Below are positions 1 through 53,907 of a stretch of DNA of 53,907 nt, one piece after another. Below the pieces are notes generated by a model, which searched no databases, was not told the DNA's origin, and worked only from the letters and a program-made list of their open reading frames with translations. The DNA comes from an uncultured Eubacteriales bacterium (GTDB taxonomy: Bacteria; Bacillota; Clostridia; Christensenellales; CAG-138). Location of the stretch: the NCBI GenBank assembly GCA_902802805.1, contig CADCNE010000008.1, positions 35,307 to 89,213 on the forward strand, read 5' to 3'. Position 1 is the first letter of the stretch. The number at the start of each line of letters is the position of its first letter. Position numbers and translations under genes: made by a program.

Positions 1-139
1 CAAGTACTGCACGCAGCGGTGTATCGATGAGGAGCCCAAGCTGGTAAAGGTCAGCGACAAACAGTCGATCAGATGCTTCTATCCCAACAAGGAGGAACGG
101 AACAGTGCCGAACACAAAGAAATTACTGTCCATTACTAA
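1..139 (+). CDS. Oligopeptide ABC transporter ATP-binding protein, C-terminal end (partial)
   Basis: Only the last 45 codons are present; the frame enters at base 2 and ends at TAA 137-139. The fragment starts KYCTQRC and continues with an EEPKL stretch and a final Cys before the tail. This matches the Cys-containing C-terminal extension (oligo_HPY) of OppD/DppD-type ATPases, in which a CxxRC...C pattern follows the nucleotide-binding domain. It overlaps the next gene by 35 bases, so the two are translationally linked. Since the next gene is OppF-like, this is most likely the OppD partner of the same importer. The family call rests on a short tail plus context. Confidence 0.6.
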
Positions 140-1718
140 TCTAAAGAAGTATTTTCCGGTCGCTAAATCCTCCATTTTCCAGAAGAACAAGCTGTATGTT
201 CGGGCGAATGAGGACATCACGATCGACATATACGAAGGCGAGACCCTGGGCGTCGTGGGCGAGTCCGGCTGCGGCAAGTCCACCTTGGGTCGCGTGCTCC
301 TGCAGCTCTATTCTCAGACCGCGGGCTGTTCCCTCTACTATGGCGTCACCCTGGACGAGCTGACCCCCAGCTACGTGAAGGACACCATCGTAAACGAGGC
401 GAAGTACAGGAAAAAGCTCCAGAAAGCCACCGAGAAAGCCGACGAGCTAGAAAAGAAGGTGGAGGAAGCGGGCGGCGAGGACGGCGCGGATTTCTATCTC
501 CTCCAGGAGTGCAGCATCGCCAAGTGCGAGGTCCAGACCCATCTTAGCAACATCGTCAAGATCCTGGGCGGTTTCTTCGCCAAGGACGATCCCGAGGGCA
601 TGAAGCTCCTGCTGGACCTCTACAACGAGAACAAAAAGCGCAACAGGATCATGGAGCGCCGCCAGGCCGAGAAGGTGGACTTCGACCACTATGACACGGA
701 GGCCAAGGCCGCCGAGAGCTCCAAGGCCGCCGGGTTCGAACGCAAGCGGGACAGGGCCGCCGAGGCTCTCCAAAAGACCGACGCCGAGGTGGCGCAGCTG
801 GACGCCGTCATCGCCGACCTCCATGCCAAGCTGGACGCGGTGAAGGCCAAGTATAAGAACGACGCCGAATTCAACAAGTACGAGGCCATGCTGGACAACG
901 GCATCGACCTCGCTCGCCTGAACTACAAGGAGATGCGGGGCCTTCGCCGGGACCTGCAGATCATCTTCCAGGACCCCTACTCATCGCTGAACCCCCGCTT
1001 CACCGTGGGCCAGATCATCGAGGAAGGCCTGGTCACCCACCACTTCTTCAAGCACGGCTCCGCCAAGCTCCGCGCCTACATCGTGGAGACCATGGAGAAG
1101 TGCGGCCTGCAGGAGTACATGCTCCACCGCTACCCCCACCAGTTCTCTGGTGGCCAGCGGCAGCGTATCTGCATCGCTCGGGCCCTGGCGGTCCAACCCA
1201 AGTTCGTGGTCTGCGACGAGTGCGTGTCCGCGCTGGACGTGTCCATCCAGTCCCAGATCATCAACCTGCTGCAGGAGTTGAAGGAGAAGCAGCACCTCAC
1301 GTACATGTTCATCTCCCATGACCTCAGCGTGGTCAAGTTCATCTCCGACCGCATCGCCGTCATGTACCTGGGCAACATCGTGGAGCTGGCAGACAAGAAG
1401 ACCATCTTCGACGATCCCCGCCATCCCTACACTGTGGCCCTGCTTTCCTCCATTCCCACCACGGAGCCCGGCTCCGCCGACAAGGAGAAGATCATTCTGG
1501 AGGGCAACATCCCCAGCCCCGTGAACCCGCCCGCCGGCTGCAAGTTCTGCACCCGCTGCTACATGGCTACCGACAAGTGCCGCCGGGTGTCTCCGCCCTT
1601 GGTGGAGATCGAGCCCAACCACTTCTGTGCCTGCCACTATCCGCAGCGGAAGCTGGGCGAGCACAAGGAGTTCCTGTTCGACGTGAAGACCACCAAGTCG
1701 GACAAGGCCGGAGCATAA
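105..1718 (+). CDS. oppF: OppF/DppF-type peptide ABC transporter ATPase with large charged helical insertion
   Basis: ATP-hydrolysing subunit of a peptide importer. The start is GTG 105, about nine bases after AAGGAGG (89-95). Walker A GESGCGKS is at residues 52-59, the Q-loop in QIIFQDP at Gln289, signature FSGGQRQ at 347-353, Walker B ending CDE at 370-372, switch His405, and an oligo_HPY-like Cys tail near 478-492. The protein has 537 residues against about 330 for the family. In the OppF at 5488-6492, 47 residues separate Walker A from the Q-loop; here it is about 230, so roughly 183 residues are inserted at about 85-275. The insert is rich in Lys, Glu and Ala with heptad-like runs, consistent with a coiled coil. 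The usual DEP after Walker B is DEC. A functional ATPase is likely; the insert's role is unknown. Confidence 0.9.
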
Positions 1719-1721
1719 GCC

Positions 1722-1892
1722 ATGCGGGACTCCGAAGCGCAGCGAAAGGAGCTGGGCGGGGAACAGGACCCCGTTCTGGAGAAGAAGGACCCCCTGGCCA
1801 TGTGGATATCGGGCCTGCTGGTCATCGGCCTCCCCTGCCTGCTGCTGATCCTGCTCATCGTGGGCGTCACCGTGCTGCTCTTTGGCCGGTGA
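1722..1892 (+). CDS. Small single-pass membrane protein coupled to OppF
   Basis: A 56-codon frame starts with ATG three bases after the OppF stop and ends at TGA 1890-1892. The first 27 residues are charged (MRDSEAQRKELGGEQ, then a Lys-Lys-Asp stretch). A strongly hydrophobic segment of about 26 residues follows (around WISGLLVIGLPCLLL), ending LLFGR, which predicts one membrane helix. There is no separate ribosome site, so translation is probably coupled to the upstream ATPase. I do not recognise the family. The position suggests an accessory membrane peptide of the transporter; this is inference. A terminator-like hairpin follows. Confidence 0.55.
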   Translation: MRDSEAQRKELGGEQDPVLEKKDPLAMWISGLLVIGLPCLLLILLIVGVTVLLFGR

Positions 1893-1915
1893 GGCCCGCC
1901 GAAAGACGACCAATA

Positions 1916-1950
1916 CGGGTCCAACGGTGCTACCCCGTTGGGCCCGTTCC
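1916..1950 (+). terminator. Possible terminator of first opp operon
   Basis: Twelve-pair stem CGGGTCCAACGG (1916-1927) / CCGTTGGGCCCG (1935-1946) with one G-U pair and a 7-base loop. The U-tract after it is weak (TTCCGTTGTG), so termination may be partial. Confidence 0.5.
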
Positions 1951-2053
1951 GTTGTGAATGGCACTAAAGATGAAAACCCTGCACCGCCGGGCCTGTCGTA
2001 GCCGGAAAATGCAGGAATTCCAGCAAATCGCATGCGAATAATATACGATTCCC

Positions 2054-2082
2054 TTGACTTCACCAAAGTGACATGCTATAAT
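2054..2082 (+). promoter_or_regulatory. Sigma-A promoter of second opp operon
   Basis: TTGACT (2054-2059), 17-base spacer, TATAAT (2077-2082), with an extended -10 TG at 2074-2075. It lies 70 bases before the first permease gene and marks the start of a separate transcription unit. Confidence 0.85.
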
Positions 2083-2152
2083 CGCTTTACATTTTTACCG
2101 GAAAACCGGTGTTTTTCCATGCCGTGACCGAAAGACAGAGAAAGGAGAGTCC

Positions 2153-3094
2153 ATGGGAACGTACATCCTCAAGCGGATCGTGGGGTCGATCCTGATCCTG
2201 CTGCTCATCATGGTCGTGACCTTTTTGCTGATGAACGCCATCCCCGGCAGCCCGTTTCTGACAGAGAAGTCCACGCCGGAGCAGATCGCCATGGCCGAGG
2301 CCAAGTACGGACTCGATAAACCGCTGCACATCCAGCTCTGGAACTACATCAAGAACTACCTGAAGGGGGATCTGGGCACGTCGCTGAAGATGCAGGAGGG
2401 GACCCCGGTGAAGACCATCATCTTCCATCAGGGCAAGTTCCTCCTGTCCATCAAGCTGGGCGCCTTTGCGCTGCTGCTGGCGGTGTGCGTGGGCATCCCG
2501 CTGGGGTGCCTGGCCGCGTTCTACCGGGGCTCCTGGCTGGATGGGCTGCTGCGGGTCGTCACCACCATCGGCGTGGCCATCCCCACCTTCGTGCTGGCGG
2601 CGCTGCTCCTCGTGGTGTTCTCCGTGAAGCTCAAATGGGTGCCCACCCTCAGCGGGAGCCTGACCGAGGCCAAGAGCTATATCCTGCCCGTCATCAGCCT
2701 CTCCTCTTATTACACCTGCTACATCGCCAAGCTCATGCGGACCAGCATGCTGGACGCCATCAACCAGGACTATATCCGCACCGCCCGCGCCAAGGGCGTC
2801 AAGACCAACGTCCTGGTCCTCAAGCACGCCCTGAGGAACTCCCTCATCCCCGTGGTCACCTATCTTGGGCCCGTGACCGCCGGCATCATCACCGGCAGCT
2901 TCGTGGTGGAGTCCACCTTCTCGGTGCCGGGCCTCGGCAAATACTTCGTCCAGTGCGTCATGAGCCGGGATTACCCCGTCATCATGGCCACCACCGTGGT
3001 CCTGTCCGCCCTGGTCATCTTCGCCATGCTTCTGGTGGACATCGCCTATAAGCTGGTGGACCCGCGCATCACCCTGACCACCAAGGAGGACTGA
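2153..3094 (+). CDS. oppB: Peptide ABC transporter permease, OppB/DppB type
   Basis: Inner-membrane permease, 313 residues, normal for OppB. The N-terminus MGTYILKRIVGSILILLLI is the typical first helix. Several further hydrophobic segments follow, and the EAA loop (DYIRTARAKG, then LKHALRNSLIP) that contacts the ATPases is clear near residues 205-230. Ribosome site AAAGGAGAG ends a few bases before ATG 2153. It is the first gene of the five-gene operon to 8206 and pairs with the following OppC to form the channel. Substrate (di- or oligopeptide) cannot be read from sequence. Confidence 0.93.
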   Translation: MGTYILKRIVGSILILLLIMVVTFLLMNAIPGSPFLTEKSTPEQIAMAEAKYGLDKPLHIQLWNYIKNYLKGDLGTSLKMQEGTPVKTIIFHQGKFLLSIKLGAFALLLAVCVGIPLGCLAAFYRGSWLDGLLRVVTTIGVAIPTFVLAALLLVVFSVKLKWVPTLSGSLTEAKSYILPVISLSSYYTCYIAKLMRTSMLDAINQDYIRTARAKGVKTNVLVLKHALRNSLIPVVTYLGPVTAGIITGSFVVESTFSVPGLGKYFVQCVMSRDYPVIMATTVVLSALVIFAMLLVDIAYKLVDPRITLTTKED

Positions 3095-3097
3095 TCC

Positions 3098-4468
3098 ATG
3101 AAGAACACCTTTGCCAAGATCAGCCCCTTCCAGGTGGACCCGGAGAAGATTATGGAGACCTTCGGCATCCGGGACGACGACTTTACTTCCGCCTCCGCCC
3201 AGGAGAAGGAATCCATGGTGGAGATGCACAAATCCATCTCCTACTGGCAGGACGCCTGGCGCCGGTTCAAGGCCAACACCGTATCCATGGTGGCCCTCTT
3301 CGTGTTCCTGCTGTGCCTCGTCTTCGCCTTCATCGGCCCCAAGCTGATCCCCTACAACTACGCGGACCAGTACCGCACCGCCCAGAAGCTGGGCCCCTTT
3401 GAGTACAGCAGCAGCGAGGCCATCGTCCGCTCGGTCCAGAACAGCGCCGACGGGTTCCTCGCCACCGCCCTCAGGCCCGGAAGCTTGACCGCCATCAAGA
3501 AGGGCAATTATTTCATCCAGTCCGGCGGCAAGACCTACGCCTTCACCATGAAGAAGGCGGCGGAAAAGAGCGTGCTGCTGCTCAAGAAGAACGATCCGGA
3601 GCCCCTGCAGCTGGTGGCCGAAAAGGACATCCAGGACGGGACGTACACGAAATACACGGCCATCGAGTTCACGGACACGCCGGAGGAGGGCGCCACAGAG
3701 CTGAAGCTGGTGAAGCGGGTCTTCCCCCATGTGTTCGGCACCGATTCCCAGGGCCGTGACATCATGGCCCGGACCATGTACGGCGCCCGGGTGTCCATCA
3801 TCATCGGCATCATGGCCGCCCTGATCGTGCTGGTCATCGGCTCCCTCTACGGGGCCATCTCGGGCCTGTGCGGCGGGGTCGTGGACTTCATCATGATGCG
3901 CATCGTGGAGCTCATCTACTCCGTGCCCGAGGTGCTGATCGTGCTGCTCCTTCAGGTGGTCCTGAAGGACCCCCTGCAGCTGTGGTTCCAGAGCCATTCC
4001 GCCACCTCCGCCTTCGTCCGGGCCATGTCGGATCTGGGCGCGGGCATCGTCAGCATCTTCATCACCTTCGCCGTGCTCTACTGGGTCACCATGGCCCGGA
4101 TCATCCGCGGCCAGGTGCTGCAGCTCAAGAAGCAGGAGTACGTGACGGCGGCCACGGCCCTGGGCGCCTCCAACGCCCGGATCATCCGCAAGCACCTGCT
4201 GCCCAACTGCATCGGTCCCCTGGTCATCACCACGTGTCTGCAGATCCCGTCGGCCATCTTTTTGGAGTCCTTCCTGTCCTTCCTGGGCCTGGGCGTTTCG
4301 GCGCCCATGGCCAGCTTAGGCTCCCTGTGCTCGGACGCTCTGGAGACCATTTCCCTGTACCCCTACCGGCTGGTATTTCCCGCCATTATCCTCACCATCA
4401 TCGTGCTGACGCTGAATCTGGTGGGCGACGGCCTCCGGGACGCCCTGGATCCCCGGTTGAAAAAGTAA
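3098..4468 (+). CDS. oppC: Peptide ABC transporter permease, OppC/DppC type, with enlarged external loop
   Basis: Second channel subunit, starting three bases after the oppB stop with AAGGAGG inside the end of oppB. At 456 residues it is about 150 longer than usual. The N-terminal cytoplasmic tail (1-60) precedes the first helix (about 61-82). A region of about 115 residues (roughly 90-205), Lys- and Thr-rich, separates that helix from the conserved FGTDSQGRDIMAR motif; this loop is normally some 20-40 residues and faces outside. A second, smaller extension lies near LWFQSHSATSAF. The EAA loop (EYVTAATALGASNARI) is intact. The insert could help docking with the binding protein; that is speculation. 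Confidence 0.92.
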   Translation: MKNTFAKISPFQVDPEKIMETFGIRDDDFTSASAQEKESMVEMHKSISYWQDAWRRFKANTVSMVALFVFLLCLVFAFIGPKLIPYNYADQYRTAQKLGPFEYSSSEAIVRSVQNSADGFLATALRPGSLTAIKKGNYFIQSGGKTYAFTMKKAAEKSVLLLKKNDPEPLQLVAEKDIQDGTYTKYTAIEFTDTPEEGATELKLVKRVFPHVFGTDSQGRDIMARTMYGARVSIIIGIMAALIVLVIGSLYGAISGLCGGVVDFIMMRIVELIYSVPEVLIVLLLQVVLKDPLQLWFQSHSATSAFVRAMSDLGAGIVSIFITFAVLYWVTMARIIRGQVLQLKKQEYVTAATALGASNARIIRKHLLPNCIGPLVITTCLQIPSAIFLESFLSFLGLGVSAPMASLGSLCSDALETISLYPYRLVFPAIILTIIVLTLNLVGDGLRDALDPRLKK

Positions 4469-4480
4469 AGGAGGAGCCGT

Positions 4481-5491
4481 ATGGAAGAAAACAAGCTGCT
4501 TCTCAAGGTGAAGGATCTGAAGGTGTCCTTCTTCACCCCTGCCGGGGAGGTCAAGGCGGTGGACGGCATCTCCTACTCCCTGGGCTATAACGAGGTCATG
4601 GGCGTGGTGGGCGAGTCCGGCTCCGGCAAGAGCGTGGAGGCCTACTCCATCATCGGTCTTTTGCAGAATCCGGGCAAGGTCATCGGCGGCTCCATCGAAT
4701 TCGAGGGGGAGGACCTGCTCAGCTACACGCCCGAGCAGATGCGGCAGTTCAGGGGCAACAAGGTCAGCATGATCTTCCAGAACCCCATGACCTGTCTGAA
4801 CCCCGTATACACCATCGGCAACCAGCTCACCGAGGCCCTGACCTGCCACGACAGGACCATCTCCAAGGAGGAAGCCCGCAGGAAGGCCATCGAGATGCTG
4901 GAGCTGGTGGGCATCAACAACGCCGAAAAGCGCATGAACCAGTACCCCCACGAGTTCTCCGGCGGCATGCGGCAGCGGGCCATGATCGCCATGGCGCTGA
5001 TCTGCTCGCCCAAGCTGTTGATCGCGGACGAGCCCACCACGGCTCTCGACGTGACCATCCAGGCCCAGATCCTGGAGCTCATGAAGGATCTGCAGCGGAA
5101 GGAGAACACCTCCATCATCTTCATCACCCACAACCTGGGCGTGGTGGCGGAGATCTGCGATCGGGTCTCGGTCATGTACGCGGGCCGGATCGTGGAGCAG
5201 GGGAAGGTGAACGACATCTTCTATCATCCGGAGCACCCCTACACGAGGCGGCTTTTGCAGTCCATCCCGCGCCTTGACGAGGAGGACGACGAGCGGCTCG
5301 TCCCCATCGAGGGCACGCCCATCGACCTTCTGAACCCGCCTCAGGGCTGCAACTTCGGGCCCCGGTGCACGGAGTGCATGAAGATCTGCCTCCGGCAGAA
5401 ACCGCCCTTTGCTCAGGTGGGCGAGGACCATATCTCGGCCTGCTGGCTCCACTTTATGGACGCGCTGAAGAAGGAGGGGGAGGACAAATGA
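4481..5491 (+). CDS. oppD: Peptide ABC transporter ATPase, OppD/DppD type
   Basis: Cytoplasmic ATPase of 336 residues, normal length. Walker A GESGSGKS (44-51), Q-loop IFQNPM, signature FSGGMRQR, Walker [13 protein letters not shown] and switch His in ITHNLG are all intact. The C-terminal oligo_HPY Cys pattern ([15 protein letters not shown]) is present. AAAGGAGGAG precedes ATG 4481. The stop overlaps the next start by four bases (ATGA), so OppD and OppF are coupled, as expected for a heterodimeric ATPase pair. Confidence 0.95.
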
Positions 5492-6492
5492 GCGACCAAA
5501 CCCGTAAAAAGCTGGTGGAGGTGGAGAACCTTCGCAAGTACTTCACCGTGAAGGGCAACAAGCTTTTGGAAAAGAAGTACGTCCAGGCGGTGGAATCTGT
5601 GTCCCTGTCCATCTACAAGGGCGAGACGCTGGGCCTGGTGGGCGAATCGGGCTGCGGCAAGACCACCCTGGGGCGGACCATCATCCGGCTTTACGAGCCC
5701 ACGGCGGGCCGCATCGTCTACGACGGCACGCCCATCTACGACAAGGAGAAAAACATCTCCGTTAAGATGCTCCCCTACCGGCGCAAGATGCAGATCATCT
5801 TCCAGGACCCCTCGGGCTCTCTGGACCCCCGCATGACCGTGGGCGAGATCATCGGCGAGGCGCTGGACATCCATGGCCTGGCGCCCTCCAAGAAGGAGCG
5901 CACGGAGCGCATCCGGCAGCTTTTGGAGGAGGTGGGCCTCAATACGGAGCACGCCAACCGCTTCCCCCACGAGTTTTCCGGCGGTCAGCAGCAGCGGGTG
6001 GGCATCGCAAGGGCCCTCGCCGTGGACCCGGAGTTCATCGTCTGCGACGAGCCCATCTCGGCTCTCGACGTGTCCATCCAGTCCCAGGTGGTGAACATGC
6101 TGGAGGATCTGCAGACCAACAAGGGGCTCACGTACCTGTTCATCGCCCACGACGTGTCCGTGGTCCGGCACATTTCGGACCGGATCGGCGTCATGTACCT
6201 GGGGTGCCTGGTGGAGCTCGCAGAGAGCCATGAGCTCTGCAACCATCCAATCCACCCCTACACCAAGACCCTGTTGTCCGCCGTGCCCCTGCCCGACCCC
6301 GAGAAGAGCAGGGCCCGTCAGCGGATATTGCTGGAGGGGGACATCCCCAGCCCCATCAACCCGCCTTCCGGCTGTCGGTTCCATACCCGGTGCCCCTACG
6401 CCACGGACCGCTGCCGCCAGGAGATGCCCGTATTGAAAGAATATGGGCCCGGACACTTCGGCGCTTGCCATCTGCTGGAACAGAATGGTTAG
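5488..6492 (+). CDS. oppF: Peptide ABC transporter ATPase, OppF/DppF type
   Basis: Second ATPase of the same transporter, 334 residues. I chose ATG 5488, overlapping the oppD stop, preceded by GGAGGGGGAGG; the frame is open further upstream but lies inside oppD there. Walker A GESGCGKT (52-59), Q-loop QIIFQDP (Gln106), signature FSGGQQQR, Walker [10 protein letters not shown], and switch His in IAHD are complete. The Cys tail [15 protein letters not shown] is the OppF form. It has no insertion and serves as an internal comparison for the enlarged OppF at 105-1718. Confidence 0.95.
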
Positions 6493-6538
6493 CATATAAT
6501 CGGTCGAAAGACTGAAAATCCAAAAGGAGGAAAGAACA

Positions 6539-8206
6539 ATGAAGAAACTCGTAGCTCTGCTTCTCGTGCTGTGCTTGGCGTTCTCCTCCGTGGCCATCTC
6601 CGCCGCGGACGAGCCCTTCGTGATCAACGCCTGCATCGCATCCGAGCCTGAGACCATCGACCCCTCTCTGATCAGCTCTGTGGACGGTTCCACCTACACC
6701 CAGCATCAGTTTGAGAATCTGATGAAGTATCAGATGGTCGATCAGAACCCCGCCAATGATCCCAACATGAAGCTCACTGAGGTCGTCAAGGGCCAGGCCA
6801 AGGACTACACCATCAGCGACGACAAGACCGTCTACACCTTCACGCTCCGTGACGACATCTTCTGGTCCGACGGCGAGCCCGTGAAGGCTCAGGACTGGGT
6901 GTTCTCCTGGCAGCGCCTGGTGGACCCCGCCACCGCCTCTGACTACGGCTACTTCCTGGACAACATCGTCCTGAACGCCGCCGCCATTCAGGCCGGTGAG
7001 AAGGACAAGAGCGAACTGGGCATCAAGGCTCTGGACGACAAGACCCTGGAGATCACCCTGGAGGCCCCCTGTGCCTACTTCCTGGAGATGTGCGCGTTCG
7101 CTTCCCTGGTGCCCCTCCGCGAGGACGTGGTGAAGGACGGCTGGACCGAGCCCGCCAACCTGGTCGTCAACGGCCCCTACAAGATCACCGAGTGGGTCCA
7201 CGACAGCTACATCAAGATGGAGAAGAACGACAAGTACTATGACGTGGCCAACCTGGGCCCCGATGCCATCATTTGGTGGCTGAGCGACAGCGAGACCGCC
7301 ATTCTCTCCGCCTATCAGTCCGGTGAGTATCAGTTCATCGAGAGCTTCCCCACCGACATGCTCCAGAGCCTGGTGGACTCCGGCGACTGCTTCATCAATC
7401 CCTATGTGGGCACCTACTACCTGTACCTGAACTGCTCCAAGATCACGGATTGGCGTGTTCGTGCGGCCATGGTTCTCTCCGTGGACCGTGAGAACATCGT
7501 CGAGAACGTGACCCAGGGGGGCCAGTCGCCCGCCACCGGCTTCGTTGCCTCCGGCATCCTGGATTCCACCGGTGCTGACTTCGCCTTCGGCGTGTCCGAG
7601 CTGGGCGCTCTGTACACCTGGCTGGCCGAGCAGTATCCCGACGCCGACCTGGAGACCTACTCCGGCCGCTGCGATCTCGCCCTCGAGCTCTACAACGCCG
7701 CTGTGGCGGATGGCGCCTGGGATCCCAACACCACCGTGGAGTACAACTTCAACACCTCTGAGACCCACAAGGCCATCGCTGAGGCCTGCGGCCACGACTG
7801 GGAGACCGTTCTCGGCATGAAGATCAACCTGGCCAACCAGGAGTGGGCGACCTACACCAACGGCCTCGGCGAGCACAAGTTCGGTGTGGCGCGCCTCGGC
7901 TGGATCGCTGACTACAACGATCCCATCACCTACCTGGAGCTCCTCGTCACCGGCAACAGCTACAACTACGGTCTCTATGAGAACCCTGCTTATGACGAGA
8001 AGATCACCAACGCCAAAGCTATGCTGGCCGGCGCCGACCGTGACCAGCTGCTGTATGAGGCCGAGGAGACCCTGTTCGGTGAGGGTGGCTTCCCTGTCTG
8101 CCCTGTGTACTACTACACCAACATGTACTGCAGCAAGGGCCTGACCAACCTCGGTTACACCACCATGGGGTACTTCTTCTTCATGTACGCCAAGCCCGCC
8201 GCCTGA
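6539..8206 (+). CDS. oppA: Peptide-binding protein of ABC transporter (SBP_bac_5 family)
   Basis: Extracellular receptor of the importer, 555 residues, normal for OppA. It starts with signal peptide MKKLVALLLVLCLAFSS ending at ISA|ADEP, followed by the family opening EPETIDPSL and a DNIFWSDGEPV-like segment (DDIFWSDGEPVKA). AAAGGAGGAAAG lies just before ATG 6539. Odd point: the only signal-region Cys (residue 12) is in LVLC, which is not a lipobox, and no Cys follows the predicted cleavage site, whereas Gram-positive OppA proteins are usually lipid-anchored. A TATAAT-like box at 6495-6500 could give extra transcription. A strong terminator follows. Confidence 0.94.
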   Translation: MKKLVALLLVLCLAFSSVAISAADEPFVINACIASEPETIDPSLISSVDGSTYTQHQFENLMKYQMVDQNPANDPNMKLTEVVKGQAKDYTISDDKTVYTFTLRDDIFWSDGEPVKAQDWVFSWQRLVDPATASDYGYFLDNIVLNAAAIQAGEKDKSELGIKALDDKTLEITLEAPCAYFLEMCAFASLVPLREDVVKDGWTEPANLVVNGPYKITEWVHDSYIKMEKNDKYYDVANLGPDAIIWWLSDSETAILSAYQSGEYQFIESFPTDMLQSLVDSGDCFINPYVGTYYLYLNCSKITDWRVRAAMVLSVDRENIVENVTQGGQSPATGFVASGILDSTGADFAFGVSELGALYTWLAEQYPDADLETYSGRCDLALELYNAAVADGAWDPNTTVEYNFNTSETHKAIAEACGHDWETVLGMKINLANQEWATYTNGLGEHKFGVARLGWIADYNDPITYLELLVTGNSYNYGLYENPAYDEKITNAKAMLAGADRDQLLYEAEETLFGEGGFPVCPVYYYTNMYCSKGLTNLGYTTMGYFFFMYAKPAA

Positions 8207-8238
8207 TCGATCCTGCGGTCAAGTGACAGCCAATGAAA

Positions 8239-8270
8239 GGGGGCTGAGCCAAGCGCTCAGCCCCCTTTTT
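8239..8270 (+). terminator. Rho-independent terminator of opp operon
   Basis: Eleven-pair perfect stem GGGGGCTGAGC (8239-8249) / GCTCAGCCCCC (8255-8265), 5-base loop, then TTTTT and an AT-rich tail. Confidence 0.95.
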
Positions 8271-8299
8271 ATATATTCGTTTGGGCCGGGGAAAAGCCC

Positions 8300-8327
8300 T
8301 TGCGCTTTATCAGGACCGTGTTACAAT
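8300..8327 (+). promoter_or_regulatory. Promoter of glutamine synthetase/glutaminase cluster
   Basis: TTGCGC (8300-8305), 16-base spacer, TACAAT (8322-8327), about 80 bases before the ATG at 8406. It starts a new unit after the opp terminator. Confidence 0.7.
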
Positions 8328-8405
8328 AGGGCTGGACGACGCCCAAAAGCGCCCGCAAAGGGGCGCAGACCCATGCGAAGAAAAGCTTTCGGAAGGAGAG
8401 AGAAC

Positions 8406-9705
8406 ATGGCGAACACGGTGCAGGACATTCTGCGGATGCTGCGGGATGAAGAGATCCAGATGGTGGACTTCAAGATGGTGGACATCCACGGCCAGTACCG
8501 CCACGTGACCATCCCCGCGGAGAACTTCAGCGAGGATATGATGACGGACGGCGTGGGTTTCGACGCCTCCAACTACGGCTACGCAGTGGTGGAGAAGAGC
8601 GACATGGTGTTCATCCCCGATCTTGACACCGCTTACGTGGACCCCTTCTGCGACGTGAAGACCCTGTCCATGACCGGCAACGCCATGATCATCGACTACC
8701 CGGTGAATCGGCCCCTGGATCAGTACCCCCGGAACATCGTGCTGGCCGCCGAGGCCTATATGCGTAAGACCGGCATCGCGGACACCATGCTGATCCTGCC
8801 GGAGTTAGAGGGCGTACCATGTGGCCAAGCCCCTCGATCGCACCTATGAGTGCCGCAGCGAGATGTGCCTCAAGATGCAGGAGGCGGGCATCCCCGTGAA
8901 GTATCACCACCCCGAGGTGGGTGCCTCCGGTCAGTTCGAGATCGAACCGAAGCTGGGCGAGATGTCCAGGATGGCCGACGCCACCATGCTGGTGAAGTAC
9001 ATCGTCCGCAACACCGCCATGAAGTACGGCAAGACCGCCACCTTCATGCCCAAGCCCGTCTACGGCGAGGCCGGCAGCGGCATGCACGTGCACATGCTGC
9101 TTTTGAAGGACGGGGAGCCGGTCTTCTCCGACGACAACGGGTACGCCCACCTCTCCAAGGAGGCCCACTGGTTCATGGGTGGGCTATTGAAGCACATCGC
9201 CTCTCTCTGCGCCATCACCAACCCCAGCACCAACTCCTTCAAGCGGCTGGTGCCGGGCTTTGAAGCGCCGGTGACCGTGGGCTACGCCACCTCCAACCGG
9301 AGCGCGGTCATCCGCATCCCCGCCTACGCCAAGTCCCCCACACTTCGCCGCTTCGAGATCCGGAACCCGGACGCCACCTGCAACCCCTACTTCTGCTACG
9401 CCGCCCTGCTCATGGCTGGCCTCGACGGCATCCAGAACAGGATCGACCCTCACGAGAACGGCTGGGGGCCTTACGATATGAACCTCTACAGCCTCTCCGA
9501 TGAGGAGAAGGCGAAGCTCCACCATCTGCCCACCTCCCTGGACACGGCTTTGGACGCCCTGGAGGCGGATCACGAGTATCTGACCCGGGGCGGCGTGTTC
9601 CCGGAGCAGCTCATCAAAAACTATATCGCCGGGAAGCGGAAGGAGTGCGTGGAGCTCGCCAAGATCCCCCACCCCGCCGAGTTCGACCGGTATTACAACG
9701 CCTAA
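8406..9705 (+). pseudogene. glnA: Type I glutamine synthetase, interrupted by an internal deletion/frameshift
   Basis: Glutamine synthetase makes glutamine from glutamate and ammonia. The N-terminal part runs from ATG 8406 (after GGAAGGAGAG) to LPELE (residue 135), then goes out of frame and stops at 8849. The rest continues in the next frame, joining as YHVAKPLDRTYEC at about 8813, to TAA 9703-9705. Retained: metal-site Glu of the PELE motif, HHPEVGASGQFEIEPK, GSGMHVH, NRSAVIRIP and RRFEIRNPDAT. By comparison with the family, about 20-55 residues between the PELE motif and the GYxV strand are missing, in a number of bases not divisible by three. A downstream GTG (8821) could start a fragment, but this would lack the N-terminal half of the active site. 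Either a real inactivation or a sequence/assembly loss. Confidence 0.8.
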
Positions 9706-9709
9706 GCTT

Positions 9710-10636
9710 ATGCCCGAGATCACCCAAACCATGCTGGAGGACGCCCTCGCCTACGGGCGCGCCTTCACCGACCAGGGCAGGACCGCCCAGTATATCCCCT
9801 ATCTACGGCATGTGGACCGGGATCTGTTGGGCGTGTCCGTCCGCACCGTGGACGGCCGCCGGTTCAGCGCCGGAGACTCAAAAACGCCCTTTACCGTCCA
9901 GAGCATCGCCAAGGTGGTGGCTCTGGCCCTGGCCCTCCGGGACAGGGGAGAGAAGTATCTCTTCTCCGGCCGGGTGGGGCTGGAGCCCACGGGGGATCCC
10001 TTCAATTCTATCATCCGCCTCGAGACGGACCGCAAGCCGTACAATCCCTTCATCAACGCCGGCGCCATTGCCGTGGTGGGAGCCATCAAGGGGCGCAGCG
10101 GCTCGGAGAAGTTCGAGCGGCTGCTGCGGTACTTCAGGCGGCTGTGCGGTTCCGATGCCATCTCCCTCTGCGGGGAGGCGTATCTGTCGGAGCGGGAGAC
10201 AGGGGACAAAAACCGGGCCCTTGCCTATCACCTGAAGGCCACCAGGATGCTGGAAGGGGACGTGGGAGAGACGCTGGACGTGTATTTTCGCATGTGCTCC
10301 CTGTACGTCACGGCGGAGGACATCGCCCATTTGGCGCTGGTACTGTCCAACCGGGGCGTCGATCCGGCCACGGGGGAGCGGCTCATGGAAGCGGACCACG
10401 CCCGGATCATCCGCAGCCTCATGCTCACCTGCGGCCTGTACGACGAATCCGGCGAATTTGCCGTGAAGGTGGGGTATCCGTCCAAGAGCGGCGTGGGCGG
10501 CGGCATCGCTTCCGCCCTGGTGGATCGCATGGGCATCGGCGTCTTCGGCCCGGCCCTGGACGCCCGGGGCAACAGTGTGGCCGGTATCGCCATATTGGAA
10601 TACCTGTCCAAAGTCATGGACGTTCGTATGTTTTAA
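9710..10636 (+). CDS. glsA: Glutaminase A
   Basis: Hydrolyses glutamine to glutamate and ammonia in the cytoplasm. At 308 residues it is the usual length. Family marks: catalytic Ser65-x-x-Lys68 in VQSIAK, PYNPFINAGAI with Asn117, the ALAYHLKATRMLEG region, AHLALVLSNRGVDPATGE, and SGVGGGIAS near the end. ATG 9710 follows the glutamine synthetase stop by four bases with no clear ribosome site, which suggests coupled translation. The Ser of the usual SISK is Ala at the third position, outside the catalytic dyad. Its position beside glnA is unusual because the two enzymes catalyse opposite reactions. Confidence 0.93.
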   Translation: MPEITQTMLEDALAYGRAFTDQGRTAQYIPYLRHVDRDLLGVSVRTVDGRRFSAGDSKTPFTVQSIAKVVALALALRDRGEKYLFSGRVGLEPTGDPFNSIIRLETDRKPYNPFINAGAIAVVGAIKGRSGSEKFERLLRYFRRLCGSDAISLCGEAYLSERETGDKNRALAYHLKATRMLEGDVGETLDVYFRMCSLYVTAEDIAHLALVLSNRGVDPATGERLMEADHARIIRSLMLTCGLYDESGEFAVKVGYPSKSGVGGGIASALVDRMGIGVFGPALDARGNSVAGIAILEYLSKVMDVRMF

Positions 10637-10655
10637 GGGATCAGAGGAGAAGAGC

Positions 10656-11849
10656 ATGTCATCCTTCGACGAAAAGAGAGAGGCCCTGCGGCAGCGGAAG
10701 ATGGTGACGGGGAAGAAGCTGGTGAAGAGCACCCTGTTCCTGCTGGCGTTCATTGGCTTCATGTGTCTGTTCATGGTGCCCATGGGCATGACCAACGCCA
10801 TCAACACCATGATGAACACCGCCTATCGCATCCTGCTGGATACGGTATTCTACATCATGGCCATCGCGGTGCTGGCGGGGGCCCTGTCCGAGATGCTGAC
10901 GGAGTTCGGGGTGCTGGAGCTCTTCAACTTCCTCCTCTCCCCCCTCATGAGGCCTCTCTACGGCATGCCCGGCGCGGCAGCCCTGGGCATCGTGTCCACC
11001 TATTTCTCCGACAACCCGTCCATCCTGGCCCTCGCCAAGGAACAGCACTATAGGCGGTACTTCAAGGCGTACCAGATCCCGGCTCTCACCAACCTGGGCA
11101 CGGCCTTCGGCATGGGGCTCATCGTGACCAGCTACATGGCGGGCCTCTCCGCTGTCACGGGCATGAGCCTTGGGAAGGCGGTCCTCTGCGGGAACCTGGG
11201 CGCGGTGGTGGGCAGCGTCATCAGCACGAGGCTGCTCCTTGGGTTCAGCAGGAAGCTCTACGGCACCGAGACCCTGGCCCTGTCCCCCCGGGAGATGGGA
11301 CAGCTCACCGACGAGGAGAACAAGCCCCAGAGCGGGTTCATGCTGCGGCTGCTGAACGCCCTCATGGAGGGCGGCAAGAACGGCGTGGAGCTGGGCCTCG
11401 GGATCATCCCCGGGGTGCTGGTCATCTGCACCGTGGTCATGATGCTGACCTACGGCCCCTCCGCTGACGGCACCTACACCGGCGCGGCCTACGAGGGCAT
11501 CCGGATCCTCCCTCTGCTGGGGGACAAGATGCAGTTCCTCTTCAAGCCCCTCTTTGGCTTCACCACCTCCGCCTGCGTGTCCGTGCCCATCACGGCCCTG
11601 GGGTCTGCCGGCGCGTCGCTGGGCATGGTGCCGGAGCTCCTTAGGGAGGGGGCGGCCGGCGCCAACGACATCGCCGTGTTCACCGGCATGTGCATGTGCT
11701 GGAGCGGCTACCTTTCCACCCACGTGTCCATGATGGATATGCTCCACTGCAACGAGCTGACCGGGAAATCCATCCTCAGCCACACCATCGGCGGCTTCTG
11801 CGCCGGCATCGCGGCCCACTGGCTGTTCGTACTATTGTCACTGGTATAA
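10656..11849 (+). CDS. Multi-pass membrane protein with nucleoside-recognition (Gate) domains, CD0519/CD1768-like
   Basis: A 397-residue integral membrane protein. I chose ATG 10656 after AGAGGAGAAGAG; an in-frame extension upstream falls within glsA. After a charged N-terminus there are about nine hydrophobic segments. Features reminiscent of Gate/nucleoside-recognition proteins (YjiH/SpmA-like) are paired small-residue-rich helices: ALSEMLTEFGVLELFNFLLSPLM, YFSDNPSILAL and a matching CVSVPITALGSAGASLG half. I recall similar clostridial proteins named CD0519/CD1768 family. Substrate is unknown; genomic position with glutaminase suggests an amino-acid or ammonium-related role, by inference only. 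Confidence 0.7.
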   Translation: MSSFDEKREALRQRKMVTGKKLVKSTLFLLAFIGFMCLFMVPMGMTNAINTMMNTAYRILLDTVFYIMAIAVLAGALSEMLTEFGVLELFNFLLSPLMRPLYGMPGAAALGIVSTYFSDNPSILALAKEQHYRRYFKAYQIPALTNLGTAFGMGLIVTSYMAGLSAVTGMSLGKAVLCGNLGAVVGSVISTRLLLGFSRKLYGTETLALSPREMGQLTDEENKPQSGFMLRLLNALMEGGKNGVELGLGIIPGVLVICTVVMMLTYGPSADGTYTGAAYEGIRILPLLGDKMQFLFKPLFGFTTSACVSVPITALGSAGASLGMVPELLREGAAGANDIAVFTGMCMCWSGYLSTHVSMMDMLHCNELTGKSILSHTIGGFCAGIAAHWLFVLLSLV

Positions 11850-13082
11850 ATGTTCCATTCGATCCGAAAACCTCATTACGCCTGGATCATCTGCCTGTGC
11901 GGGCTGTGGCTGTTCGTTACGAACATGGGCCTGTGCAGCAACATCCTGTCGGTGTACCTGCCCTTCATCGAGGGGACGGGCCTCAGCGACAGCATGGGCA
12001 GCGCCATCCTGTCCATCCGGTGCCTCTCCTCCTTCGCAGCCACCTTTGTGGTGGAGCGCTATTATCGCAGGCTCGGCCTGCGCCGGGGGATTTTCATCGC
12101 GTCCCTGTTCGGCGTGGCTTCCGCCCTGGTATATTCCATCGGCGGCAGCGCCTTCGTCTACTACACCGGCGCGGTCCTGGGCGGCATCTGCTACGGCCTG
12201 GGCGCCATCTATCCATCGGCACTGATGCTCACCCGCTGGTTCCACACCCACCGGGGCCTCGCCATCGGCATCAGCTCCGCAGGCTCCGGCGTGTCCATCA
12301 TGATCTTTTCGCCCGTGGTGTCCGCCCTGGTGCTTCGGTACTCCCTGCAGACCACCTTCCTGCTGCAGGCGGGGTTCATGCTCATCAGCGCCGCCTGTGT
12401 CTTTCTTCTGCTCAGGGACGACCCTGCCCAAAAGGGCCTGAGCCCCTACGGCGAAGGCGGCGTAAGCAGCGTCAAGGCACGGGAGCAGGAGGGCCCCGCC
12501 CAGCTGCCTGCGTTGGTGATGTGGATGCTGGCGCTGATGATGCTGCTCATCGGCGGTGCGGGCCAGGCGTTCTCGGGGCATCTGTCCGTTCTCGCAAGGA
12601 GCTGCGGCTATACCGTCCGGGCGGCAGCTACGGTGGTGTCCCTGCAGGGCATGGTGCTGGTATGCAGCAAGCTCCTCTCGGGAGGCGTGGCCGACCGGTT
12701 CGGACCCAGGCGCTGTACCACCCTGCTCATAGCGATCTTCCTTTTGGGCTGCGCCGCCGTTCAGTTCATGAACGGAGTGAGCCTCTTCTGGTGTTTCGTC
12801 CCTCCGTGCCTCATGGGCTTCGGGGCTTCGGTGTACAACGTGGGGCCGCCGCTGTGGGCCGGGGACCTGTCCGACAAGGCGGGCTACCCCAAGCTCCTCA
12901 AGTGGCTGCAGATCTTCTACAATCTGGGCGGCATCCTCTTCTCCGCCGTGCCGGGCATCATCGCCGACCATACCGGCGAATACAAGTCCTCCTATATCCT
13001 CATCGCCGGCATGATGCTCGTCAGCCTCCTGATCCTTCTCTGGTCCTATCGACGGGTGCTGGGGGACCGATCCGACGCATAA
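11850..13082 (+). CDS. MFS transporter
   Basis: A 410-residue protein with about 12 membrane helices. The ATG directly follows the TAA of the upstream gene, with no ribosome site of its own, so translation is coupled. Features typical of the major facilitator superfamily are RRLGLRRGIF after helix 2-3, GICYGLGAIYPSALMLTRWF, and a half-repeat loop DRFGPRR in the second half. The pattern resembles oxalate/formate antiporter-like (OFA) and monocarboxylate-type MFS proteins, often organic-anion carriers. It is the last gene of the cluster before a terminator. Substrate is not determinable. Confidence 0.88.
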   Translation: MFHSIRKPHYAWIICLCGLWLFVTNMGLCSNILSVYLPFIEGTGLSDSMGSAILSIRCLSSFAATFVVERYYRRLGLRRGIFIASLFGVASALVYSIGGSAFVYYTGAVLGGICYGLGAIYPSALMLTRWFHTHRGLAIGISSAGSGVSIMIFSPVVSALVLRYSLQTTFLLQAGFMLISAACVFLLLRDDPAQKGLSPYGEGGVSSVKAREQEGPAQLPALVMWMLALMMLLIGGAGQAFSGHLSVLARSCGYTVRAAATVVSLQGMVLVCSKLLSGGVADRFGPRRCTTLLIAIFLLGCAAVQFMNGVSLFWCFVPPCLMGFGASVYNVGPPLWAGDLSDKAGYPKLLKWLQIFYNLGGILFSAVPGIIADHTGEYKSSYILIAGMMLVSLLILLWSYRRVLGDRSDA

Positions 13083-13112
13083 AAAAGACGCCTTTCGGCG
13101 TCTTTTGTTTTT
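13081..13112 (+). terminator. Terminator after MFS gene (bidirectional in form)
   Basis: GACGCC (13087-13092) / GGCGTC (13097-13102) with loop TTTC, flanked by A6 before and TTTTGTTTTT after. It serves the + operon and, read on the other strand, the converging PhzF-like gene as well. Confidence 0.9.
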
Positions 13113-13136
13113 ACCGCGCATGCTTCCTCTGCAGCG

Positions 13137-13919
13137 CTACAGATCGGCCACGATCTCGCTGACGGCCACCAGTGTGGCCTTGCCCCGAAGGGCCATGCGG
13201 CCGTCGCCCAAAAGCTCGCAGATCAGGTGCCCGCCCCGACGGGAGGCCTGATAGGCGTGGATCAGCGGCTTATCAAGCACCTTCGCCCAGTAGTCGGCGA
13301 TCTGGCAATGGGCGGAGCCGCACACCGGGTCCTCGTCGATGCCGTCCTTGGGGCAGAAGCTTCGGGACACGCAGTCCGTTTCCCGGCCCCGGGCGGTGGC
13401 GTTCTGGATACGTCCCGGCAGCTCCTTCAGCAGCCGTTGGTCCGGGACCATGGTCCGCACCTGCTCCTCCGTCTCGAACACGCAGGTGAGATCCAGTCCC
13501 ATGATCGCCCGCAGGGGCCGGACGCCGAAGGCTTTCTCCATGGCGTCCGTGACAGGCACCTCCCGCAGCGGAAAGGTGGGGAAGTTCATTTCGAACAGAT
13601 CGCCCCGGCGGACGACGGTCAGGGGGCCGCTGCGGGTCTCGAAGCGCACGCCCGGGGCCTCCGGATCCAGGATCGTCAGGATCACGAAGGCGGTGGCCAG
13701 CGTGGCATGGCCGCACAGCTCCTCCTCCGCCGCCGGCGTGAACCAGCGCAGCCGGTAACCCGGCCCCTCCTTCACGAAGAAGGCGGTCTCAGACAGGTTG
13801 TTCTCCAGGGCGATCTTCTGCAGGGTCGCCTCCGGCAGCCAGGCCGACAGGGGGCATACCGCCGCCGGATTGCCGGAAAAGGGCCGGTCGGTAAACGCGT
13901 CCACGATGTATTGGCGCAT
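13137..13919 (-). CDS. PhzF-family isomerase/epimerase
   Basis: 260-residue enzyme of the PhzF/diaminopimelate-epimerase fold. The start ATG (13917-13919) follows GGAGGG; the frame extends further 5' but without a ribosome site. Motifs: DAFTDRPFSGNPAAVC, the catalytic-Glu motif ENNLSETAFF (Glu44), LRWFTPAAEEELCGHATLA, and DEDPVCGSAHCQIADYW near the C-terminus. Characterised relatives isomerise small acids (PhzF itself) or have unknown substrates, so only the fold and general chemistry are supported. It is divergent from the peptide/radical-SAM pair and shares their intergenic region, but nothing ties it functionally to them. Confidence 0.9.
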   Translation of the reverse strand: MRQYIVDAFTDRPFSGNPAAVCPLSAWLPEATLQKIALENNLSETAFFVKEGPGYRLRWFTPAAEEELCGHATLATAFVILTILDPEAPGVRFETRSGPLTVVRRGDLFEMNFPTFPLREVPVTDAMEKAFGVRPLRAIMGLDLTCVFETEEQVRTMVPDQRLLKELPGRIQNATARGRETDCVSRSFCPKDGIDEDPVCGSAHCQIADYWAKVLDKPLIHAYQASRRGGHLICELLGDGRMALRGKATLVAVSEIVADL

Positions 13920-13949
13920 GAGGGTCCCTCCTCGGTTCGTTTTTTCTTC

Positions 13950-13978
13950 AGTATACTCCGCCCTGGATGGGCTGAAAA
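13950..13978 (-). promoter_or_regulatory. Promoter of PhzF-family gene
   Basis: On the minus strand: TTTTCA (13973-13978), 17-base spacer, TATACT (13950-13955), about 31 bases from the start codon. Confidence 0.6.
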
Positions 13979-14064
13979 GCCCCAGCAGCGAAAAAAACGA
14001 GACGGGGCGCAACCTGAGGCGGGGATGCCCGGTATTATAGACAAAGAGACCAAGGAGGCAGACC

Positions 14065-14412
14065 ATGAAACAGCAAAAGCTCATCGGCTATCAACCGAAA
14101 TACCCGAGAAAGGCCCTGCGGGGCGCGGCCATGACGGCGGCGGCCCTGGTGGCCATGGGCGGCATGACGGGCTGCGTGCGGGTGAAGACGCCGGGGATCG
14201 CGCTGCAGACCGAGGGCATGGTGGCCGTCACGGAGCCCCCGGAGGAGGTGCTGGTCACGGACGGCGAGGTAGCCATCCCCGAGCCCGACCCCACGGAGGA
14301 GGCACTGGTGCTGGAGGGGGAGGTGGCCATCTGTGAACCCGAGCCCACCCCGGAGCCGCCGGTCGCCACCTCAGGCGTGCTGCTGATGCCTACCGATACG
14401 CCCGCCCACTGA
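14065..14412 (+). CDS. Small repeat-bearing lipoprotein-like peptide, candidate substrate of adjacent radical-SAM enzyme
   Basis: 115 residues; ATG follows CCAAGGAGGCAGACC. The N-terminus carries basic KYPRKALRG, then a hydrophobic stretch ending GGMTGC, where Cys37 sits in a lipobox-like context. The C-terminal half has a repeated unit with Gly at 51, 67, 85 and 104: EGMVAVTEP, DGEVAIPEP, EGEVAICEP, SGVLLMPTD, separated by Glu/Pro/Thr linkers. Only two Cys (37 and 90) exist. The stop is eight bases before a radical-SAM gene. Small repeat-containing peptides paired with SPASM radical-SAM enzymes are commonly modification substrates, and small lipoproteins paired with radical-SAM enzymes have also been described. 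It could instead be a plain surface lipoprotein with a Pro-rich stalk. Confidence 0.75.
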   Translation: MKQQKLIGYQPKYPRKALRGAAMTAAALVAMGGMTGCVRVKTPGIALQTEGMVAVTEPPEEVLVTDGEVAIPEPDPTEEALVLEGEVAICEPEPTPEPPVATSGVLLMPTDTPAH

Positions 14413-14420
14413 CCGAGCCT

Positions 14421-15500
14421 ATGAACCTGACCCTTCATCTGACGGCGGACTGCAACCTGCGCTGCCGCTACTGCTACGAGACCCACTGTAAAAACCATAT
14501 GACCTGGGACACGGCCCGTCAGGCGGTGGACCTGGTCTTTTCCTATGGCCACGAGACCAACGGCCTCTCCCTGTTCGGCGGCGAGCCTTTGCTGGAGCGG
14601 GGTATCGACGAGGAGATCTGCCGGTACGCCAAGGCCGAGGCCCGGCGGCGAGGCGTCAGCGTCCGATTCAAGATGACCACCAACGGCACACTGCTGGACG
14701 AGTCGTTTTTGAAGTTCGCCAATGAGCACGACCTGGAGATCGCCCTCAGCCACGACGGGCTCCTGCAGGACCGGCAGCGGCTGACCCGGGACGGGCGGCC
14801 CACCCGGGAGAAGCTGGAACCGGTGGTGGATCTGCTGCTGCGATACCAGCCCAACGCCGTGGCCCTGCAGACCGTGACCCCCGAGACCGTGGGCGGCATG
14901 GCCGAGTCCGTTGCCTGGCTCCACGACCGGGGGTTCGCCCGGGTCAATTCCGTCATCGACTACCGGCCGGGTGCGGGCTGGGACGACGGTTCCCTGGCCG
15001 TGCTGAAGGGACAGTATGAGATCGTGGCGGACCTGATGGAAGCCCGGTTCGACGATAAGCGGCCGCTCCTTTTCCTGCCATTCCTCACGAAGATCTCCGC
15101 GTATCTGAACGACCGGCCGTGCCTCGAATGCAAGCTGGGCATGCGCCAGCCCTCCGTGGCGGAGGACGGGAGCATCTATCCCTGCAATCAGTTCCTGTAC
15201 CTGCCGGAGTACCGCATGGGCCACGTATCCGCCGGCGTCGACCGGGCGAAACAGCATGCCATCTATACGGCGTCCCTGGCCCCGGAGCCGGACTGCGAGG
15301 GTTGCGCCATACTGGATCGGTGCCGGCACCACTGCGCCTGTCTCAATTTCAGCCTTACTGGGGACATGCACCGAGTCGCCCCCGTCCAGTGCGAGCACGA
15401 GCGCATCCTCATTCCCATCGCCGACGCCCTGGCGGAGCGGCTGTACGAGAAGAAAAGCGCACGGTTTCTTTTGAATTATCGGGAGGATGGGTTGGAATAA
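14421..15500 (+). CDS. Radical SAM/SPASM domain enzyme, probable peptide or protein maturase
   Basis: 359 residues. The radical-SAM cluster motif CxxxCxxC is Cys11, Cys15, Cys18 (TADCNLRCRYCYE), and the SAM-binding GGEP is at 53-56. The C-terminal third holds a SPASM-type set of Cys for auxiliary Fe-S clusters: 234, 237, 255 (DGSIYPCNQF), 292, 295, 301, 305, 307 and 324. This layout is shared by anaerobic sulfatase-maturing enzymes and by RiPP maturases forming thioether or C-C links. No sulfatase gene is nearby, while a short repeat-bearing peptide gene lies directly upstream, so a peptide maturase is the favoured reading. There is no obvious ribosome site; coupling to the upstream gene is likely. 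No protease or exporter gene for a secreted RiPP is adjacent. Confidence 0.88.
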   Translation: MNLTLHLTADCNLRCRYCYETHCKNHMTWDTARQAVDLVFSYGHETNGLSLFGGEPLLERGIDEEICRYAKAEARRRGVSVRFKMTTNGTLLDESFLKFANEHDLEIALSHDGLLQDRQRLTRDGRPTREKLEPVVDLLLRYQPNAVALQTVTPETVGGMAESVAWLHDRGFARVNSVIDYRPGAGWDDGSLAVLKGQYEIVADLMEARFDDKRPLLFLPFLTKISAYLNDRPCLECKLGMRQPSVAEDGSIYPCNQFLYLPEYRMGHVSAGVDRAKQHAIYTASLAPEPDCEGCAILDRCRHHCACLNFSLTGDMHRVAPVQCEHERILIPIADALAERLYEKKSARFLLNYREDGLE

Positions 15501-15518
15501 GGAAGGAATAGGAGCTTC

Positions 15519-15657
15519 GCACCTTTTTTCTTGAAAGAAAAAGATGCCCAAAAAGAACTTAAGAAGGGATATAGCTGTCGTATGTATAGCCATATCCCTT
15601 CTTAAGTTTCTCTTTTTTCGGTCCCTTTTTTCTCTTTGTCCAAAGGGAAAAAAGGAC
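15519..15657. repeat. Cluster of three intergenic hairpins between converging genes
   Basis: First, an imperfect CTTTTTTCTT/AAGAAAAAG hairpin (15519-15547). Second, a perfect 17-pair stem AACTTAAGAAGGGATAT (15556-15572) / its complement (15592-15608), with a further GCT/AGC pairing in the loop. Third, GTCCCTTTTTTCTCTTTG (15621-15638) facing CAAAGGGAAAAAAGGAC. Converging radical-SAM (+) and YheO-like (-) transcripts end here, so it probably terminates both. The T-rich/A-rich arms match other intergenic hairpins of the window (30319, 32975, 35406, 39047). Confidence 0.75.
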
Positions 15658-15668
15658 AAAACAAAAGT

Positions 15669-16301
15669 TTACAGATTTTTGCTGGCGTCGATGTAGGCGT
15701 ACAGGGTGTACTTGCTGATGCCGAAATATTTGCTGACCTTGTCGCCGGACTTGGTGACCAGGAACGCCCCGGCGTTGTTGAGGAACTGGATGGCCAGGAT
15801 CTTGTCGTCCTTGGTCATGAGCGCCACGGGCTTGCCCACTTTCTCCACGCTCTGCTCGATGAGATCGTCCAGCAGCTCATTCACGTTCTGGGGGATGCTG
15901 GCGGGCGCCTTGGGCTCCTCCCCGTGGCTGAGCAGGCTCCCTACGGCCTTCTGGGCCATGAGCAGGTTCGTGATGTCGTAGTTCACCGAGAAGATGCCGT
16001 CCACGCCCCCCTGCTCGTTGCGGATATAGACGGTGCTGGACTTGACGATCCGCCCGTCATGGGTCTTCAGCAGGTACCCGGACCGGTCCCGCAGGTTCTC
16101 CGGGTGCTTCTCCTGCATGGCCTCCAGGGCTACCTGGGAGGGACCGTCACCGGTCTGCCGGTGGGACACGTGCCCGTTCTCGATGGCCACGATGGTGTGC
16201 TCCGGATCCCCGCCCGTGAGATCGTGGACCAGTACCTCACAGTTCTCGCCAAACTCCGCCGCCAGCGCCTTGGCCAGCCGTTTATAAAAATCCAGGTCCA
16301 T
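15669..16301 (-). CDS. YheO-like PAS/HTH transcriptional regulator
   Basis: 210 residues. I chose ATG 16299-16301, which follows AGAAAGGAAAG; a GTG six codons upstream would swallow that site. Residues 1-110 resemble the PAS-like YheO domain (FYKRLAKALAAEFGENCEVLVHDL, then NGHVSHRQTGD and GIFSVNYDIT). The C-terminus (VSKYFGISKYTLYAYIDASKNL) is a short HTH_22-type DNA-binding helix pair. Relatives include DauR-like regulators that sense small ligands. It has its own promoter at 16349-16377. The target is unknown; converging orientation gives no direct link to the radical-SAM gene. Confidence 0.88.
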   Translation of the reverse strand: MDLDFYKRLAKALAAEFGENCEVLVHDLTGGDPEHTIVAIENGHVSHRQTGDGPSQVALEAMQEKHPENLRDRSGYLLKTHDGRIVKSSTVYIRNEQGGVDGIFSVNYDITNLLMAQKAVGSLLSHGEEPKAPASIPQNVNELLDDLIEQSVEKVGKPVALMTKDDKILAIQFLNNAGAFLVTKSGDKVSKYFGISKYTLYAYIDASKNL

Positions 16302-16348
16302 TCGCTTTCCTTTCTGCACAGGGGTGGGTCAACAGTTCCTATACGTTT

Positions 16349-16377
16349 ATGATATAAAAATCCCCGCGGGATTTCAA
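16349..16377 (-). promoter_or_regulatory. Promoter of YheO-like regulator
   Basis: Minus strand TTGAAA (16372-16377), 17-base spacer, TATCAT (16349-16354), about 50 bases upstream of the chosen start. Confidence 0.7.
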
Positions 16378-16448
16378 CTGTTTTTTGCGAATTGAAAAAG
16401 ATTTTTGAGACAGGGGCAAAAGGCCCTCGGAAAAAGCGAAAGTACCTA

Positions 16449-16477
16449 TTGAAAAACTGAGAAGGATAGGGTAGAAT
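16449..16477 (+). promoter_or_regulatory. Promoter of DUF1292 gene
   Basis: TTGAAA (16449-16454), 17-base spacer, TAGAAT (16472-16477), 32 bases before ATG 16510. Confidence 0.8.
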
Positions 16478-16509
16478 ATCCCCATCTTAGAGGCAAAGGA
16501 GAAAACACC

Positions 16510-16839
16510 ATGGAAAATATAAACAACGACGAGCTGGATCTGGTCACCTTTTCCGACGAGGAAGGGAACGAATTCCAGATGGAGGTCTGGGACTACTTCG
16601 AGCACGAGGGCCAGGAGTACGCCATCCTCTTCGATCTTGAGAGCGAGCAGGACGAGGATGCCGAGACCGAGGTCTATATCATGAAGGTCACCGTGGAGGG
16701 CGAGGACGAGATCTTCCTGCCCGCCGACGAGGACAAGATGGACGAGCTCACCGAGATCGTGGAGAAGATGCTGGACGAGGCCTTCTGCGACGAGGACTGC
16801 GCCAACTGCGATCAGGCGGACTGCGAAGACAGAAAATAA
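16510..16839 (+). CDS. DUF1292 domain protein (YrzB-like)
   Basis: 109 residues, very acidic. AAAGGAG precedes ATG 16510. The opening ELDLVTFSDEEGNEFQMEVWDYFEHEGQEYAIL and the following EVYIMKVT strand match the DUF1292 pattern of small Firmicute proteins, whose function is unknown. The C-terminal tail carries four Cys (FCDEDCANCDQADC), which could bind a metal; this tail is not part of the core domain. The gene is monocistronic, with its own promoter and a repeat element plus terminator downstream. Confidence 0.88.
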   Translation: MENINNDELDLVTFSDEEGNEFQMEVWDYFEHEGQEYAILFDLESEQDEDAETEVYIMKVTVEGEDEIFLPADEDKMDELTEIVEKMLDEAFCDEDCANCDQADCEDRK

Positions 16840-16840
16840 G

Positions 16841-16975
16841 GCCGACTGCCGATAAGGGCACCAGACCATTTGCGGCGATTTGATCAAATGGAATACTGGC
16901 AGGTTGAAATGGCGCTTTGCGGCGCCATTTCCTTTTATTATGACGCCGCTTCTGCCACCCTTCTTGCCAGTCGGC
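16841..16975. repeat. MITE-like repeat, copy 1
   Basis: 135 bases starting two bases after the DUF1292 stop codon. Terminal inverted repeats are 16841-16865 (begins GCCGACTG, contains AAGGG, ends CAGA) and the complement of 16951-16975; 19 of 25 positions match. In the middle is the palindrome GAAATGGCGC (16906-16915) / GCGCCATTTC (16922-16931). Read on the minus strand, the centre aligns with copy 2 (22883-23076): same palindrome, then ACCTG-CAGTAT, then GC-GCAAATGGTCTG. No coding capacity. Confidence 0.75.
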
Positions 16976-16993
16976 AGAGCGAAACATAACGAG

Positions 16994-17018
16994 AAGCGCT
17001 CCGCTGGAGCGCTTTTTT
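16994..17018 (+). terminator. Terminator downstream of DUF1292 gene
   Basis: AAGCGCTCC (16994-17002) / GGAGCGCTT (17006-17014), 3-base loop, T6 run. The repeat element lies between it and the gene it serves. Confidence 0.9.
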
Positions 17019-17084
17019 GTTGCCGCGTTGGTTGACACCTCGAAGAAATATTAAAAAAATGTTCATTTTTTACAAGAAAAGTAC

Positions 17085-17112
17085 ACCACAACCGCGCATT
17101 GTGTGGTATTAT
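17085..17112 (+). promoter_or_regulatory. Possible promoter/operator of SH3-repeat gene
   Basis: Inverted repeat ACCACA (17085-17090) / TGTGGT (17102-17107) directly abuts TATTAT (17107-17112), a -10-like box. No good -35 is at the matching distance. A separate TTGACA (17032-17037) lies too far upstream for that -10. A repressor or activator site is possible. Confidence 0.35.
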
Positions 17113-17178
17113 ATAAAAGAAGAATGACGGAGGGCGTCTTTTTGGGGCGCCGCCGTTCGAGAGAGGAGATATATACGT

Positions 17179-18093
17179 ATGAAAAAATGGATCAGCCTTC
17201 TGTTGGTCGCTCTGATGCTGATGGCGATCGCGCCTGTGGCCATGGCCGACCCGGAGATCACCGAGGACAGCATCATCACCATCGTCAACTGCAAGAACTC
17301 TGCCAACGTCCGGGAGAAGGCCACCAGCGACAGCAAGAAGCTGGGCGAAGCTCCCCGGGGCAAGACCTACCAGCTGCTGGCGGTGGAGGGCAACTGGTAC
17401 AAGATCCAGTACAAGAAGGACTTGACGGGCTATGTGTACACCAAGTACGGCAAGGTGGGCAAGAAGGGCGACGCGCCGCTGAAGGACACCGCCACGGTGA
17501 CCAACGCCCCCGACGGCGTCAACATCCGCGCCAAGGCCAGCAGCTCCAGCAAGATCCTGGGCGTGGCCTATAACGGCGACACCTTTGAGGTCACGGGCAA
17601 GAGCGGCAAGTGGACCAAGGTGATCTATAAGGGCGACACCGCTTACATCTACACCTCCTACCTGTCCATCACCAAGGGCACCGAAACGCCGACGGGCACC
17701 AAGATGTACGTGACCGGCGTCGATGTGCTGAACGTTCGCGCCAAGGCCAGCAGTTCCAGCAAGATCCTGGGCACCTATAATAAGGGCGACGAGGTCACCG
17801 TCTACGGCACCAGCGGCAAGTGGTCCAAGATCAAGTATTCCGGCGACACGGCCTGGCTGTTCACCTCCTATCTGACCAAGTACAAGGACGATGTGGATGG
17901 CAAGACGGCCACCATCGTCAACGTGAAGTATCAGGTGAACATCCGTGCCAAGGCCAGCAGCTCCAGCAAGAAGCTGGGCACGGCGGTGAACGGCGAGACC
18001 TTTACCGCGAAGGGCGTCAGCGGCCGGTGGGTGAAGGTGGAGTATAAGGGCGATACGGCCTATATCTACGACAAATATGTGAAGATCGGCTGA
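17179..18093 (+). CDS. Secreted protein with four SH3b (SH3_3) repeats
   Basis: 304 residues; GAGAGGAG precedes ATG 17179. Signal peptide MKKWISLLLVALMLMAIAPVAMA is followed by four bacterial SH3 repeats of about 60 residues (roughly 32-95, 98-165, 173-238 and 242-304). Each has the pattern VNxRxxASSSSKxLG, then GxxxxVxGxSGxWxKVxYKGDTxYIYxxY. The last three share near-identical RAKASSSSK blocks, indicating recent duplication. Such domains bind cell-wall peptide or accompany wall hydrolases; no enzymatic domain is present here, so it is a probable wall-binding exported protein. Confidence 0.88.
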   Translation: MKKWISLLLVALMLMAIAPVAMADPEITEDSIITIVNCKNSANVREKATSDSKKLGEAPRGKTYQLLAVEGNWYKIQYKKDLTGYVYTKYGKVGKKGDAPLKDTATVTNAPDGVNIRAKASSSSKILGVAYNGDTFEVTGKSGKWTKVIYKGDTAYIYTSYLSITKGTETPTGTKMYVTGVDVLNVRAKASSSSKILGTYNKGDEVTVYGTSGKWSKIKYSGDTAWLFTSYLTKYKDDVDGKTATIVNVKYQVNIRAKASSSSKKLGTAVNGETFTAKGVSGRWVKVEYKGDTAYIYDKYVKIG

Positions 18094-18111
18094 CGCCGAC
18101 CGGAGGTTTCG

Positions 18112-18150
18112 ACAGGGATCGTGCCGTGCCGCGGTCCCTGTTTTCTGTTT
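18112..18150 (+). terminator. Terminator of SH3-repeat gene
   Basis: ACAGGGATCG (18112-18121) / CGGTCCCTGT (18132-18141) with one G-U pair, followed by TTTTCTGTTT. Confidence 0.8.
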
Positions 18151-18151
18151 C

Positions 18152-18180
18152 TTGACAGGCCGGATCCCCTATGCCATACT
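18152..18180 (+). promoter_or_regulatory. Promoter of secreted-protein pair
   Basis: TTGACA (18152-18157), 17-base spacer, CATACT (18175-18180), 39 bases before ATG 18220. Confidence 0.85.
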
Positions 18181-18219
18181 TTGAGCAAGCCCACGACGCT
18201 GTCCGACCAAGGAGGACCG

Positions 18220-19239
18220 ATGAAAAAAGCGATCTCTGTTCTGCTGGCCCTGGCCATGACGCTGGTCCTGGCCGCCTGCATGAACGTGAAAGTGGCTGAG
18301 ACCCCCGCTGAAAAGACCGAGGAGCCTGCGGTCACCGCGGAGCCAACGGCCGAGCCCACGGCGGAACCGACGCCGGAACCTACCCCGGAGCCCACGCCTG
18401 AGCCCACGCCGGAGCCCACGGCCGCGCCGACGGATACCCCCGCGCCCACGGAGGTCCCCGACAAGGCGATCCTGGCGGCGGCCAACGAAAAGCTGCGGCG
18501 GGTCCAAAGCCTCCACATGGACATGGAAGTGGACATGGACATGGACATATCCCTGGCCATGGGCGAATTCACGCAGGGGATACCCGCGGACGTTCGCATG
18601 ACGCTCAAGGTGGATTTGACCCGTGATCCCGACCTGTTTCGGGGCGAGATGGATCTGTCCGCCGTGGGAGAGACCGCCGAAGCTCAGATCTACGGGGCCC
18701 GGGACGGCGAGAGCGCCGTGGTCTACACCTCGATGGATCAGGGAAAAACCTGGCGGAAGCAGGGAGATCTTCAGATGGACCGGCTGCTTCGATCCCCCGG
18801 CGACATCTTGGGGCTGCTCCTCGAGGGGGACCTGCGGCACACCGGCGCCACGGACGTGAACGGTCGCCCCGCCGCGGTCTATATCGGCAAGGTGAGCGGA
18901 AAACGCCTCCGGGAGATCATGGAGAGCACGGGCACCCTGGGCACGATGAGCGAGGCCTTGTCGCTGGACCTTCCCGAGGTGGTCCTGGATGAGCTGAGCG
19001 ATATGGACGTGACGATCCGGATCGACGAGCAAAGCGGTCTGCCCATCGGGTGCACGGTGGATATGACCGGGGCCATGGGGGACCTGATGACCGCGATCCT
19101 GACGGCGGATAAGGAGGCGGGGGGCGTGGAGATCCGCATGGACGTGACCGCCGCCGTGCTGAACATGACCTTGTCCGACTTCGATGCCGTGGAGCCCATC
19201 GTCATCCCCGAAGAAGCTCTGAACGCTCCGGGGTCCTGA
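18220..19239 (+). CDS. Lipoprotein with Glu-Pro-Thr stalk, LppX/DUF6612-like
   Basis: 339 residues; AAGGAGGACCG precedes ATG 18220. MKKAISVLLALAMTLVLAAC gives a clear lipobox (LAAC, Cys20). Residues about 38-75 are a TxEP/TPEP repeat stalk. The rest is a single domain with alternating Met-Asp strands (LHMDMEVDMDMDI, then VRMTLKVDLT) and a DQGKTWRKQ segment. It is reminiscent of the LolA/LppX-like lipoproteins grouped as DUF6612, but I am unsure of the family. It ends AVEPIVIPEEALN, like its downstream neighbour, so the two are probably paralogues made by tandem duplication. Surface anchored; function unknown. Confidence 0.82.
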   Translation: MKKAISVLLALAMTLVLAACMNVKVAETPAEKTEEPAVTAEPTAEPTAEPTPEPTPEPTPEPTPEPTAAPTDTPAPTEVPDKAILAAANEKLRRVQSLHMDMEVDMDMDISLAMGEFTQGIPADVRMTLKVDLTRDPDLFRGEMDLSAVGETAEAQIYGARDGESAVVYTSMDQGKTWRKQGDLQMDRLLRSPGDILGLLLEGDLRHTGATDVNGRPAAVYIGKVSGKRLREIMESTGTLGTMSEALSLDLPEVVLDELSDMDVTIRIDEQSGLPIGCTVDMTGAMGDLMTAILTADKEAGGVEIRMDVTAAVLNMTLSDFDAVEPIVIPEEALNAPGS

Positions 19240-19248
19240 CCGACCGCC

Positions 19249-19272
19249 AGCCGCCCCAGGGCGGCTCGTTTC
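19249..19272 (+). terminator. Weak hairpin between paralogues
   Basis: AGCCGCCC (19249-19256) / GGGCGGCT (19259-19266) with a short loop, then CGTTTCCC. The U-tract is poor; it could attenuate rather than stop transcription into the next gene. Confidence 0.35.
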
Positions 19273-19303
19273 CCTAACGATACGACAGAAAAGGAGATAC
19301 ACC

Positions 19304-20218
19304 ATGAAAAAAACGATCGCTCTTTTCCTTTCCCTCCTGTTGCTCCTGGGCCTGACGGTCTTGGTCGGGGCGAGGACCGCCAGCGCTGCCATGGCGGCCC
19401 CTCGGTCGGACGAGTCCGCCGAAGACGCGGTGCGGGATGCCTTTGCAAAGCTTTGTGAGGCGGAGAGCCTCCGGTATGACATCGGCATCACCATGGAGAT
19501 GGCCATGAAGATCTCCGCCCAGGGGGTGACCATGGAGATGCCCATCAACATGCGCATGACCTGCGGCCTGGATATGCAGATGGACCCCTATCTGGTGAAG
19601 GGGGACGTGACCATGGATGTCGATATGGGCACCTACGGGATCCAGACGCAGCATATCCTGGTCTACGGCGCCAACGACGGGGAGAAGCTCGTCGCCTATT
19701 CCTCCATGGACGACGGTGCCACCTGGACGACTCAGGAGAACGGCAGCCTCCACGCGCTGCTGCCGGGGGAAGCCTTCAATCTGATCCAGGATCATGTCCA
19801 TGACGTGGTGCGGGCGGGGACGGAGACCTTTCAGGGCGCGAAGGTCGATGTGTATACCGGCTTGCTGGAAGGCAAGTACATAAACCAGGTCGTGTCCGCC
19901 ACGGGCATGGACGGCATGCTCTCTGAGGTCACCGGCGGGGACGAGACCGCCCTGGACGCCGCTGAACTGGGCGATATCCCGGTGACCATCTACATCGACG
20001 GCGACGGCTATCCGGTGTACTACGCTATGGATATGGCCGAAGCCATGAATGGCATGCTGGCGGCCGCCATGCAGGAGCTCATGGGCATGTCGGAGATGGA
20101 GGGCATGGAGATCACCATAGACATTCCCGTCGTTCGGGGGGAGAGCATCCTCGCCAGCTTCAACGCCGTGGAGCCCATCGTCATCCCCGAGGCCGCTCTG
20201 AGCGCCCCGGAGGCATAA
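19304..20218 (+). CDS. Secreted paralogue of the upstream lipoprotein, without lipobox
   Basis: 304 residues; AAAAGGAG precedes ATG 19304. The signal peptide ends near TASA|AM and has no Cys at the cleavage site, so it is probably secreted rather than lipidated; the stalk is absent. The domain shares the features of the 18220 protein: alternating Met strands (MEMAMKI, MEMPINMRM, VTMDVDM), SMDDGATWTTQ, and the ending AVEPIVIPEAALS. It probably belongs to the same transcript. Met is strikingly frequent throughout, including the MQELMGMSEMEGMEI segment. Function unknown. Confidence 0.82.
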   Translation: MKKTIALFLSLLLLLGLTVLVGARTASAAMAAPRSDESAEDAVRDAFAKLCEAESLRYDIGITMEMAMKISAQGVTMEMPINMRMTCGLDMQMDPYLVKGDVTMDVDMGTYGIQTQHILVYGANDGEKLVAYSSMDDGATWTTQENGSLHALLPGEAFNLIQDHVHDVVRAGTETFQGAKVDVYTGLLEGKYINQVVSATGMDGMLSEVTGGDETALDAAELGDIPVTIYIDGDGYPVYYAMDMAEAMNGMLAAAMQELMGMSEMEGMEITIDIPVVRGESILASFNAVEPIVIPEAALSAPEA

Positions 20219-20235
20219 AAAAATACGGAGGCACC

Positions 20236-20766
20236 ATGGACCTGAAGCTGATCAAGCTGACACGGGCATATGAGAAGCAGCTGGGCGAGATGATCGACGA
20301 ATGGAAAGCGGACCAGGAGATCAACCACACCAACCGCTCCCCCTGGGCCATCTTCAAGAACGACTATCACGATTTCGACTACTATCTCGAGCACCTGGAG
20401 CTGAAGACCGCTACGGAGGGCAAGGTGCCCGATTCGGTGTTCTTCCTGCTGGACCCGGAGCGGGATCGGCTCCTCGGTGCGGTGAACATCCGCCACTATC
20501 TCAACGACGCCCTGCTGCGGGAGGGCGGGCACATCGGTGACGGCATCCGGCCCAGCGAACGGCGCAAGGGCTACGCCACGGAGCTGGTGCGGCTTGCGTT
20601 GATCGAGTGCAAAAAGCTGGGCATCCACAGGGTGCTCATGACCTGCGACAAGGACAACGTGGGCTCCGCCAAGTCCATCGTCCGGAACGGCGGCGTGCTG
20701 GAAAACGAGTTCGTCAATGAAGACGGCAACGTGGAACAGCGGTATTGGATCGACCTGGGCGATTGA
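20236..20766 (+). CDS. GNAT family N-acetyltransferase
   Basis: 176 residues, start ATG 20236 after ACGGAGGC, 17 bases from the previous stop. The acetyl-CoA-binding loop is RPSERRKGYATELVR, with the usual preceding strand HIGDGIRP and the following helix ALIECKKLGIHRVLMTCDKDNVGSAKSIV. The N-terminal half (AYEKQLGEMIDEW, LLGAVNIRHYL) resembles YesJ/YkkB-type acetyltransferases of unknown substrate. Length and motifs are normal. It is followed by a terminator shared with the converging isomerase gene. Confidence 0.9.
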   Translation: MDLKLIKLTRAYEKQLGEMIDEWKADQEINHTNRSPWAIFKNDYHDFDYYLEHLELKTATEGKVPDSVFFLLDPERDRLLGAVNIRHYLNDALLREGGHIGDGIRPSERRKGYATELVRLALIECKKLGIHRVLMTCDKDNVGSAKSIVRNGGVLENEFVNEDGNVEQRYWIDLGD

Positions 20767-20785
20767 CTGCAGAACAACAGATAAA

Positions 20786-20820
20786 AGGACCGCGGGGGTT
20801 TGCCTCGCGGTCCTTGCTGT
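20786..20820. terminator. Terminator between acetyltransferase and lyxose isomerase
   Basis: AGGACCGCG (20786-20794) / CGCGGTCCT (20806-20814), preceded by AAAA and followed by TGCTGT. It serves converging genes; the weak U-tract on + and the AAAA (UUUU on the minus strand) suit the minus transcript better. Confidence 0.7.
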
Positions 20821-20827
20821 ATACGCC

Positions 20828-21514
20828 TTATCTCGCCGCCGGGTACTCCCCGCACAGCAGCCGATAGGGGGGCTCGTCCTCCTCGATGGCGGGGAAGCGG
20901 CCCACGGGGGGCTCGAAGCGGTTGTCGTGCTCGTCGTCGTTGGTTTGGGAGATCTCGCCGAGGAGCGCCGGACCCTGGCCCGGCTCCACCTGGAAGTCGT
21001 GGTAGAGGCCCTGGTGGACGTGGATGCTCTCCCCCGGCGTCAGGCGGATGAGGGTGCCGGCTGGGACGGTGAACCGGCGGCCGTCGCAGTTCAGCGTCAC
21101 GGGGTTCGCGTAGTCGATGCTCTCGTCGGGCAGGGAGTTGTAGACCCGGATCAGGACTGGCGCGCCGCCCCGGTGGATGATGTCCTCGGTCTTGAACCAG
21201 TGGAAGTGGTTGGGGGCGTACTGGCCCTCCTTGAGATAGAGGAGCTTTTCGGCGTAGACGGAGGGGTATTTGTCCGCCATGGCCCGGTTCCCGTTGCGGA
21301 TGGTGATGAGGCTGAACCCAAAGCGGTCGAAGTCGCCCTTACCGTAGTCGGTGATGTCCCAGCCCAGCTTGCAGTCCCGGACCTCGTCGTATTCGTGGCC
21401 CTTGGTTTGCCATTCCTCCGGCGTGAAATGGCAGAAGGCGGGCAGGGAAAAGCGATATTCCTGAATCATGCGCTCCATCTCCCGGAGCGCTGCGTTGATT
21501 TCACTGCGTTTCAT
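20828..21514 (-). CDS. D-lyxose ketol-isomerase (cupin type)
   Basis: 228 residues, equal to known D-lyxose isomerases, which interconvert D-lyxose and D-xylulose using a divalent metal. A cupin core is visible: metal ligands His103 and His105 in PNHFHWFKTEDI with Glu110, and a later His in HVHQGLYHDFQ (about 165-172). Further family marks are MKRSEINAALREMERMI, GWDITDYGKGDFDRFGFSL and YAEKLLYLKEGQ. GGACGGAG precedes the start. It stands alone between a converging acetyltransferase and the diverging CLC gene, with no sugar transporter nearby. Confidence 0.9.
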   Translation of the reverse strand: MKRSEINAALREMERMIQEYRFSLPAFCHFTPEEWQTKGHEYDEVRDCKLGWDITDYGKGDFDRFGFSLITIRNGNRAMADKYPSVYAEKLLYLKEGQYAPNHFHWFKTEDIIHRGGAPVLIRVYNSLPDESIDYANPVTLNCDGRRFTVPAGTLIRLTPGESIHVHQGLYHDFQVEPGQGPALLGEISQTNDDEHDNRFEPPVGRFPAIEEDEPPYRLLCGEYPAAR

Positions 21515-21653
21515 ATCAATTCTCCGTCCTTACTGACCTCCCCCCCTTTTTTTCAGGGGAGGAAAGCGCTCACGTCAGCGCAAAGTAGATCGCGCCGACG
21601 GCCTGACCGAACTCAATCTGTGCAAATTCGTCCTGCTGGGCCTGCTGGCGGGC

Positions 21654-22787
21654 GTGGTCTGCGGCGGGGTGGGCACGGCTTTCTACCACGCCGTCGCCCT
21701 CGCCACCCGGCTCAGGAAGGCCCACCCCTGGCTCCTCTATCTGCTGCCTGCGGCGGGGCTGTTGACGGCGTACCTCTACGCCCTGCTGAAGATGGAAAAG
21801 GACCCGGGCACCGATGCGGTGCTCCGGGCCACCAAGGAGCATGAGAGCGTCCCGGCGCGCCTCGCCGCGCTGATCTTCTCCGGCACCTTCCTGACCCACC
21901 TTTGCGGCGGGTCCGCGGGCCGAGAGGGGGCCGCGCTGCAGATCGGCGGGGGCCTGGGCACCGCCATCAGCCGGCTGTTGAAGCTTTCCGATGGGGAGAC
22001 CCGGCTCGTGACCATGTGCGGCATGAGCGCCGTGTTCGCCGCCGTGTTCGGGACGCCCCTGACCGCCGCGGTATTCTCCATCGAGGTGGCCAGCGTGGGC
22101 ATGATCTCCTCCACGGCGGTGCTGCCCTGCGTGCTCTCGTCCATGACCGCTTCCTACATCGCCCGGCTCCTGGGCGCGGAGGCGGAGGCGTACGTCCTGC
22201 AGGGGGTCCCGGCCCTGAGCCTTCAGAGCCTGTGGCCGGGGCTCGTATGCGCCCTGGTCAGCATCCTCTTCTGCGAGGTCATGCACACCTCCCACAAGCT
22301 GTTCGGGAAGTTCTTCCCCAACCGATACCTGCGGGTGGCCGTGGGCGCTGCGCTGGTGATGGGCATATCGCTCCTGCTGGGCACGAGCCGGTACAACGGC
22401 GCCGGGTCGGACGTGATCACCGGGGCCATCGAGGGGGAGGCCCTGCCCTGGGACGGGATCATCAAGCTCCTGCTGACCGCCATCACCATGGGCTGCGGCA
22501 TGAAGGGCGGGGAGATCGTCCCCTCCTTCTTCGTGGGCTCCACCATGGGGTGTCTGCTGGGGCCGCTGGTGGGCCTCAGCCCCTCCTTCGGCGCGGGCCT
22601 CTGCATGGTGGGCCTCTTCTGCGGCGTGGTGAACTGCCCCATCGCCAGCGTGCTCCTCAGTATGGAGCTCTTCGGCGGCGCGGGGCTGCCCTTCTTCGCC
22701 CTGGCAGCGGCCGTCAGCTTCGCCTGCAGCGGGCGGCACAGTCTCTATTCCGCCCAGAGCTTCGTGTTCGATAAGGTGAGCGTATAA
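21654..22787 (+). CDS. CLC-family chloride channel/antiporter, 5' end uncertain
   Basis: Membrane channel of the CLC family. The segment GGSAGREGAALQIGGG is the conserved motif with the gating Glu, and FGTPLTAAVFSIEV and the second-half GGEIVPSFFVGSTMG motifs are intact. The first selectivity motif is DPGTDAVL instead of GSGIP, as in divergent subgroups. GTG 21654 is the first standard start codon, but it cuts into the first helix; homology-like sequence (LTELNLCKFVLLGLLAGVVCGG) begins near 21600 in frame, and the frame is open back to 21537 with no ATG, GTG or TTG. The true 5' end appears to be missing or changed, or a non-standard codon is used. No fluoride riboswitch-like structure is evident upstream. 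Confidence 0.8.
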   Translation: MVCGGVGTAFYHAVALATRLRKAHPWLLYLLPAAGLLTAYLYALLKMEKDPGTDAVLRATKEHESVPARLAALIFSGTFLTHLCGGSAGREGAALQIGGGLGTAISRLLKLSDGETRLVTMCGMSAVFAAVFGTPLTAAVFSIEVASVGMISSTAVLPCVLSSMTASYIARLLGAEAEAYVLQGVPALSLQSLWPGLVCALVSILFCEVMHTSHKLFGKFFPNRYLRVAVGAALVMGISLLLGTSRYNGAGSDVITGAIEGEALPWDGIIKLLLTAITMGCGMKGGEIVPSFFVGSTMGCLLGPLVGLSPSFGAGLCMVGLFCGVVNCPIASVLLSMELFGGAGLPFFALAAAVSFACSGRHSLYSAQSFVFDKVSV

Positions 22788-22804
22788 AAACACATACAAA
22801 TATA

Positions 22805-22880
22805 GGGCTGCTCCGGATGGCTATCGGTCCAAGATGCCTTCGGAGCAGCCCGCAGCTTGTCAAATACTTTTGACAAGCTG
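22805..22880. repeat. Two adjacent hairpins after CLC gene
   Basis: Hairpin 1: GGGCTGCTCCG (22805-22815) / CGGAGCAGCCC (22841-22851). Hairpin 2: CAGCTTGTCAAA (22853-22864) / TTTGACAAGCTG (22869-22880), a perfect 12-pair stem. The GGGCTGCTC arm recurs in the terminator at 23078, so matching hairpins flank the repeat at 22883-23076. Confidence 0.7.
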
Positions 22881-22882
22881 AA

Positions 22883-23076
22883 CAGTCTGTCAGCAAAGGA
22901 TGGCAGAAGCCGTTTTCTCCGCCCCGAAGCTGTACAAAGGTACCGCGAGAGGGCGGAAAAACGGCTAATTTGCGGCATTTGTTCAAAGGAAATGGCGCCG
23001 AAAGCGCCATTTCTACCTGTCAGTATAGTACAATATCTTTTGCTGCAAATGGTCTGCCGCCTTTTTCGACAGACTG
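22883..23076. repeat. MITE-like repeat, copy 2
   Basis: 194 bases bounded by inverted repeats CAGTCTGTC...AAAGG...GGCAGA (22883-22907) and its near complement (23053-23076). The inner palindrome GAAATGGCGC (22989-22998) / GCGCCATTTC (23004-23013) and flanking ACCTG-CAGTAT and GCAAATGGTCTG are shared with copy 1 (16841-16975), in the opposite orientation. It is longer than copy 1 because of about 60 extra bases in the left half. No coding capacity. Confidence 0.75.
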
Positions 23077-23077
23077 A

Positions 23078-23108
23078 GGGCTGCTCGATCGGAGCAGCCC
23101 CCTTTTTT
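23078..23108 (+). terminator. Terminator downstream of CLC gene
   Basis: GGGCTGCTC (23078-23086) / GAGCAGCCC (23092-23100), then CCTTTTTT. The run of T supports termination on the + strand. Confidence 0.85.
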
Positions 23109-25764
23109 ATTCTGTCACATAGGAGACTTCGTCGGCGTAGCGATAGTAGAAGGTATCACCCACGGACAGGCCGGAGAGGATCTCCACGTCCGTGCCGTCG
23201 GAAACGCCCGTCTGGACCTCCACGGGGGAGAGGAGCTCGTCGGCCTCCTCAGTATAGGCCGTGTAGACCAGGGTCCGGGTGCCGTCCTCTACGAGCGCCG
23301 CCAGAGGCACCGTCGGGACCGTCGGCCCCTCCTTCCGGGGGAAGCAGGCCGTGCCGTTCATGCCCGGGTAGAGCTGGTCTGTGCGGTCCAGGGCCAGGGT
23401 CACGGAATACTTGGTGTTGCCGCCGCCGTTCTCCCCCTCGGGGTCGATCTCGGAAATGGTGGCTGTGAAGCCCGTGGTGGGCAGGGCGTCCAGATACAGG
23501 TCCGCCTCCTGGCCCAGGGACAGGGAGAGCACGTCCAGCTCGTCGATGGACACGGTGATCAGCATCTTCTCCTGAGGCGTCACGGTGCAGAGCTCCTGCG
23601 ACCCGATGGTGTACGCCACTTTCTTCGTGGTGCCAAATCCGCTGTCGCTGCCGCCGCCCGAGGGGACTTTAAAGTTGATGCAGCCGCCACCGCCGCCGCT
23701 GGGCCGACCGCCGCCCTGGGGGCTGGCCGAGCCGGAGGGCTCACCGCTTTCGCCGGGCTGGGGGCTGCTGCCGTCGGGCTGGATGAAGCCCTCAGGCGTG
23801 GGGGTGGGCGTCGGTGTGGGGGTGGGTGTGGGCTCGGGCGTGGGCGTGGCGCTGGCCGCCGTGTGCTGGACGATGACCCAGACGAGGCCGCCGTTTTGGT
23901 CGAAGGTAAAGAGCACCATATCTCCCGGCAGGATGTCGGCGGAGGTGATCTGGCTCCATCCGCTGCCGAAAAGGTAGATGGGTGCCGAACCGGGGATGGT
24001 GTAGGTGCCCGTCATGGTGGCGCCGGACAGGGAGGGCATGGAGCTGTAGCTGGTGACGTTCACCGGATTCGAGCCGATGGTCAGGGACAGGAGCCCGCTT
24101 TCGTTTGCCTGGACCTGACCCACATAGTGCACATACTCCGTAGGCTCTGCGTCGGCGGGGCCGGAACTGAGCTGCCGCACGGTGAGGCCCGCTACGATGT
24201 CCGAAAGGGAGGCGTAGGTAAGTTCGTCGGAAAGGCCGTCGATGACGCCGTCGCAGGGGGCGTGGATATAGCCGGTCTGGTAGAGCTCGAAGAGGGTCTT
24301 GAGCTCCGCCTCGTATTCGGACCGCTCCTGCAGCAGGGCCTTGTATTCTGCGAGGTCCGCCGTGTCCGTGAGCCCGATCAGGGTCTGGTTGGCGTAGACG
24401 GTGCTGCCCTCGGTCCGGTAGATGCGGTTGATGGTGCCCAGATACCCCGTGATGTTCAGGGACTTGTGGACATACAGAGAGCCGCTGCCCAAAAGGGTGC
24501 CGTCCGCGCTCTTCACGGAGACCTGCTCCCCGATGGCGTAGCCACGATCCACCACGGTCACCGTGGCCATGCCTTCCTCTAAGAAGGACACCTCGCCGGT
24601 AAGCTCGGTGCCGTCGGACAGGGTGACGGTGATCGCGCTGCCGATGGTCAGCCCGTCCGCCGCCGGGACCTGCACCGCCATCCGGCCGTCCAGGCTCAAC
24701 AGCATCAGCGAGCCGTGATCGGCCATCACGTCCATGGCCTGCTCGCCGGCCTCGGCATAGACCACCTTCACGGTCCCCGCCACGGGGGCGGTGAGGGAGG
24801 TCACGCCCTTCGATTCATGGGCGCTTTGGAGCTGGCCGTCGATGTCCTCCAACACCTCGTGGACCGAGGCGATGGCCTGCATGACGGAGGTGAGATCCGC
24901 CTTGGCGATGATCTGGCCGGCGGTGACGGTGTCCCCGTTGTGGACGCAGACGGAGGCCACCGTGACGGAGGCGGGGATATCCAGGGATACGGCCTCCTGC
25001 TCAGACAGGGAACCGGTGGACTGGATGAGGCTGGTCAGGGTCTTTTCCTCCACCGTGCCGCTCACGACCCGGGCGTTGGTCACGGCCCCGTCCGTGGCTT
25101 CCTCCTCCTCGTTCACCGGGAACAGGAACACCACCAGGGACAGGGCGCCCAGGAGCAGCAGGAACGCCGGCCACAGGGCCACCCGACGGTGGGAGAGGGG
25201 GTCCGCCTCCTGCTGCTGGCGGATCTTCTTGTTGATGAACGCCAGCCGGACGATGCACAGCACCATGCCCAAAGCTGAACCGATCAGGATGTACAGCCGG
25301 TAAGGGCTCACCAGCTCCTTGACGGGCCGGAGCTCGGAGAGGGGCAGGTACGTCTGCAGCTCCGTCATCCGGGCGGAGAGCCAGGCCTTGGCGATGGAGA
25401 ACCAGGATTTCACGGTGGAGAGCCAGGCGCTTTCGGCCTCCGTCTCCGCGGCCTCGGCGGTCTCGGTCTCCCCCTCCTCAAAGGTGCGGCCGGGACGGCT
25501 GGGTCTGGAGCCGTCGCTCCCCTCAGCAGAGTCGGGGAAGCTCATCCCGTCGGGCATGGTCCCATCCGTAGGGAAGGACATGCCATCGGGCAAAGTCATG
25601 CCGTCGGGCAACGTCATGCCCCCGGGGGCCGTGAAGGTAGTGTTGCCTGTTTCCTGGGTTTCAGCGCCCGCTTCGGGCACCAGGAACCAGAGACCCAGGT
25701 CCGCAAGAAGGGCCAGGGTGAACAGAACGAGCAGAACGGAATAGATGAATTTCTTGAATCTCAT
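23107..25764 (-). CDS. Large HlyD/MacA-like membrane-fusion protein
   Basis: 885 residues, last gene of a four-gene minus operon. One N-terminal helix (about 9-29), then a Met/Pro/Gly repeat of LPDGM and FPDGM units (about 48-80), an acidic linker, two more helices (about 150-175 and 195-215), and an extracellular adaptor region. That region has lipoyl-like half-motifs (VHNGDTVTAGQIIAKADL and LTAPVAGTVKVVYAEAGEQ), a second similar pair, a TPTPTPTP stalk, and a C-terminal barrel (LYPGMNGTACFP, then VPLAALVEDG). This is about twice the usual adaptor size. It lies nine bases after the permease stop. It probably works with that ABC transporter in export of an unknown compound across a single membrane. 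Confidence 0.82.
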   Translation of the reverse strand: MRFKKFIYSVLLVLFTLALLADLGLWFLVPEAGAETQETGNTTFTAPGGMTLPDGMTLPDGMSFPTDGTMPDGMSFPDSAEGSDGSRPSRPGRTFEEGETETAEAAETEAESAWLSTVKSWFSIAKAWLSARMTELQTYLPLSELRPVKELVSPYRLYILIGSALGMVLCIVRLAFINKKIRQQQEADPLSHRRVALWPAFLLLLGALSLVVFLFPVNEEEEATDGAVTNARVVSGTVEEKTLTSLIQSTGSLSEQEAVSLDIPASVTVASVCVHNGDTVTAGQIIAKADLTSVMQAIASVHEVLEDIDGQLQSAHESKGVTSLTAPVAGTVKVVYAEAGEQAMDVMADHGSLMLLSLDGRMAVQVPAADGLTIGSAITVTLSDGTELTGEVSFLEEGMATVTVVDRGYAIGEQVSVKSADGTLLGSGSLYVHKSLNITGYLGTINRIYRTEGSTVYANQTLIGLTDTADLAEYKALLQERSEYEAELKTLFELYQTGYIHAPCDGVIDGLSDELTYASLSDIVAGLTVRQLSSGPADAEPTEYVHYVGQVQANESGLLSLTIGSNPVNVTSYSSMPSLSGATMTGTYTIPGSAPIYLFGSGWSQITSADILPGDMVLFTFDQNGGLVWVIVQHTAASATPTPEPTPTPTPTPTPTPEGFIQPDGSSPQPGESGEPSGSASPQGGGRPSGGGGGCINFKVPSGGGSDSGFGTTKKVAYTIGSQELCTVTPQEKMLITVSIDELDVLSLSLGQEADLYLDALPTTGFTATISEIDPEGENGGGNTKYSVTLALDRTDQLYPGMNGTACFPRKEGPTVPTVPLAALVEDGTRTLVYTAYTEEADELLSPVEVQTGVSDGTDVEILSGLSVGDTFYYRYADEVSYVTE

Positions 25765-25773
25765 AGGTCCTCC

Positions 25774-26964
25774 TCAGCCGCCGTAGTGCAGGGCGTCGAT
25801 GGGCGCCATGCGGGCTGCTTTGTTGGCCGGATACAGGCCGAACACGATGCCGATGAAGAAGCAGAACAGCACGGCGATGAGCACCACGCTGCCGGACATC
25901 TGGAAGCTGATGTCGAGGCCCGATACCACCGTGGTGATGAGCCTGAGGACGCCCCAGGAGCCCAGGATGCCCAGGGCGCAGCCAAGCATGCAGATAACGA
26001 TGGCCTCCACCAGGAACTGGGTCAGGATCATGCCCCGGCTCGCCCCGATGGCCTTGCGGATGCCGATCTCACGGGTGCGCTCGGTGACGGTGACCAGCAT
26101 GATGTTCATGATGCCGATGCCGCCCACGATGAGGGAGATGGCCGCGATGCCTCCGAGGAGCACCGCCAGTATGGATGTGACGCTGCTCATGGCGCTCTCA
26201 AGGGCGTTCTGGGAGGACACGCTGAAGGCGTCCTCGTCCTGATCGAAGCGCTCCTTCATTATTTCCGTCAGCCGTTCCCTGGCCGCGTCCACGGTGCTGT
26301 TCTCGCCGGCGCTCACATAGAAGGAGGTGACCTCCTTCGTGGCGCTGGTGCTGATGCGGGTGAGGGCGGCGTAGGGGATGTAGGCCACCAGGGAGCCGCT
26401 GCGGAAGGCGCTGGTCAGGGAGTTGTCGTCGTCCTTCAACACGCCCACCACCTTGAAGCGCTGGCCGTTCAGGCGGATGTCCTCGCCCAGGCAGTCCGCG
26501 TAACCCACCAGCTCCGTGGCGGCGGTCTCGTTGACGACGCAGACGAAGGACACGTTTTCCTCGTCCGCCATCTTGAGGAACCGGCCCACCAGCAGCTCCA
26601 GCTTCTGCACGTCCGCGTAGAAGGCGGTGGTGCCGTAGACGGTCAGGGAGCCGGTCTCGGTGCCGTACTTCGCCGTGACGCTCTCCGAGGCTACGGGGGC
26701 GATGCGGCCGAAGGCCTCCTCCTGCATCCAGTCGGACAAATCGGCGATGGTCACGGGGGTTCCCTTGTTGTCCGATATCCGGACGGTTATCTGATCGCTC
26801 CCCAGGCTGGAGATGGTGTCCGTCACGTTCCCCGTGGCGCCGCTGACCAGGCTCACCAGGATCACCAGGGCCATGACGCCGATGATGATGCCGAGCATCG
26901 TGAGGAAGGCCCGCATCTTGTTGCCCGATATGGACTTGATGGCCATGCGTACGGATTGGATCAT
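25774..26964 (-). CDS. MacB-like ABC transporter permease (FtsX family)
   Basis: 396 residues. Opening [36 protein letters not shown] is typical of MacB/YknZ permeases: one helix, a large extracellular MacB_PCD domain (about 45-265), then an FtsX domain with three helices (about 280-385) including GGIGIMNIMLVTVTERTREIGIRKAIGA and ending KAARMAPIDALHYGG. The start overlaps the ATPase stop by four bases. No ATPase domain is fused, unlike E. coli MacB. Likely exports an antimicrobial peptide or other amphipathic compound; substrate unknown. Confidence 0.93.
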   Translation of the reverse strand: MIQSVRMAIKSISGNKMRAFLTMLGIIIGVMALVILVSLVSGATGNVTDTISSLGSDQITVRISDNKGTPVTIADLSDWMQEEAFGRIAPVASESVTAKYGTETGSLTVYGTTAFYADVQKLELLVGRFLKMADEENVSFVCVVNETAATELVGYADCLGEDIRLNGQRFKVVGVLKDDDNSLTSAFRSGSLVAYIPYAALTRISTSATKEVTSFYVSAGENSTVDAARERLTEIMKERFDQDEDAFSVSSQNALESAMSSVTSILAVLLGGIAAISLIVGGIGIMNIMLVTVTERTREIGIRKAIGASRGMILTQFLVEAIVICMLGCALGILGSWGVLRLITTVVSGLDISFQMSGSVVLIAVLFCFFIGIVFGLYPANKAARMAPIDALHYGG

Positions 26965-27632
26965 GCGTCCACCTCCCGTACGTGCCCATCCAGGATGTGG
27001 ATGCTCCGCTGGGCCTGGCGGGCCACCGTGTCGTCATGGGTGATGAGCACGATGGTGTTGCCGCTGTTGTGAAGCTCGTGGAAGATGTCCATGATGTCCT
27101 TCCCCGTCCGGGAGTCCAGGTTGCCTGTGGGCTCGTCGGCCAAAATGAGGGAGGGGTGGGCGGCGATGGCCCGGGCGATGGCCACCCGCTGCTGCTGTCC
27201 GCCGGAGAGCTCCGAGGGGAGATGGTGGATGCGGCTGGTGAGCTGCACCCGCTCCAACGCCTCCTGGACCCGGCGGCGGCGCTCCGCTCGGCGCACCCGC
27301 TGATAGATCAGGGGGAGCTCCACGTTTTCCGCCGCGGTGAGCTGGGGGATCAGGTTGAAGCTCTGGAACACGAAGCCGATCTTGCGGCTGCGGACCTGGG
27401 CCAATTCGTTTTCCGTATAGTCCTCGATGGGGATGTCGTCCAGCAGGTACTCCCCGCTGTCGGCCACGTCCAGGCACCCGATGATGTTCATCATGGTGGA
27501 CTTGCCGCTGCCGCTGGGGCCGATGATGCTGACGAACTCCCCGTCCTGCACCGTCAGGCTGGCGTGGTCCAATGCCCGCACCACCTCGTCGCCCACCTGG
27601 TAGGTCTTGCAAACGTCCTTCAATACGATCAT
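26961..27632 (-). CDS. ABC transporter ATPase, MacB/LolD family
   Basis: 223 residues, normal for this family. Walker A GPSGSGKS (38-45), Q-loop [10 protein letters not shown], signature LSGGQQQR, Walker [14 protein letters not shown] and switch His in ITHD are intact. It overlaps the upstream adaptor gene by four bases (27629-27632) and the downstream permease by four, so the three are translationally linked. It powers the MacB-like permease encoded next to it. Confidence 0.95.
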
Positions 27633-29317
27633 GGCTGACCTCCGCCGGAATTGCCGGACCGGGAGCCCCGGGGCCTGCTGCTGCCGCTGCCGGAACCGCT
27701 GCCGGAACCGCCGCCGGAGCCGCCGCCGGGCATGCTGAACCCGCCGGAGCCGCTGCCGCCGCCGAAGCCGCCGCCAAAGCCGCCGCCGAAGCCGCCCATG
27801 AAGGAGCTGAAGTCGTTGGATTTTTTCTTGGTGTAGTAGACCGTGTCGCCCTCTTTGAGGCCCTCGGTGATCTCGATGTATCCACCGCCGGTCAGGCCCG
27901 TCTTCACCTCCACCATGCTCTCCAGCTCGCCGGAGGTCAAATTCACGGAGGTGTACACGTAGGCGGAGGTCCGGGTCTTGGTCACGGCGTCCTCGGGAAG
28001 GAGCAGGGCGTCGTCCACGCCCTCGATGCGGATGGAAACGGTGGCGGACATCCTGGTCAGCATCTTCTCGGTCCTGTCCAGGGTGACCTCCACGGAGTAG
28101 CCGGTGACGCCGCTGGTACTGGTGCCCGTCTTCTCGATGGACGTGACCTCCCCGGTGAAGGGATCATCGCTGATGGAGGAGATGGTGACGGACGCGGTCT
28201 GGCCCACCTCCACGGAGAGGATGTTGGATTCGTCGATGGAGGCGGTGGCGATCATCTTCTCCTGGGGCCGGATCACGGCGAAGGTCCATTCGGCGGGGAC
28301 CTCCGCCCCCTCCACGGTCTCCTGCTCGTCGGTGATGGACTCCACCTTCCCGGCAAGAGGCGCGCGGACCACGCCGGTCCGGTAGAGGGAAATGAGTTCG
28401 TTCAGGTCATCTTCCACCTGGGCCCGCTGCTGGAGCAGGGCGTCGTAATTGGCGGTGAAGGTGGTGTCCGTGAGGTACAGAAGGATGCGGTTCTTGGTGA
28501 CGGGGGCGTTCTCGGTCACCATCAGCCGGCTCACGGTGCCCGCGTAGCCGGTGATGTTCAGGGGCTGATGGATGTACAGCTCCCCGGTGCCCAGGGTCTT
28601 CCCCTCTTCGTCGGTCACGGTGGCTTTGTCGCCTAAGAGGGGCTTGTTGTCGGTGATGAGCACCACGGCTTCGTCCTCCCGGACCTCGTCCACGGTGCCG
28701 GGGTAGGCGGTCCCGTCGGACAATGTCACGGTCACGGTGTCCCCGGCCGAGAGGCCCGCTGCGGGGATATCCACCGCCATATGGCCGTCCAGGGAGATGG
28801 TCATCAGGGCTCCGTGCTCGTACATAATGGAGAGGACCGAGTCGCCGGCCTCGCAGTAGATGCCCTTCACCCGGCCCACCACGGTGGACTTCATGACGTT
28901 ATTCACGGTCTCCTTGGCGGCGTCGGCGATGTCGCTGTCCAGCTCTTCGAGCTCGGTCTGCAGATCGTTCATGGCGCTCATCAGGTCGGTGAGGTCCAGG
29001 TAGGCGAGGATGTCCCCCTCTTCCACGGTGTCCCCCTCCTCCACGCACAGGGAGCGCAGGGCCACGGTGGAGGGAATGGACACGTCGGTGGTCTCCTGGG
29101 CGGACAGGGTGCCGCTGCCGGTGATGGTGGTGCTGATGCTGCCCACGGTGACGGTGGCCGTTTGCGCCTCGTCGCTGCTCTTGGAGCCGTAGTTTTCCGT
29201 GACGTGCTGCCTCAGGTACTTGATGCCCACAGCCGCCCCGGCGATGAGGATCGCCAGGAGGATGAGCACGGTGGACAAAGTCTTCCGTCTTCTGTTTTTC
29301 TTCTTGGAATTGGCCAT
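27629..29317 (-). CDS. HlyD/MacA-like membrane-fusion protein with Gly-rich tail
   Basis: 562 residues, first gene of the operon. I chose ATG 29315-29317 (MANSKKKNRRRK) because GTGGAG just upstream is the ribosome site; a GTG three codons earlier is less likely. One N-terminal helix (STVLILLAILIAGAAVG), a lipoyl-like half (VEEGDTVEEGDILAYLDL), a coiled hairpin region, the second lipoyl half near MKSTVVGRVKGIYCEAGD, and a barrel (MLTRMSATVSIRI). The last 55 residues are Gly/Ser-rich (GGFGGGFGGG). It has the same plan as the 885-residue protein downstream, so one operon encodes two adaptors for one ABC pump. Confidence 0.9.
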   Translation of the reverse strand: MANSKKKNRRRKTLSTVLILLAILIAGAAVGIKYLRQHVTENYGSKSSDEAQTATVTVGSISTTITGSGTLSAQETTDVSIPSTVALRSLCVEEGDTVEEGDILAYLDLTDLMSAMNDLQTELEELDSDIADAAKETVNNVMKSTVVGRVKGIYCEAGDSVLSIMYEHGALMTISLDGHMAVDIPAAGLSAGDTVTVTLSDGTAYPGTVDEVREDEAVVLITDNKPLLGDKATVTDEEGKTLGTGELYIHQPLNITGYAGTVSRLMVTENAPVTKNRILLYLTDTTFTANYDALLQQRAQVEDDLNELISLYRTGVVRAPLAGKVESITDEQETVEGAEVPAEWTFAVIRPQEKMIATASIDESNILSVEVGQTASVTISSISDDPFTGEVTSIEKTGTSTSGVTGYSVEVTLDRTEKMLTRMSATVSIRIEGVDDALLLPEDAVTKTRTSAYVYTSVNLTSGELESMVEVKTGLTGGGYIEITEGLKEGDTVYYTKKKSNDFSSFMGGFGGGFGGGFGGGSGSGGFSMPGGGSGGGSGSGSGSGSSRPRGSRSGNSGGGQP

Positions 29318-29346
29318 GATCTCCACTTTCCCACGTTTTTTTCTTT

Positions 29347-29378
29347 ACTGTAGTCAGCTTACCTTAAGAAAAGCTTAA
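29347..29378 (-). promoter_or_regulatory. Promoter with OmpR-type direct repeats for efflux operon
   Basis: Minus strand: -10-like TACAGT (29347-29352), no good -35 at 17 bases. Two direct TTAAG repeats (complements of 29363-29367 and 29374-29378), spaced 11 bases start to start, sit at the -35 position. This layout fits activation by an OmpR/PhoB-family response regulator; no such gene lies in the window. Confidence 0.45.
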
Positions 29379-29538
29379 AGGGAAGGGCCCGTCACAATTA
29401 TTCCACATTCTGCGCCAAACACACACCCTGCCCCTGGCGGCGGCTCCATCTTTCAGGAATAGAGACAGATTTTCCGCACACAATAGACACCGACCCACAT
29501 AGGATGAAAGGAAAGAATTGTATCGGGAAGGAAGCGCG

Positions 29539-30282
29539 GTGTCGTCCTGGATCATTCAGACAATGGAATACGACGTGGACCTGGAAGGGCTGCTGGAGGC
29601 GCGGCTCCGGGAAGGCGGCGCGCCTTACGCCCTGTCCTCCGCTTTGGGCGGCGTGGGCGTGCGCATGGAGGGACGGCAGGGCTTGCTGGCCCTGGCGGAG
29701 GCGCTGGGCCGGGTGCTCATCCACGACCTGGTCACCTTCGAGATGGCGGCCATGGCGGACGAAACGCCCCTTGGCCGGGAGGACCGGCAGCGGGTCCTGG
29801 AGAACGCGGTGGCGGCGGCCCGCCGGCGGGAGGATCTGAGCGAGACCGTGGCGCGGCTCTGTGGGTATCTGCAGGAGGAGGGGAAGCTGTGTTTGGAGGG
29901 CTTTCTGCGGTTTCGGATGCCCGAGACCCTGCTCTTCTGGCGGCTGTGCGTGGAGGAAGCCTTCTCGGAGCTGCTGCTCCAAAAGGAGTACGGGGAGGCG
30001 GCGAGCCTGCTGCGGCTGCTGCTCAACGAGCGCCCGCCCCGGTGTCCGTCCCTCCGGCTGTGCCTCCACGGGGACGGCCTCTGCTCCCTCTCCGACGAGG
30101 GGTCGCTGCGGATGGAGTACGTGGACGAAAGCGGCGAGGGCATATTGAGCCTGCTCATCGGCATGGCCCCGGCCCGGCTCATCGTCTACGACTTGTCGAA
30201 CGGCGCCCGTCAGGAGCTGGTGAAAGCGCTGACGGAGATCTTCTCCGGGCGCGTATGCCTGTACACGGGCGACTTTCCCTGA
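29539..30282 (+). CDS. ytxC: YtxC-like putative sporulation protein
   Basis: 247 residues from GTG 29539, preceded by GGAAGGAAG; a TTG at 29518 (after AAAGGAAAG) is an alternative start. The centre LCGYLQEEGKLCLEGFLRFRMPE matches the LxGFLRFR signature of YtxC, a Bacillus/Clostridium protein linked to sporulation by expression. The N-terminal half is helical; the C-terminal part (EYVDESGEGILSLLIGMAPARLIVYD) resembles the family's C-terminal portion. Biochemical role is unknown. It is divergent from the efflux operon and followed by a hairpin. Confidence 0.65.
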   Translation: MSSWIIQTMEYDVDLEGLLEARLREGGAPYALSSALGGVGVRMEGRQGLLALAEALGRVLIHDLVTFEMAAMADETPLGREDRQRVLENAVAAARRREDLSETVARLCGYLQEEGKLCLEGFLRFRMPETLLFWRLCVEEAFSELLLQKEYGEAASLLRLLLNERPPRCPSLRLCLHGDGLCSLSDEGSLRMEYVDESGEGILSLLIGMAPARLIVYDLSNGARQELVKALTEIFSGRVCLYTGDFP

Positions 30283-30318
30283 TCCCCTTTCTTTTATCCC
30301 CCTTGCTTCTCTTTTTCG

Positions 30319-30354
30319 GTTCCTTTTTCTCTTCTCATGAAGAGAAAAAGGAAC
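30319..30354. repeat. Perfect T-rich/A-rich hairpin
   Basis: GTTCCTTTTTCTCTTC (30319-30334), loop TCAT, exact complement (30339-30354). It lies after the ytxC-like gene and before dnaX, and probably terminates. Same design as the hairpins at 32975, 35406 and 39047. Confidence 0.8.
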
Positions 30355-30367
30355 AAAAAATAAGTTC

Positions 30368-30396
30368 TTTCCTATGCGTCCCGCCTGTGGTATACT
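30368..30396 (+). promoter_or_regulatory. Likely dnaX promoter
   Basis: TATACT (30391-30396) about 20 bases before ATG 30416; the box at the -35 position (TTTCCT, 30368-30373) is poor. Confidence 0.45.
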
Positions 30397-30415
30397 GATA
30401 CGACAGGAGGCGCGT

Positions 30416-31990
30416 ATGGCGTATCAGGCATTGTACAGGACCTACCGGCCCGGGCTGTTCTGCGGCTCCCGGGGCACGGGCAAGACCACCACGGCCCGCA
30501 TTTTGGCGAAGGCCATCAACTGCCTCCATCCCGAGAACGGGGAGCCCTGCCTCCAATGCGACAGCTGCCGCACGGCGGCCCAGCAGAACCCGGACATCAT
30601 CGAGATCGACGCCGCCAGCAACAACAGCGTGGAGAACGTCCGCGATCTCATCTCCCAGGCCCAGTTCGCCCCATTACAGCTGAAATATCGGGTGTTCATC
30701 ATCGATGAGGTCCATATGCTCTCGGGCTCCGCTTTCAACGCCCTGTTGAAGACGCTGGAGGAGCCGCCGGAGCACGTGGTGTTCATCCTGGCCACCACCG
30801 AGCCCCAAAAGCTCCCGGCCACCATCATCTCCCGCTGCCAGCGGTTCGATTTCCACCGGCTCACGGTGCCGGAGATCATGGGCTACATGCAGTACATCCT
30901 GAAGACGGACGGAGCCCAGGTGGAGCCCGACGGCCTTCGCCTTATCGCCCGGGCTGCGGACGGCGGCATGCGGGACGCCCTTTCGCTCCTCGACCAGTGC
31001 CTGTCTTTCTGCGGGGAAAAGGTCACCGCCAGGGACGTGCAGAACGTGCTGGGCATCATGGACGAGGACTTCCTCTTTCAGATGGCCGATACGCTCCTAT
31101 CCGGCGACGCCCGGGGGGCCCTCATGAGCCTCGACACCGTGGTGCGCCAGGGCCGGGACATGGCCGTGTTCGCTGGGGAGCTGGCGGGGCACATGCGCTC
31201 GCTCCTCCTCGCCAAGGCCTGCGGGGACTGCGCCGACCTTCTGGCGGTCACGGCGGACCGGATGGCCCGATACCAGAAGCAGGCGGGCAAGCACCCCAAC
31301 GCTCGCATCCTCTACGCCATGGAAAAGCTCATGGCGGTCCAGAACGATATGCGCTACTTCCCCTCACCCCGGATGCTCCTCGAAACGGTGCTGGTGCGGA
31401 TCGCCCAGCCCGTGGACGACGGGAGCGTGGAGGCCCTCTCCGCCCGGCTCGCTCTGGTGGAGGAGCAGCTGAAGAACGGCGTCCCCGCTCCGGCGGCCCC
31501 GGCGCCGAAAGCTGCCCCCGTCTACGAGGAGGAAGACTATCTGCCCGAACCGCCCCCGGAGGAGGGGTATTTGCCGGAGGAGGCATACGAACCCGCGGCC
31601 CCGGCCCCCGCGCCGGTGGAAGCGCCCAAGCCCCAGCCCCAGCCGGCCCCCAAGGCGGAGCCTAAGCCCGCGCCCAAGCCCGCGTTGGGAGGCGAGGCGG
31701 ATGCCCTTTGGAAGCAGGTCCTTGCCCGGGTCCAGAAGGCGAACGCCCTGGTCCACCGCAGCGCTGCCTTCGGCCAGGCCACAGAGCTCACCGAGGACCA
31801 GCTGACAATTTCCTTCCCGGCGGAGTACGCGGGCAAGCTCAGGATGCTGAACTCCCGGAGCGTGGCCGTCATTCAGGGGGAACTGGACGCCCTTAGGCCC
31901 GGGGTAAAGCTGCTCCTTCGGGAGGGTGAGAGCGACAGCGATGTGGCGGATCTGGTGGGGCTGTTCAAGGACAAGCTGACCATCACCTGA
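30416..31990 (+). CDS. dnaX: DNA polymerase III gamma/tau subunit with missing N-terminal segment
   Basis: Clamp-loader ATPase subunit, 524 residues. ATG 30416 follows CAGGAGGCGCGT. It opens MAYQALYRTYRPG and passes straight to LFCGSRGTGKTTTARI. In other DnaX proteins about 28 residues (the F-DVVGQEH...HAY segment) lie between RP and LF(S/C)G, so an in-frame loss of about 84 bases is indicated. The rest is intact: Walker A GSRGTGKTT (17-25), zinc Cys set (NCLHPENGEPCLQCDSC), Walker B IIDEVHMLS, TLEEPPEHVVFILATTEP, sensor SRCQRFDF, and an Ala/Pro-rich linker before the C-terminal domain (about 430-524). The lost segment normally helps form the nucleotide site, so function is doubtful unless the gap is a sequence artefact. 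Confidence 0.9.
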   Translation: MAYQALYRTYRPGLFCGSRGTGKTTTARILAKAINCLHPENGEPCLQCDSCRTAAQQNPDIIEIDAASNNSVENVRDLISQAQFAPLQLKYRVFIIDEVHMLSGSAFNALLKTLEEPPEHVVFILATTEPQKLPATIISRCQRFDFHRLTVPEIMGYMQYILKTDGAQVEPDGLRLIARAADGGMRDALSLLDQCLSFCGEKVTARDVQNVLGIMDEDFLFQMADTLLSGDARGALMSLDTVVRQGRDMAVFAGELAGHMRSLLLAKACGDCADLLAVTADRMARYQKQAGKHPNARILYAMEKLMAVQNDMRYFPSPRMLLETVLVRIAQPVDDGSVEALSARLALVEEQLKNGVPAPAAPAPKAAPVYEEEDYLPEPPPEEGYLPEEAYEPAAPAPAPVEAPKPQPQPAPKAEPKPAPKPALGGEADALWKQVLARVQKANALVHRSAAFGQATELTEDQLTISFPAEYAGKLRMLNSRSVAVIQGELDALRPGVKLLLREGESDSDVADLVGLFKDKLTIT

Positions 31991-32023
31991 TATACAAAGA
32001 ATACGTAACGGAGGTATAGACAT

Positions 32024-32362
32024 ATGGCAAAGCACGGCGGATTCCCCATGGGCGGCATGGGCAACATGCAGCAGCTCATGAAGCAGGCCCAGCGGATGCA
32101 GGAGAACATGACCAAAAAGCAGGCGGAGCTGAACGCACAGGAGTTCACCGCTTCTGCAGGGGGCGGCATGGTGAAGGTCACGGTGAACGGGGCGAAGGAG
32201 GTCCTCAGTGTGGAGATCGACCCCCAGTGCGTGGACCCGGACGACGTGGAGATGCTCCAGGATCTGGTGCTCTCGGCGGTGAACAGCGCTCTCAAGGAGG
32301 CCGCTTCCACCGTGGAGCAGGAGATGGGCAAGCTCACCGGCGGCATGAACCTGCCCTTCTAA
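32024..32362 (+). CDS. YbaB/EbfC nucleoid-associated protein
   Basis: 112 residues, ATG after ACGGAGGTATAGACAT. Family marks are the Met/Gly-rich N-terminus ([20 protein letters not shown]), the strand [23 protein letters not shown], and [23 protein letters not shown]. YbaB proteins are small DNA-binding dimers. The order dnaX-ybaB-recR is the classic conserved cluster, and recR begins four bases after the stop, so the three probably share a transcript. Confidence 0.95.
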
Positions 32363-32365
32363 GCC

Positions 32366-32959
32366 ATGGCCATCGAATCCATCGAACGGCTGACGGTGCA
32401 GCTGGGCAAGCTCCCGGGCATCGGGCGCAAGACGGCGGCCCGGCTCGCCTACCATATTTTGGGCGTGCCCCCGGAGCAGGCGGAGGAGCTGGCCAAGGCC
32501 ATCACCGACGCCCGGACGAAGGTCCACAACTGCCCCGTCTGCGGCACCTATACCGACGGGGAGCTCTGCGAGATCTGCGCCGACCCCCGGCGGCGGGTGG
32601 ACGTGATCTGCGTGGTGTCCGACCCCAGGGACGTGATCGCCATGGAGAAGACCCGGGAGTTCAACGGCCGGTATCACGTGCTCTTCGGCGCCCTGTCGCC
32701 CATGGAGGGCATCGGGCCCAAGGATATCAAGATCAACGAGCTTTTGGAGCGGTGTAAGGGCGGCGAGGTGAAGGAGGTCATCCTGGCCACCAACCCGGAC
32801 GTGGAGGGGGAGGCTACCGCCTCCTATATCGCCCGGCTCCTGAAGCCCCTGGGCGTCACCGCCTCCCGCATCGCCCATGGCATCCCCATCGGCGGCAATT
32901 TGGAGTATACCGATGAGGTGACCCTGGCGAAAGCATTGGAGGGGCGAAGGAATTTGTAA
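32366..32959 (+). CDS. recR: Recombination protein RecR
   Basis: 197 residues, matching RecR. Helix-hairpin-helix [18 protein letters not shown] at the N-terminus, a zinc finger [16 protein letters not shown], a Toprim domain ([17 protein letters not shown] to [19 protein letters not shown]), and the C-terminal [24 protein letters not shown] are complete. RecR works with RecO and RecF in single-strand gap repair. It sits at the end of the dnaX-ybaB-recR unit and is followed by two hairpins, the second of terminator type. Confidence 0.96.
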
Positions 32960-32974
32960 GGTAATATTGAAAGC

Positions 32975-33007
32975 GGACACCTTTTCTTTGGGGAAGAAAA
33001 GGTGTCC
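32975..33007. repeat. Perfect hairpin after recR
   Basis: GGACACCTTTTCTT (32975-32988), loop TGGGG, exact complement (32994-33007). A member of the T-rich/A-rich intergenic hairpin group. Confidence 0.8.
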
Positions 33008-33024
33008 AAAAGAACCCTGAGAAA

Positions 33025-33057
33025 GAGACTATGTTTCGTGCATAGTCTCCTTTTCTT
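33025..33057 (+). terminator. Terminator of dnaX-ybaB-recR
   Basis: GAGACTATG (33025-33033) / CATAGTCTC (33041-33049), 7-base loop, then CTTTTCTT. It lies between converging recR and DUF4179 genes. Confidence 0.75.
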
Positions 33058-33068
33058 GTATGTGTTTT

Positions 33069-34739
33069 TTAGAAGCCGAACAGCCGCTTGTACTCCCCGC
33101 TCTGGGCGTCGCCGGGCTGGAAGTCCGACTTATGCAGGGTGAAGGTGGTTTCGCTGCCGTTCCAGGAGACCGTGACCTCGAAGCTGTCCGGCAGGAGCCG
33201 CAGGGCCGGGGCGTCCAGCCAGAAGCCGATGCGCTTGCCGTCGTGGTCAGTGCCGCCCATGAAGTCGTTGGGGGTCTGGATATAGTTGGTGTGGTTGTTC
33301 AGCTTCACGCCGTTCACCGTGACAACGGGCTGCCGGTCCATGCCGTAGAGGGGCTTGTCCACGGGCTGGTCCGTCTCCACCACCAGGCCGAAGTACCCGG
33401 CCCAGTTGTTTAGGTAGACGACCTGGGAAACGATGAAGGTGTCCGCCTTGGCCGAAAGTTTGGCGATATAGTCCGTGCCAAAATCCGGGGCCGAGAGCTC
33501 CATGCTCTCCTTGCGCCAGGCCTCGTACTCCGCCTGGTCCCTGGGCCCGGTGACCTGTTTCGTGGCCCAATCGATCCGGAAGATGACCCGGCTCATGGAC
33601 AGCAGAGATGTGGCGGGCAGGTTGCTCTCATCGTAGGGGAAGTAGGCCCGGTAGATGCCGTGGTGGACGCCGTTCTCGTCGTCGGAGGCGCTGACGAACT
33701 CGTCCTCATAGAGCATGCCGTCCACCGCCACCCAAAGGCCTTCGTCGTAGGTATCGTAGGGCGGGCTGGGGTGGTCCTTGCCCGCGGGCCAGGCGGGGTC
33801 CAGGGTGTCCACATAATAGATGAAGTGGTCGGCCAGGGCGATCTCCTCCACCAGATATCCGCAGCCGGTCACGTTCACGGGGATGGTCTCGTCGGGGATG
33901 GCGTCGATGACGGCGCCGATGGCGCTCACCTCCTGAAGCTGGGTCTGGCGAAGCGCCTCATACCGCTCCTTGGTGAAGTCGTAGGTCAGGGTGAAGGCTT
34001 CGCCGTTCAGCTTGCCAGTCAGGGTGAAGGTGTTCCCGGCCCGGAGGGGATTCCCCGCCAGGGGGAAGGTCAGGTAGTTGGTGTCGCTATCGTCCATGCT
34101 CCAGGCCTCAAAGGGCGTGGGCGTGGGCTGGGAGCCATAGCCGCGGTTCTGCTCCCATTCCATCTCCGCCTTGGTCTTGAGAGCCTCGCCGCCGTTGATG
34201 GACATCCGGATCTCGGAAAGAGAATAGGGCACGGGCTTGGCCCCCTCCACCACGAGATAGCAGGCCAGCTGGTCGAACTCCGTTCGGGAGATCAGCTCTG
34301 CGAACCGCACCGTGAGCCCGCCTGCCTGGGCGGTCACGTCGATGTCCGTGATGGTGTCCGGCAGCCACTTGCCGTCCTCGTCCGCCTGGAACTGGGCGTA
34401 GGTGATGTAGGGGGACGGCACGGGCACACTGCTCCCCGGCAGCTCCACCGTCTCCGGCACCCCCTGCCCCTCCAGCACCGCCTGGTAGGAGGCCACGGCC
34501 TGGGCGGCCCTGTCCCGGGTGCCGATCATGGCACCGATGCCCAACGCGAGGGCCGTGCCGCCGATGAGCAGGATAGCCGCCGCGATCAGGATGGTCAATG
34601 TCCGCTTTCTCAGCCGCTGGGGGACCCGGACGGGCTGGGGCTCGGTTTCGTTCATCTGCCGCATCCGGTCCACCATGCGGGCCTTCATGCTGTCGGAAGC
34701 ACGCACCTGATCAAAGGCGCTGCTGTATCTGTCTTCCAT
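33069..34739 (-). CDS. DUF4179-type membrane protein, probable anti-sigma factor
   Basis: 556 residues. The cytoplasmic N-terminus (1-50) includes SDSMKARMVDRMRQM, followed by one helix (LTILIAAAILLIGGTALALGIGAMIG, about 48-73) and a large extracellular region. That region has strands typical of DUF4179 proteins (TDIDVTAQAGGLTVRFAELISR) and a C-terminal domain ending FTLHKSDFQPGDAQSGEYKRLFGF. It overlaps the ECF sigma gene by 29 bases and is translated after it. This arrangement is usual for membrane-bound partners that hold an ECF sigma factor inactive until an outside signal arrives. Confidence 0.8.
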   Translation of the reverse strand: MEDRYSSAFDQVRASDSMKARMVDRMRQMNETEPQPVRVPQRLRKRTLTILIAAAILLIGGTALALGIGAMIGTRDRAAQAVASYQAVLEGQGVPETVELPGSSVPVPSPYITYAQFQADEDGKWLPDTITDIDVTAQAGGLTVRFAELISRTEFDQLACYLVVEGAKPVPYSLSEIRMSINGGEALKTKAEMEWEQNRGYGSQPTPTPFEAWSMDDSDTNYLTFPLAGNPLRAGNTFTLTGKLNGEAFTLTYDFTKERYEALRQTQLQEVSAIGAVIDAIPDETIPVNVTGCGYLVEEIALADHFIYYVDTLDPAWPAGKDHPSPPYDTYDEGLWVAVDGMLYEDEFVSASDDENGVHHGIYRAYFPYDESNLPATSLLSMSRVIFRIDWATKQVTGPRDQAEYEAWRKESMELSAPDFGTDYIAKLSAKADTFIVSQVVYLNNWAGYFGLVVETDQPVDKPLYGMDRQPVVTVNGVKLNNHTNYIQTPNDFMGGTDHDGKRIGFWLDAPALRLLPDSFEVTVSWNGSETTFTLHKSDFQPGDAQSGEYKRLFGF

Positions 34740-35229
34740 GATTGCCTCCTTCCAGTAACGCTTTGAGCTTCTTTCTCGCCCGGGACAGCCGGGAGCTGAT
34801 GGTACCCTCGGGCTCCTTCAGCAGGTGCCCGATGTCCCTGATGCCGTAGCCCTCGTAGTAGTAGAGGTATACGGCGTATCGGTCTGGCGTGGGCAGGGCC
34901 TGGACCGCGTCCAGCACCTCGTAGGTGTCCTCGCCAAACTCTGTGGCCACGTTCTCGTCCAGGGGCAAATTCCCGTGGCGGCTCTCCGCCCTGAGATCGG
35001 TGAGGCACAGGTTCACCGCCGTGCGGATCAGCCAGGCCTTCTCGTGCTCCCGGCTCTCGAAGATGGGCCGCCGGCGCATGAGCCGCTCGAAGACCCCCTG
35101 CACGATGTCCTCCGCCGCGGGGAGGCTCCGCACCCGGTTCAGGGCGATCCTCAGCAGCATGTCCGAATAGGTCTCCACGATGCGGACGATGTCGCCGTAG
35201 GATAGGTAGGTGTCTTTTTTTCTCTCCAT
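34711..35229 (-). CDS. ECF-type RNA polymerase sigma factor
   Basis: 172 residues with AAAGGAGACGG before the start. Sigma region 2 (IVETYSDMLLRIALNRVRSLPAAEDIVQGVFERLMRR) and region 4 (PTPDRYAVYLYYYEGYGIRDIGHLLKEPEGTISSRLSRARKKLKALL) are complete, and region 3 is absent, as in ECF factors. Its stop codon lies inside the DUF4179 gene. Such pairs usually control their own operon; no clear ECF-type -35/-10 pair could be chosen upstream. Confidence 0.92.
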   Translation of the reverse strand: MERKKDTYLSYGDIVRIVETYSDMLLRIALNRVRSLPAAEDIVQGVFERLMRRRPIFESREHEKAWLIRTAVNLCLTDLRAESRHGNLPLDENVATEFGEDTYEVLDAVQALPTPDRYAVYLYYYEGYGIRDIGHLLKEPEGTISSRLSRARKKLKALLEGGNHGRQIQQRL

Positions 35230-35355
35230 GTCCGTCTCCTTTCACCATGAATACGCTTTATCAGGCGCATTTCTTGCACGGCTTTATCCTACGCTCCGGA
35301 TTCGGACGAACTGCAACAGAGTTGTCATGGACTTGTAAAAACTGCCAAAAAAGGA

Positions 35356-35403
35356 AAAAGCTCAGGCGGTCATTCATCTGACCATTCCTGAGCTTTTCTT
35401 TTT
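35356..35403. terminator. Bidirectional terminator hairpin
   Basis: AAAAGCTCAGG (35356-35366) / CCTGAGCTTTT (35387-35397), with inner stem GGTCA/TGACC, followed by CTTTTT. It lies between the ECF sigma gene's upstream region and the esterase stop, so it most likely ends the esterase transcript on the minus strand. Confidence 0.75.
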
Positions 35404-35405
35404 GC

Positions 35406-35442
35406 GCCGCTTTTCCTTGTCTCTTGAAAAGAAAAAAGCGGC
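35406..35442. repeat. T-rich/A-rich hairpin near esterase stop
   Basis: GCCGCTTTT (35406-35414) faces AAAAGCGGC (35434-35442) with more T/A pairing inside. The ends match the hairpin at 39047-39082. Confidence 0.7.
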
Positions 35443-35447
35443 AAATA

Positions 35448-36200
35448 TCACTTCAACAAATACTTCATAAAAATGGGTATCCGCTTCTCCCAATACGCCT
35501 CGCTGTGGCGGGCGTCGGGGACCACCCGGGCGTCCACGTGGGCCCCCGCGCGGGTGAGCCGCCGGGCGGTCTCAAAGAGGCTGGTGAGGCCGGTGATGTG
35601 CCCGTCCACCTCGGCGGTGCCCATGTCCATATAGATGCGAGTGGGGCTTTTGAGGGGACCGGCCGCCTTCAGGTCCGCCTCATGGTGCCGTGCCCCCCAC
35701 AGGCTGGGGGACAGGCACGCCGCCCGGGAGAAGGTGCCGTTGTAGGCGGTCACAGCATAGAGGGACATGAGTCCGCCCATGGAGCTGCCGGCGATGAGGG
35801 TGTGCTCCCGGTCGGGCATCGTCCGATACTCCCGGTCGATGCGGGGCTTCAATTCGTCCACGAAAAAGTCCATGGTCAGCTTCCCCCGGCCTTCGAACAG
35901 GGTCTTCCCCTTCCAGACGATGTCCCAGGGGGCGTACTCGCTCATGCGGTTGTCCCCTTCGGGGTTGCACTCCACGCCCACCAGGATCAGGGGCAGTTTG
36001 CTCTTTTCCAGATACTCCTTCATGCCCCAGCTTTTGCCGTAGGTGGCGTGGCTGTCGTAGAAGACGTTGTGGCCGTCGAACATATAGAGCACGGGGTACC
36101 GCTCCTCGCTCCCCTCGTACCCCTTGGGCGTGTAGATGTACAGCCGCCGGGGCTTCTTGGTGGGCAGGGTGGGGATCTGGATACGTTCTACGCGGATCAT
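35448..36200 (-). CDS. Alpha/beta hydrolase, enterochelin-esterase-like (Fes/YbbA type)
   Basis: 250 residues, AAAGGAGTGAAGCC before the start. Features: RRLYIYTPKGYEGSEERYPVLYMFDGHNVFYD, the oxyanion region ILVGVECNP, nucleophile elbow GSSMGGLMS (Ser near 139), and a C-terminal His in PDARHSEAYWEKRIP. Such esterases act on siderophore or other ester bonds, but no siderophore genes are near, so the substrate is open. It is monocistronic with its own promoter. The protein has no signal peptide and is probably cytoplasmic. Confidence 0.87.
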   Translation of the reverse strand: MIRVERIQIPTLPTKKPRRLYIYTPKGYEGSEERYPVLYMFDGHNVFYDSHATYGKSWGMKEYLEKSKLPLILVGVECNPEGDNRMSEYAPWDIVWKGKTLFEGRGKLTMDFFVDELKPRIDREYRTMPDREHTLIAGSSMGGLMSLYAVTAYNGTFSRAACLSPSLWGARHHEADLKAAGPLKSPTRIYMDMGTAEVDGHITGLTSLFETARRLTRAGAHVDARVVPDARHSEAYWEKRIPIFMKYLLK

Positions 36201-36231
36201 GGCTTCACTCCTTTTGTTCTTCTTCGGTCAC

Positions 36232-36260
36232 ATTGTAACGTCTATTGATTAAGGATGCAA
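36232..36260 (-). promoter_or_regulatory. Promoter of esterase gene
   Basis: Minus strand TTGCAT (36255-36260), 17-base spacer, TACAAT (36232-36237), about 31 bases from the start. Confidence 0.8.
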
Positions 36261-36270
36261 TAGAATAACA

Positions 36271-36383
36271 ATGTCATCCCGAGCTTGTCGAGGGATCTCT
36301 GAACGGTGTTGGTCGAAACGAGCTGCTTTTTCGTTGTATCAGCTTTTACGTTCAGAGATCCTTCGCTTCGCTCAGGATGACAT
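36271..36383. repeat. Imperfect inverted repeat of REP/MITE type
   Basis: Starts ATGTCATCC (36271-36279) and ends GGATGACAT (36375-36383). Inner arms GATCTCTGAAC (36294-36304) and GTTCAGAGATC (36350-36360) are exact complements, and the right arm contains the complement of the GAGCGAAGCGAAGGATC sequence known from dispersed repeats in many bacteria. No coding capacity; it lies between two minus-strand genes. Confidence 0.75.
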
Positions 36384-36423
36384 ATGGGGGCAAAGAGGCC
36401 ACGGCTTAGTTTGACATGGAGGC

Positions 36424-39012
<2,589 letters not shown>

Positions 39013-39046
39013 AGGGATGCCCCCTTTCTTTTTATGCCTTATTTAT

Positions 39047-39082
39047 GCCGCTTTTTCTTTTCGGGAGAAAAGAAAAAGCGGC
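39047..39082. repeat. Perfect hairpin between htpG and clpB
   Basis: GCCGCTTTTTCTTTTC (39047-39062), loop GGGA, exact complement (39067-39082). Probably a terminator for htpG or a partial stop before clpB. Confidence 0.8.
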
Positions 39083-39131
39083 GGAAAAAGAAAAGCCAGG
39101 AATAATTAGGAATATGCTGTGGAACAGCTTG

Positions 39132-41024
39132 TTACATCAATTTGCAGATCATTTCGCTAAATGCGGCGGGGTCGTCCAGAGGCAGACCGGCCATAAGCCG
39201 CGCCTGCTGGTACAGGAGCTCGGAGTAGGTCTTGCGCTCATCGTCAGAGAGGCCGGAGAGCTTCTCAAACACCGGGTGGTTGGGGTTCAGCTCCAGCACG
39301 AACTCCATGGGGATGTCCCCGGCGTTGGGCATGGCGGAGAGGGTCTTGTACATCTCGATGGACACGCCGCCCTCGCCGTTCAAACACGCCACGCTCTTGG
39401 TGAGCCGGTCGGAGAGCTTCACTTCCTTCACCTTGCCGGCAAGGTCCTCCCTGATCTTCTCCAGCAGGTCCTTGCTCTCAGCGGCCTTCTCCTCCATGGC
39501 CTTCTTCTCCTCCTCGGAGGCAAGGCCCAGATCGTCGTCCGTGGCCGCCTTAAAGGGCTTCTCCTCGTAGCTCGCCAGCACCCTGAGGGCGAACTCGTCC
39601 ACGTTGTCCGTGAGGCAGAGGAGGTCGTAGCCCTTGTCGCGGATCAGCTCCGCCTGAGGCAGGCCCAGGCAGTGCCCAAGACTGTCGCCCGCGGCGTAGT
39701 AGATGGCCTTCTGGTCCTCCTTCATAGCCGCCACGTACTCGTGGAGGGTCACGTTCTTCTCCTCCCGGGCGGAATAGAACATCAAGAGGTCCTTCAAAAA
39801 GTCCGCGTTCATGCCGTACTGGTCGTAGACGCCGAACTTGATGCTCTGGGCGAAGGCTTTGTAGAAGGTCTCGTACTTCTCTCGGTCATTATCCAGCATC
39901 TTCTTGAGCTCGGACTGGATCTTCTTCTTCAGATTGTTGGCGATGGCCTTCAGCTGCCGGTCGTGCTGCAGCATCTCCCGGGAGATATTGAGGGACAGGT
40001 CCGGCGAATCCACCAGGCCCTTCACGAACCCGAAGTAGTCAGGGAGCAGGTCCTCGCAGGCGTCCATGATCATGACGCCGCTGCTGTAGAGCTTCAGCCC
40101 CCGCTTGTAGTTCTTGGTGTAGAAGTCCCAGGGCGCCTTCTTGGGGATGAACAGCAGAGCCGTGTAGGACACCGCGCCCTCCACCGACACCCGGATCACG
40201 CTCAGGGGGTCGTCCACGTCGAAGAAGTTGTCCCGATAGAACCGGTCATACTCCTCGTCCGTGACCTCGCTCTTTGCCCGCTTCCACAGGGGGACCATGG
40301 AGTTGAGCACCACGTCCTCCATAACGGTCTCGTACTCCTGGGGCTTGCCCTCCTCCTTCTCGCCCTTGGGCACCCGCTTCTCCTCCATCATGCGGATGGG
40401 ATAGCGGACGTAGTCGCTGTACTTCTTGACCAGCGAGGTGAGGGTGTACTCCCGAAGGTACTGGCTGTAGTCCTCGCCCTCCTCGTCGTCCTTTAGGGTC
40501 AGGACGATCTGGGTGCCCACGGTGGGGTAGTCGAAGGGCTTGACGGTGTAGCCATCCTCGCCGTTGCTCTCCCACACGTGGCCCTCGCCGTCCTCGGTCC
40601 TCGAATAGACCTTGATGTTCTTCGATACCATGAAGGCGGAATAGAAGCCCACGCCGAACTGGCCGATCACGTCCACGTCGCCCTGGGGCTGGCCCTCGGC
40701 CTTGTCCATGGCCTGCTTGAAGGCCAGGGTGCCGCTCTTTGCTATAGTACCCAGGTCCTCCTCCAGCTCCTTCTCGGTCATGCCGCAGCCGTTGTCGATG
40801 ATGGTCAGGGTCCGGCCCTCCTCGTCGGGGCTGAGGCGGATGAAGTAGTCGCTCCGGTCCATGCCCTCGCCGCCCTTCTGCATGGCGGCGTAGTACCGCT
40901 TGTCGATGGCGTCGCTTGCGTTGCTGATCAGCTCCCGCAGAAAGATCTCCTTATGGGTATAGATGGAATGGATCATCATGTCCAGCAGCCGCTTGGACTC
41001 CGCCTTGAATTGTTTTTTAGCCAT
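39132..41024 (-). CDS. htpG: Molecular chaperone HtpG (Hsp90)
   Basis: 630 residues. I chose ATG 41022-41024 (MAKKQFKAE) after GAGGTGAAAG; an in-frame extension upstream would translate the CIRCE operator and is rejected. The GHKL ATP site is clear: ELISNASDAIDKRYY, DNGCGMTEKEL, GQFGVGFYSAFMV and the GTQIVL strand. Middle-domain marks NISREMLQHDRQLKAI and GVMIMDACEDLLP are present. HtpG is an ATP-dependent chaperone. Control by CIRCE at 41050-41076 puts it in the HrcA regulon, unlike B. subtilis htpG. Confidence 0.96.
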   Translation of the reverse strand: MAKKQFKAESKRLLDMMIHSIYTHKEIFLRELISNASDAIDKRYYAAMQKGGEGMDRSDYFIRLSPDEEGRTLTIIDNGCGMTEKELEEDLGTIAKSGTLAFKQAMDKAEGQPQGDVDVIGQFGVGFYSAFMVSKNIKVYSRTEDGEGHVWESNGEDGYTVKPFDYPTVGTQIVLTLKDDEEGEDYSQYLREYTLTSLVKKYSDYVRYPIRMMEEKRVPKGEKEEGKPQEYETVMEDVVLNSMVPLWKRAKSEVTDEEYDRFYRDNFFDVDDPLSVIRVSVEGAVSYTALLFIPKKAPWDFYTKNYKRGLKLYSSGVMIMDACEDLLPDYFGFVKGLVDSPDLSLNISREMLQHDRQLKAIANNLKKKIQSELKKMLDNDREKYETFYKAFAQSIKFGVYDQYGMNADFLKDLLMFYSAREEKNVTLHEYVAAMKEDQKAIYYAAGDSLGHCLGLPQAELIRDKGYDLLCLTDNVDEFALRVLASYEEKPFKAATDDDLGLASEEEKKAMEEKAAESKDLLEKIREDLAGKVKEVKLSDRLTKSVACLNGEGGVSIEMYKTLSAMPNAGDIPMEFVLELNPNHPVFEKLSGLSDDERKTYSELLYQQARLMAGLPLDDPAAFSEMICKLM

Positions 41025-41049
41025 ATCTTTCACCTCGAAATCTGTTGTT

Positions 41050-41076
41050 TTAGCACTCAACGATATAGAGTGCTAA
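41050..41076 (-). promoter_or_regulatory. CIRCE operator (HrcA-binding site) of htpG
   Basis: Exact consensus TTAGCACTC-N9-GAGTGCTAA, 26 bases upstream of htpG. On the minus strand the spacer contains a -10-like TATATC, so HrcA would cover the promoter. The operator is HrcA's known target controlling groE and dnaK operons. Confidence 0.95.
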
Positions 41077-41171
41077 CCACTGTCCTAACTATACCACGCC
41101 CCACGCCAAATGCAACAGCCCCGGCCGGGTTTTTGCAATTATTCCACAATTGCTTTTCAATTCTAAAGGGG

Positions 41172-41200
41172 TTTACAGCAAGCCCTCCGTCTGATAAGAT
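41172..41200 (+). promoter_or_regulatory. Promoter of candidate small RNA
   Basis: TTTACA (41172-41177), 17-base spacer, TAAGAT (41195-41200). No protein gene follows on this strand before a terminator at 41245-41310. Confidence 0.65.
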
Positions 41201-41206
41201 TAAGAC

Positions 41207-41310
41207 GAGCCAGGGCATGCGGACGCGGTATGTCCAAGCTCTGTGATGGCGACTTTGCCGGCATCGGTCAGCTAAACCGAATGGCGCGGCAATGTCAGCC
41301 ATCTTTTTTT
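41207..41310 (+). ncRNA. Candidate small non-coding RNA (about 104 nt)
   Basis: Starts about seven bases after a promoter-like pair. Stem-loop 1: GAGC (41207-41210) and GGGCAT (41213-41218) pair with ATGTCC (41230-41235) and GCTC (41238-41241). Stem-loop 2: GATGGC (41245-41250) pairs with GCCATC (41298-41303), with inner GCCG/CGGC and CGGT/ACCG pairings, and is followed by T7 (41304-41310), a good intrinsic terminator on + only. No open frame with a ribosome site lies inside. It does not match the tmRNA, SRP, 6S or RNase P patterns I know. It converges on the small gene at 41326-41601. Confidence 0.5.
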
Positions 41311-41325
41311 GTCTATGGAACTTTT

Positions 41326-41601
41326 TCAGCACTGCCACAGCGGCGCATTGTGCCAGCCGGAGGCGGGCTTGAGCTGCTGCACCTCCGCCTTCCGCTGCCG
41401 CAAATTGGCCTGGGCCGCCTCCCGGGTGGGGTAGAGCCGGTCGGGGCGGAGACGGATGCCGCCAACTGTGTCGGTGAAGCGGACGGTGTATAGCTGCCCG
41501 GCCCGGCCGCAGATGACGACCTCCCGGACCCGGCGGCCGGATTCGATGAGATAGGCGGTCCGGCCCACCTCCATGCTCCCCTTGTGCGACGGCTTCTCCA
41601 T
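41326..41601 (-). CDS. Small conserved-looking protein, function unknown
   Basis: 91 residues from ATG 41599-41601 (MEKPSHKGSMEVGRTAYLIESG). The core VGRTAYLIESGRRVREVVICGRAGQLYTVRFTDTVGGIRLRPDRLYPTREAAQANLRQRK (three strands plus a helix) is reminiscent of small uncharacterised clostridial proteins with a GG-I-R-x-x-RL-x-T-EEA pattern. The ribosome site (ACTGAAGGT) is weak; longer in-frame starts lack one altogether. No enzyme motif is seen. It converges on the small RNA candidate and diverges from prmA. Confidence 0.55.
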   Translation of the reverse strand: MEKPSHKGSMEVGRTAYLIESGRRVREVVICGRAGQLYTVRFTDTVGGIRLRPDRLYPTREAAQANLRQRKAEVQQLKPASGWHNAPLWQC

Positions 41602-41706
41602 ACCTTCAGTGTAGAGGCGGTTCGCGTCGGATACAAATGAACGATGTATGATGGAGACCGGTTTATGGGACCGGTCCTGTTTTTTCGCGCATCGACAGAA
41701 AAGGAC

Positions 41707-41735
41707 TTGTGAGAGACGGCAGAACATAGTATAAT
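41707..41735 (+). promoter_or_regulatory. Promoter of prmA operon
   Basis: TTGTGA (41707-41712), 17-base spacer, TATAAT (41730-41735), 39 bases before ATG 41774. Confidence 0.85.
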
Positions 41736-41773
41736 ATTTTGTTACAAAATACGGTTTGCGGGAGAAATTGCCC

Positions 41774-42739
41774 ATGAAATGGCTGGAGATCAGCGTCTAT
41801 ACCACCGATGAAGGCCTGGACTACGTGTGCGCCGCCCTGGACGGGGCCGGGATCACGGGCCAGAGCATCGAGGAGAGCCGGACCGCCGCGGCGGCCTTCC
41901 TGCGGGAGAGCGTGCTCTACTGGGACTTTGCCGACATGGACAAGATCGGCACGGACCGGCCCTGCGTGAAGGGGTACGTGGCGGACTGCCCGGAGAATTT
42001 GCCCAAGGTGGAGGCGGCTAAGGAGGCCGTGGCGCGGCTCAGGACGTTGGGCCTGGGCGTGGACCTCGGCACCCTGGCTGTTACCGTCCGCACCGTGGAC
42101 GAGGAGGACTGGGCCAACAACTGGAAGCAGTACTATAAGCCCCTGCTGATCGGCCAGCGGCTGCTGGTGCTTCCCTGCTGGGAGGAGAAGCCAACGACGG
42201 ACCGGGTGGTTCTGAAGCTGGACCCGGGCATGGCTTTCGGCACCGGCGCCCACCACACCACCCGCATGTGCCTCGAATTCCTGGAGCGGGTCATGGAGCC
42301 CGGCATGGACATGCTGGACATGGGCTGCGGCAGCGGCATCCTCTCCATCGCGGCGCGGCTCCTGGGGGCGCAGCGGGCCGTGGCTGTGGACATCGATCCC
42401 ATCGCCGAGACCGTGGCCCGGGACAACGCCGACATGAACGGCCTTTCCCAGGAGGGATATGAGATTTACATCGGCAACTTGCTGGACGACGAAGCCCTGC
42501 GCGCCAAGATCGGCGGCCCCTACCCGGTGGTGGCGGCCAATATCGTGGCGGACGTGATCATCGGTCTCGCGCCCTACGCGAAGACCGTAGTGGCCCCCGG
42601 GGGCTGGTTCATCGTCTCCGGCATCATCGACGACCGGGCGGCGGAGACCGAAGTAAAATTGAAGCAGACGGGCTTTGAGGTCACCAAGGTCATCTCCTCC
42701 GACTGCTGGTACGCCATGCTCTGCAGGAACCCCCTATGA
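41774..42739 (+). CDS. prmA: Ribosomal protein L11 methyltransferase
   Basis: 321 residues from ATG 41774 after GGGAGAAATTG; a TTG six codons upstream is less likely. PrmA trimethylates ribosomal protein L11 using SAM. The N-terminal substrate domain (MKWLEISVYTTDEG) is followed by the Rossmann domain: GMAFGTGAHHTTRMCLEFLE, SAM motif DMGCGSGILSIAARLLGAQRAVAVDIDP, and NIVADVIIGLAP. Its stop overlaps the rsmE start by four bases (ATGA), a common gene order (prmA-rsmE) in Firmicutes. Confidence 0.95.
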   Translation: MKWLEISVYTTDEGLDYVCAALDGAGITGQSIEESRTAAAAFLRESVLYWDFADMDKIGTDRPCVKGYVADCPENLPKVEAAKEAVARLRTLGLGVDLGTLAVTVRTVDEEDWANNWKQYYKPLLIGQRLLVLPCWEEKPTTDRVVLKLDPGMAFGTGAHHTTRMCLEFLERVMEPGMDMLDMGCGSGILSIAARLLGAQRAVAVDIDPIAETVARDNADMNGLSQEGYEIYIGNLLDDEALRAKIGGPYPVVAANIVADVIIGLAPYAKTVVAPGGWFIVSGIIDDRAAETEVKLKQTGFEVTKVISSDCWYAMLCRNPL

Positions 42740-43452
42740 ACCGCTTTTTCGTGGAAAACATAGGGCCGGACACGGCCGTTATAGAGGGGGAGGACCTGAA
42801 GCATTTGGCCTCGGTGCTGCGCTTGAAAAAGGGAGATCACGTCATGCTCTCCGACGGCAAGGGCTCCGAGTGCGAGGGGGAGATCGAGCGCATCGAAATA
42901 GGCAAGGCCCTGGTGAAGACGGGCCCCTGGCGGCCCTGCGTCAGTGAGCCCCACCACAAGCTGACCCTGTTCCAGTGCCTCCCTAAGACCGGGAAGATGG
43001 AGACCATCATCCAGAAGTGCACGGAGCTCGGCGTGAACGCCCTGGTGCCCACCCTGAGTGCCCGGTGCGTGGTCCAGCCCGGCCGGGACTTTGACAAGAA
43101 GCTCCAGCGCTACCGGAAGGTGGCCCGGGAGGCCGCCATGCAGAGCCATCGGGGCCTGATCCCCGAGGTGCTGCCCCTGGTGGAGCTCAAAAAGGCGGAC
43201 CTCTCCATCTTCGACACGGTCTATGTGGCCTACGAGGGGGAGAAGGAGCGGACCTTGAAGGCCGTCATGGCGGACAAACCCGGTCGGCGCATCGCCCTGT
43301 TCATCGGGCCCGAGGGCGGGTTCGAGGCGGAGGAGGTGGCCGCGCTGGTGGATAAGGGCGCTCGGGCGGTGTCCCTGGGACCCCGGATCCTCCGAACCGA
43401 GACCGCGGGCATGGCCATGTGCGCCGAGATATTGTTTGAATTGGGAGAGTAA
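42736..43452 (+). CDS. rsmE: 16S rRNA (uracil-1498-N3)-methyltransferase RsmE
   Basis: 238 residues, SPOUT-fold methyltransferase. N-terminal PUA-like part (MNRFFVENIGPD...HLASVLRLKKGDHV), then the SPOUT motifs: QKCTELGVNALVPTLSARCVV, REAAMQSHRG, FIGPEGGFEAEEV and LGPRILRTETAGMAMCAEILFE, which form the SAM-binding knot. It modifies U1498 of 16S rRNA. Translation is coupled to prmA and the next gene begins three bases after its stop. Confidence 0.96.
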   Translation: MNRFFVENIGPDTAVIEGEDLKHLASVLRLKKGDHVMLSDGKGSECEGEIERIEIGKALVKTGPWRPCVSEPHHKLTLFQCLPKTGKMETIIQKCTELGVNALVPTLSARCVVQPGRDFDKKLQRYRKVAREAAMQSHRGLIPEVLPLVELKKADLSIFDTVYVAYEGEKERTLKAVMADKPGRRIALFIGPEGGFEAEEVAALVDKGARAVSLGPRILRTETAGMAMCAEILFELGE

Positions 43453-43455
43453 GCC

Positions 43456-44724
43456 GTGAAAGTGGCATTTTACACCTTGGGCTGCAAGGTGAACCACTAC
43501 GAGACCGCGGCCATGGCGGAGCTGTTCGCGGCGGCGGGCCATCAGGTGGTGGACTTTTCGGAGCCGGCGGACGCCTATATCGTCAACACCTGCACGGTGA
43601 CGGCGGTGGCGGACCAGAAGTCCCGGCAGATGCTCTCCCGGGCCCATGCCCAGGCCCCCGACGCCCTGGTGGTGGCCGTGGGCTGCTACAGCGAGGTGGC
43701 CCGTGAGAAGGTATCCGCCCTGCCCGGCGTGGACCTGGTGCTGGGCACCGGGGGCCGGAAGGACATCGTGTCCCTGGTGGAACGGGCGCTCCTGGGCGAC
43801 CGACCGGACCCCGCGGCGGAACCGCCCTTTGCCCGGCGGACCTTCGAGGACCTCTCTGCCGTGGCGGACAGCCGCACCCGGGCCACCCTGAAGGTCCAGG
43901 ACGGCTGCGTCAGCTTCTGCACCTACTGCGCCATCCCGTTCGCCCGAGGGGCGCTCCGGTCCCGGTCCACGGACAGCTGTCGCCGGGAGCTCACGACCCT
44001 GGTCGAGAAGGGCTATCGGGAGATCGTTTTGACGGGCATCGAGCTCACAGAATACGGCAAGGACCTCAGCGATCGGCCCACCCTGAACGACCTCATCCGT
44101 TTGGCGGACGACTGCGGGGTGGAGCGGCTGCGGCTGGGCTCCTTGGACCCCCGGTTCGCGGACGAAGATTTTGCCAGGACCTGCGCCCAGAGCAAGAGCC
44201 TCTGCCACCAGTTCCACCTGTCCCTGCAGAGCGGGTCGGACACGGTGCTGGCGCGTATGAACCGCCGGTACACGATGGAGGAATATTTGCGCAACGCCGA
44301 CCGGCTGCGCTCGTACATGCCGGACGCCGCTATCACCACCGACGTGATCGCGGGCTTCCCCGGAGAGACCGAGGAGGAGCATCAGGAGACCGCTGCCTTT
44401 TTGAAAGAGGTGGGCTTTGCCCGCATCCACGTTTTCCCCTATTCCCGGCGGCCCGGCACCAAGGCGGCGGCCATGCCTGGTCAGCTGACTCGGCAGGAGA
44501 AGGCGAAGCGGGCGCGGGAGCTGATCAACCTCGGGGACGAGCTCGAAAGGGCCTTCATCGACCGGCAGATCGGCACCGTGCAGCAGGTCCTCATGGAGGA
44601 GGACGGCACGGGCTACACCGGAAACTACGTCCGGGTGCGCTGCCCGGGACCGGCGGGAGAGCCGGTCACCGTGCGCATCATCGGGCGGGAAAATAGTATT
44701 GCAATCGGAGAGGAGATCGTGTGA
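43456..44724 (+). CDS. mtaB: tRNA t6A37 methylthiotransferase MtaB
   Basis: 422 residues with a GTG start. The N-terminal UPF0004 domain holds three Cys (LGCKVNHYETAAM, VNTCTVT, GCYSEVA) for one Fe-S cluster. The radical-SAM motif CVSFCTYCAIPFARG binds the other, and a TRAM-like C-terminal region begins near IDRQIGTVQQVLMEE. MtaB adds methylthio to t6A at tRNA position 37. The MtaB-type tRNA subfamily is supported by GCKVNHYE, distinct from MiaB's GCQMN. The order prmA-rsmE-mtaB is known in clostridia. Confidence 0.95.
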   Translation: MKVAFYTLGCKVNHYETAAMAELFAAAGHQVVDFSEPADAYIVNTCTVTAVADQKSRQMLSRAHAQAPDALVVAVGCYSEVAREKVSALPGVDLVLGTGGRKDIVSLVERALLGDRPDPAAEPPFARRTFEDLSAVADSRTRATLKVQDGCVSFCTYCAIPFARGALRSRSTDSCRRELTTLVEKGYREIVLTGIELTEYGKDLSDRPTLNDLIRLADDCGVERLRLGSLDPRFADEDFARTCAQSKSLCHQFHLSLQSGSDTVLARMNRRYTMEEYLRNADRLRSYMPDAAITTDVIAGFPGETEEEHQETAAFLKEVGFARIHVFPYSRRPGTKAAAMPGQLTRQEKAKRARELINLGDELERAFIDRQIGTVQQVLMEEDGTGYTGNYVRVRCPGPAGEPVTVRIIGRENSIAIGEEIV

Positions 44725-44827
44725 AAATGCGATTTTCACCCGATTGTAGTTTGTGCCTTTGCCGCGGACCGGCGCGGCAATTTTGCAGGCAAAACCGGCA
44801 AAACTACTGAAAAGGAATGGAATTGTT

Positions 44828-45166
44828 ATGAGTTGTTTATTCTGTGAGATCGCGGCGGGGAACATCCCGTCCACCAAGGTCTATGAGGACGAGCTGGTCT
44901 ATGCCTTTCGGGACATCGCGCCCCAGGCGCCGGTCCACGTGCTCATCATCCCCAAAAAGCATATCGAGAGCGCCCAGGCCTTGACGGCTGAGGACGATGC
45001 TCTTCTTTGCCACATGTTCGCCTGCGCCAGGAAGATCGCCGAGAGCGAGGGCGTGGCGGCCTCCGGCTACCGGCTCATCACCAACGTGGGGGACGACGCG
45101 GGCCAGAGCGTCCACCACCTCCACCTGCACCTGATCGGCGGCAAACAGCTCAAGTGGGACAACTGA
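44828..45166 (+). CDS. HIT-family (HinT-like) nucleotide hydrolase
   Basis: 112 residues from ATG 44828 after AAAAGGAATGG; the frame extends further upstream but lacks a ribosome site. SCLFCEIAAGNIPSTKVYEDELVYAFRDIAPQAPVHVLIIPKKHI is the classic HIT opening with a CxxC-like zinc pair. The histidine triad is in QSVHHLHLHLIGG. Such proteins hydrolyse AMP-lysine or AMP-type phosphoramidates. It follows mtaB in the same direction. Confidence 0.95.
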   Translation: MSCLFCEIAAGNIPSTKVYEDELVYAFRDIAPQAPVHVLIIPKKHIESAQALTAEDDALLCHMFACARKIAESEGVAASGYRLITNVGDDAGQSVHHLHLHLIGGKQLKWDN

Positions 45167-45174
45167 GGCAGGCT

Positions 45175-46377
45175 ATGGTCACCGTCAAAGTCGCAAAAAC
45201 CAGACGGGAGATCCGGGCGTTCGTCCTCTTTCCCGTCAAGCTCTACAAGAACGATCCCTATTACGTGCCCGATATGGTGGGGGATCAGATCAACGATCTC
45301 ATGCCCGACAAGAACCCGGCCTTCGAGTACTGCGAGGCCCGGTGCTTTTTGGCGTATAAGGAGGGGGAGATCGTGGGCCGGGTGGCCGGTATCCTCAACA
45401 AGCGGGCCAACGAGAAGAACAACGTGAACTACCTCCGCTTCGCCTTCTTCGACTTCATCGACGACCCGGAGGTCACCGATGCCCTTTACGCCGCCCTCGC
45501 CGACTACGCGAAGGAGCTGGGCTGCGTCGGCATCCACGGTCCCCAGGGCTTCTCGGACATGGACCGGGAGGGCATGCTGGTGGAGGGCTTCGACAAGCTC
45601 AGCCAGTTCTACGTCTACTACAACCATCCCTACTATCTTGAGCATATGGCCCGGCTGGGCTTCGTGAAGGAAGTGGACTGGGTGGAGTACCTGATCCACA
45701 TCCCCGACGAGGAGCCTGAGCGGCTCGCCAAGCTGACGGACCGGGTCCGCAAGCACATGAATCTGGAGATCCGGGACCTGTCTGACAAGAAGCGGCTGCC
45801 CCAGTATCTGCACGATGCGTTTGCGCTGTACAACGAGGCCTATCAGGTCCTCTTCGGCATGGTGCCCCTGACCCCCAGACAGATTGAGAAATACACCCAT
45901 GAATTCCTGCCCCTGGTGAATAACAAGACCACCTGCCTTGTCTACAATGACAAGGACGAGATGGTGGCCTTCGGCGTGGGGGCCCCGTCCCTGGCCCGGG
46001 CCAACCAGAAGACCCGGGGGCGGCTGTTCCCCTTCGGCTGGATCACCACCCTGCGGGCCCTCCGCGGCCACAACGATCGGCTCGATCTGTTTCTCATCGC
46101 CGTGCGGCCGGACCTGAAGGGCTCGGGCCTGAACCTGATCGTGGTGGAGGACTTACTCAAAAAGGCCATCGCCAACGGCGTCAAGTACGCCGAGACCGGG
46201 CCTCAGTTGGAGATGAACAACAACGTGCTGTCCCAGTGGCGGCTCTTCGAGACGGAACAGCACAAGCGCCGTCGCTGCTTCATCCGCATGCTGGACGGCA
46301 GCGAGCCGCCCAGGGTCACGGCGCTGGACGACCTCGATGAGCTGAAGGCCAGGGAGCAGGCGAAAGCGGGCGAATAG
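45175..46377 (+). CDS. GNAT-like protein of unknown substrate
   Basis: 400 residues from ATG 45175, eight bases after the HIT stop; a longer in-frame start would run through the HIT gene. The N-terminal half (KTRREIRAFVLFPVKLYKNDPYYVPDM, then RCFLAYKEGEIVGRVAGILN and GCVGIHGPQGFSDMDREGMLVEGFD) and the C-terminal half (FLIAVRPDLKGSGLNLIVVEDLLKKAIANGVKYAETGPQLEMNNNVLSQW) resemble the large GNAT-type proteins found in clostridia and other bacteria (YghO-like). No transmembrane segment. Substrate unknown. Confidence 0.75.
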   Translation: MVTVKVAKTRREIRAFVLFPVKLYKNDPYYVPDMVGDQINDLMPDKNPAFEYCEARCFLAYKEGEIVGRVAGILNKRANEKNNVNYLRFAFFDFIDDPEVTDALYAALADYAKELGCVGIHGPQGFSDMDREGMLVEGFDKLSQFYVYYNHPYYLEHMARLGFVKEVDWVEYLIHIPDEEPERLAKLTDRVRKHMNLEIRDLSDKKRLPQYLHDAFALYNEAYQVLFGMVPLTPRQIEKYTHEFLPLVNNKTTCLVYNDKDEMVAFGVGAPSLARANQKTRGRLFPFGWITTLRALRGHNDRLDLFLIAVRPDLKGSGLNLIVVEDLLKKAIANGVKYAETGPQLEMNNNVLSQWRLFETEQHKRRRCFIRMLDGSEPPRVTALDDLDELKAREQAKAGE

Positions 46378-46406
46378 TTGTCAAATCCGTCGTAAAAGCG
46401 TATACT
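46378..46406 (+). promoter_or_regulatory. murC promoter
   Basis: TTGTCA (46378-46383), 17-base spacer, TATACT (46401-46406), 30 bases before GTG 46436. Confidence 0.88.
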
Positions 46407-46435
46407 ATAGGGAAAGTTGGTTGGAGGCAAGAAAA

Positions 46436-47800
46436 GTGGCAGTTGGTTTGGACGATGTGAAGCGCATCCATCTCATTGGTGTGGGCGGGTGCAGCATGAG
46501 CGGTATCGCGCAGATACTGAAGAAGCAGGGCCATGAGGTCACGGGCTCGGACCGCGAGCGGTCCCAGTTCACGGACCGATTGGAGGAGCTGGGCATCCCC
46601 GTCAGCATACCCCAGACGGGGGAGCAGGTGGAGGGCGCGGAGCTGGTCGTCTACTCCGCCGCCATCAAGCCCGATAATCCGGAGCGGGCCTACGCCCGGG
46701 AGCACGGTATCCCTGAGATGGAGCGGAGCGTGGCCCTTGGCCAGATCTCCGCCCGGTACCCCCATGTGGCCGCCATCTCCGGCTGTCACGGCAAGACCAC
46801 CATCACCTCTATGCTGGCCTACATCAACGAGGAGGCGAAGCTGGACGCCACGGTCCACGTGGGCGGCTTCGTGGACCTGCTGGACGGCGGCGTGAAGGTG
46901 GGGGACGGGGACTTGTTCATCACCGAGGCCTGCGAGTACGTGCGCAGCTTCCTGACCCTGGTGCCCACGGTGGCCCTGGTCAACAACATCGACAACGACC
47001 ATCTGGACTGCTACAGGGACCAGCAGGAGATCATCGAGACCTTCGCCCAATTCTGCGCTCTGGTGCCCCCCGAGGGCAAGATCATCGTCTGCCGGGACGA
47101 CGAGAAGGTCCAGCGGCTCCTGCCGCTCCTCGACAGGACACCCCTGACCTATGGTCTTTCGGAGGGTGACTGGCACGCCGCGGACGTCCGCTTCGACAAC
47201 TGGGGCTGCGCCTCCTTCGACCTCATCCATGAGGGAAAAAACCTGGGCCGGATCAGCCTCCACGTGCCCGGCACCCACAACGTCATCAACGCCATCGCCG
47301 CCGCGGCCGTGGCCAGCGTCTTCGGGGCCGACTTTGAAGCCATCGCCCGGGCCCTCGATCGGTTCCAGAACACCAAGCGCCGGTTCGAGTTCATGGGCGA
47401 GCGCAACGGCGTCCGCGTTTTCCACGACTACGGCCACCACCCCAACGAGATCGCCGCCACCTTGGAGGCCGCCTCCCGGGTGCCCCACAAGGCCCTCTAC
47501 TGCGTCTTTCAGTGCAACAGCTACACCCGGGCTCGGACCCTGTTCTGCGAGGACGTAACCTGTTTCGGCCGGGCCGACAAGGTCCTGGTCCCCGATATCT
47601 ACCCCGGCCGGGAGGTGGACACCGGCATCGTTCACGCCCGGGACATGGTCCGCGGCATCAACGCCTCCACCCATAACGCACTTTACCTCCCCACCTTCGA
47701 GGAGATCCGCGCGTGGCTCGATGATAACGCCGCCCCCGGCGACCTCGTCATCACAGTGGGCAGCGGCAACGTCTACGCCCAGACCCGCAAGCTCCTTTGA
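46436..47800 (+). CDS. murC: UDP-N-acetylmuramate--L-alanine ligase MurC
   Basis: 454 residues. I chose GTG 46436 since GGAGG (46423-46427) precedes it; the TTG at 46421 overlaps that site. MurC adds L-Ala to UDP-MurNAc, the first peptide step of peptidoglycan synthesis. Mur ligase order is visible: N-terminal nucleotide-binding IHLIGVGGCSMSGIAQIL, P-loop SGCHGKTTITSML, NNIDNDHLDCY, VPGTHNVINAIAAAAVA, and the C-terminal DYGHHPNEIAATLEA. The usual GTHGKT P-loop is GCHGKT here, a variant compatible with function. It has its own promoter and precedes tRNA-Arg. Confidence 0.95.
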   Translation: MAVGLDDVKRIHLIGVGGCSMSGIAQILKKQGHEVTGSDRERSQFTDRLEELGIPVSIPQTGEQVEGAELVVYSAAIKPDNPERAYAREHGIPEMERSVALGQISARYPHVAAISGCHGKTTITSMLAYINEEAKLDATVHVGGFVDLLDGGVKVGDGDLFITEACEYVRSFLTLVPTVALVNNIDNDHLDCYRDQQEIIETFAQFCALVPPEGKIIVCRDDEKVQRLLPLLDRTPLTYGLSEGDWHAADVRFDNWGCASFDLIHEGKNLGRISLHVPGTHNVINAIAAAAVASVFGADFEAIARALDRFQNTKRRFEFMGERNGVRVFHDYGHHPNEIAATLEAASRVPHKALYCVFQCNSYTRARTLFCEDVTCFGRADKVLVPDIYPGREVDTGIVHARDMVRGINASTHNALYLPTFEEIRAWLDDNAAPGDLVITVGSGNVYAQTRKLL

Positions 47801-47804
47801 ACGA

Positions 47805-47833
47805 TTGACAAACCACCCATTTCCGGCTATAAT
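47805..47833 (+). promoter_or_regulatory. tRNA-Arg promoter (perfect consensus)
   Basis: TTGACA (47805-47810), 17-base spacer, TATAAT (47828-47833): exact consensus, 31 bases before the tRNA. Confidence 0.92.
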
Positions 47834-47863
47834 TACCCCCGCGGTCCGCACCGGACCGTATCC

Positions 47864-47940
47864 CTCTCCGTAGCTCAGCAGGATAGAGCGTCCGCCTCCT
47901 AAGCGGAAGGCCGTGGGTTCGAATCCCGCCGGGGAGGCCA
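47864..47940 (+). tRNA. tRNA-Arg (anticodon CCT)
   Basis: Acceptor arm CTCTCCG (47864-47870) / CGGGGAG (47930-47936) with one G-U, discriminator G, encoded CCA (47938-47940). D arm AGCTCAGCAGGATAGAGC, anticodon stem TCCGC/GCGGA with loop CTCCTAA, so anticodon CCT (codon AGG). T arm ends in GGTTCGAATCC. The terminal CCA is genomic. Base composition falls after this gene. Confidence 0.95.
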
Positions 47941-47941
47941 A

Positions 47942-47969
47942 AAAAGTCCCTAAATTAGGGACTTTTTTC
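47942..47969 (+). terminator. tRNA-Arg terminator
   Basis: AGTCCCT (47946-47952) / AGGGACT (47958-47964) with AAATT loop, then T6. A very strong, near-palindromic hairpin. Confidence 0.92.
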
Positions 47970-48004
47970 TGTTTCCTGCTTCACAAAAACAGGGCTTCAA
48001 AGAG

Positions 48005-48028
48005 TTTTGACTGCACTTTTGACTGCAC
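48005..48028. repeat. Tandem direct repeat next to tRNA-Arg
   Basis: TTTTGACTGCAC occurs twice back to back, then TTTTTGATAAAG. Such short repeats just after a tRNA can be recombinase-binding remnants of an insertion. Confidence 0.6.
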
Positions 48029-48084
48029 TTTTTGATAAAGTACCCATTATTTCAACTGTAACAATTGTATTTTTGAGGCAATGA

Positions 48085-48615
48085 TTATAGCAAGGTGTTG
48101 TCCTTTCTCTTTTCAAACAGCGTTTCGAAGACGTCCAGCAGACTTAGGTAATACCAGACATGCTTCGTAGGATCCTTCTGCGTGAACCTGTCCCAAAGCG
48201 ATTCTTCCTCCCATTTATAGTCGATAAGAAGGGAGCGAAGATTGGAGAGTTTATCGGCAAACACGACGATCATTTCGTCGTCCGTCGCGTGCTGCAGACG
48301 TCGCATGGTCTCCTGCTTGCGTGTCATCCATGTTTCTGCAGCTGGCCTGTCCCTGAGTTTGTCCTCCGTATCGAACATGACGAGGTCGGCGATCCTATTC
48401 CCGAACAGGACACGGATGTCGGCCTCACTGAAGGAGGTGTCTTCAACTACGTCGTGCAAAACGGAAGCAGCGATCACCTCAGGGTCGTCTGTGATCTGCG
48501 CGGCGATCGCGCCTGCCTCCAGGGGATGGAGGATATATGGAAGAGTAGTCCCTTTTCTGCAGGCTCCCTCATGAGCCTTGGTTGCGAACTGAATAGCTTT
48601 TTCAATAATGTTCAT
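48085..48615 (-). CDS. HD-domain hydrolase resembling RelA/SpoT (p)ppGpp hydrolase
   Basis: 176 residues from ATG 48613-48615 after AAGGAGGAAATT. Metal-site residues of the HD fold are in order: AHEGACRKGTTLPYILHP (His30), SVLHDVVEDTSFS (His54-Asp55) and VVFADKLSNLR (Asp121). This is the stand-alone small alarmone hydrolase (Mesh1-like) layout: no synthetase, TGS or ACT domain. A role in removing (p)ppGpp or a related nucleotide is inferred from the fold. It is downstream of a 116-residue gene on the same strand (25-base gap). The XRE-HD protein at 49220 is a second homologue. Confidence 0.82.
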   Translation of the reverse strand: MNIIEKAIQFATKAHEGACRKGTTLPYILHPLEAGAIAAQITDDPEVIAASVLHDVVEDTSFSEADIRVLFGNRIADLVMFDTEDKLRDRPAAETWMTRKQETMRRLQHATDDEMIVVFADKLSNLRSLLIDYKWEEESLWDRFTQKDPTKHVWYYLSLLDVFETLFEKRKDNTLL

Positions 48616-48640
48616 TCTAATTTCCTCCTTCTTTGTATTA

Positions 48641-48991
48641 TCAGTCAAAAGAGTGCCAGCTGAAGTACTCATACGGTATGTTCGCCGCGCGAGCGAAATC
48701 CTTCAGCTTTTGAAAACCGTCCAGGCCGGAAAAGCGCTCAATAAACTCTGTAATGGGATCAGAGCCGTTTTCGGAGAGGGCAGAAAACAGCTTCCGGGTG
48801 TTCAATTCATCAAAGCTGCACGAGTATTCAAATTCGTCGCTTCCAAACCACTCCTTGACGGGTTGGCCTAGATCCTGGCCCGAGACAGTCAGCTTTCCGT
48901 CCTTGATCTCGGCCCATACAGTCACCCAGAGCGCTTCGGTCCTGTGGCAGTACAGTTCGATCGCGGTCATATCATCACCAGTCGGCCTCAT
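48641..48991 (-). CDS. Unknown small protein, cotranscribed with HD hydrolase
   Basis: 116 residues. Start ATG 48989-48991 follows GAGGAGGTGATC, a near-perfect anti-SD complement, which fixes the start. Acidic, mixed alpha/beta appearance (AIELYCHRTEALWVTVWAEIKDGKLTVSGQDLG, then EYSCSFDELNTRKLFSAL and FARAANIPYEYFSWHSFD). I recognise no family. It precedes the HD gene with only 25 bases between them, so the pair is probably one transcript. Confidence 0.65.
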   Translation of the reverse strand: MRPTGDDMTAIELYCHRTEALWVTVWAEIKDGKLTVSGQDLGQPVKEWFGSDEFEYSCSFDELNTRKLFSALSENGSDPITEFIERFSGLDGFQKLKDFARAANIPYEYFSWHSFD

Positions 48992-49219
48992 GTGATCACC
49001 TCCTCCTCACACCAAGATGGTAGCATGGAGCCGGGATAATCTCAACGAAGCAGCGCTTTCGCTGAAAACGTTCGACATGCGAAAAGTAAAGCGCCGCTTT
49101 AGTCAATGACGCCGGGATACGCACATGGGTTTTTGCCAGTTTGTCAAGCCGGGGCACAGTTGTTTTTCCTTTTCATGGAGGCTTTTATATGGTAAACTGA
49201 TACTATTGGAGGGATGGAC

Positions 49220-50065
49220 ATGCAGATAGGAGAAAGGATTCAGAAGCTCAGGAAAAAGCGAGGGCTGACACAAGCTGCTCTTGCCGAACGACTGTTTGTT
49301 ACGCCACAGGCGGTAAGCCAGTGGGAACGTGACATAACGATCCCTGATACAGATAAACTGGCGGATATTGCCGCTGCCTTGCACACGACCGTGAACAAGC
49401 TGACCGATGGAGAGGCAGTGGGGCAGGACTGGACCATCGCTGACGCTCTGTTTTCTCCGGAACACATGTATAGCCGTATTGCTGTAACCTCTGAATTGGA
49501 GGGGCTGCGGGAGACTTCCGCCGCCCTCAGATTCATGAAGAAAGCGCATGAGGGACAGTACAGGAAACCGTCTCTATTCTCCGATACTAAGGTGCCTTAT
49601 ATCACGCATCCGCTGATGATGGCCTGCCACGCCCATGCGCTGGGCATCCGCGAGGACAAGATCCTCGCAACGATCCTGCTGCATGATGTCTGCGAAGACT
49701 GCGGCGTAGCGCCTGAAGATCTGCCTTTCTCGGAGGAAGTCAGGGAAGCTGTCAGGCTTTTGAGTTTTCAGGTTATGCCGAGCGAGACCAGGGCTGACGC
49801 CAAGAAACGGTATTACGCGGCGATCGCTGAGAACCGGATCGCCCGCATCGTGAAGATCCTGGACCGATGCAACAATATCTCCACCATGGCAAGCTCTTTC
49901 ACGCAAAAGAAGCTGGTCGCTTATGTGGATGAGACGGAGACCTATGTGATGCCGCTGCTGGAGCAAGCGAAATATGCTATTCCCGAATACGCAGATGCTT
50001 TCTACCTACTCAAATACCACATGCGCAGCGTGCTTGAATCAATTAAGGCTATAGCAACAAGGTAA
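49220..50065 (+). CDS. XRE-family HTH protein fused to HD (alarmone-hydrolase-like) domain
   Basis: 281 residues from ATG 49220, with TGGAGGG (49207-49213) at correct distance; an ATG at 49214 abuts that site. Residues 1-60 are an XRE helix-turn-helix (IGERIQKLRKKRGLTQAALAERLFVTPQAVSQWERDI). A linker leads to an HD domain with KKAHEGQYRK...YITHPLMMA, TILLHDVCEDCG and VKILDRCNNIS, matching the RelA/SpoT hydrolase layout (His, His-Asp, Asp). Such a fusion could sense or degrade a nucleotide while binding DNA. It lies 26 bases upstream of the acidic membrane protein gene. Confidence 0.85.
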   Translation: MQIGERIQKLRKKRGLTQAALAERLFVTPQAVSQWERDITIPDTDKLADIAAALHTTVNKLTDGEAVGQDWTIADALFSPEHMYSRIAVTSELEGLRETSAALRFMKKAHEGQYRKPSLFSDTKVPYITHPLMMACHAHALGIREDKILATILLHDVCEDCGVAPEDLPFSEEVREAVRLLSFQVMPSETRADAKKRYYAAIAENRIARIVKILDRCNNISTMASSFTQKKLVAYVDETETYVMPLLEQAKYAIPEYADAFYLLKYHMRSVLESIKAIATR

Positions 50066-50088
50066 GTTCAGTGGAGGCATGTATCAGC

Positions 50089-50283
50089 ATGGGTGACCCA
50101 TTTGATTTAGATGACGATGGTCAGGTGTCCGAGGAAGAAGAGGAAGAAGCGTTCCTCCTGTTCATGGACGATGATGACGAAGAGGAAGAGGCGGTCAGCT
50201 CTAATAGAGGCGGGTGCCTGTCGATGGTGCTTCTGATCATGGGTGTCACGGCTGCAGCCGTTGCACTTCCATTTCTGGTATAG
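50089..50283 (+). CDS. Small acidic membrane protein
   Basis: 64 residues from ATG 50089, with GGAGG about 12 bases upstream. The N-terminus is extremely acidic (DLDDDGQVSEEEEEEAFLLFMDDDDEEEE), followed by a C-terminal hydrophobic helix (GCLSMVLLIMGVTAAAVALPFLV). No recognised family. It ends 19 bases before the rhodanese-type lipoprotein start and shares its strand; the pair are probably cotranscribed. Confidence 0.6.
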   Translation: MGDPFDLDDDGQVSEEEEEEAFLLFMDDDDEEEEAVSSNRGGCLSMVLLIMGVTAAAVALPFLV

Positions 50284-50302
50284 AAAAAGAGAGGAGGGGC
50301 CT

Positions 50303-51418
50303 GTGAAACGAACGATAGTATGCTTACTTACGGCTTTGTTGCTGTTGACAGGCTGTACGCAAAACAACATGGATTTTTATCCTTTGGACAAAGACGGTAT
50401 GGAGCGGCTTCCGTATCTTCAGATCGATCAGGAGCAGGCCAGGCGGATGATGGAAACGGATGACGGTCACGTGATTGTGGACGTTCGTCGGCAGGATGAG
50501 TACGATGCCGGTCATATCCCCGGCGCCATCTGCATTCCGAATGAAAACATCGGCACGGAGCCGCCGGAAGAGCTGCCCGACCGGAGCCAGGTCATCCTCA
50601 TCTACTGCCGCAGCGGCAACCGCAGCAAGCAGGCGGCGGAAAAGCTGGGGAAGATGGGCTACTACAACATCTATGAATTCGGCGGGATAATCGACTGGAA
50701 AGGGGAGATCGTGACGACAGACACGAAGACTGAGGCGACATTGACATTCGACTCCTTTGACGGCGGCGGGTCGGAATACAACATCGAGCTGGATTCGGAT
50801 ATCGTCACCTGCACCCGCAAAAAGGATTATCTCGATGCGAACCACGATGAACTTGACGGCGCGGCATTCAGAATCACGTACACATTCACAGGCGTCGCGC
50901 CGGGCGAGACGACGGTGACCGTAAAGACCAGGTCTCCCATCGCGGGAAACTTCGATTACAAGTATTCCGTCAGGGTCGATGACAAACTGAACGTATCCAT
51001 CGAGAAGCTGAAGACCATCGACTGGGACGAGGCGGCGAATGCCGTTCAGCCGGTCCCGACGCTGGTGATCTCCGCCAACGGCAAGGTGTTTTACGCACAT
51101 CCGGAGGACAACGCCTCGGCACAAGCGTTAATCGAAATGCTCAGCAGCGAAGCCATCGAAATGGAGATGCATGACTACGGCCACTTTGAGAAGGTGGGCC
51201 CGCTGCCGTGGGATCTGCCGCGAACCGATGAGACGATCACCACGGAGCCGGGAGACGTGATACTTTACCAGGGAAACCAGATCACCATCTATTATGATCA
51301 GAACACCTGGGACTTTACCCGGCTGGCAAGGATCGAGGACGTTACGAGGGAAGAGCTGCTTTCCGCGTTCGGAGAGGGAGACGTCGAGGTTATACTCTGG
51401 ATCGAATGGAGCGAATGA
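50303..51418 (+). CDS. Lipoprotein with rhodanese domain and cyclophilin-like C-terminal domain
   Basis: 371 residues from GTG 50303 after GAGGAGGGGCCT; longer in-frame reading runs through the upstream gene. Signal peptide with lipobox LLTGC (Cys near 17). Residues about 38-130 form a rhodanese domain: VIVDVRRQDEYDAGHIPGAICIP and the active Cys in LIYCRSGNRSKQAAEKL. A beta-rich middle part (about 140-240) precedes a C-terminal cyclophilin-like domain (GKVFYAHPEDNASAQALIEML to DVEVILWIEWSE) of the kind found in stand-alone form in bacteria. Surface anchored; possibly a sulfur-transfer or oxidative-stress function. The combination is uncommon in my experience. Confidence 0.8.
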   Translation: MKRTIVCLLTALLLLTGCTQNNMDFYPLDKDGMERLPYLQIDQEQARRMMETDDGHVIVDVRRQDEYDAGHIPGAICIPNENIGTEPPEELPDRSQVILIYCRSGNRSKQAAEKLGKMGYYNIYEFGGIIDWKGEIVTTDTKTEATLTFDSFDGGGSEYNIELDSDIVTCTRKKDYLDANHDELDGAAFRITYTFTGVAPGETTVTVKTRSPIAGNFDYKYSVRVDDKLNVSIEKLKTIDWDEAANAVQPVPTLVISANGKVFYAHPEDNASAQALIEMLSSEAIEMEMHDYGHFEKVGPLPWDLPRTDETITTEPGDVILYQGNQITIYYDQNTWDFTRLARIEDVTREELLSAFGEGDVEVILWIEWSE

Positions 51419-51421
51419 AAG

Positions 51422-51631
51422 ATGGAAGTCAACTGGGTGGATGGATTTGAGATCCGCGTGACCGTCGACAGCGGAGCGGCCGTTATTTCGGCAAACAGAG
51501 AGGGCTTGCTTTCGCTGGCTGAGCAGCTCGCAGCGCTTGCGGACGGCCAGCCGGGAGACCATATCCATTATGACGAGCTTACTTCTCTGGAAGAGGGTTC
51601 AGCAGAGTTGATCATTGAAAGGATCAGCTGA
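51422..51631 (+). CDS. Imm32-like small protein
   Basis: 69 residues, ATG three bases after the lipoprotein stop and coupled to it. The core ISANREGLLSLAEQLAALADGQPGDHIHYDELTSLEEGSAELIIERI has the GDHIHxDE and LEExSxELIIE pattern I associate with Imm32 immunity-type proteins. No cognate polymorphic toxin lies in the window, so the immunity role is unproven; these small proteins also occur alone. Confidence 0.55.
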   Translation: MEVNWVDGFEIRVTVDSGAAVISANREGLLSLAEQLAALADGQPGDHIHYDELTSLEEGSAELIIERIS

Positions 51632-51655
51632 ATCGGGATTTGTGGGGATGATCAC

Positions 51656-52192
51656 GTGAAAATAGAAAAGGACGAAATAACAATCCGGGATTTTACTGAA
51701 ACGGATCTTTCGCTCATGTTTCAATGGTTGACAGATCAGAGAGTGCTTGAATACTACGAAGGCCGCGACGTCAAATTTACGATGGATACCTTGTCTGCAC
51801 ATTTTTTGGAAGCAATTCCCGATGGGTTCAGAATGATCATCGAGTATCAGAAATCCCCCATCGGGTATGCGCAGGCATATCAATTGAGCGGAGAATTGTT
51901 CGATGAATATGACTATCCTGACGATGGACATATCGTGTATGCCATGGATCAGTTTATCGGTGAGCCGAAATACTGGAGCAAGGGAATAGGTTCATCTTTT
52001 TTGAAAATGATGGCTTCTCATCTGAAAGAAAACATGGCAGCTCAGCGAGTTCTTCTTGATCCGCACCAGGATAATAAAAGAGCTATTAGGGCATACGAGA
52101 AAGCCGGGTTTAAAATCATTAAACCACTTCCGAAACATGAGCTGTTTGAGGGAGAAAAAGTGGATTGCTGGCTGATGGAATTAGCACTGTAA
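51656..52192 (+). CDS. GNAT acetyltransferase similar to AAC(6')-Ie-type aminoglycoside acetyltransferases
   Basis: 178 residues, GTG start after GGGGATGATC. Strong likeness to the acetyltransferase half of the bifunctional AAC(6')-APH(2'') enzyme: FTETDLSLMFQWLTDQRVLEYYEGRDVKF, DQFIGEPKYWSKGIG, VLLDPHQDNKRAIRAYEKAGFKIIKPLPKHELFEGEKVDCWLMEL. The SKGIGSSF loop binds acetyl-CoA. A role in aminoglycoside acetylation is plausible but not proven, because similar chromosomal acetyltransferases have other substrates. From here the DNA is clearly AT-richer than the rest of the window. Confidence 0.82.
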   Translation: MKIEKDEITIRDFTETDLSLMFQWLTDQRVLEYYEGRDVKFTMDTLSAHFLEAIPDGFRMIIEYQKSPIGYAQAYQLSGELFDEYDYPDDGHIVYAMDQFIGEPKYWSKGIGSSFLKMMASHLKENMAAQRVLLDPHQDNKRAIRAYEKAGFKIIKPLPKHELFEGEKVDCWLMELAL

Positions 52193-52232
52193 ATTCGGAT
52201 TTGATGAAGAAACATCAAGGGAAGAGAGAAAA

Positions 52233-53477
52233 ATGCGAGTATGTATTATGACACTGGGTTCTCGTGGCGATGTGCAGCCTTATGTAGCGTTAGGAAAAGA
52301 ATTGATAAAGCAGGGTCATGCCGCCGTGATTTGTACTGGAGGAAGCTTCCAAAAGCTCATAGAAGAAAACGGTGTCGAGTTTAAAGAAACCGCCAGCGAT
52401 CTAATGGCAATTGCCCAAACACCTGAAGGCAAAGCTATTTTGGAACATCCGATAAGAAACATGAGGCTTGCACTTCGATATTCTAAAGAAGTCATCAATC
52501 CAGCCTATCGAAAAACATTGGACGATTTCTACAATGCGGCTAAGGGCGCGGATATGATCGTGTACCATCCGAAAGCATTAGGTGCGGTAGACATAGCACT
52601 AAGTCTTAGGATACCTTGCGTAAGTATGCCTCCTGTTCCTATTACTTTTCCTGCCAGCGAGTTCGCCAATCTTGCATTAACACATAAAAACCTTGGGCCT
52701 GTATTAAACAAACTTTCATATATAATAAATGAGAAAGCAGAGGCGTCACAGATAAAGGAAATCAATGATTTTCGTGAGAAAACACTTGGAATTAAAAGGC
52801 GCCGAGCTGGAATATACACCTATACGGATGGATTAAATCAAATTCCTATTGTTTATCCGATAAGCTCTTTGCTGTTTCCTGATGTCAGGAGTTGGGACGG
52901 ACAAGTGTTTCTGCCTGGATTTCTGTTTTTGGAGACAGATGAAGAACTATCCGATGAAATAATAGATTTCTTAAATGCGGGAGAAGCGCCTGTCGTTGTA
53001 TCATTCAGCAGTATGCCACTTTCTGATCCTGAAAGATTTATGAAAAAGCTGGCTCAGGCTATTGAGAAAACAAATGAACGGGTTATCGTTTTGACTGGGA
53101 ATAGTGGAATTGTTGGAAAAAGCAGTAAAGAAATCCTATTTGTTAAGTCAGCACCTCATTCACTTTTGTTTACCCGTGCAAAAGGAGTGGTTCACCACGG
53201 CGGAGTAGGAACGATGGCTGCGGCATTAATGGCAGGTGTACCTCAACAGATTATTCCATTCTCAGTGGATCAGCCTTTTTGGGCAGACCGATTATATAAA
53301 TTAGGGTACGGGCTCAAACCTTTGAAGGAGAAAACACTTTCTTCTGATGACTTAGTCAATGCTTTTATTCAAATGAGTACCCACGAGGTACAGTCAAAAG
53401 CAAAACAAATCGGCATAGAAATACAGGCTGAAAATGGGAATAAAAAATTGGTGGAATATCTGGAAGAGCTAATATAA
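52233..53477 (+). CDS. GT1-family glycosyltransferase (UGT/macrolide- or sterol-glucosyltransferase-like)
   Basis: 414 residues, ATG 52233 after GGGAAGAGAG. Opens MRVCIMTLGSRGDVQPYVALGKELIKQGH, as in GT28/GT1 enzymes, and carries the C-terminal donor-binding motif APHSLLFTRAKGVVHHGGVGTMAAALMAGVPQQIIPFSVDQPFWADRL (HHGG with catalytic His-type residues). Relatives glycosylate lipids, sterols, macrolides or glycopeptides. Its AT-rich codon use, unlike the first 47.9 kb, suggests transfer. It lies beside the AAC(6')-like gene, so a modification or resistance role is possible; no acceptor is known. Confidence 0.87.
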   Translation: MRVCIMTLGSRGDVQPYVALGKELIKQGHAAVICTGGSFQKLIEENGVEFKETASDLMAIAQTPEGKAILEHPIRNMRLALRYSKEVINPAYRKTLDDFYNAAKGADMIVYHPKALGAVDIALSLRIPCVSMPPVPITFPASEFANLALTHKNLGPVLNKLSYIINEKAEASQIKEINDFREKTLGIKRRRAGIYTYTDGLNQIPIVYPISSLLFPDVRSWDGQVFLPGFLFLETDEELSDEIIDFLNAGEAPVVVSFSSMPLSDPERFMKKLAQAIEKTNERVIVLTGNSGIVGKSSKEILFVKSAPHSLLFTRAKGVVHHGGVGTMAAALMAGVPQQIIPFSVDQPFWADRLYKLGYGLKPLKEKTLSSDDLVNAFIQMSTHEVQSKAKQIGIEIQAENGNKKLVEYLEELI

Positions 53478-53516
53478 ACAAATTCCAGTATGTCGTGTTC
53501 ATAAACAGAATATTCT

Positions 53517-53557
53517 AATTAGGGCATGCTGAATAGTTGTTTCAGTATGTCCTAATT
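53517..53557 (+). terminator. Hairpin downstream of glycosyltransferase
   Basis: AATTAGGGCATGCTGAA (53517-53533) / TTCAGTATGTCCTAATT (53541-53557), 17 pairs with G-U pairs, 7-base loop. No U-run after the stem, so it is termination-like only in shape. Confidence 0.5.
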
Positions 53558-53593
53558 ATGACAGCTTGCAGAAACAATAACGTGATTTTTGAA

Positions 53594-53616
53594 CGATAAC
53601 ATCGTTGATGTTATCG
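53594..53616. other. Perfect 10-pair hairpin of unknown role
   Basis: CGATAACATC (53594-53603) / GATGTTATCG (53607-53616) with a 3-base loop. It lies between the glycosyltransferase hairpin and the XRE operator and could be an operator or terminator. Confidence 0.5.
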
Positions 53617-53694
53617 CATAAAAAGTGTGTTAATAAAGAGGAAGAGCTGACCTGACATAGAGATTGGTCTGGTTGCTGTTTTTTGTTGGTTATG

Positions 53695-53740
53695 ATTGAA
53701 CGACAAGTTCAATGACAAGCTTTTCAGAAACGAATATAAT
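53695..53740 (+). promoter_or_regulatory. Promoter and palindromic operator of XRE gene
   Basis: ATTGAAC (53695-53701) / GTTCAAT (53707-53713) overlaps the -35 ATGACA (53712-53717); TATAAT is at 53735-53740 with a 17-base spacer. Autoregulation by the XRE protein encoded at 53788 is likely. Confidence 0.75.
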
Positions 53741-53787
53741 AGAGCCAGAGGCTTTGGCTTCGGCGCTGAAGAGAAAGAAGAATCGAT

Positions 53788-53907
53788 ATGGCAATAGCTA
53801 TTGATAAAACAAAAACAGGACAGCAGATCCGTCTGCTGATGGAGAAACGCGGAGTAACGGCAAAAGACGTAAAGGACGCGCTCTCATTGGCATGCGTACA
53901 AAGTGTT
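53788..53907 (+). CDS. XRE-family regulator, N-terminal fragment (continues past window)
   Basis: First 40 codons of a protein starting MAIAIDKTKTGQQIRLLMEKRGVTAKDVKDALSLACVQSV. The IDxxKTGxxIRxLxxKRGxTxKDVxxxL pattern is that of XRE helix-turn-helix regulators found on mobile elements. The window ends before the second half. A palindrome over its promoter supports self-control. The ribosome site is weak (GAGAAAGAAGAATCG). Confidence 0.75.
   Translation, partial: MAIAIDKTKTGQQIRLLMEKRGVTAKDVKDALSLACVQSV

Follow-up and report, generated by a model that had tools for sequence, protein, structure and literature searches.

A lipoprotein-like repeat peptide strictly paired with an RRE-free radical SAM/SPASM enzyme in uncultured Clostridia: a candidate RiPP system

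In a 53,907-nucleotide stretch of DNA from an uncultured member of the Eubacteriales (hereafter the window), a small lipoprotein-like protein with an acidic repeat core is encoded directly upstream of a radical SAM/SPASM enzyme, and we show that the genetic pairing of the two is strict. We propose that the small protein is probably a RiPP-like precursor, which the enzyme modifies in the cytoplasm before Sec, Lgt and LspA export and anchor it. A sequence-only reading of the window had suggested a precursor and its maturase, possibly anchored in the membrane; that suggestion fits what we have tested, with the modification itself being a prediction. The pair fits no described family among those that we compared.

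Results

A small protein with a predicted lipoprotein signal peptide and a conserved leader motif

The small protein has the 115 residues, the basic, signal-like N-terminus (MKQQKLIGYQPKYPRK...) and the MTGC lipobox recognized in the sequence-only reading (Table 1). An Ala-rich hydrophobic stretch follows the N-terminus and leads into the lipobox and then the acidic core. The n-region of the signal peptide carries a leader motif, Y9-x-P11-x-Y13-P14-x-K16, in which Y13 and P14 are invariant across 31 sequences and Y9 and P11 occur in at least 90% of them. We assigned the lipobox from the motif and the conservation of its position: [GA]C occupies this site in all 45 locus-derived precursors, partly as a consequence of how they were searched for, and GC does so in 116 of 116 complete database homologues, where position -3 is mostly V, A or M (Met in the window's protein). 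The small protein has what defines a bacterial lipoprotein, namely a predicted signal peptide ending in a lipobox with Cys at +1; lipidation and LspA cleavage are predicted, and the window's genome encodes both Lgt and LspA.

The homologues come from a database search with the small protein that returned 162 proteins at E <= 10, of which the best 120 were listed; we left out a chimera (P0049) and three entries with short or odd ends (P0075, P0096 and P0108), and we likewise removed two spurious enzyme-internal ORFs (L029 and L074) from the list of locus precursors. In P0049, on a contig of 1434 bases, the sequence passes from the N-terminal half of the small protein into the C-terminal part of the neighbouring PhzF at a short shared stretch (VTD), through an inversion or, more probably, a chimeric assembly. 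No Pfam family matched the small protein at E <= 1, and NCBIfam gave one match at chance level (11.7 bits against a cut-off of 225).

Table 1. Features of the gene pair and its immediate surroundings (window coordinates).
Feature	Positions	Strand	Basis or remark
AAGGAGG ribosome site	14052..14058		5' of small-protein ORF
Small precursor-like protein, 115 aa	14065..14412	+	ORF, stop codon included
Leader motif Y-x-P-x-Y-P-x-K (residues 9-16)	14089..14112	+	signal-peptide n-region
Hydrophobic stretch and lipobox MTGC (residues 34-37)	14119..14175	+	predicted LspA cut before Cys37
Acidic repeat core (predicted modification region)	14176..14409	+	composition, unit counts
Unit 1, GMVAVTEP (residue 51)	14215..14238	+	exact G-x-V-A-x-x-E-P
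Unit 2, GEVAIPEP (residue 67)	14263..14286	+	exact G-x-V-A-x-x-E-P
Unit 3, GEVAICEP (residue 85)	14317..14340	+	exact G-x-V-A-x-x-E-P; carries Cys
Unit 4, GVLLMPT (residue 104)	14374..14394	+	degenerate
Radical SAM/SPASM enzyme, 359 aa, no RRE domain	14421..15500	+	ORF, Pfam, alignment
CX3CX2C radical SAM cluster motif (residues 11-18)	14451..14474	+	sequence, alignment
SPASM domain Cys set (residues 237-324)	15129..15392	+	alignment
Long palindrome, about 50 bases	15557..15607		between enzyme gene and convergent PAS/HTH regulator gene

An ordered, acidic and mostly Cys-free repeat core

Three of the four G-x-V-A-x-x-E-P repeats first reported in the core are exact, while the fourth proved to be degenerate. 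Among relatives the number of units varies, and their commonest form is [LT]-x-G-x-[VI]-x-[VI]-[DPE]-[EPD], most often spaced 15-17 residues apart in the 116 homologues and 14-17 in the 45 precursors. Units of the more general form G-x-[VILM]-x-[VILMP] number 134 in the 45 different locus precursors, whereas 200 composition-preserving shuffles gave 27 on average and 41 at most; this control tests order and not descent. The 116 homologues, which are closely related and not independent, contain 460 such units compared with 74 (maximum 93) after shuffling; each has one to seven, and a single precursor among the 45 has none.

The core is strongly acidic, with a median net charge of -16 (range -32 to -9). 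Cys is absent from 33 of the 45 cores and from 78 of the 116 homologues, never exceeds two residues per core among the 45, and occurs once in the window's core; 14 of the 45 cores lack F, W, Y and H altogether. Thus neither thioether formation nor aromatic crosslinking can be the general core chemistry, and the earlier placement of the peptide outside the Cys-rich and aromatic core classes fits these results. The repeat alone means little, since the core is of low complexity and a P/E/T-rich, lipoprotein-like protein with a TAEP/TPEP-repeat linker is encoded nearby (18214-19239). The latter lies within a stretch of two adjacent DUF6612-like genes (18214-20218, the second scoring under the family cut-off), and acidic Pro-rich stretches are not rare in this region of the genome.

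Strict pairing of the two genes across genomes

We searched 151 genomes of the window's own genus, family and order for the enzyme, and 31 of them have a match that covers most of it with at least 49% identity; the copy in G072 has an internal TGA. Weaker matches are a fragment in G114 and three enzymes of a sister branch, all described below, followed by matches of about 32% identity and less. A profile built from 31 sequences and covering residues 1-45 of the small protein matched at E <= 2e-11 in exactly the same 31 genomes, and its next-best match (4.8e-5) covers the hydrophobic part only. Since the profile derives from many of the same loci, its matches there follow in part from how it was built; the lack of matches in the 120 remaining genomes does not. 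Four genomes of the window's own genus, two of them 97% complete, lack both genes. The small protein lies directly upstream of the enzyme in 30 of the 31 genomes, and in the remaining one (G006) both genes sit at contig ends, as does an extra copy of the small-protein gene in G002 (contig C95) that is also cut off. Stop-to-start gaps are mostly 4-9 bases (8 in the window) or a 4-base overlap, and in 9 of the 31 genomes two small proteins precede the enzyme. The sequence-only reading had named as adverse outcomes a small protein missing from all other genomes with the enzyme, or an enzyme near a sulfatase in all relatives: the small protein is there in each of the 31 enzyme-bearing genomes, and the window's own assembly, which is 93.5% complete, gave no sulfatase-family match (PF00884, E <= 0.001).

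The 23 loci that we retrieved all belong to metagenome-assembled genomes of uncultured Clostridia, Clostridiales or Bacillota, several of them from goat, sheep, cattle or reindeer; RUG names among such genomes denote rumen genomes. Across 24 loci, with 7 kb on each side, the enzyme forms the sole cluster of similar ORFs found in all 24. The small protein is found by motif in every one and is split in the similarity clustering because its sequences have diverged. Two further large clusters, found in 20 and 16 loci, seem on visual inspection to be out-of-frame ORFs in GC-rich DNA. No exporter, peptidase or RRE protein was seen to be shared among the loci. Neighbours differ by genus, with names assigned by eye: prs and its flanking genes in 8 loci, an MFS-type transporter and its neighbours in 5, and recA in the most distant genus among the retrieved loci.

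This conservation bears on whether the small protein is simply an ordinary surface lipoprotein, with an enzyme that acts elsewhere or serves as an export or quality partner. Acidic P/E/T stretches are common in lipoproteins, and the window itself holds the lipoprotein-like case noted above. We nevertheless regard this explanation as quite improbable, given co-occurrence and adjacency across differing neighbourhoods, the tandem precursors that precede a single enzyme, and the presence of the same leader in the partners of the sister clade.

An RRE-free enzyme in a clade of its own

The enzyme has the complete radical SAM and SPASM Cys sets first read from its sequence, the latter comprising Cys 237, 255, 292, 295, 301, 305 and 324. 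In an alignment of 26 enzymes, a chosen subset of 20 from the window's branch (branch B) and 6 from the sister branch (branch A), Cys11 is present in at least 90% of rows and the other cluster Cys are invariant. The Pfam Radical_SAM score is 62.4 bits. No N-terminal RRE domain is present: the radical SAM core begins at residue 3, and the open frame upstream of the start adds only 28 codons (387 against 359). Consistently, the enzyme model aligns with CteB, the SCIFF maturase (PDB 5wgg/5why), from CteB residue 94 onward, so that it lacks the region N-terminal to CteB's radical SAM core; we take CteB residues 1-93 to be an RRE. In a tree of 38 enzymes, branches A and B form one clade (100/100) apart from PapB and SCIFF maturases (100/100), with long branches meeting between the two halves according to a program warning; branch B is itself one clade (100/100), while branch A is not.

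None of the NCBIfam models shown for the enzymes of the window and the sister branch reaches its cut-off. The best match of the window's enzyme is PapB, which, together with an Asp/Glu-rich core and the Cys found in some units (GEVAICEP in the window), could point to a PapB-like system of the ranthipeptide type, with thioethers joining Cys to Asp or Glu. This is very unlikely: the score of 177.3 bits is far under the cut-off of 340, and PapB-model matches at E <= 1e-60 occur in 321 of 391 genomes of the class, with 284-391 bits among the matches listed, all above the enzyme. The prevalence of Cys-free cores, the separate clade and the lack of an RRE also argue against it, and most cores of the window's family do not have the Cys with an Asp/Glu (or Thr) acceptor that marks PapB and SCIFF ranthipeptides.

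Other described systems differ as well. Sactipeptides have Cys-rich cores, unlike any of the 45 cores here, and cyclophane and other aromatic-crosslinked RiPPs have an aromatic residue (or His) in each core, which 14 of the 45 lack. Compared with the sulfatase maturase anSMEcpe (PDB 4k36-4k39), the window's enzyme scores 77.6 against a sulfatase-maturase cut-off of 349. With ChlB, whose structures include the ChlA leader (PDB 9gm3/9gmc), we compared it by sequence identity alone, which is 18%. The general description of a RiPP pair does apply, in that a small precursor with a conserved leader and a variable core is co-conserved with a putative modifying enzyme; modification of the core is predicted.

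A sister branch shares the leader and carries a different cargo

Three enzymes about 38-43% identical to the window's, in two genomes of the family, adjoin longer proteins with a similar N-terminus. A search with one of these sister partners gave matches in 6 of the 391 genomes searched at class level and in 2 of the 103 at family level. In all eight genomes the retrieved DNA has a radical SAM gene beside at least one copy, once with an intervening gene; the short stretches retrieved around the second copy in G245 and around the G028 tandem pair show none. A database search returned 236 proteins at E <= 1e-3, of which 120 were listed. Among these 120, none has a Pfam domain, 116 carry a leader-like pattern ending in [PA]xYP within the first 60 residues, 107 carry GxGRxx[FY]GC, and the few with named sources come from Firmicutes, Bacillota, Armatimonadetes and Atribacteria. 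In 49 aligned rows, a chosen subset of the 120 listed, the final Pro of the leader motif is invariant, as are the G, G, G, G and C of GxGxGxxGC. Distant members (L109, L110 and L114) have no GC motif, and a few partners (for example P0272 and P0280) lack the lipobox Cys, so that lipidation is not obligatory there.

The leaders of the two branches align over 42 columns in hhalign (probability 96%, P 3.1e-9). For the cargo, a branch-A motif, GCxSVAPP, was compared with the branch-B unit, and 21 of 200 permuted profiles matched as well. Sister branch A thus resembles the window's branch in enzyme clade, Y..PxYP leader, signal peptide and gene adjacency in the eight genomes looked at, and differs in its cargo, which is longer, predicted to be folded and mostly marked by GxGxGxxGC, and is not made of short repeats. 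At one locus (L051; 5949-6911 and 7760-8887) the partner is a hybrid with several L-x-G-x-x-x-P-P-E-like repeats and a long C-terminal part, and its enzyme branches first in the A+B clade (94/89).

The sister proteins, exported and about 225-320 residues long, make up a large family that is so far undescribed, encoded beside PapB-like radical SAM enzymes (L049-L051 and L105-L118; P0241-P0360), and neither Pfam nor NCBIfam gave a match for the three scanned. Like the small proteins, these lipoproteins can stand in tandem before one enzyme (L107 and L112 in G425; L108 and L113 in G311). A partial enzyme match in G114, from another family of the order (46% over 90 residues; L149, 4082-4354), proved to be the C-terminal end of an A-like radical SAM/SPASM enzyme that is truncated by the contig end, and the presence of a partner gene there therefore cannot be seen.

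Discussion

In the mechanism that we propose, the Y-x-P-x-Y-P-x-K leader within the n-region of the signal peptide would bind the enzyme directly, without an RRE, and the substrate would be the acidic core of G-x-V-x-V-[DPE]-[EP] units, modified in the cytoplasm prior to export. Sec would then export the peptide, Lgt would anchor it on the cell surface and LspA would trim it, with Sec standing in for the ordinary RiPP ABC exporter and LspA for a dedicated leader peptidase. As the most likely chemistry we propose a net two-electron oxidation, which would shift the mass by -2 Da per modified unit through formation of a C-C, C-O or C-N bond or of a dehydro residue, because CteB and anSME, structural relatives with two auxiliary clusters, catalyse such oxidations. 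Redox-neutral epimerisation of Val or Ile in the units, the reaction of epipeptide epimerases, is an alternative that we judge improbable. As roles for the displayed peptide, cation binding or a surface spacer would suit its high negative charge.

The enzyme might alternatively modify the leader itself, at the Tyr and/or Pro residues of Y-x-P-x-Y-P, in which case the product would be the signal peptide that LspA releases, with the core as incidental cargo. The motif is the best conserved part of the small protein and the sole part clearly common to the sister branch, whose cargo differs; because the leader is common to both branches, it rather than the core could be the target. Tyr is a frequent target of radical SAM enzymes, and lipoprotein-derived pheromones set a precedent for a signal peptide as product. 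Even so, a modified leader would leave the ordered core units unexplained (134 against 27 expected), and shared leaders before different cores are usual for RiPP recognition sequences. We consider this alternative unlikely and retain the core as the predicted site of modification.

Taken together with the sister branch, the pair may tentatively be viewed as a new RiPP class, in which a lipoprotein signal peptide doubles as the leader for an RRE-free radical SAM/SPASM enzyme. The cargo matured by one enzyme clade would then be of two kinds, both exported: in ruminant-gut Clostridia, short repeat peptides tethered to the membrane, and in the sister branch, folded proteins of a large family that is so far undescribed, mostly with GxGxGxxGC. 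The clade would use a non-thioether radical chemistry on aliphatic and acidic units and rely on Sec for export and LspA for trimming.

The closest parallel is with bufferins. According to excerpts of PMC12452194, it is highly unusual for a RiPP precursor to have a Sec signal peptide; those of bufferins have one instead of a typical leader, with lipoproteins predicted for about 16% of the Buf2 precursors, and Sec export in a natural host had been shown experimentally for bufferins only. Bufferins have an MNIO enzyme, a DUF2063/RRE-type partner and Cys-containing precursors, whereas the window's system has a lone radical SAM enzyme with no partner seen, and mostly Cys-free repeats. It would work like a Sec-exported RiPP of the bufferin kind, but differ from bufferins in its enzyme and core and in having no partner protein. 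Such a system faces a timing problem, as modification must come before export; an enzyme bound to the n-region would mask the signal. Masking of the signal peptide until modification has already been proposed for bufferins, with the partner protein speculated to provide it, in the same excerpts of PMC12452194.

In the open PMC literature, covered by titles and abstract beginnings and with subscription papers outside its scope, we found no description of a radical SAM-modified lipoprotein. PapB is described in PMC9413430, and a rumen bacteriocin survey, PMC13289728, found ranthipeptides via TIGR03973, in both cases as excerpted; a survey built on that model would not be expected to detect the window's family. 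If our proposal is true, the pair would represent a second, independent solution to Sec export, in which a radical SAM clade recognizes a motif inside the signal peptide with no RRE. It would also offer a peptide-modifying chemistry that is enzyme-tractable and independent of both Cys and aromatic residues, and a first hypothesis for the large family of unannotated exported proteins in the sister branch.

Around the pair in the window, a divergent PhzC/PhzF gene lies upstream of the small protein, and the palindrome downstream of the enzyme is likely a bidirectional terminator. Further along, positions 17179-18093 encode a secreted-looking protein with four SH3_3 repeats.
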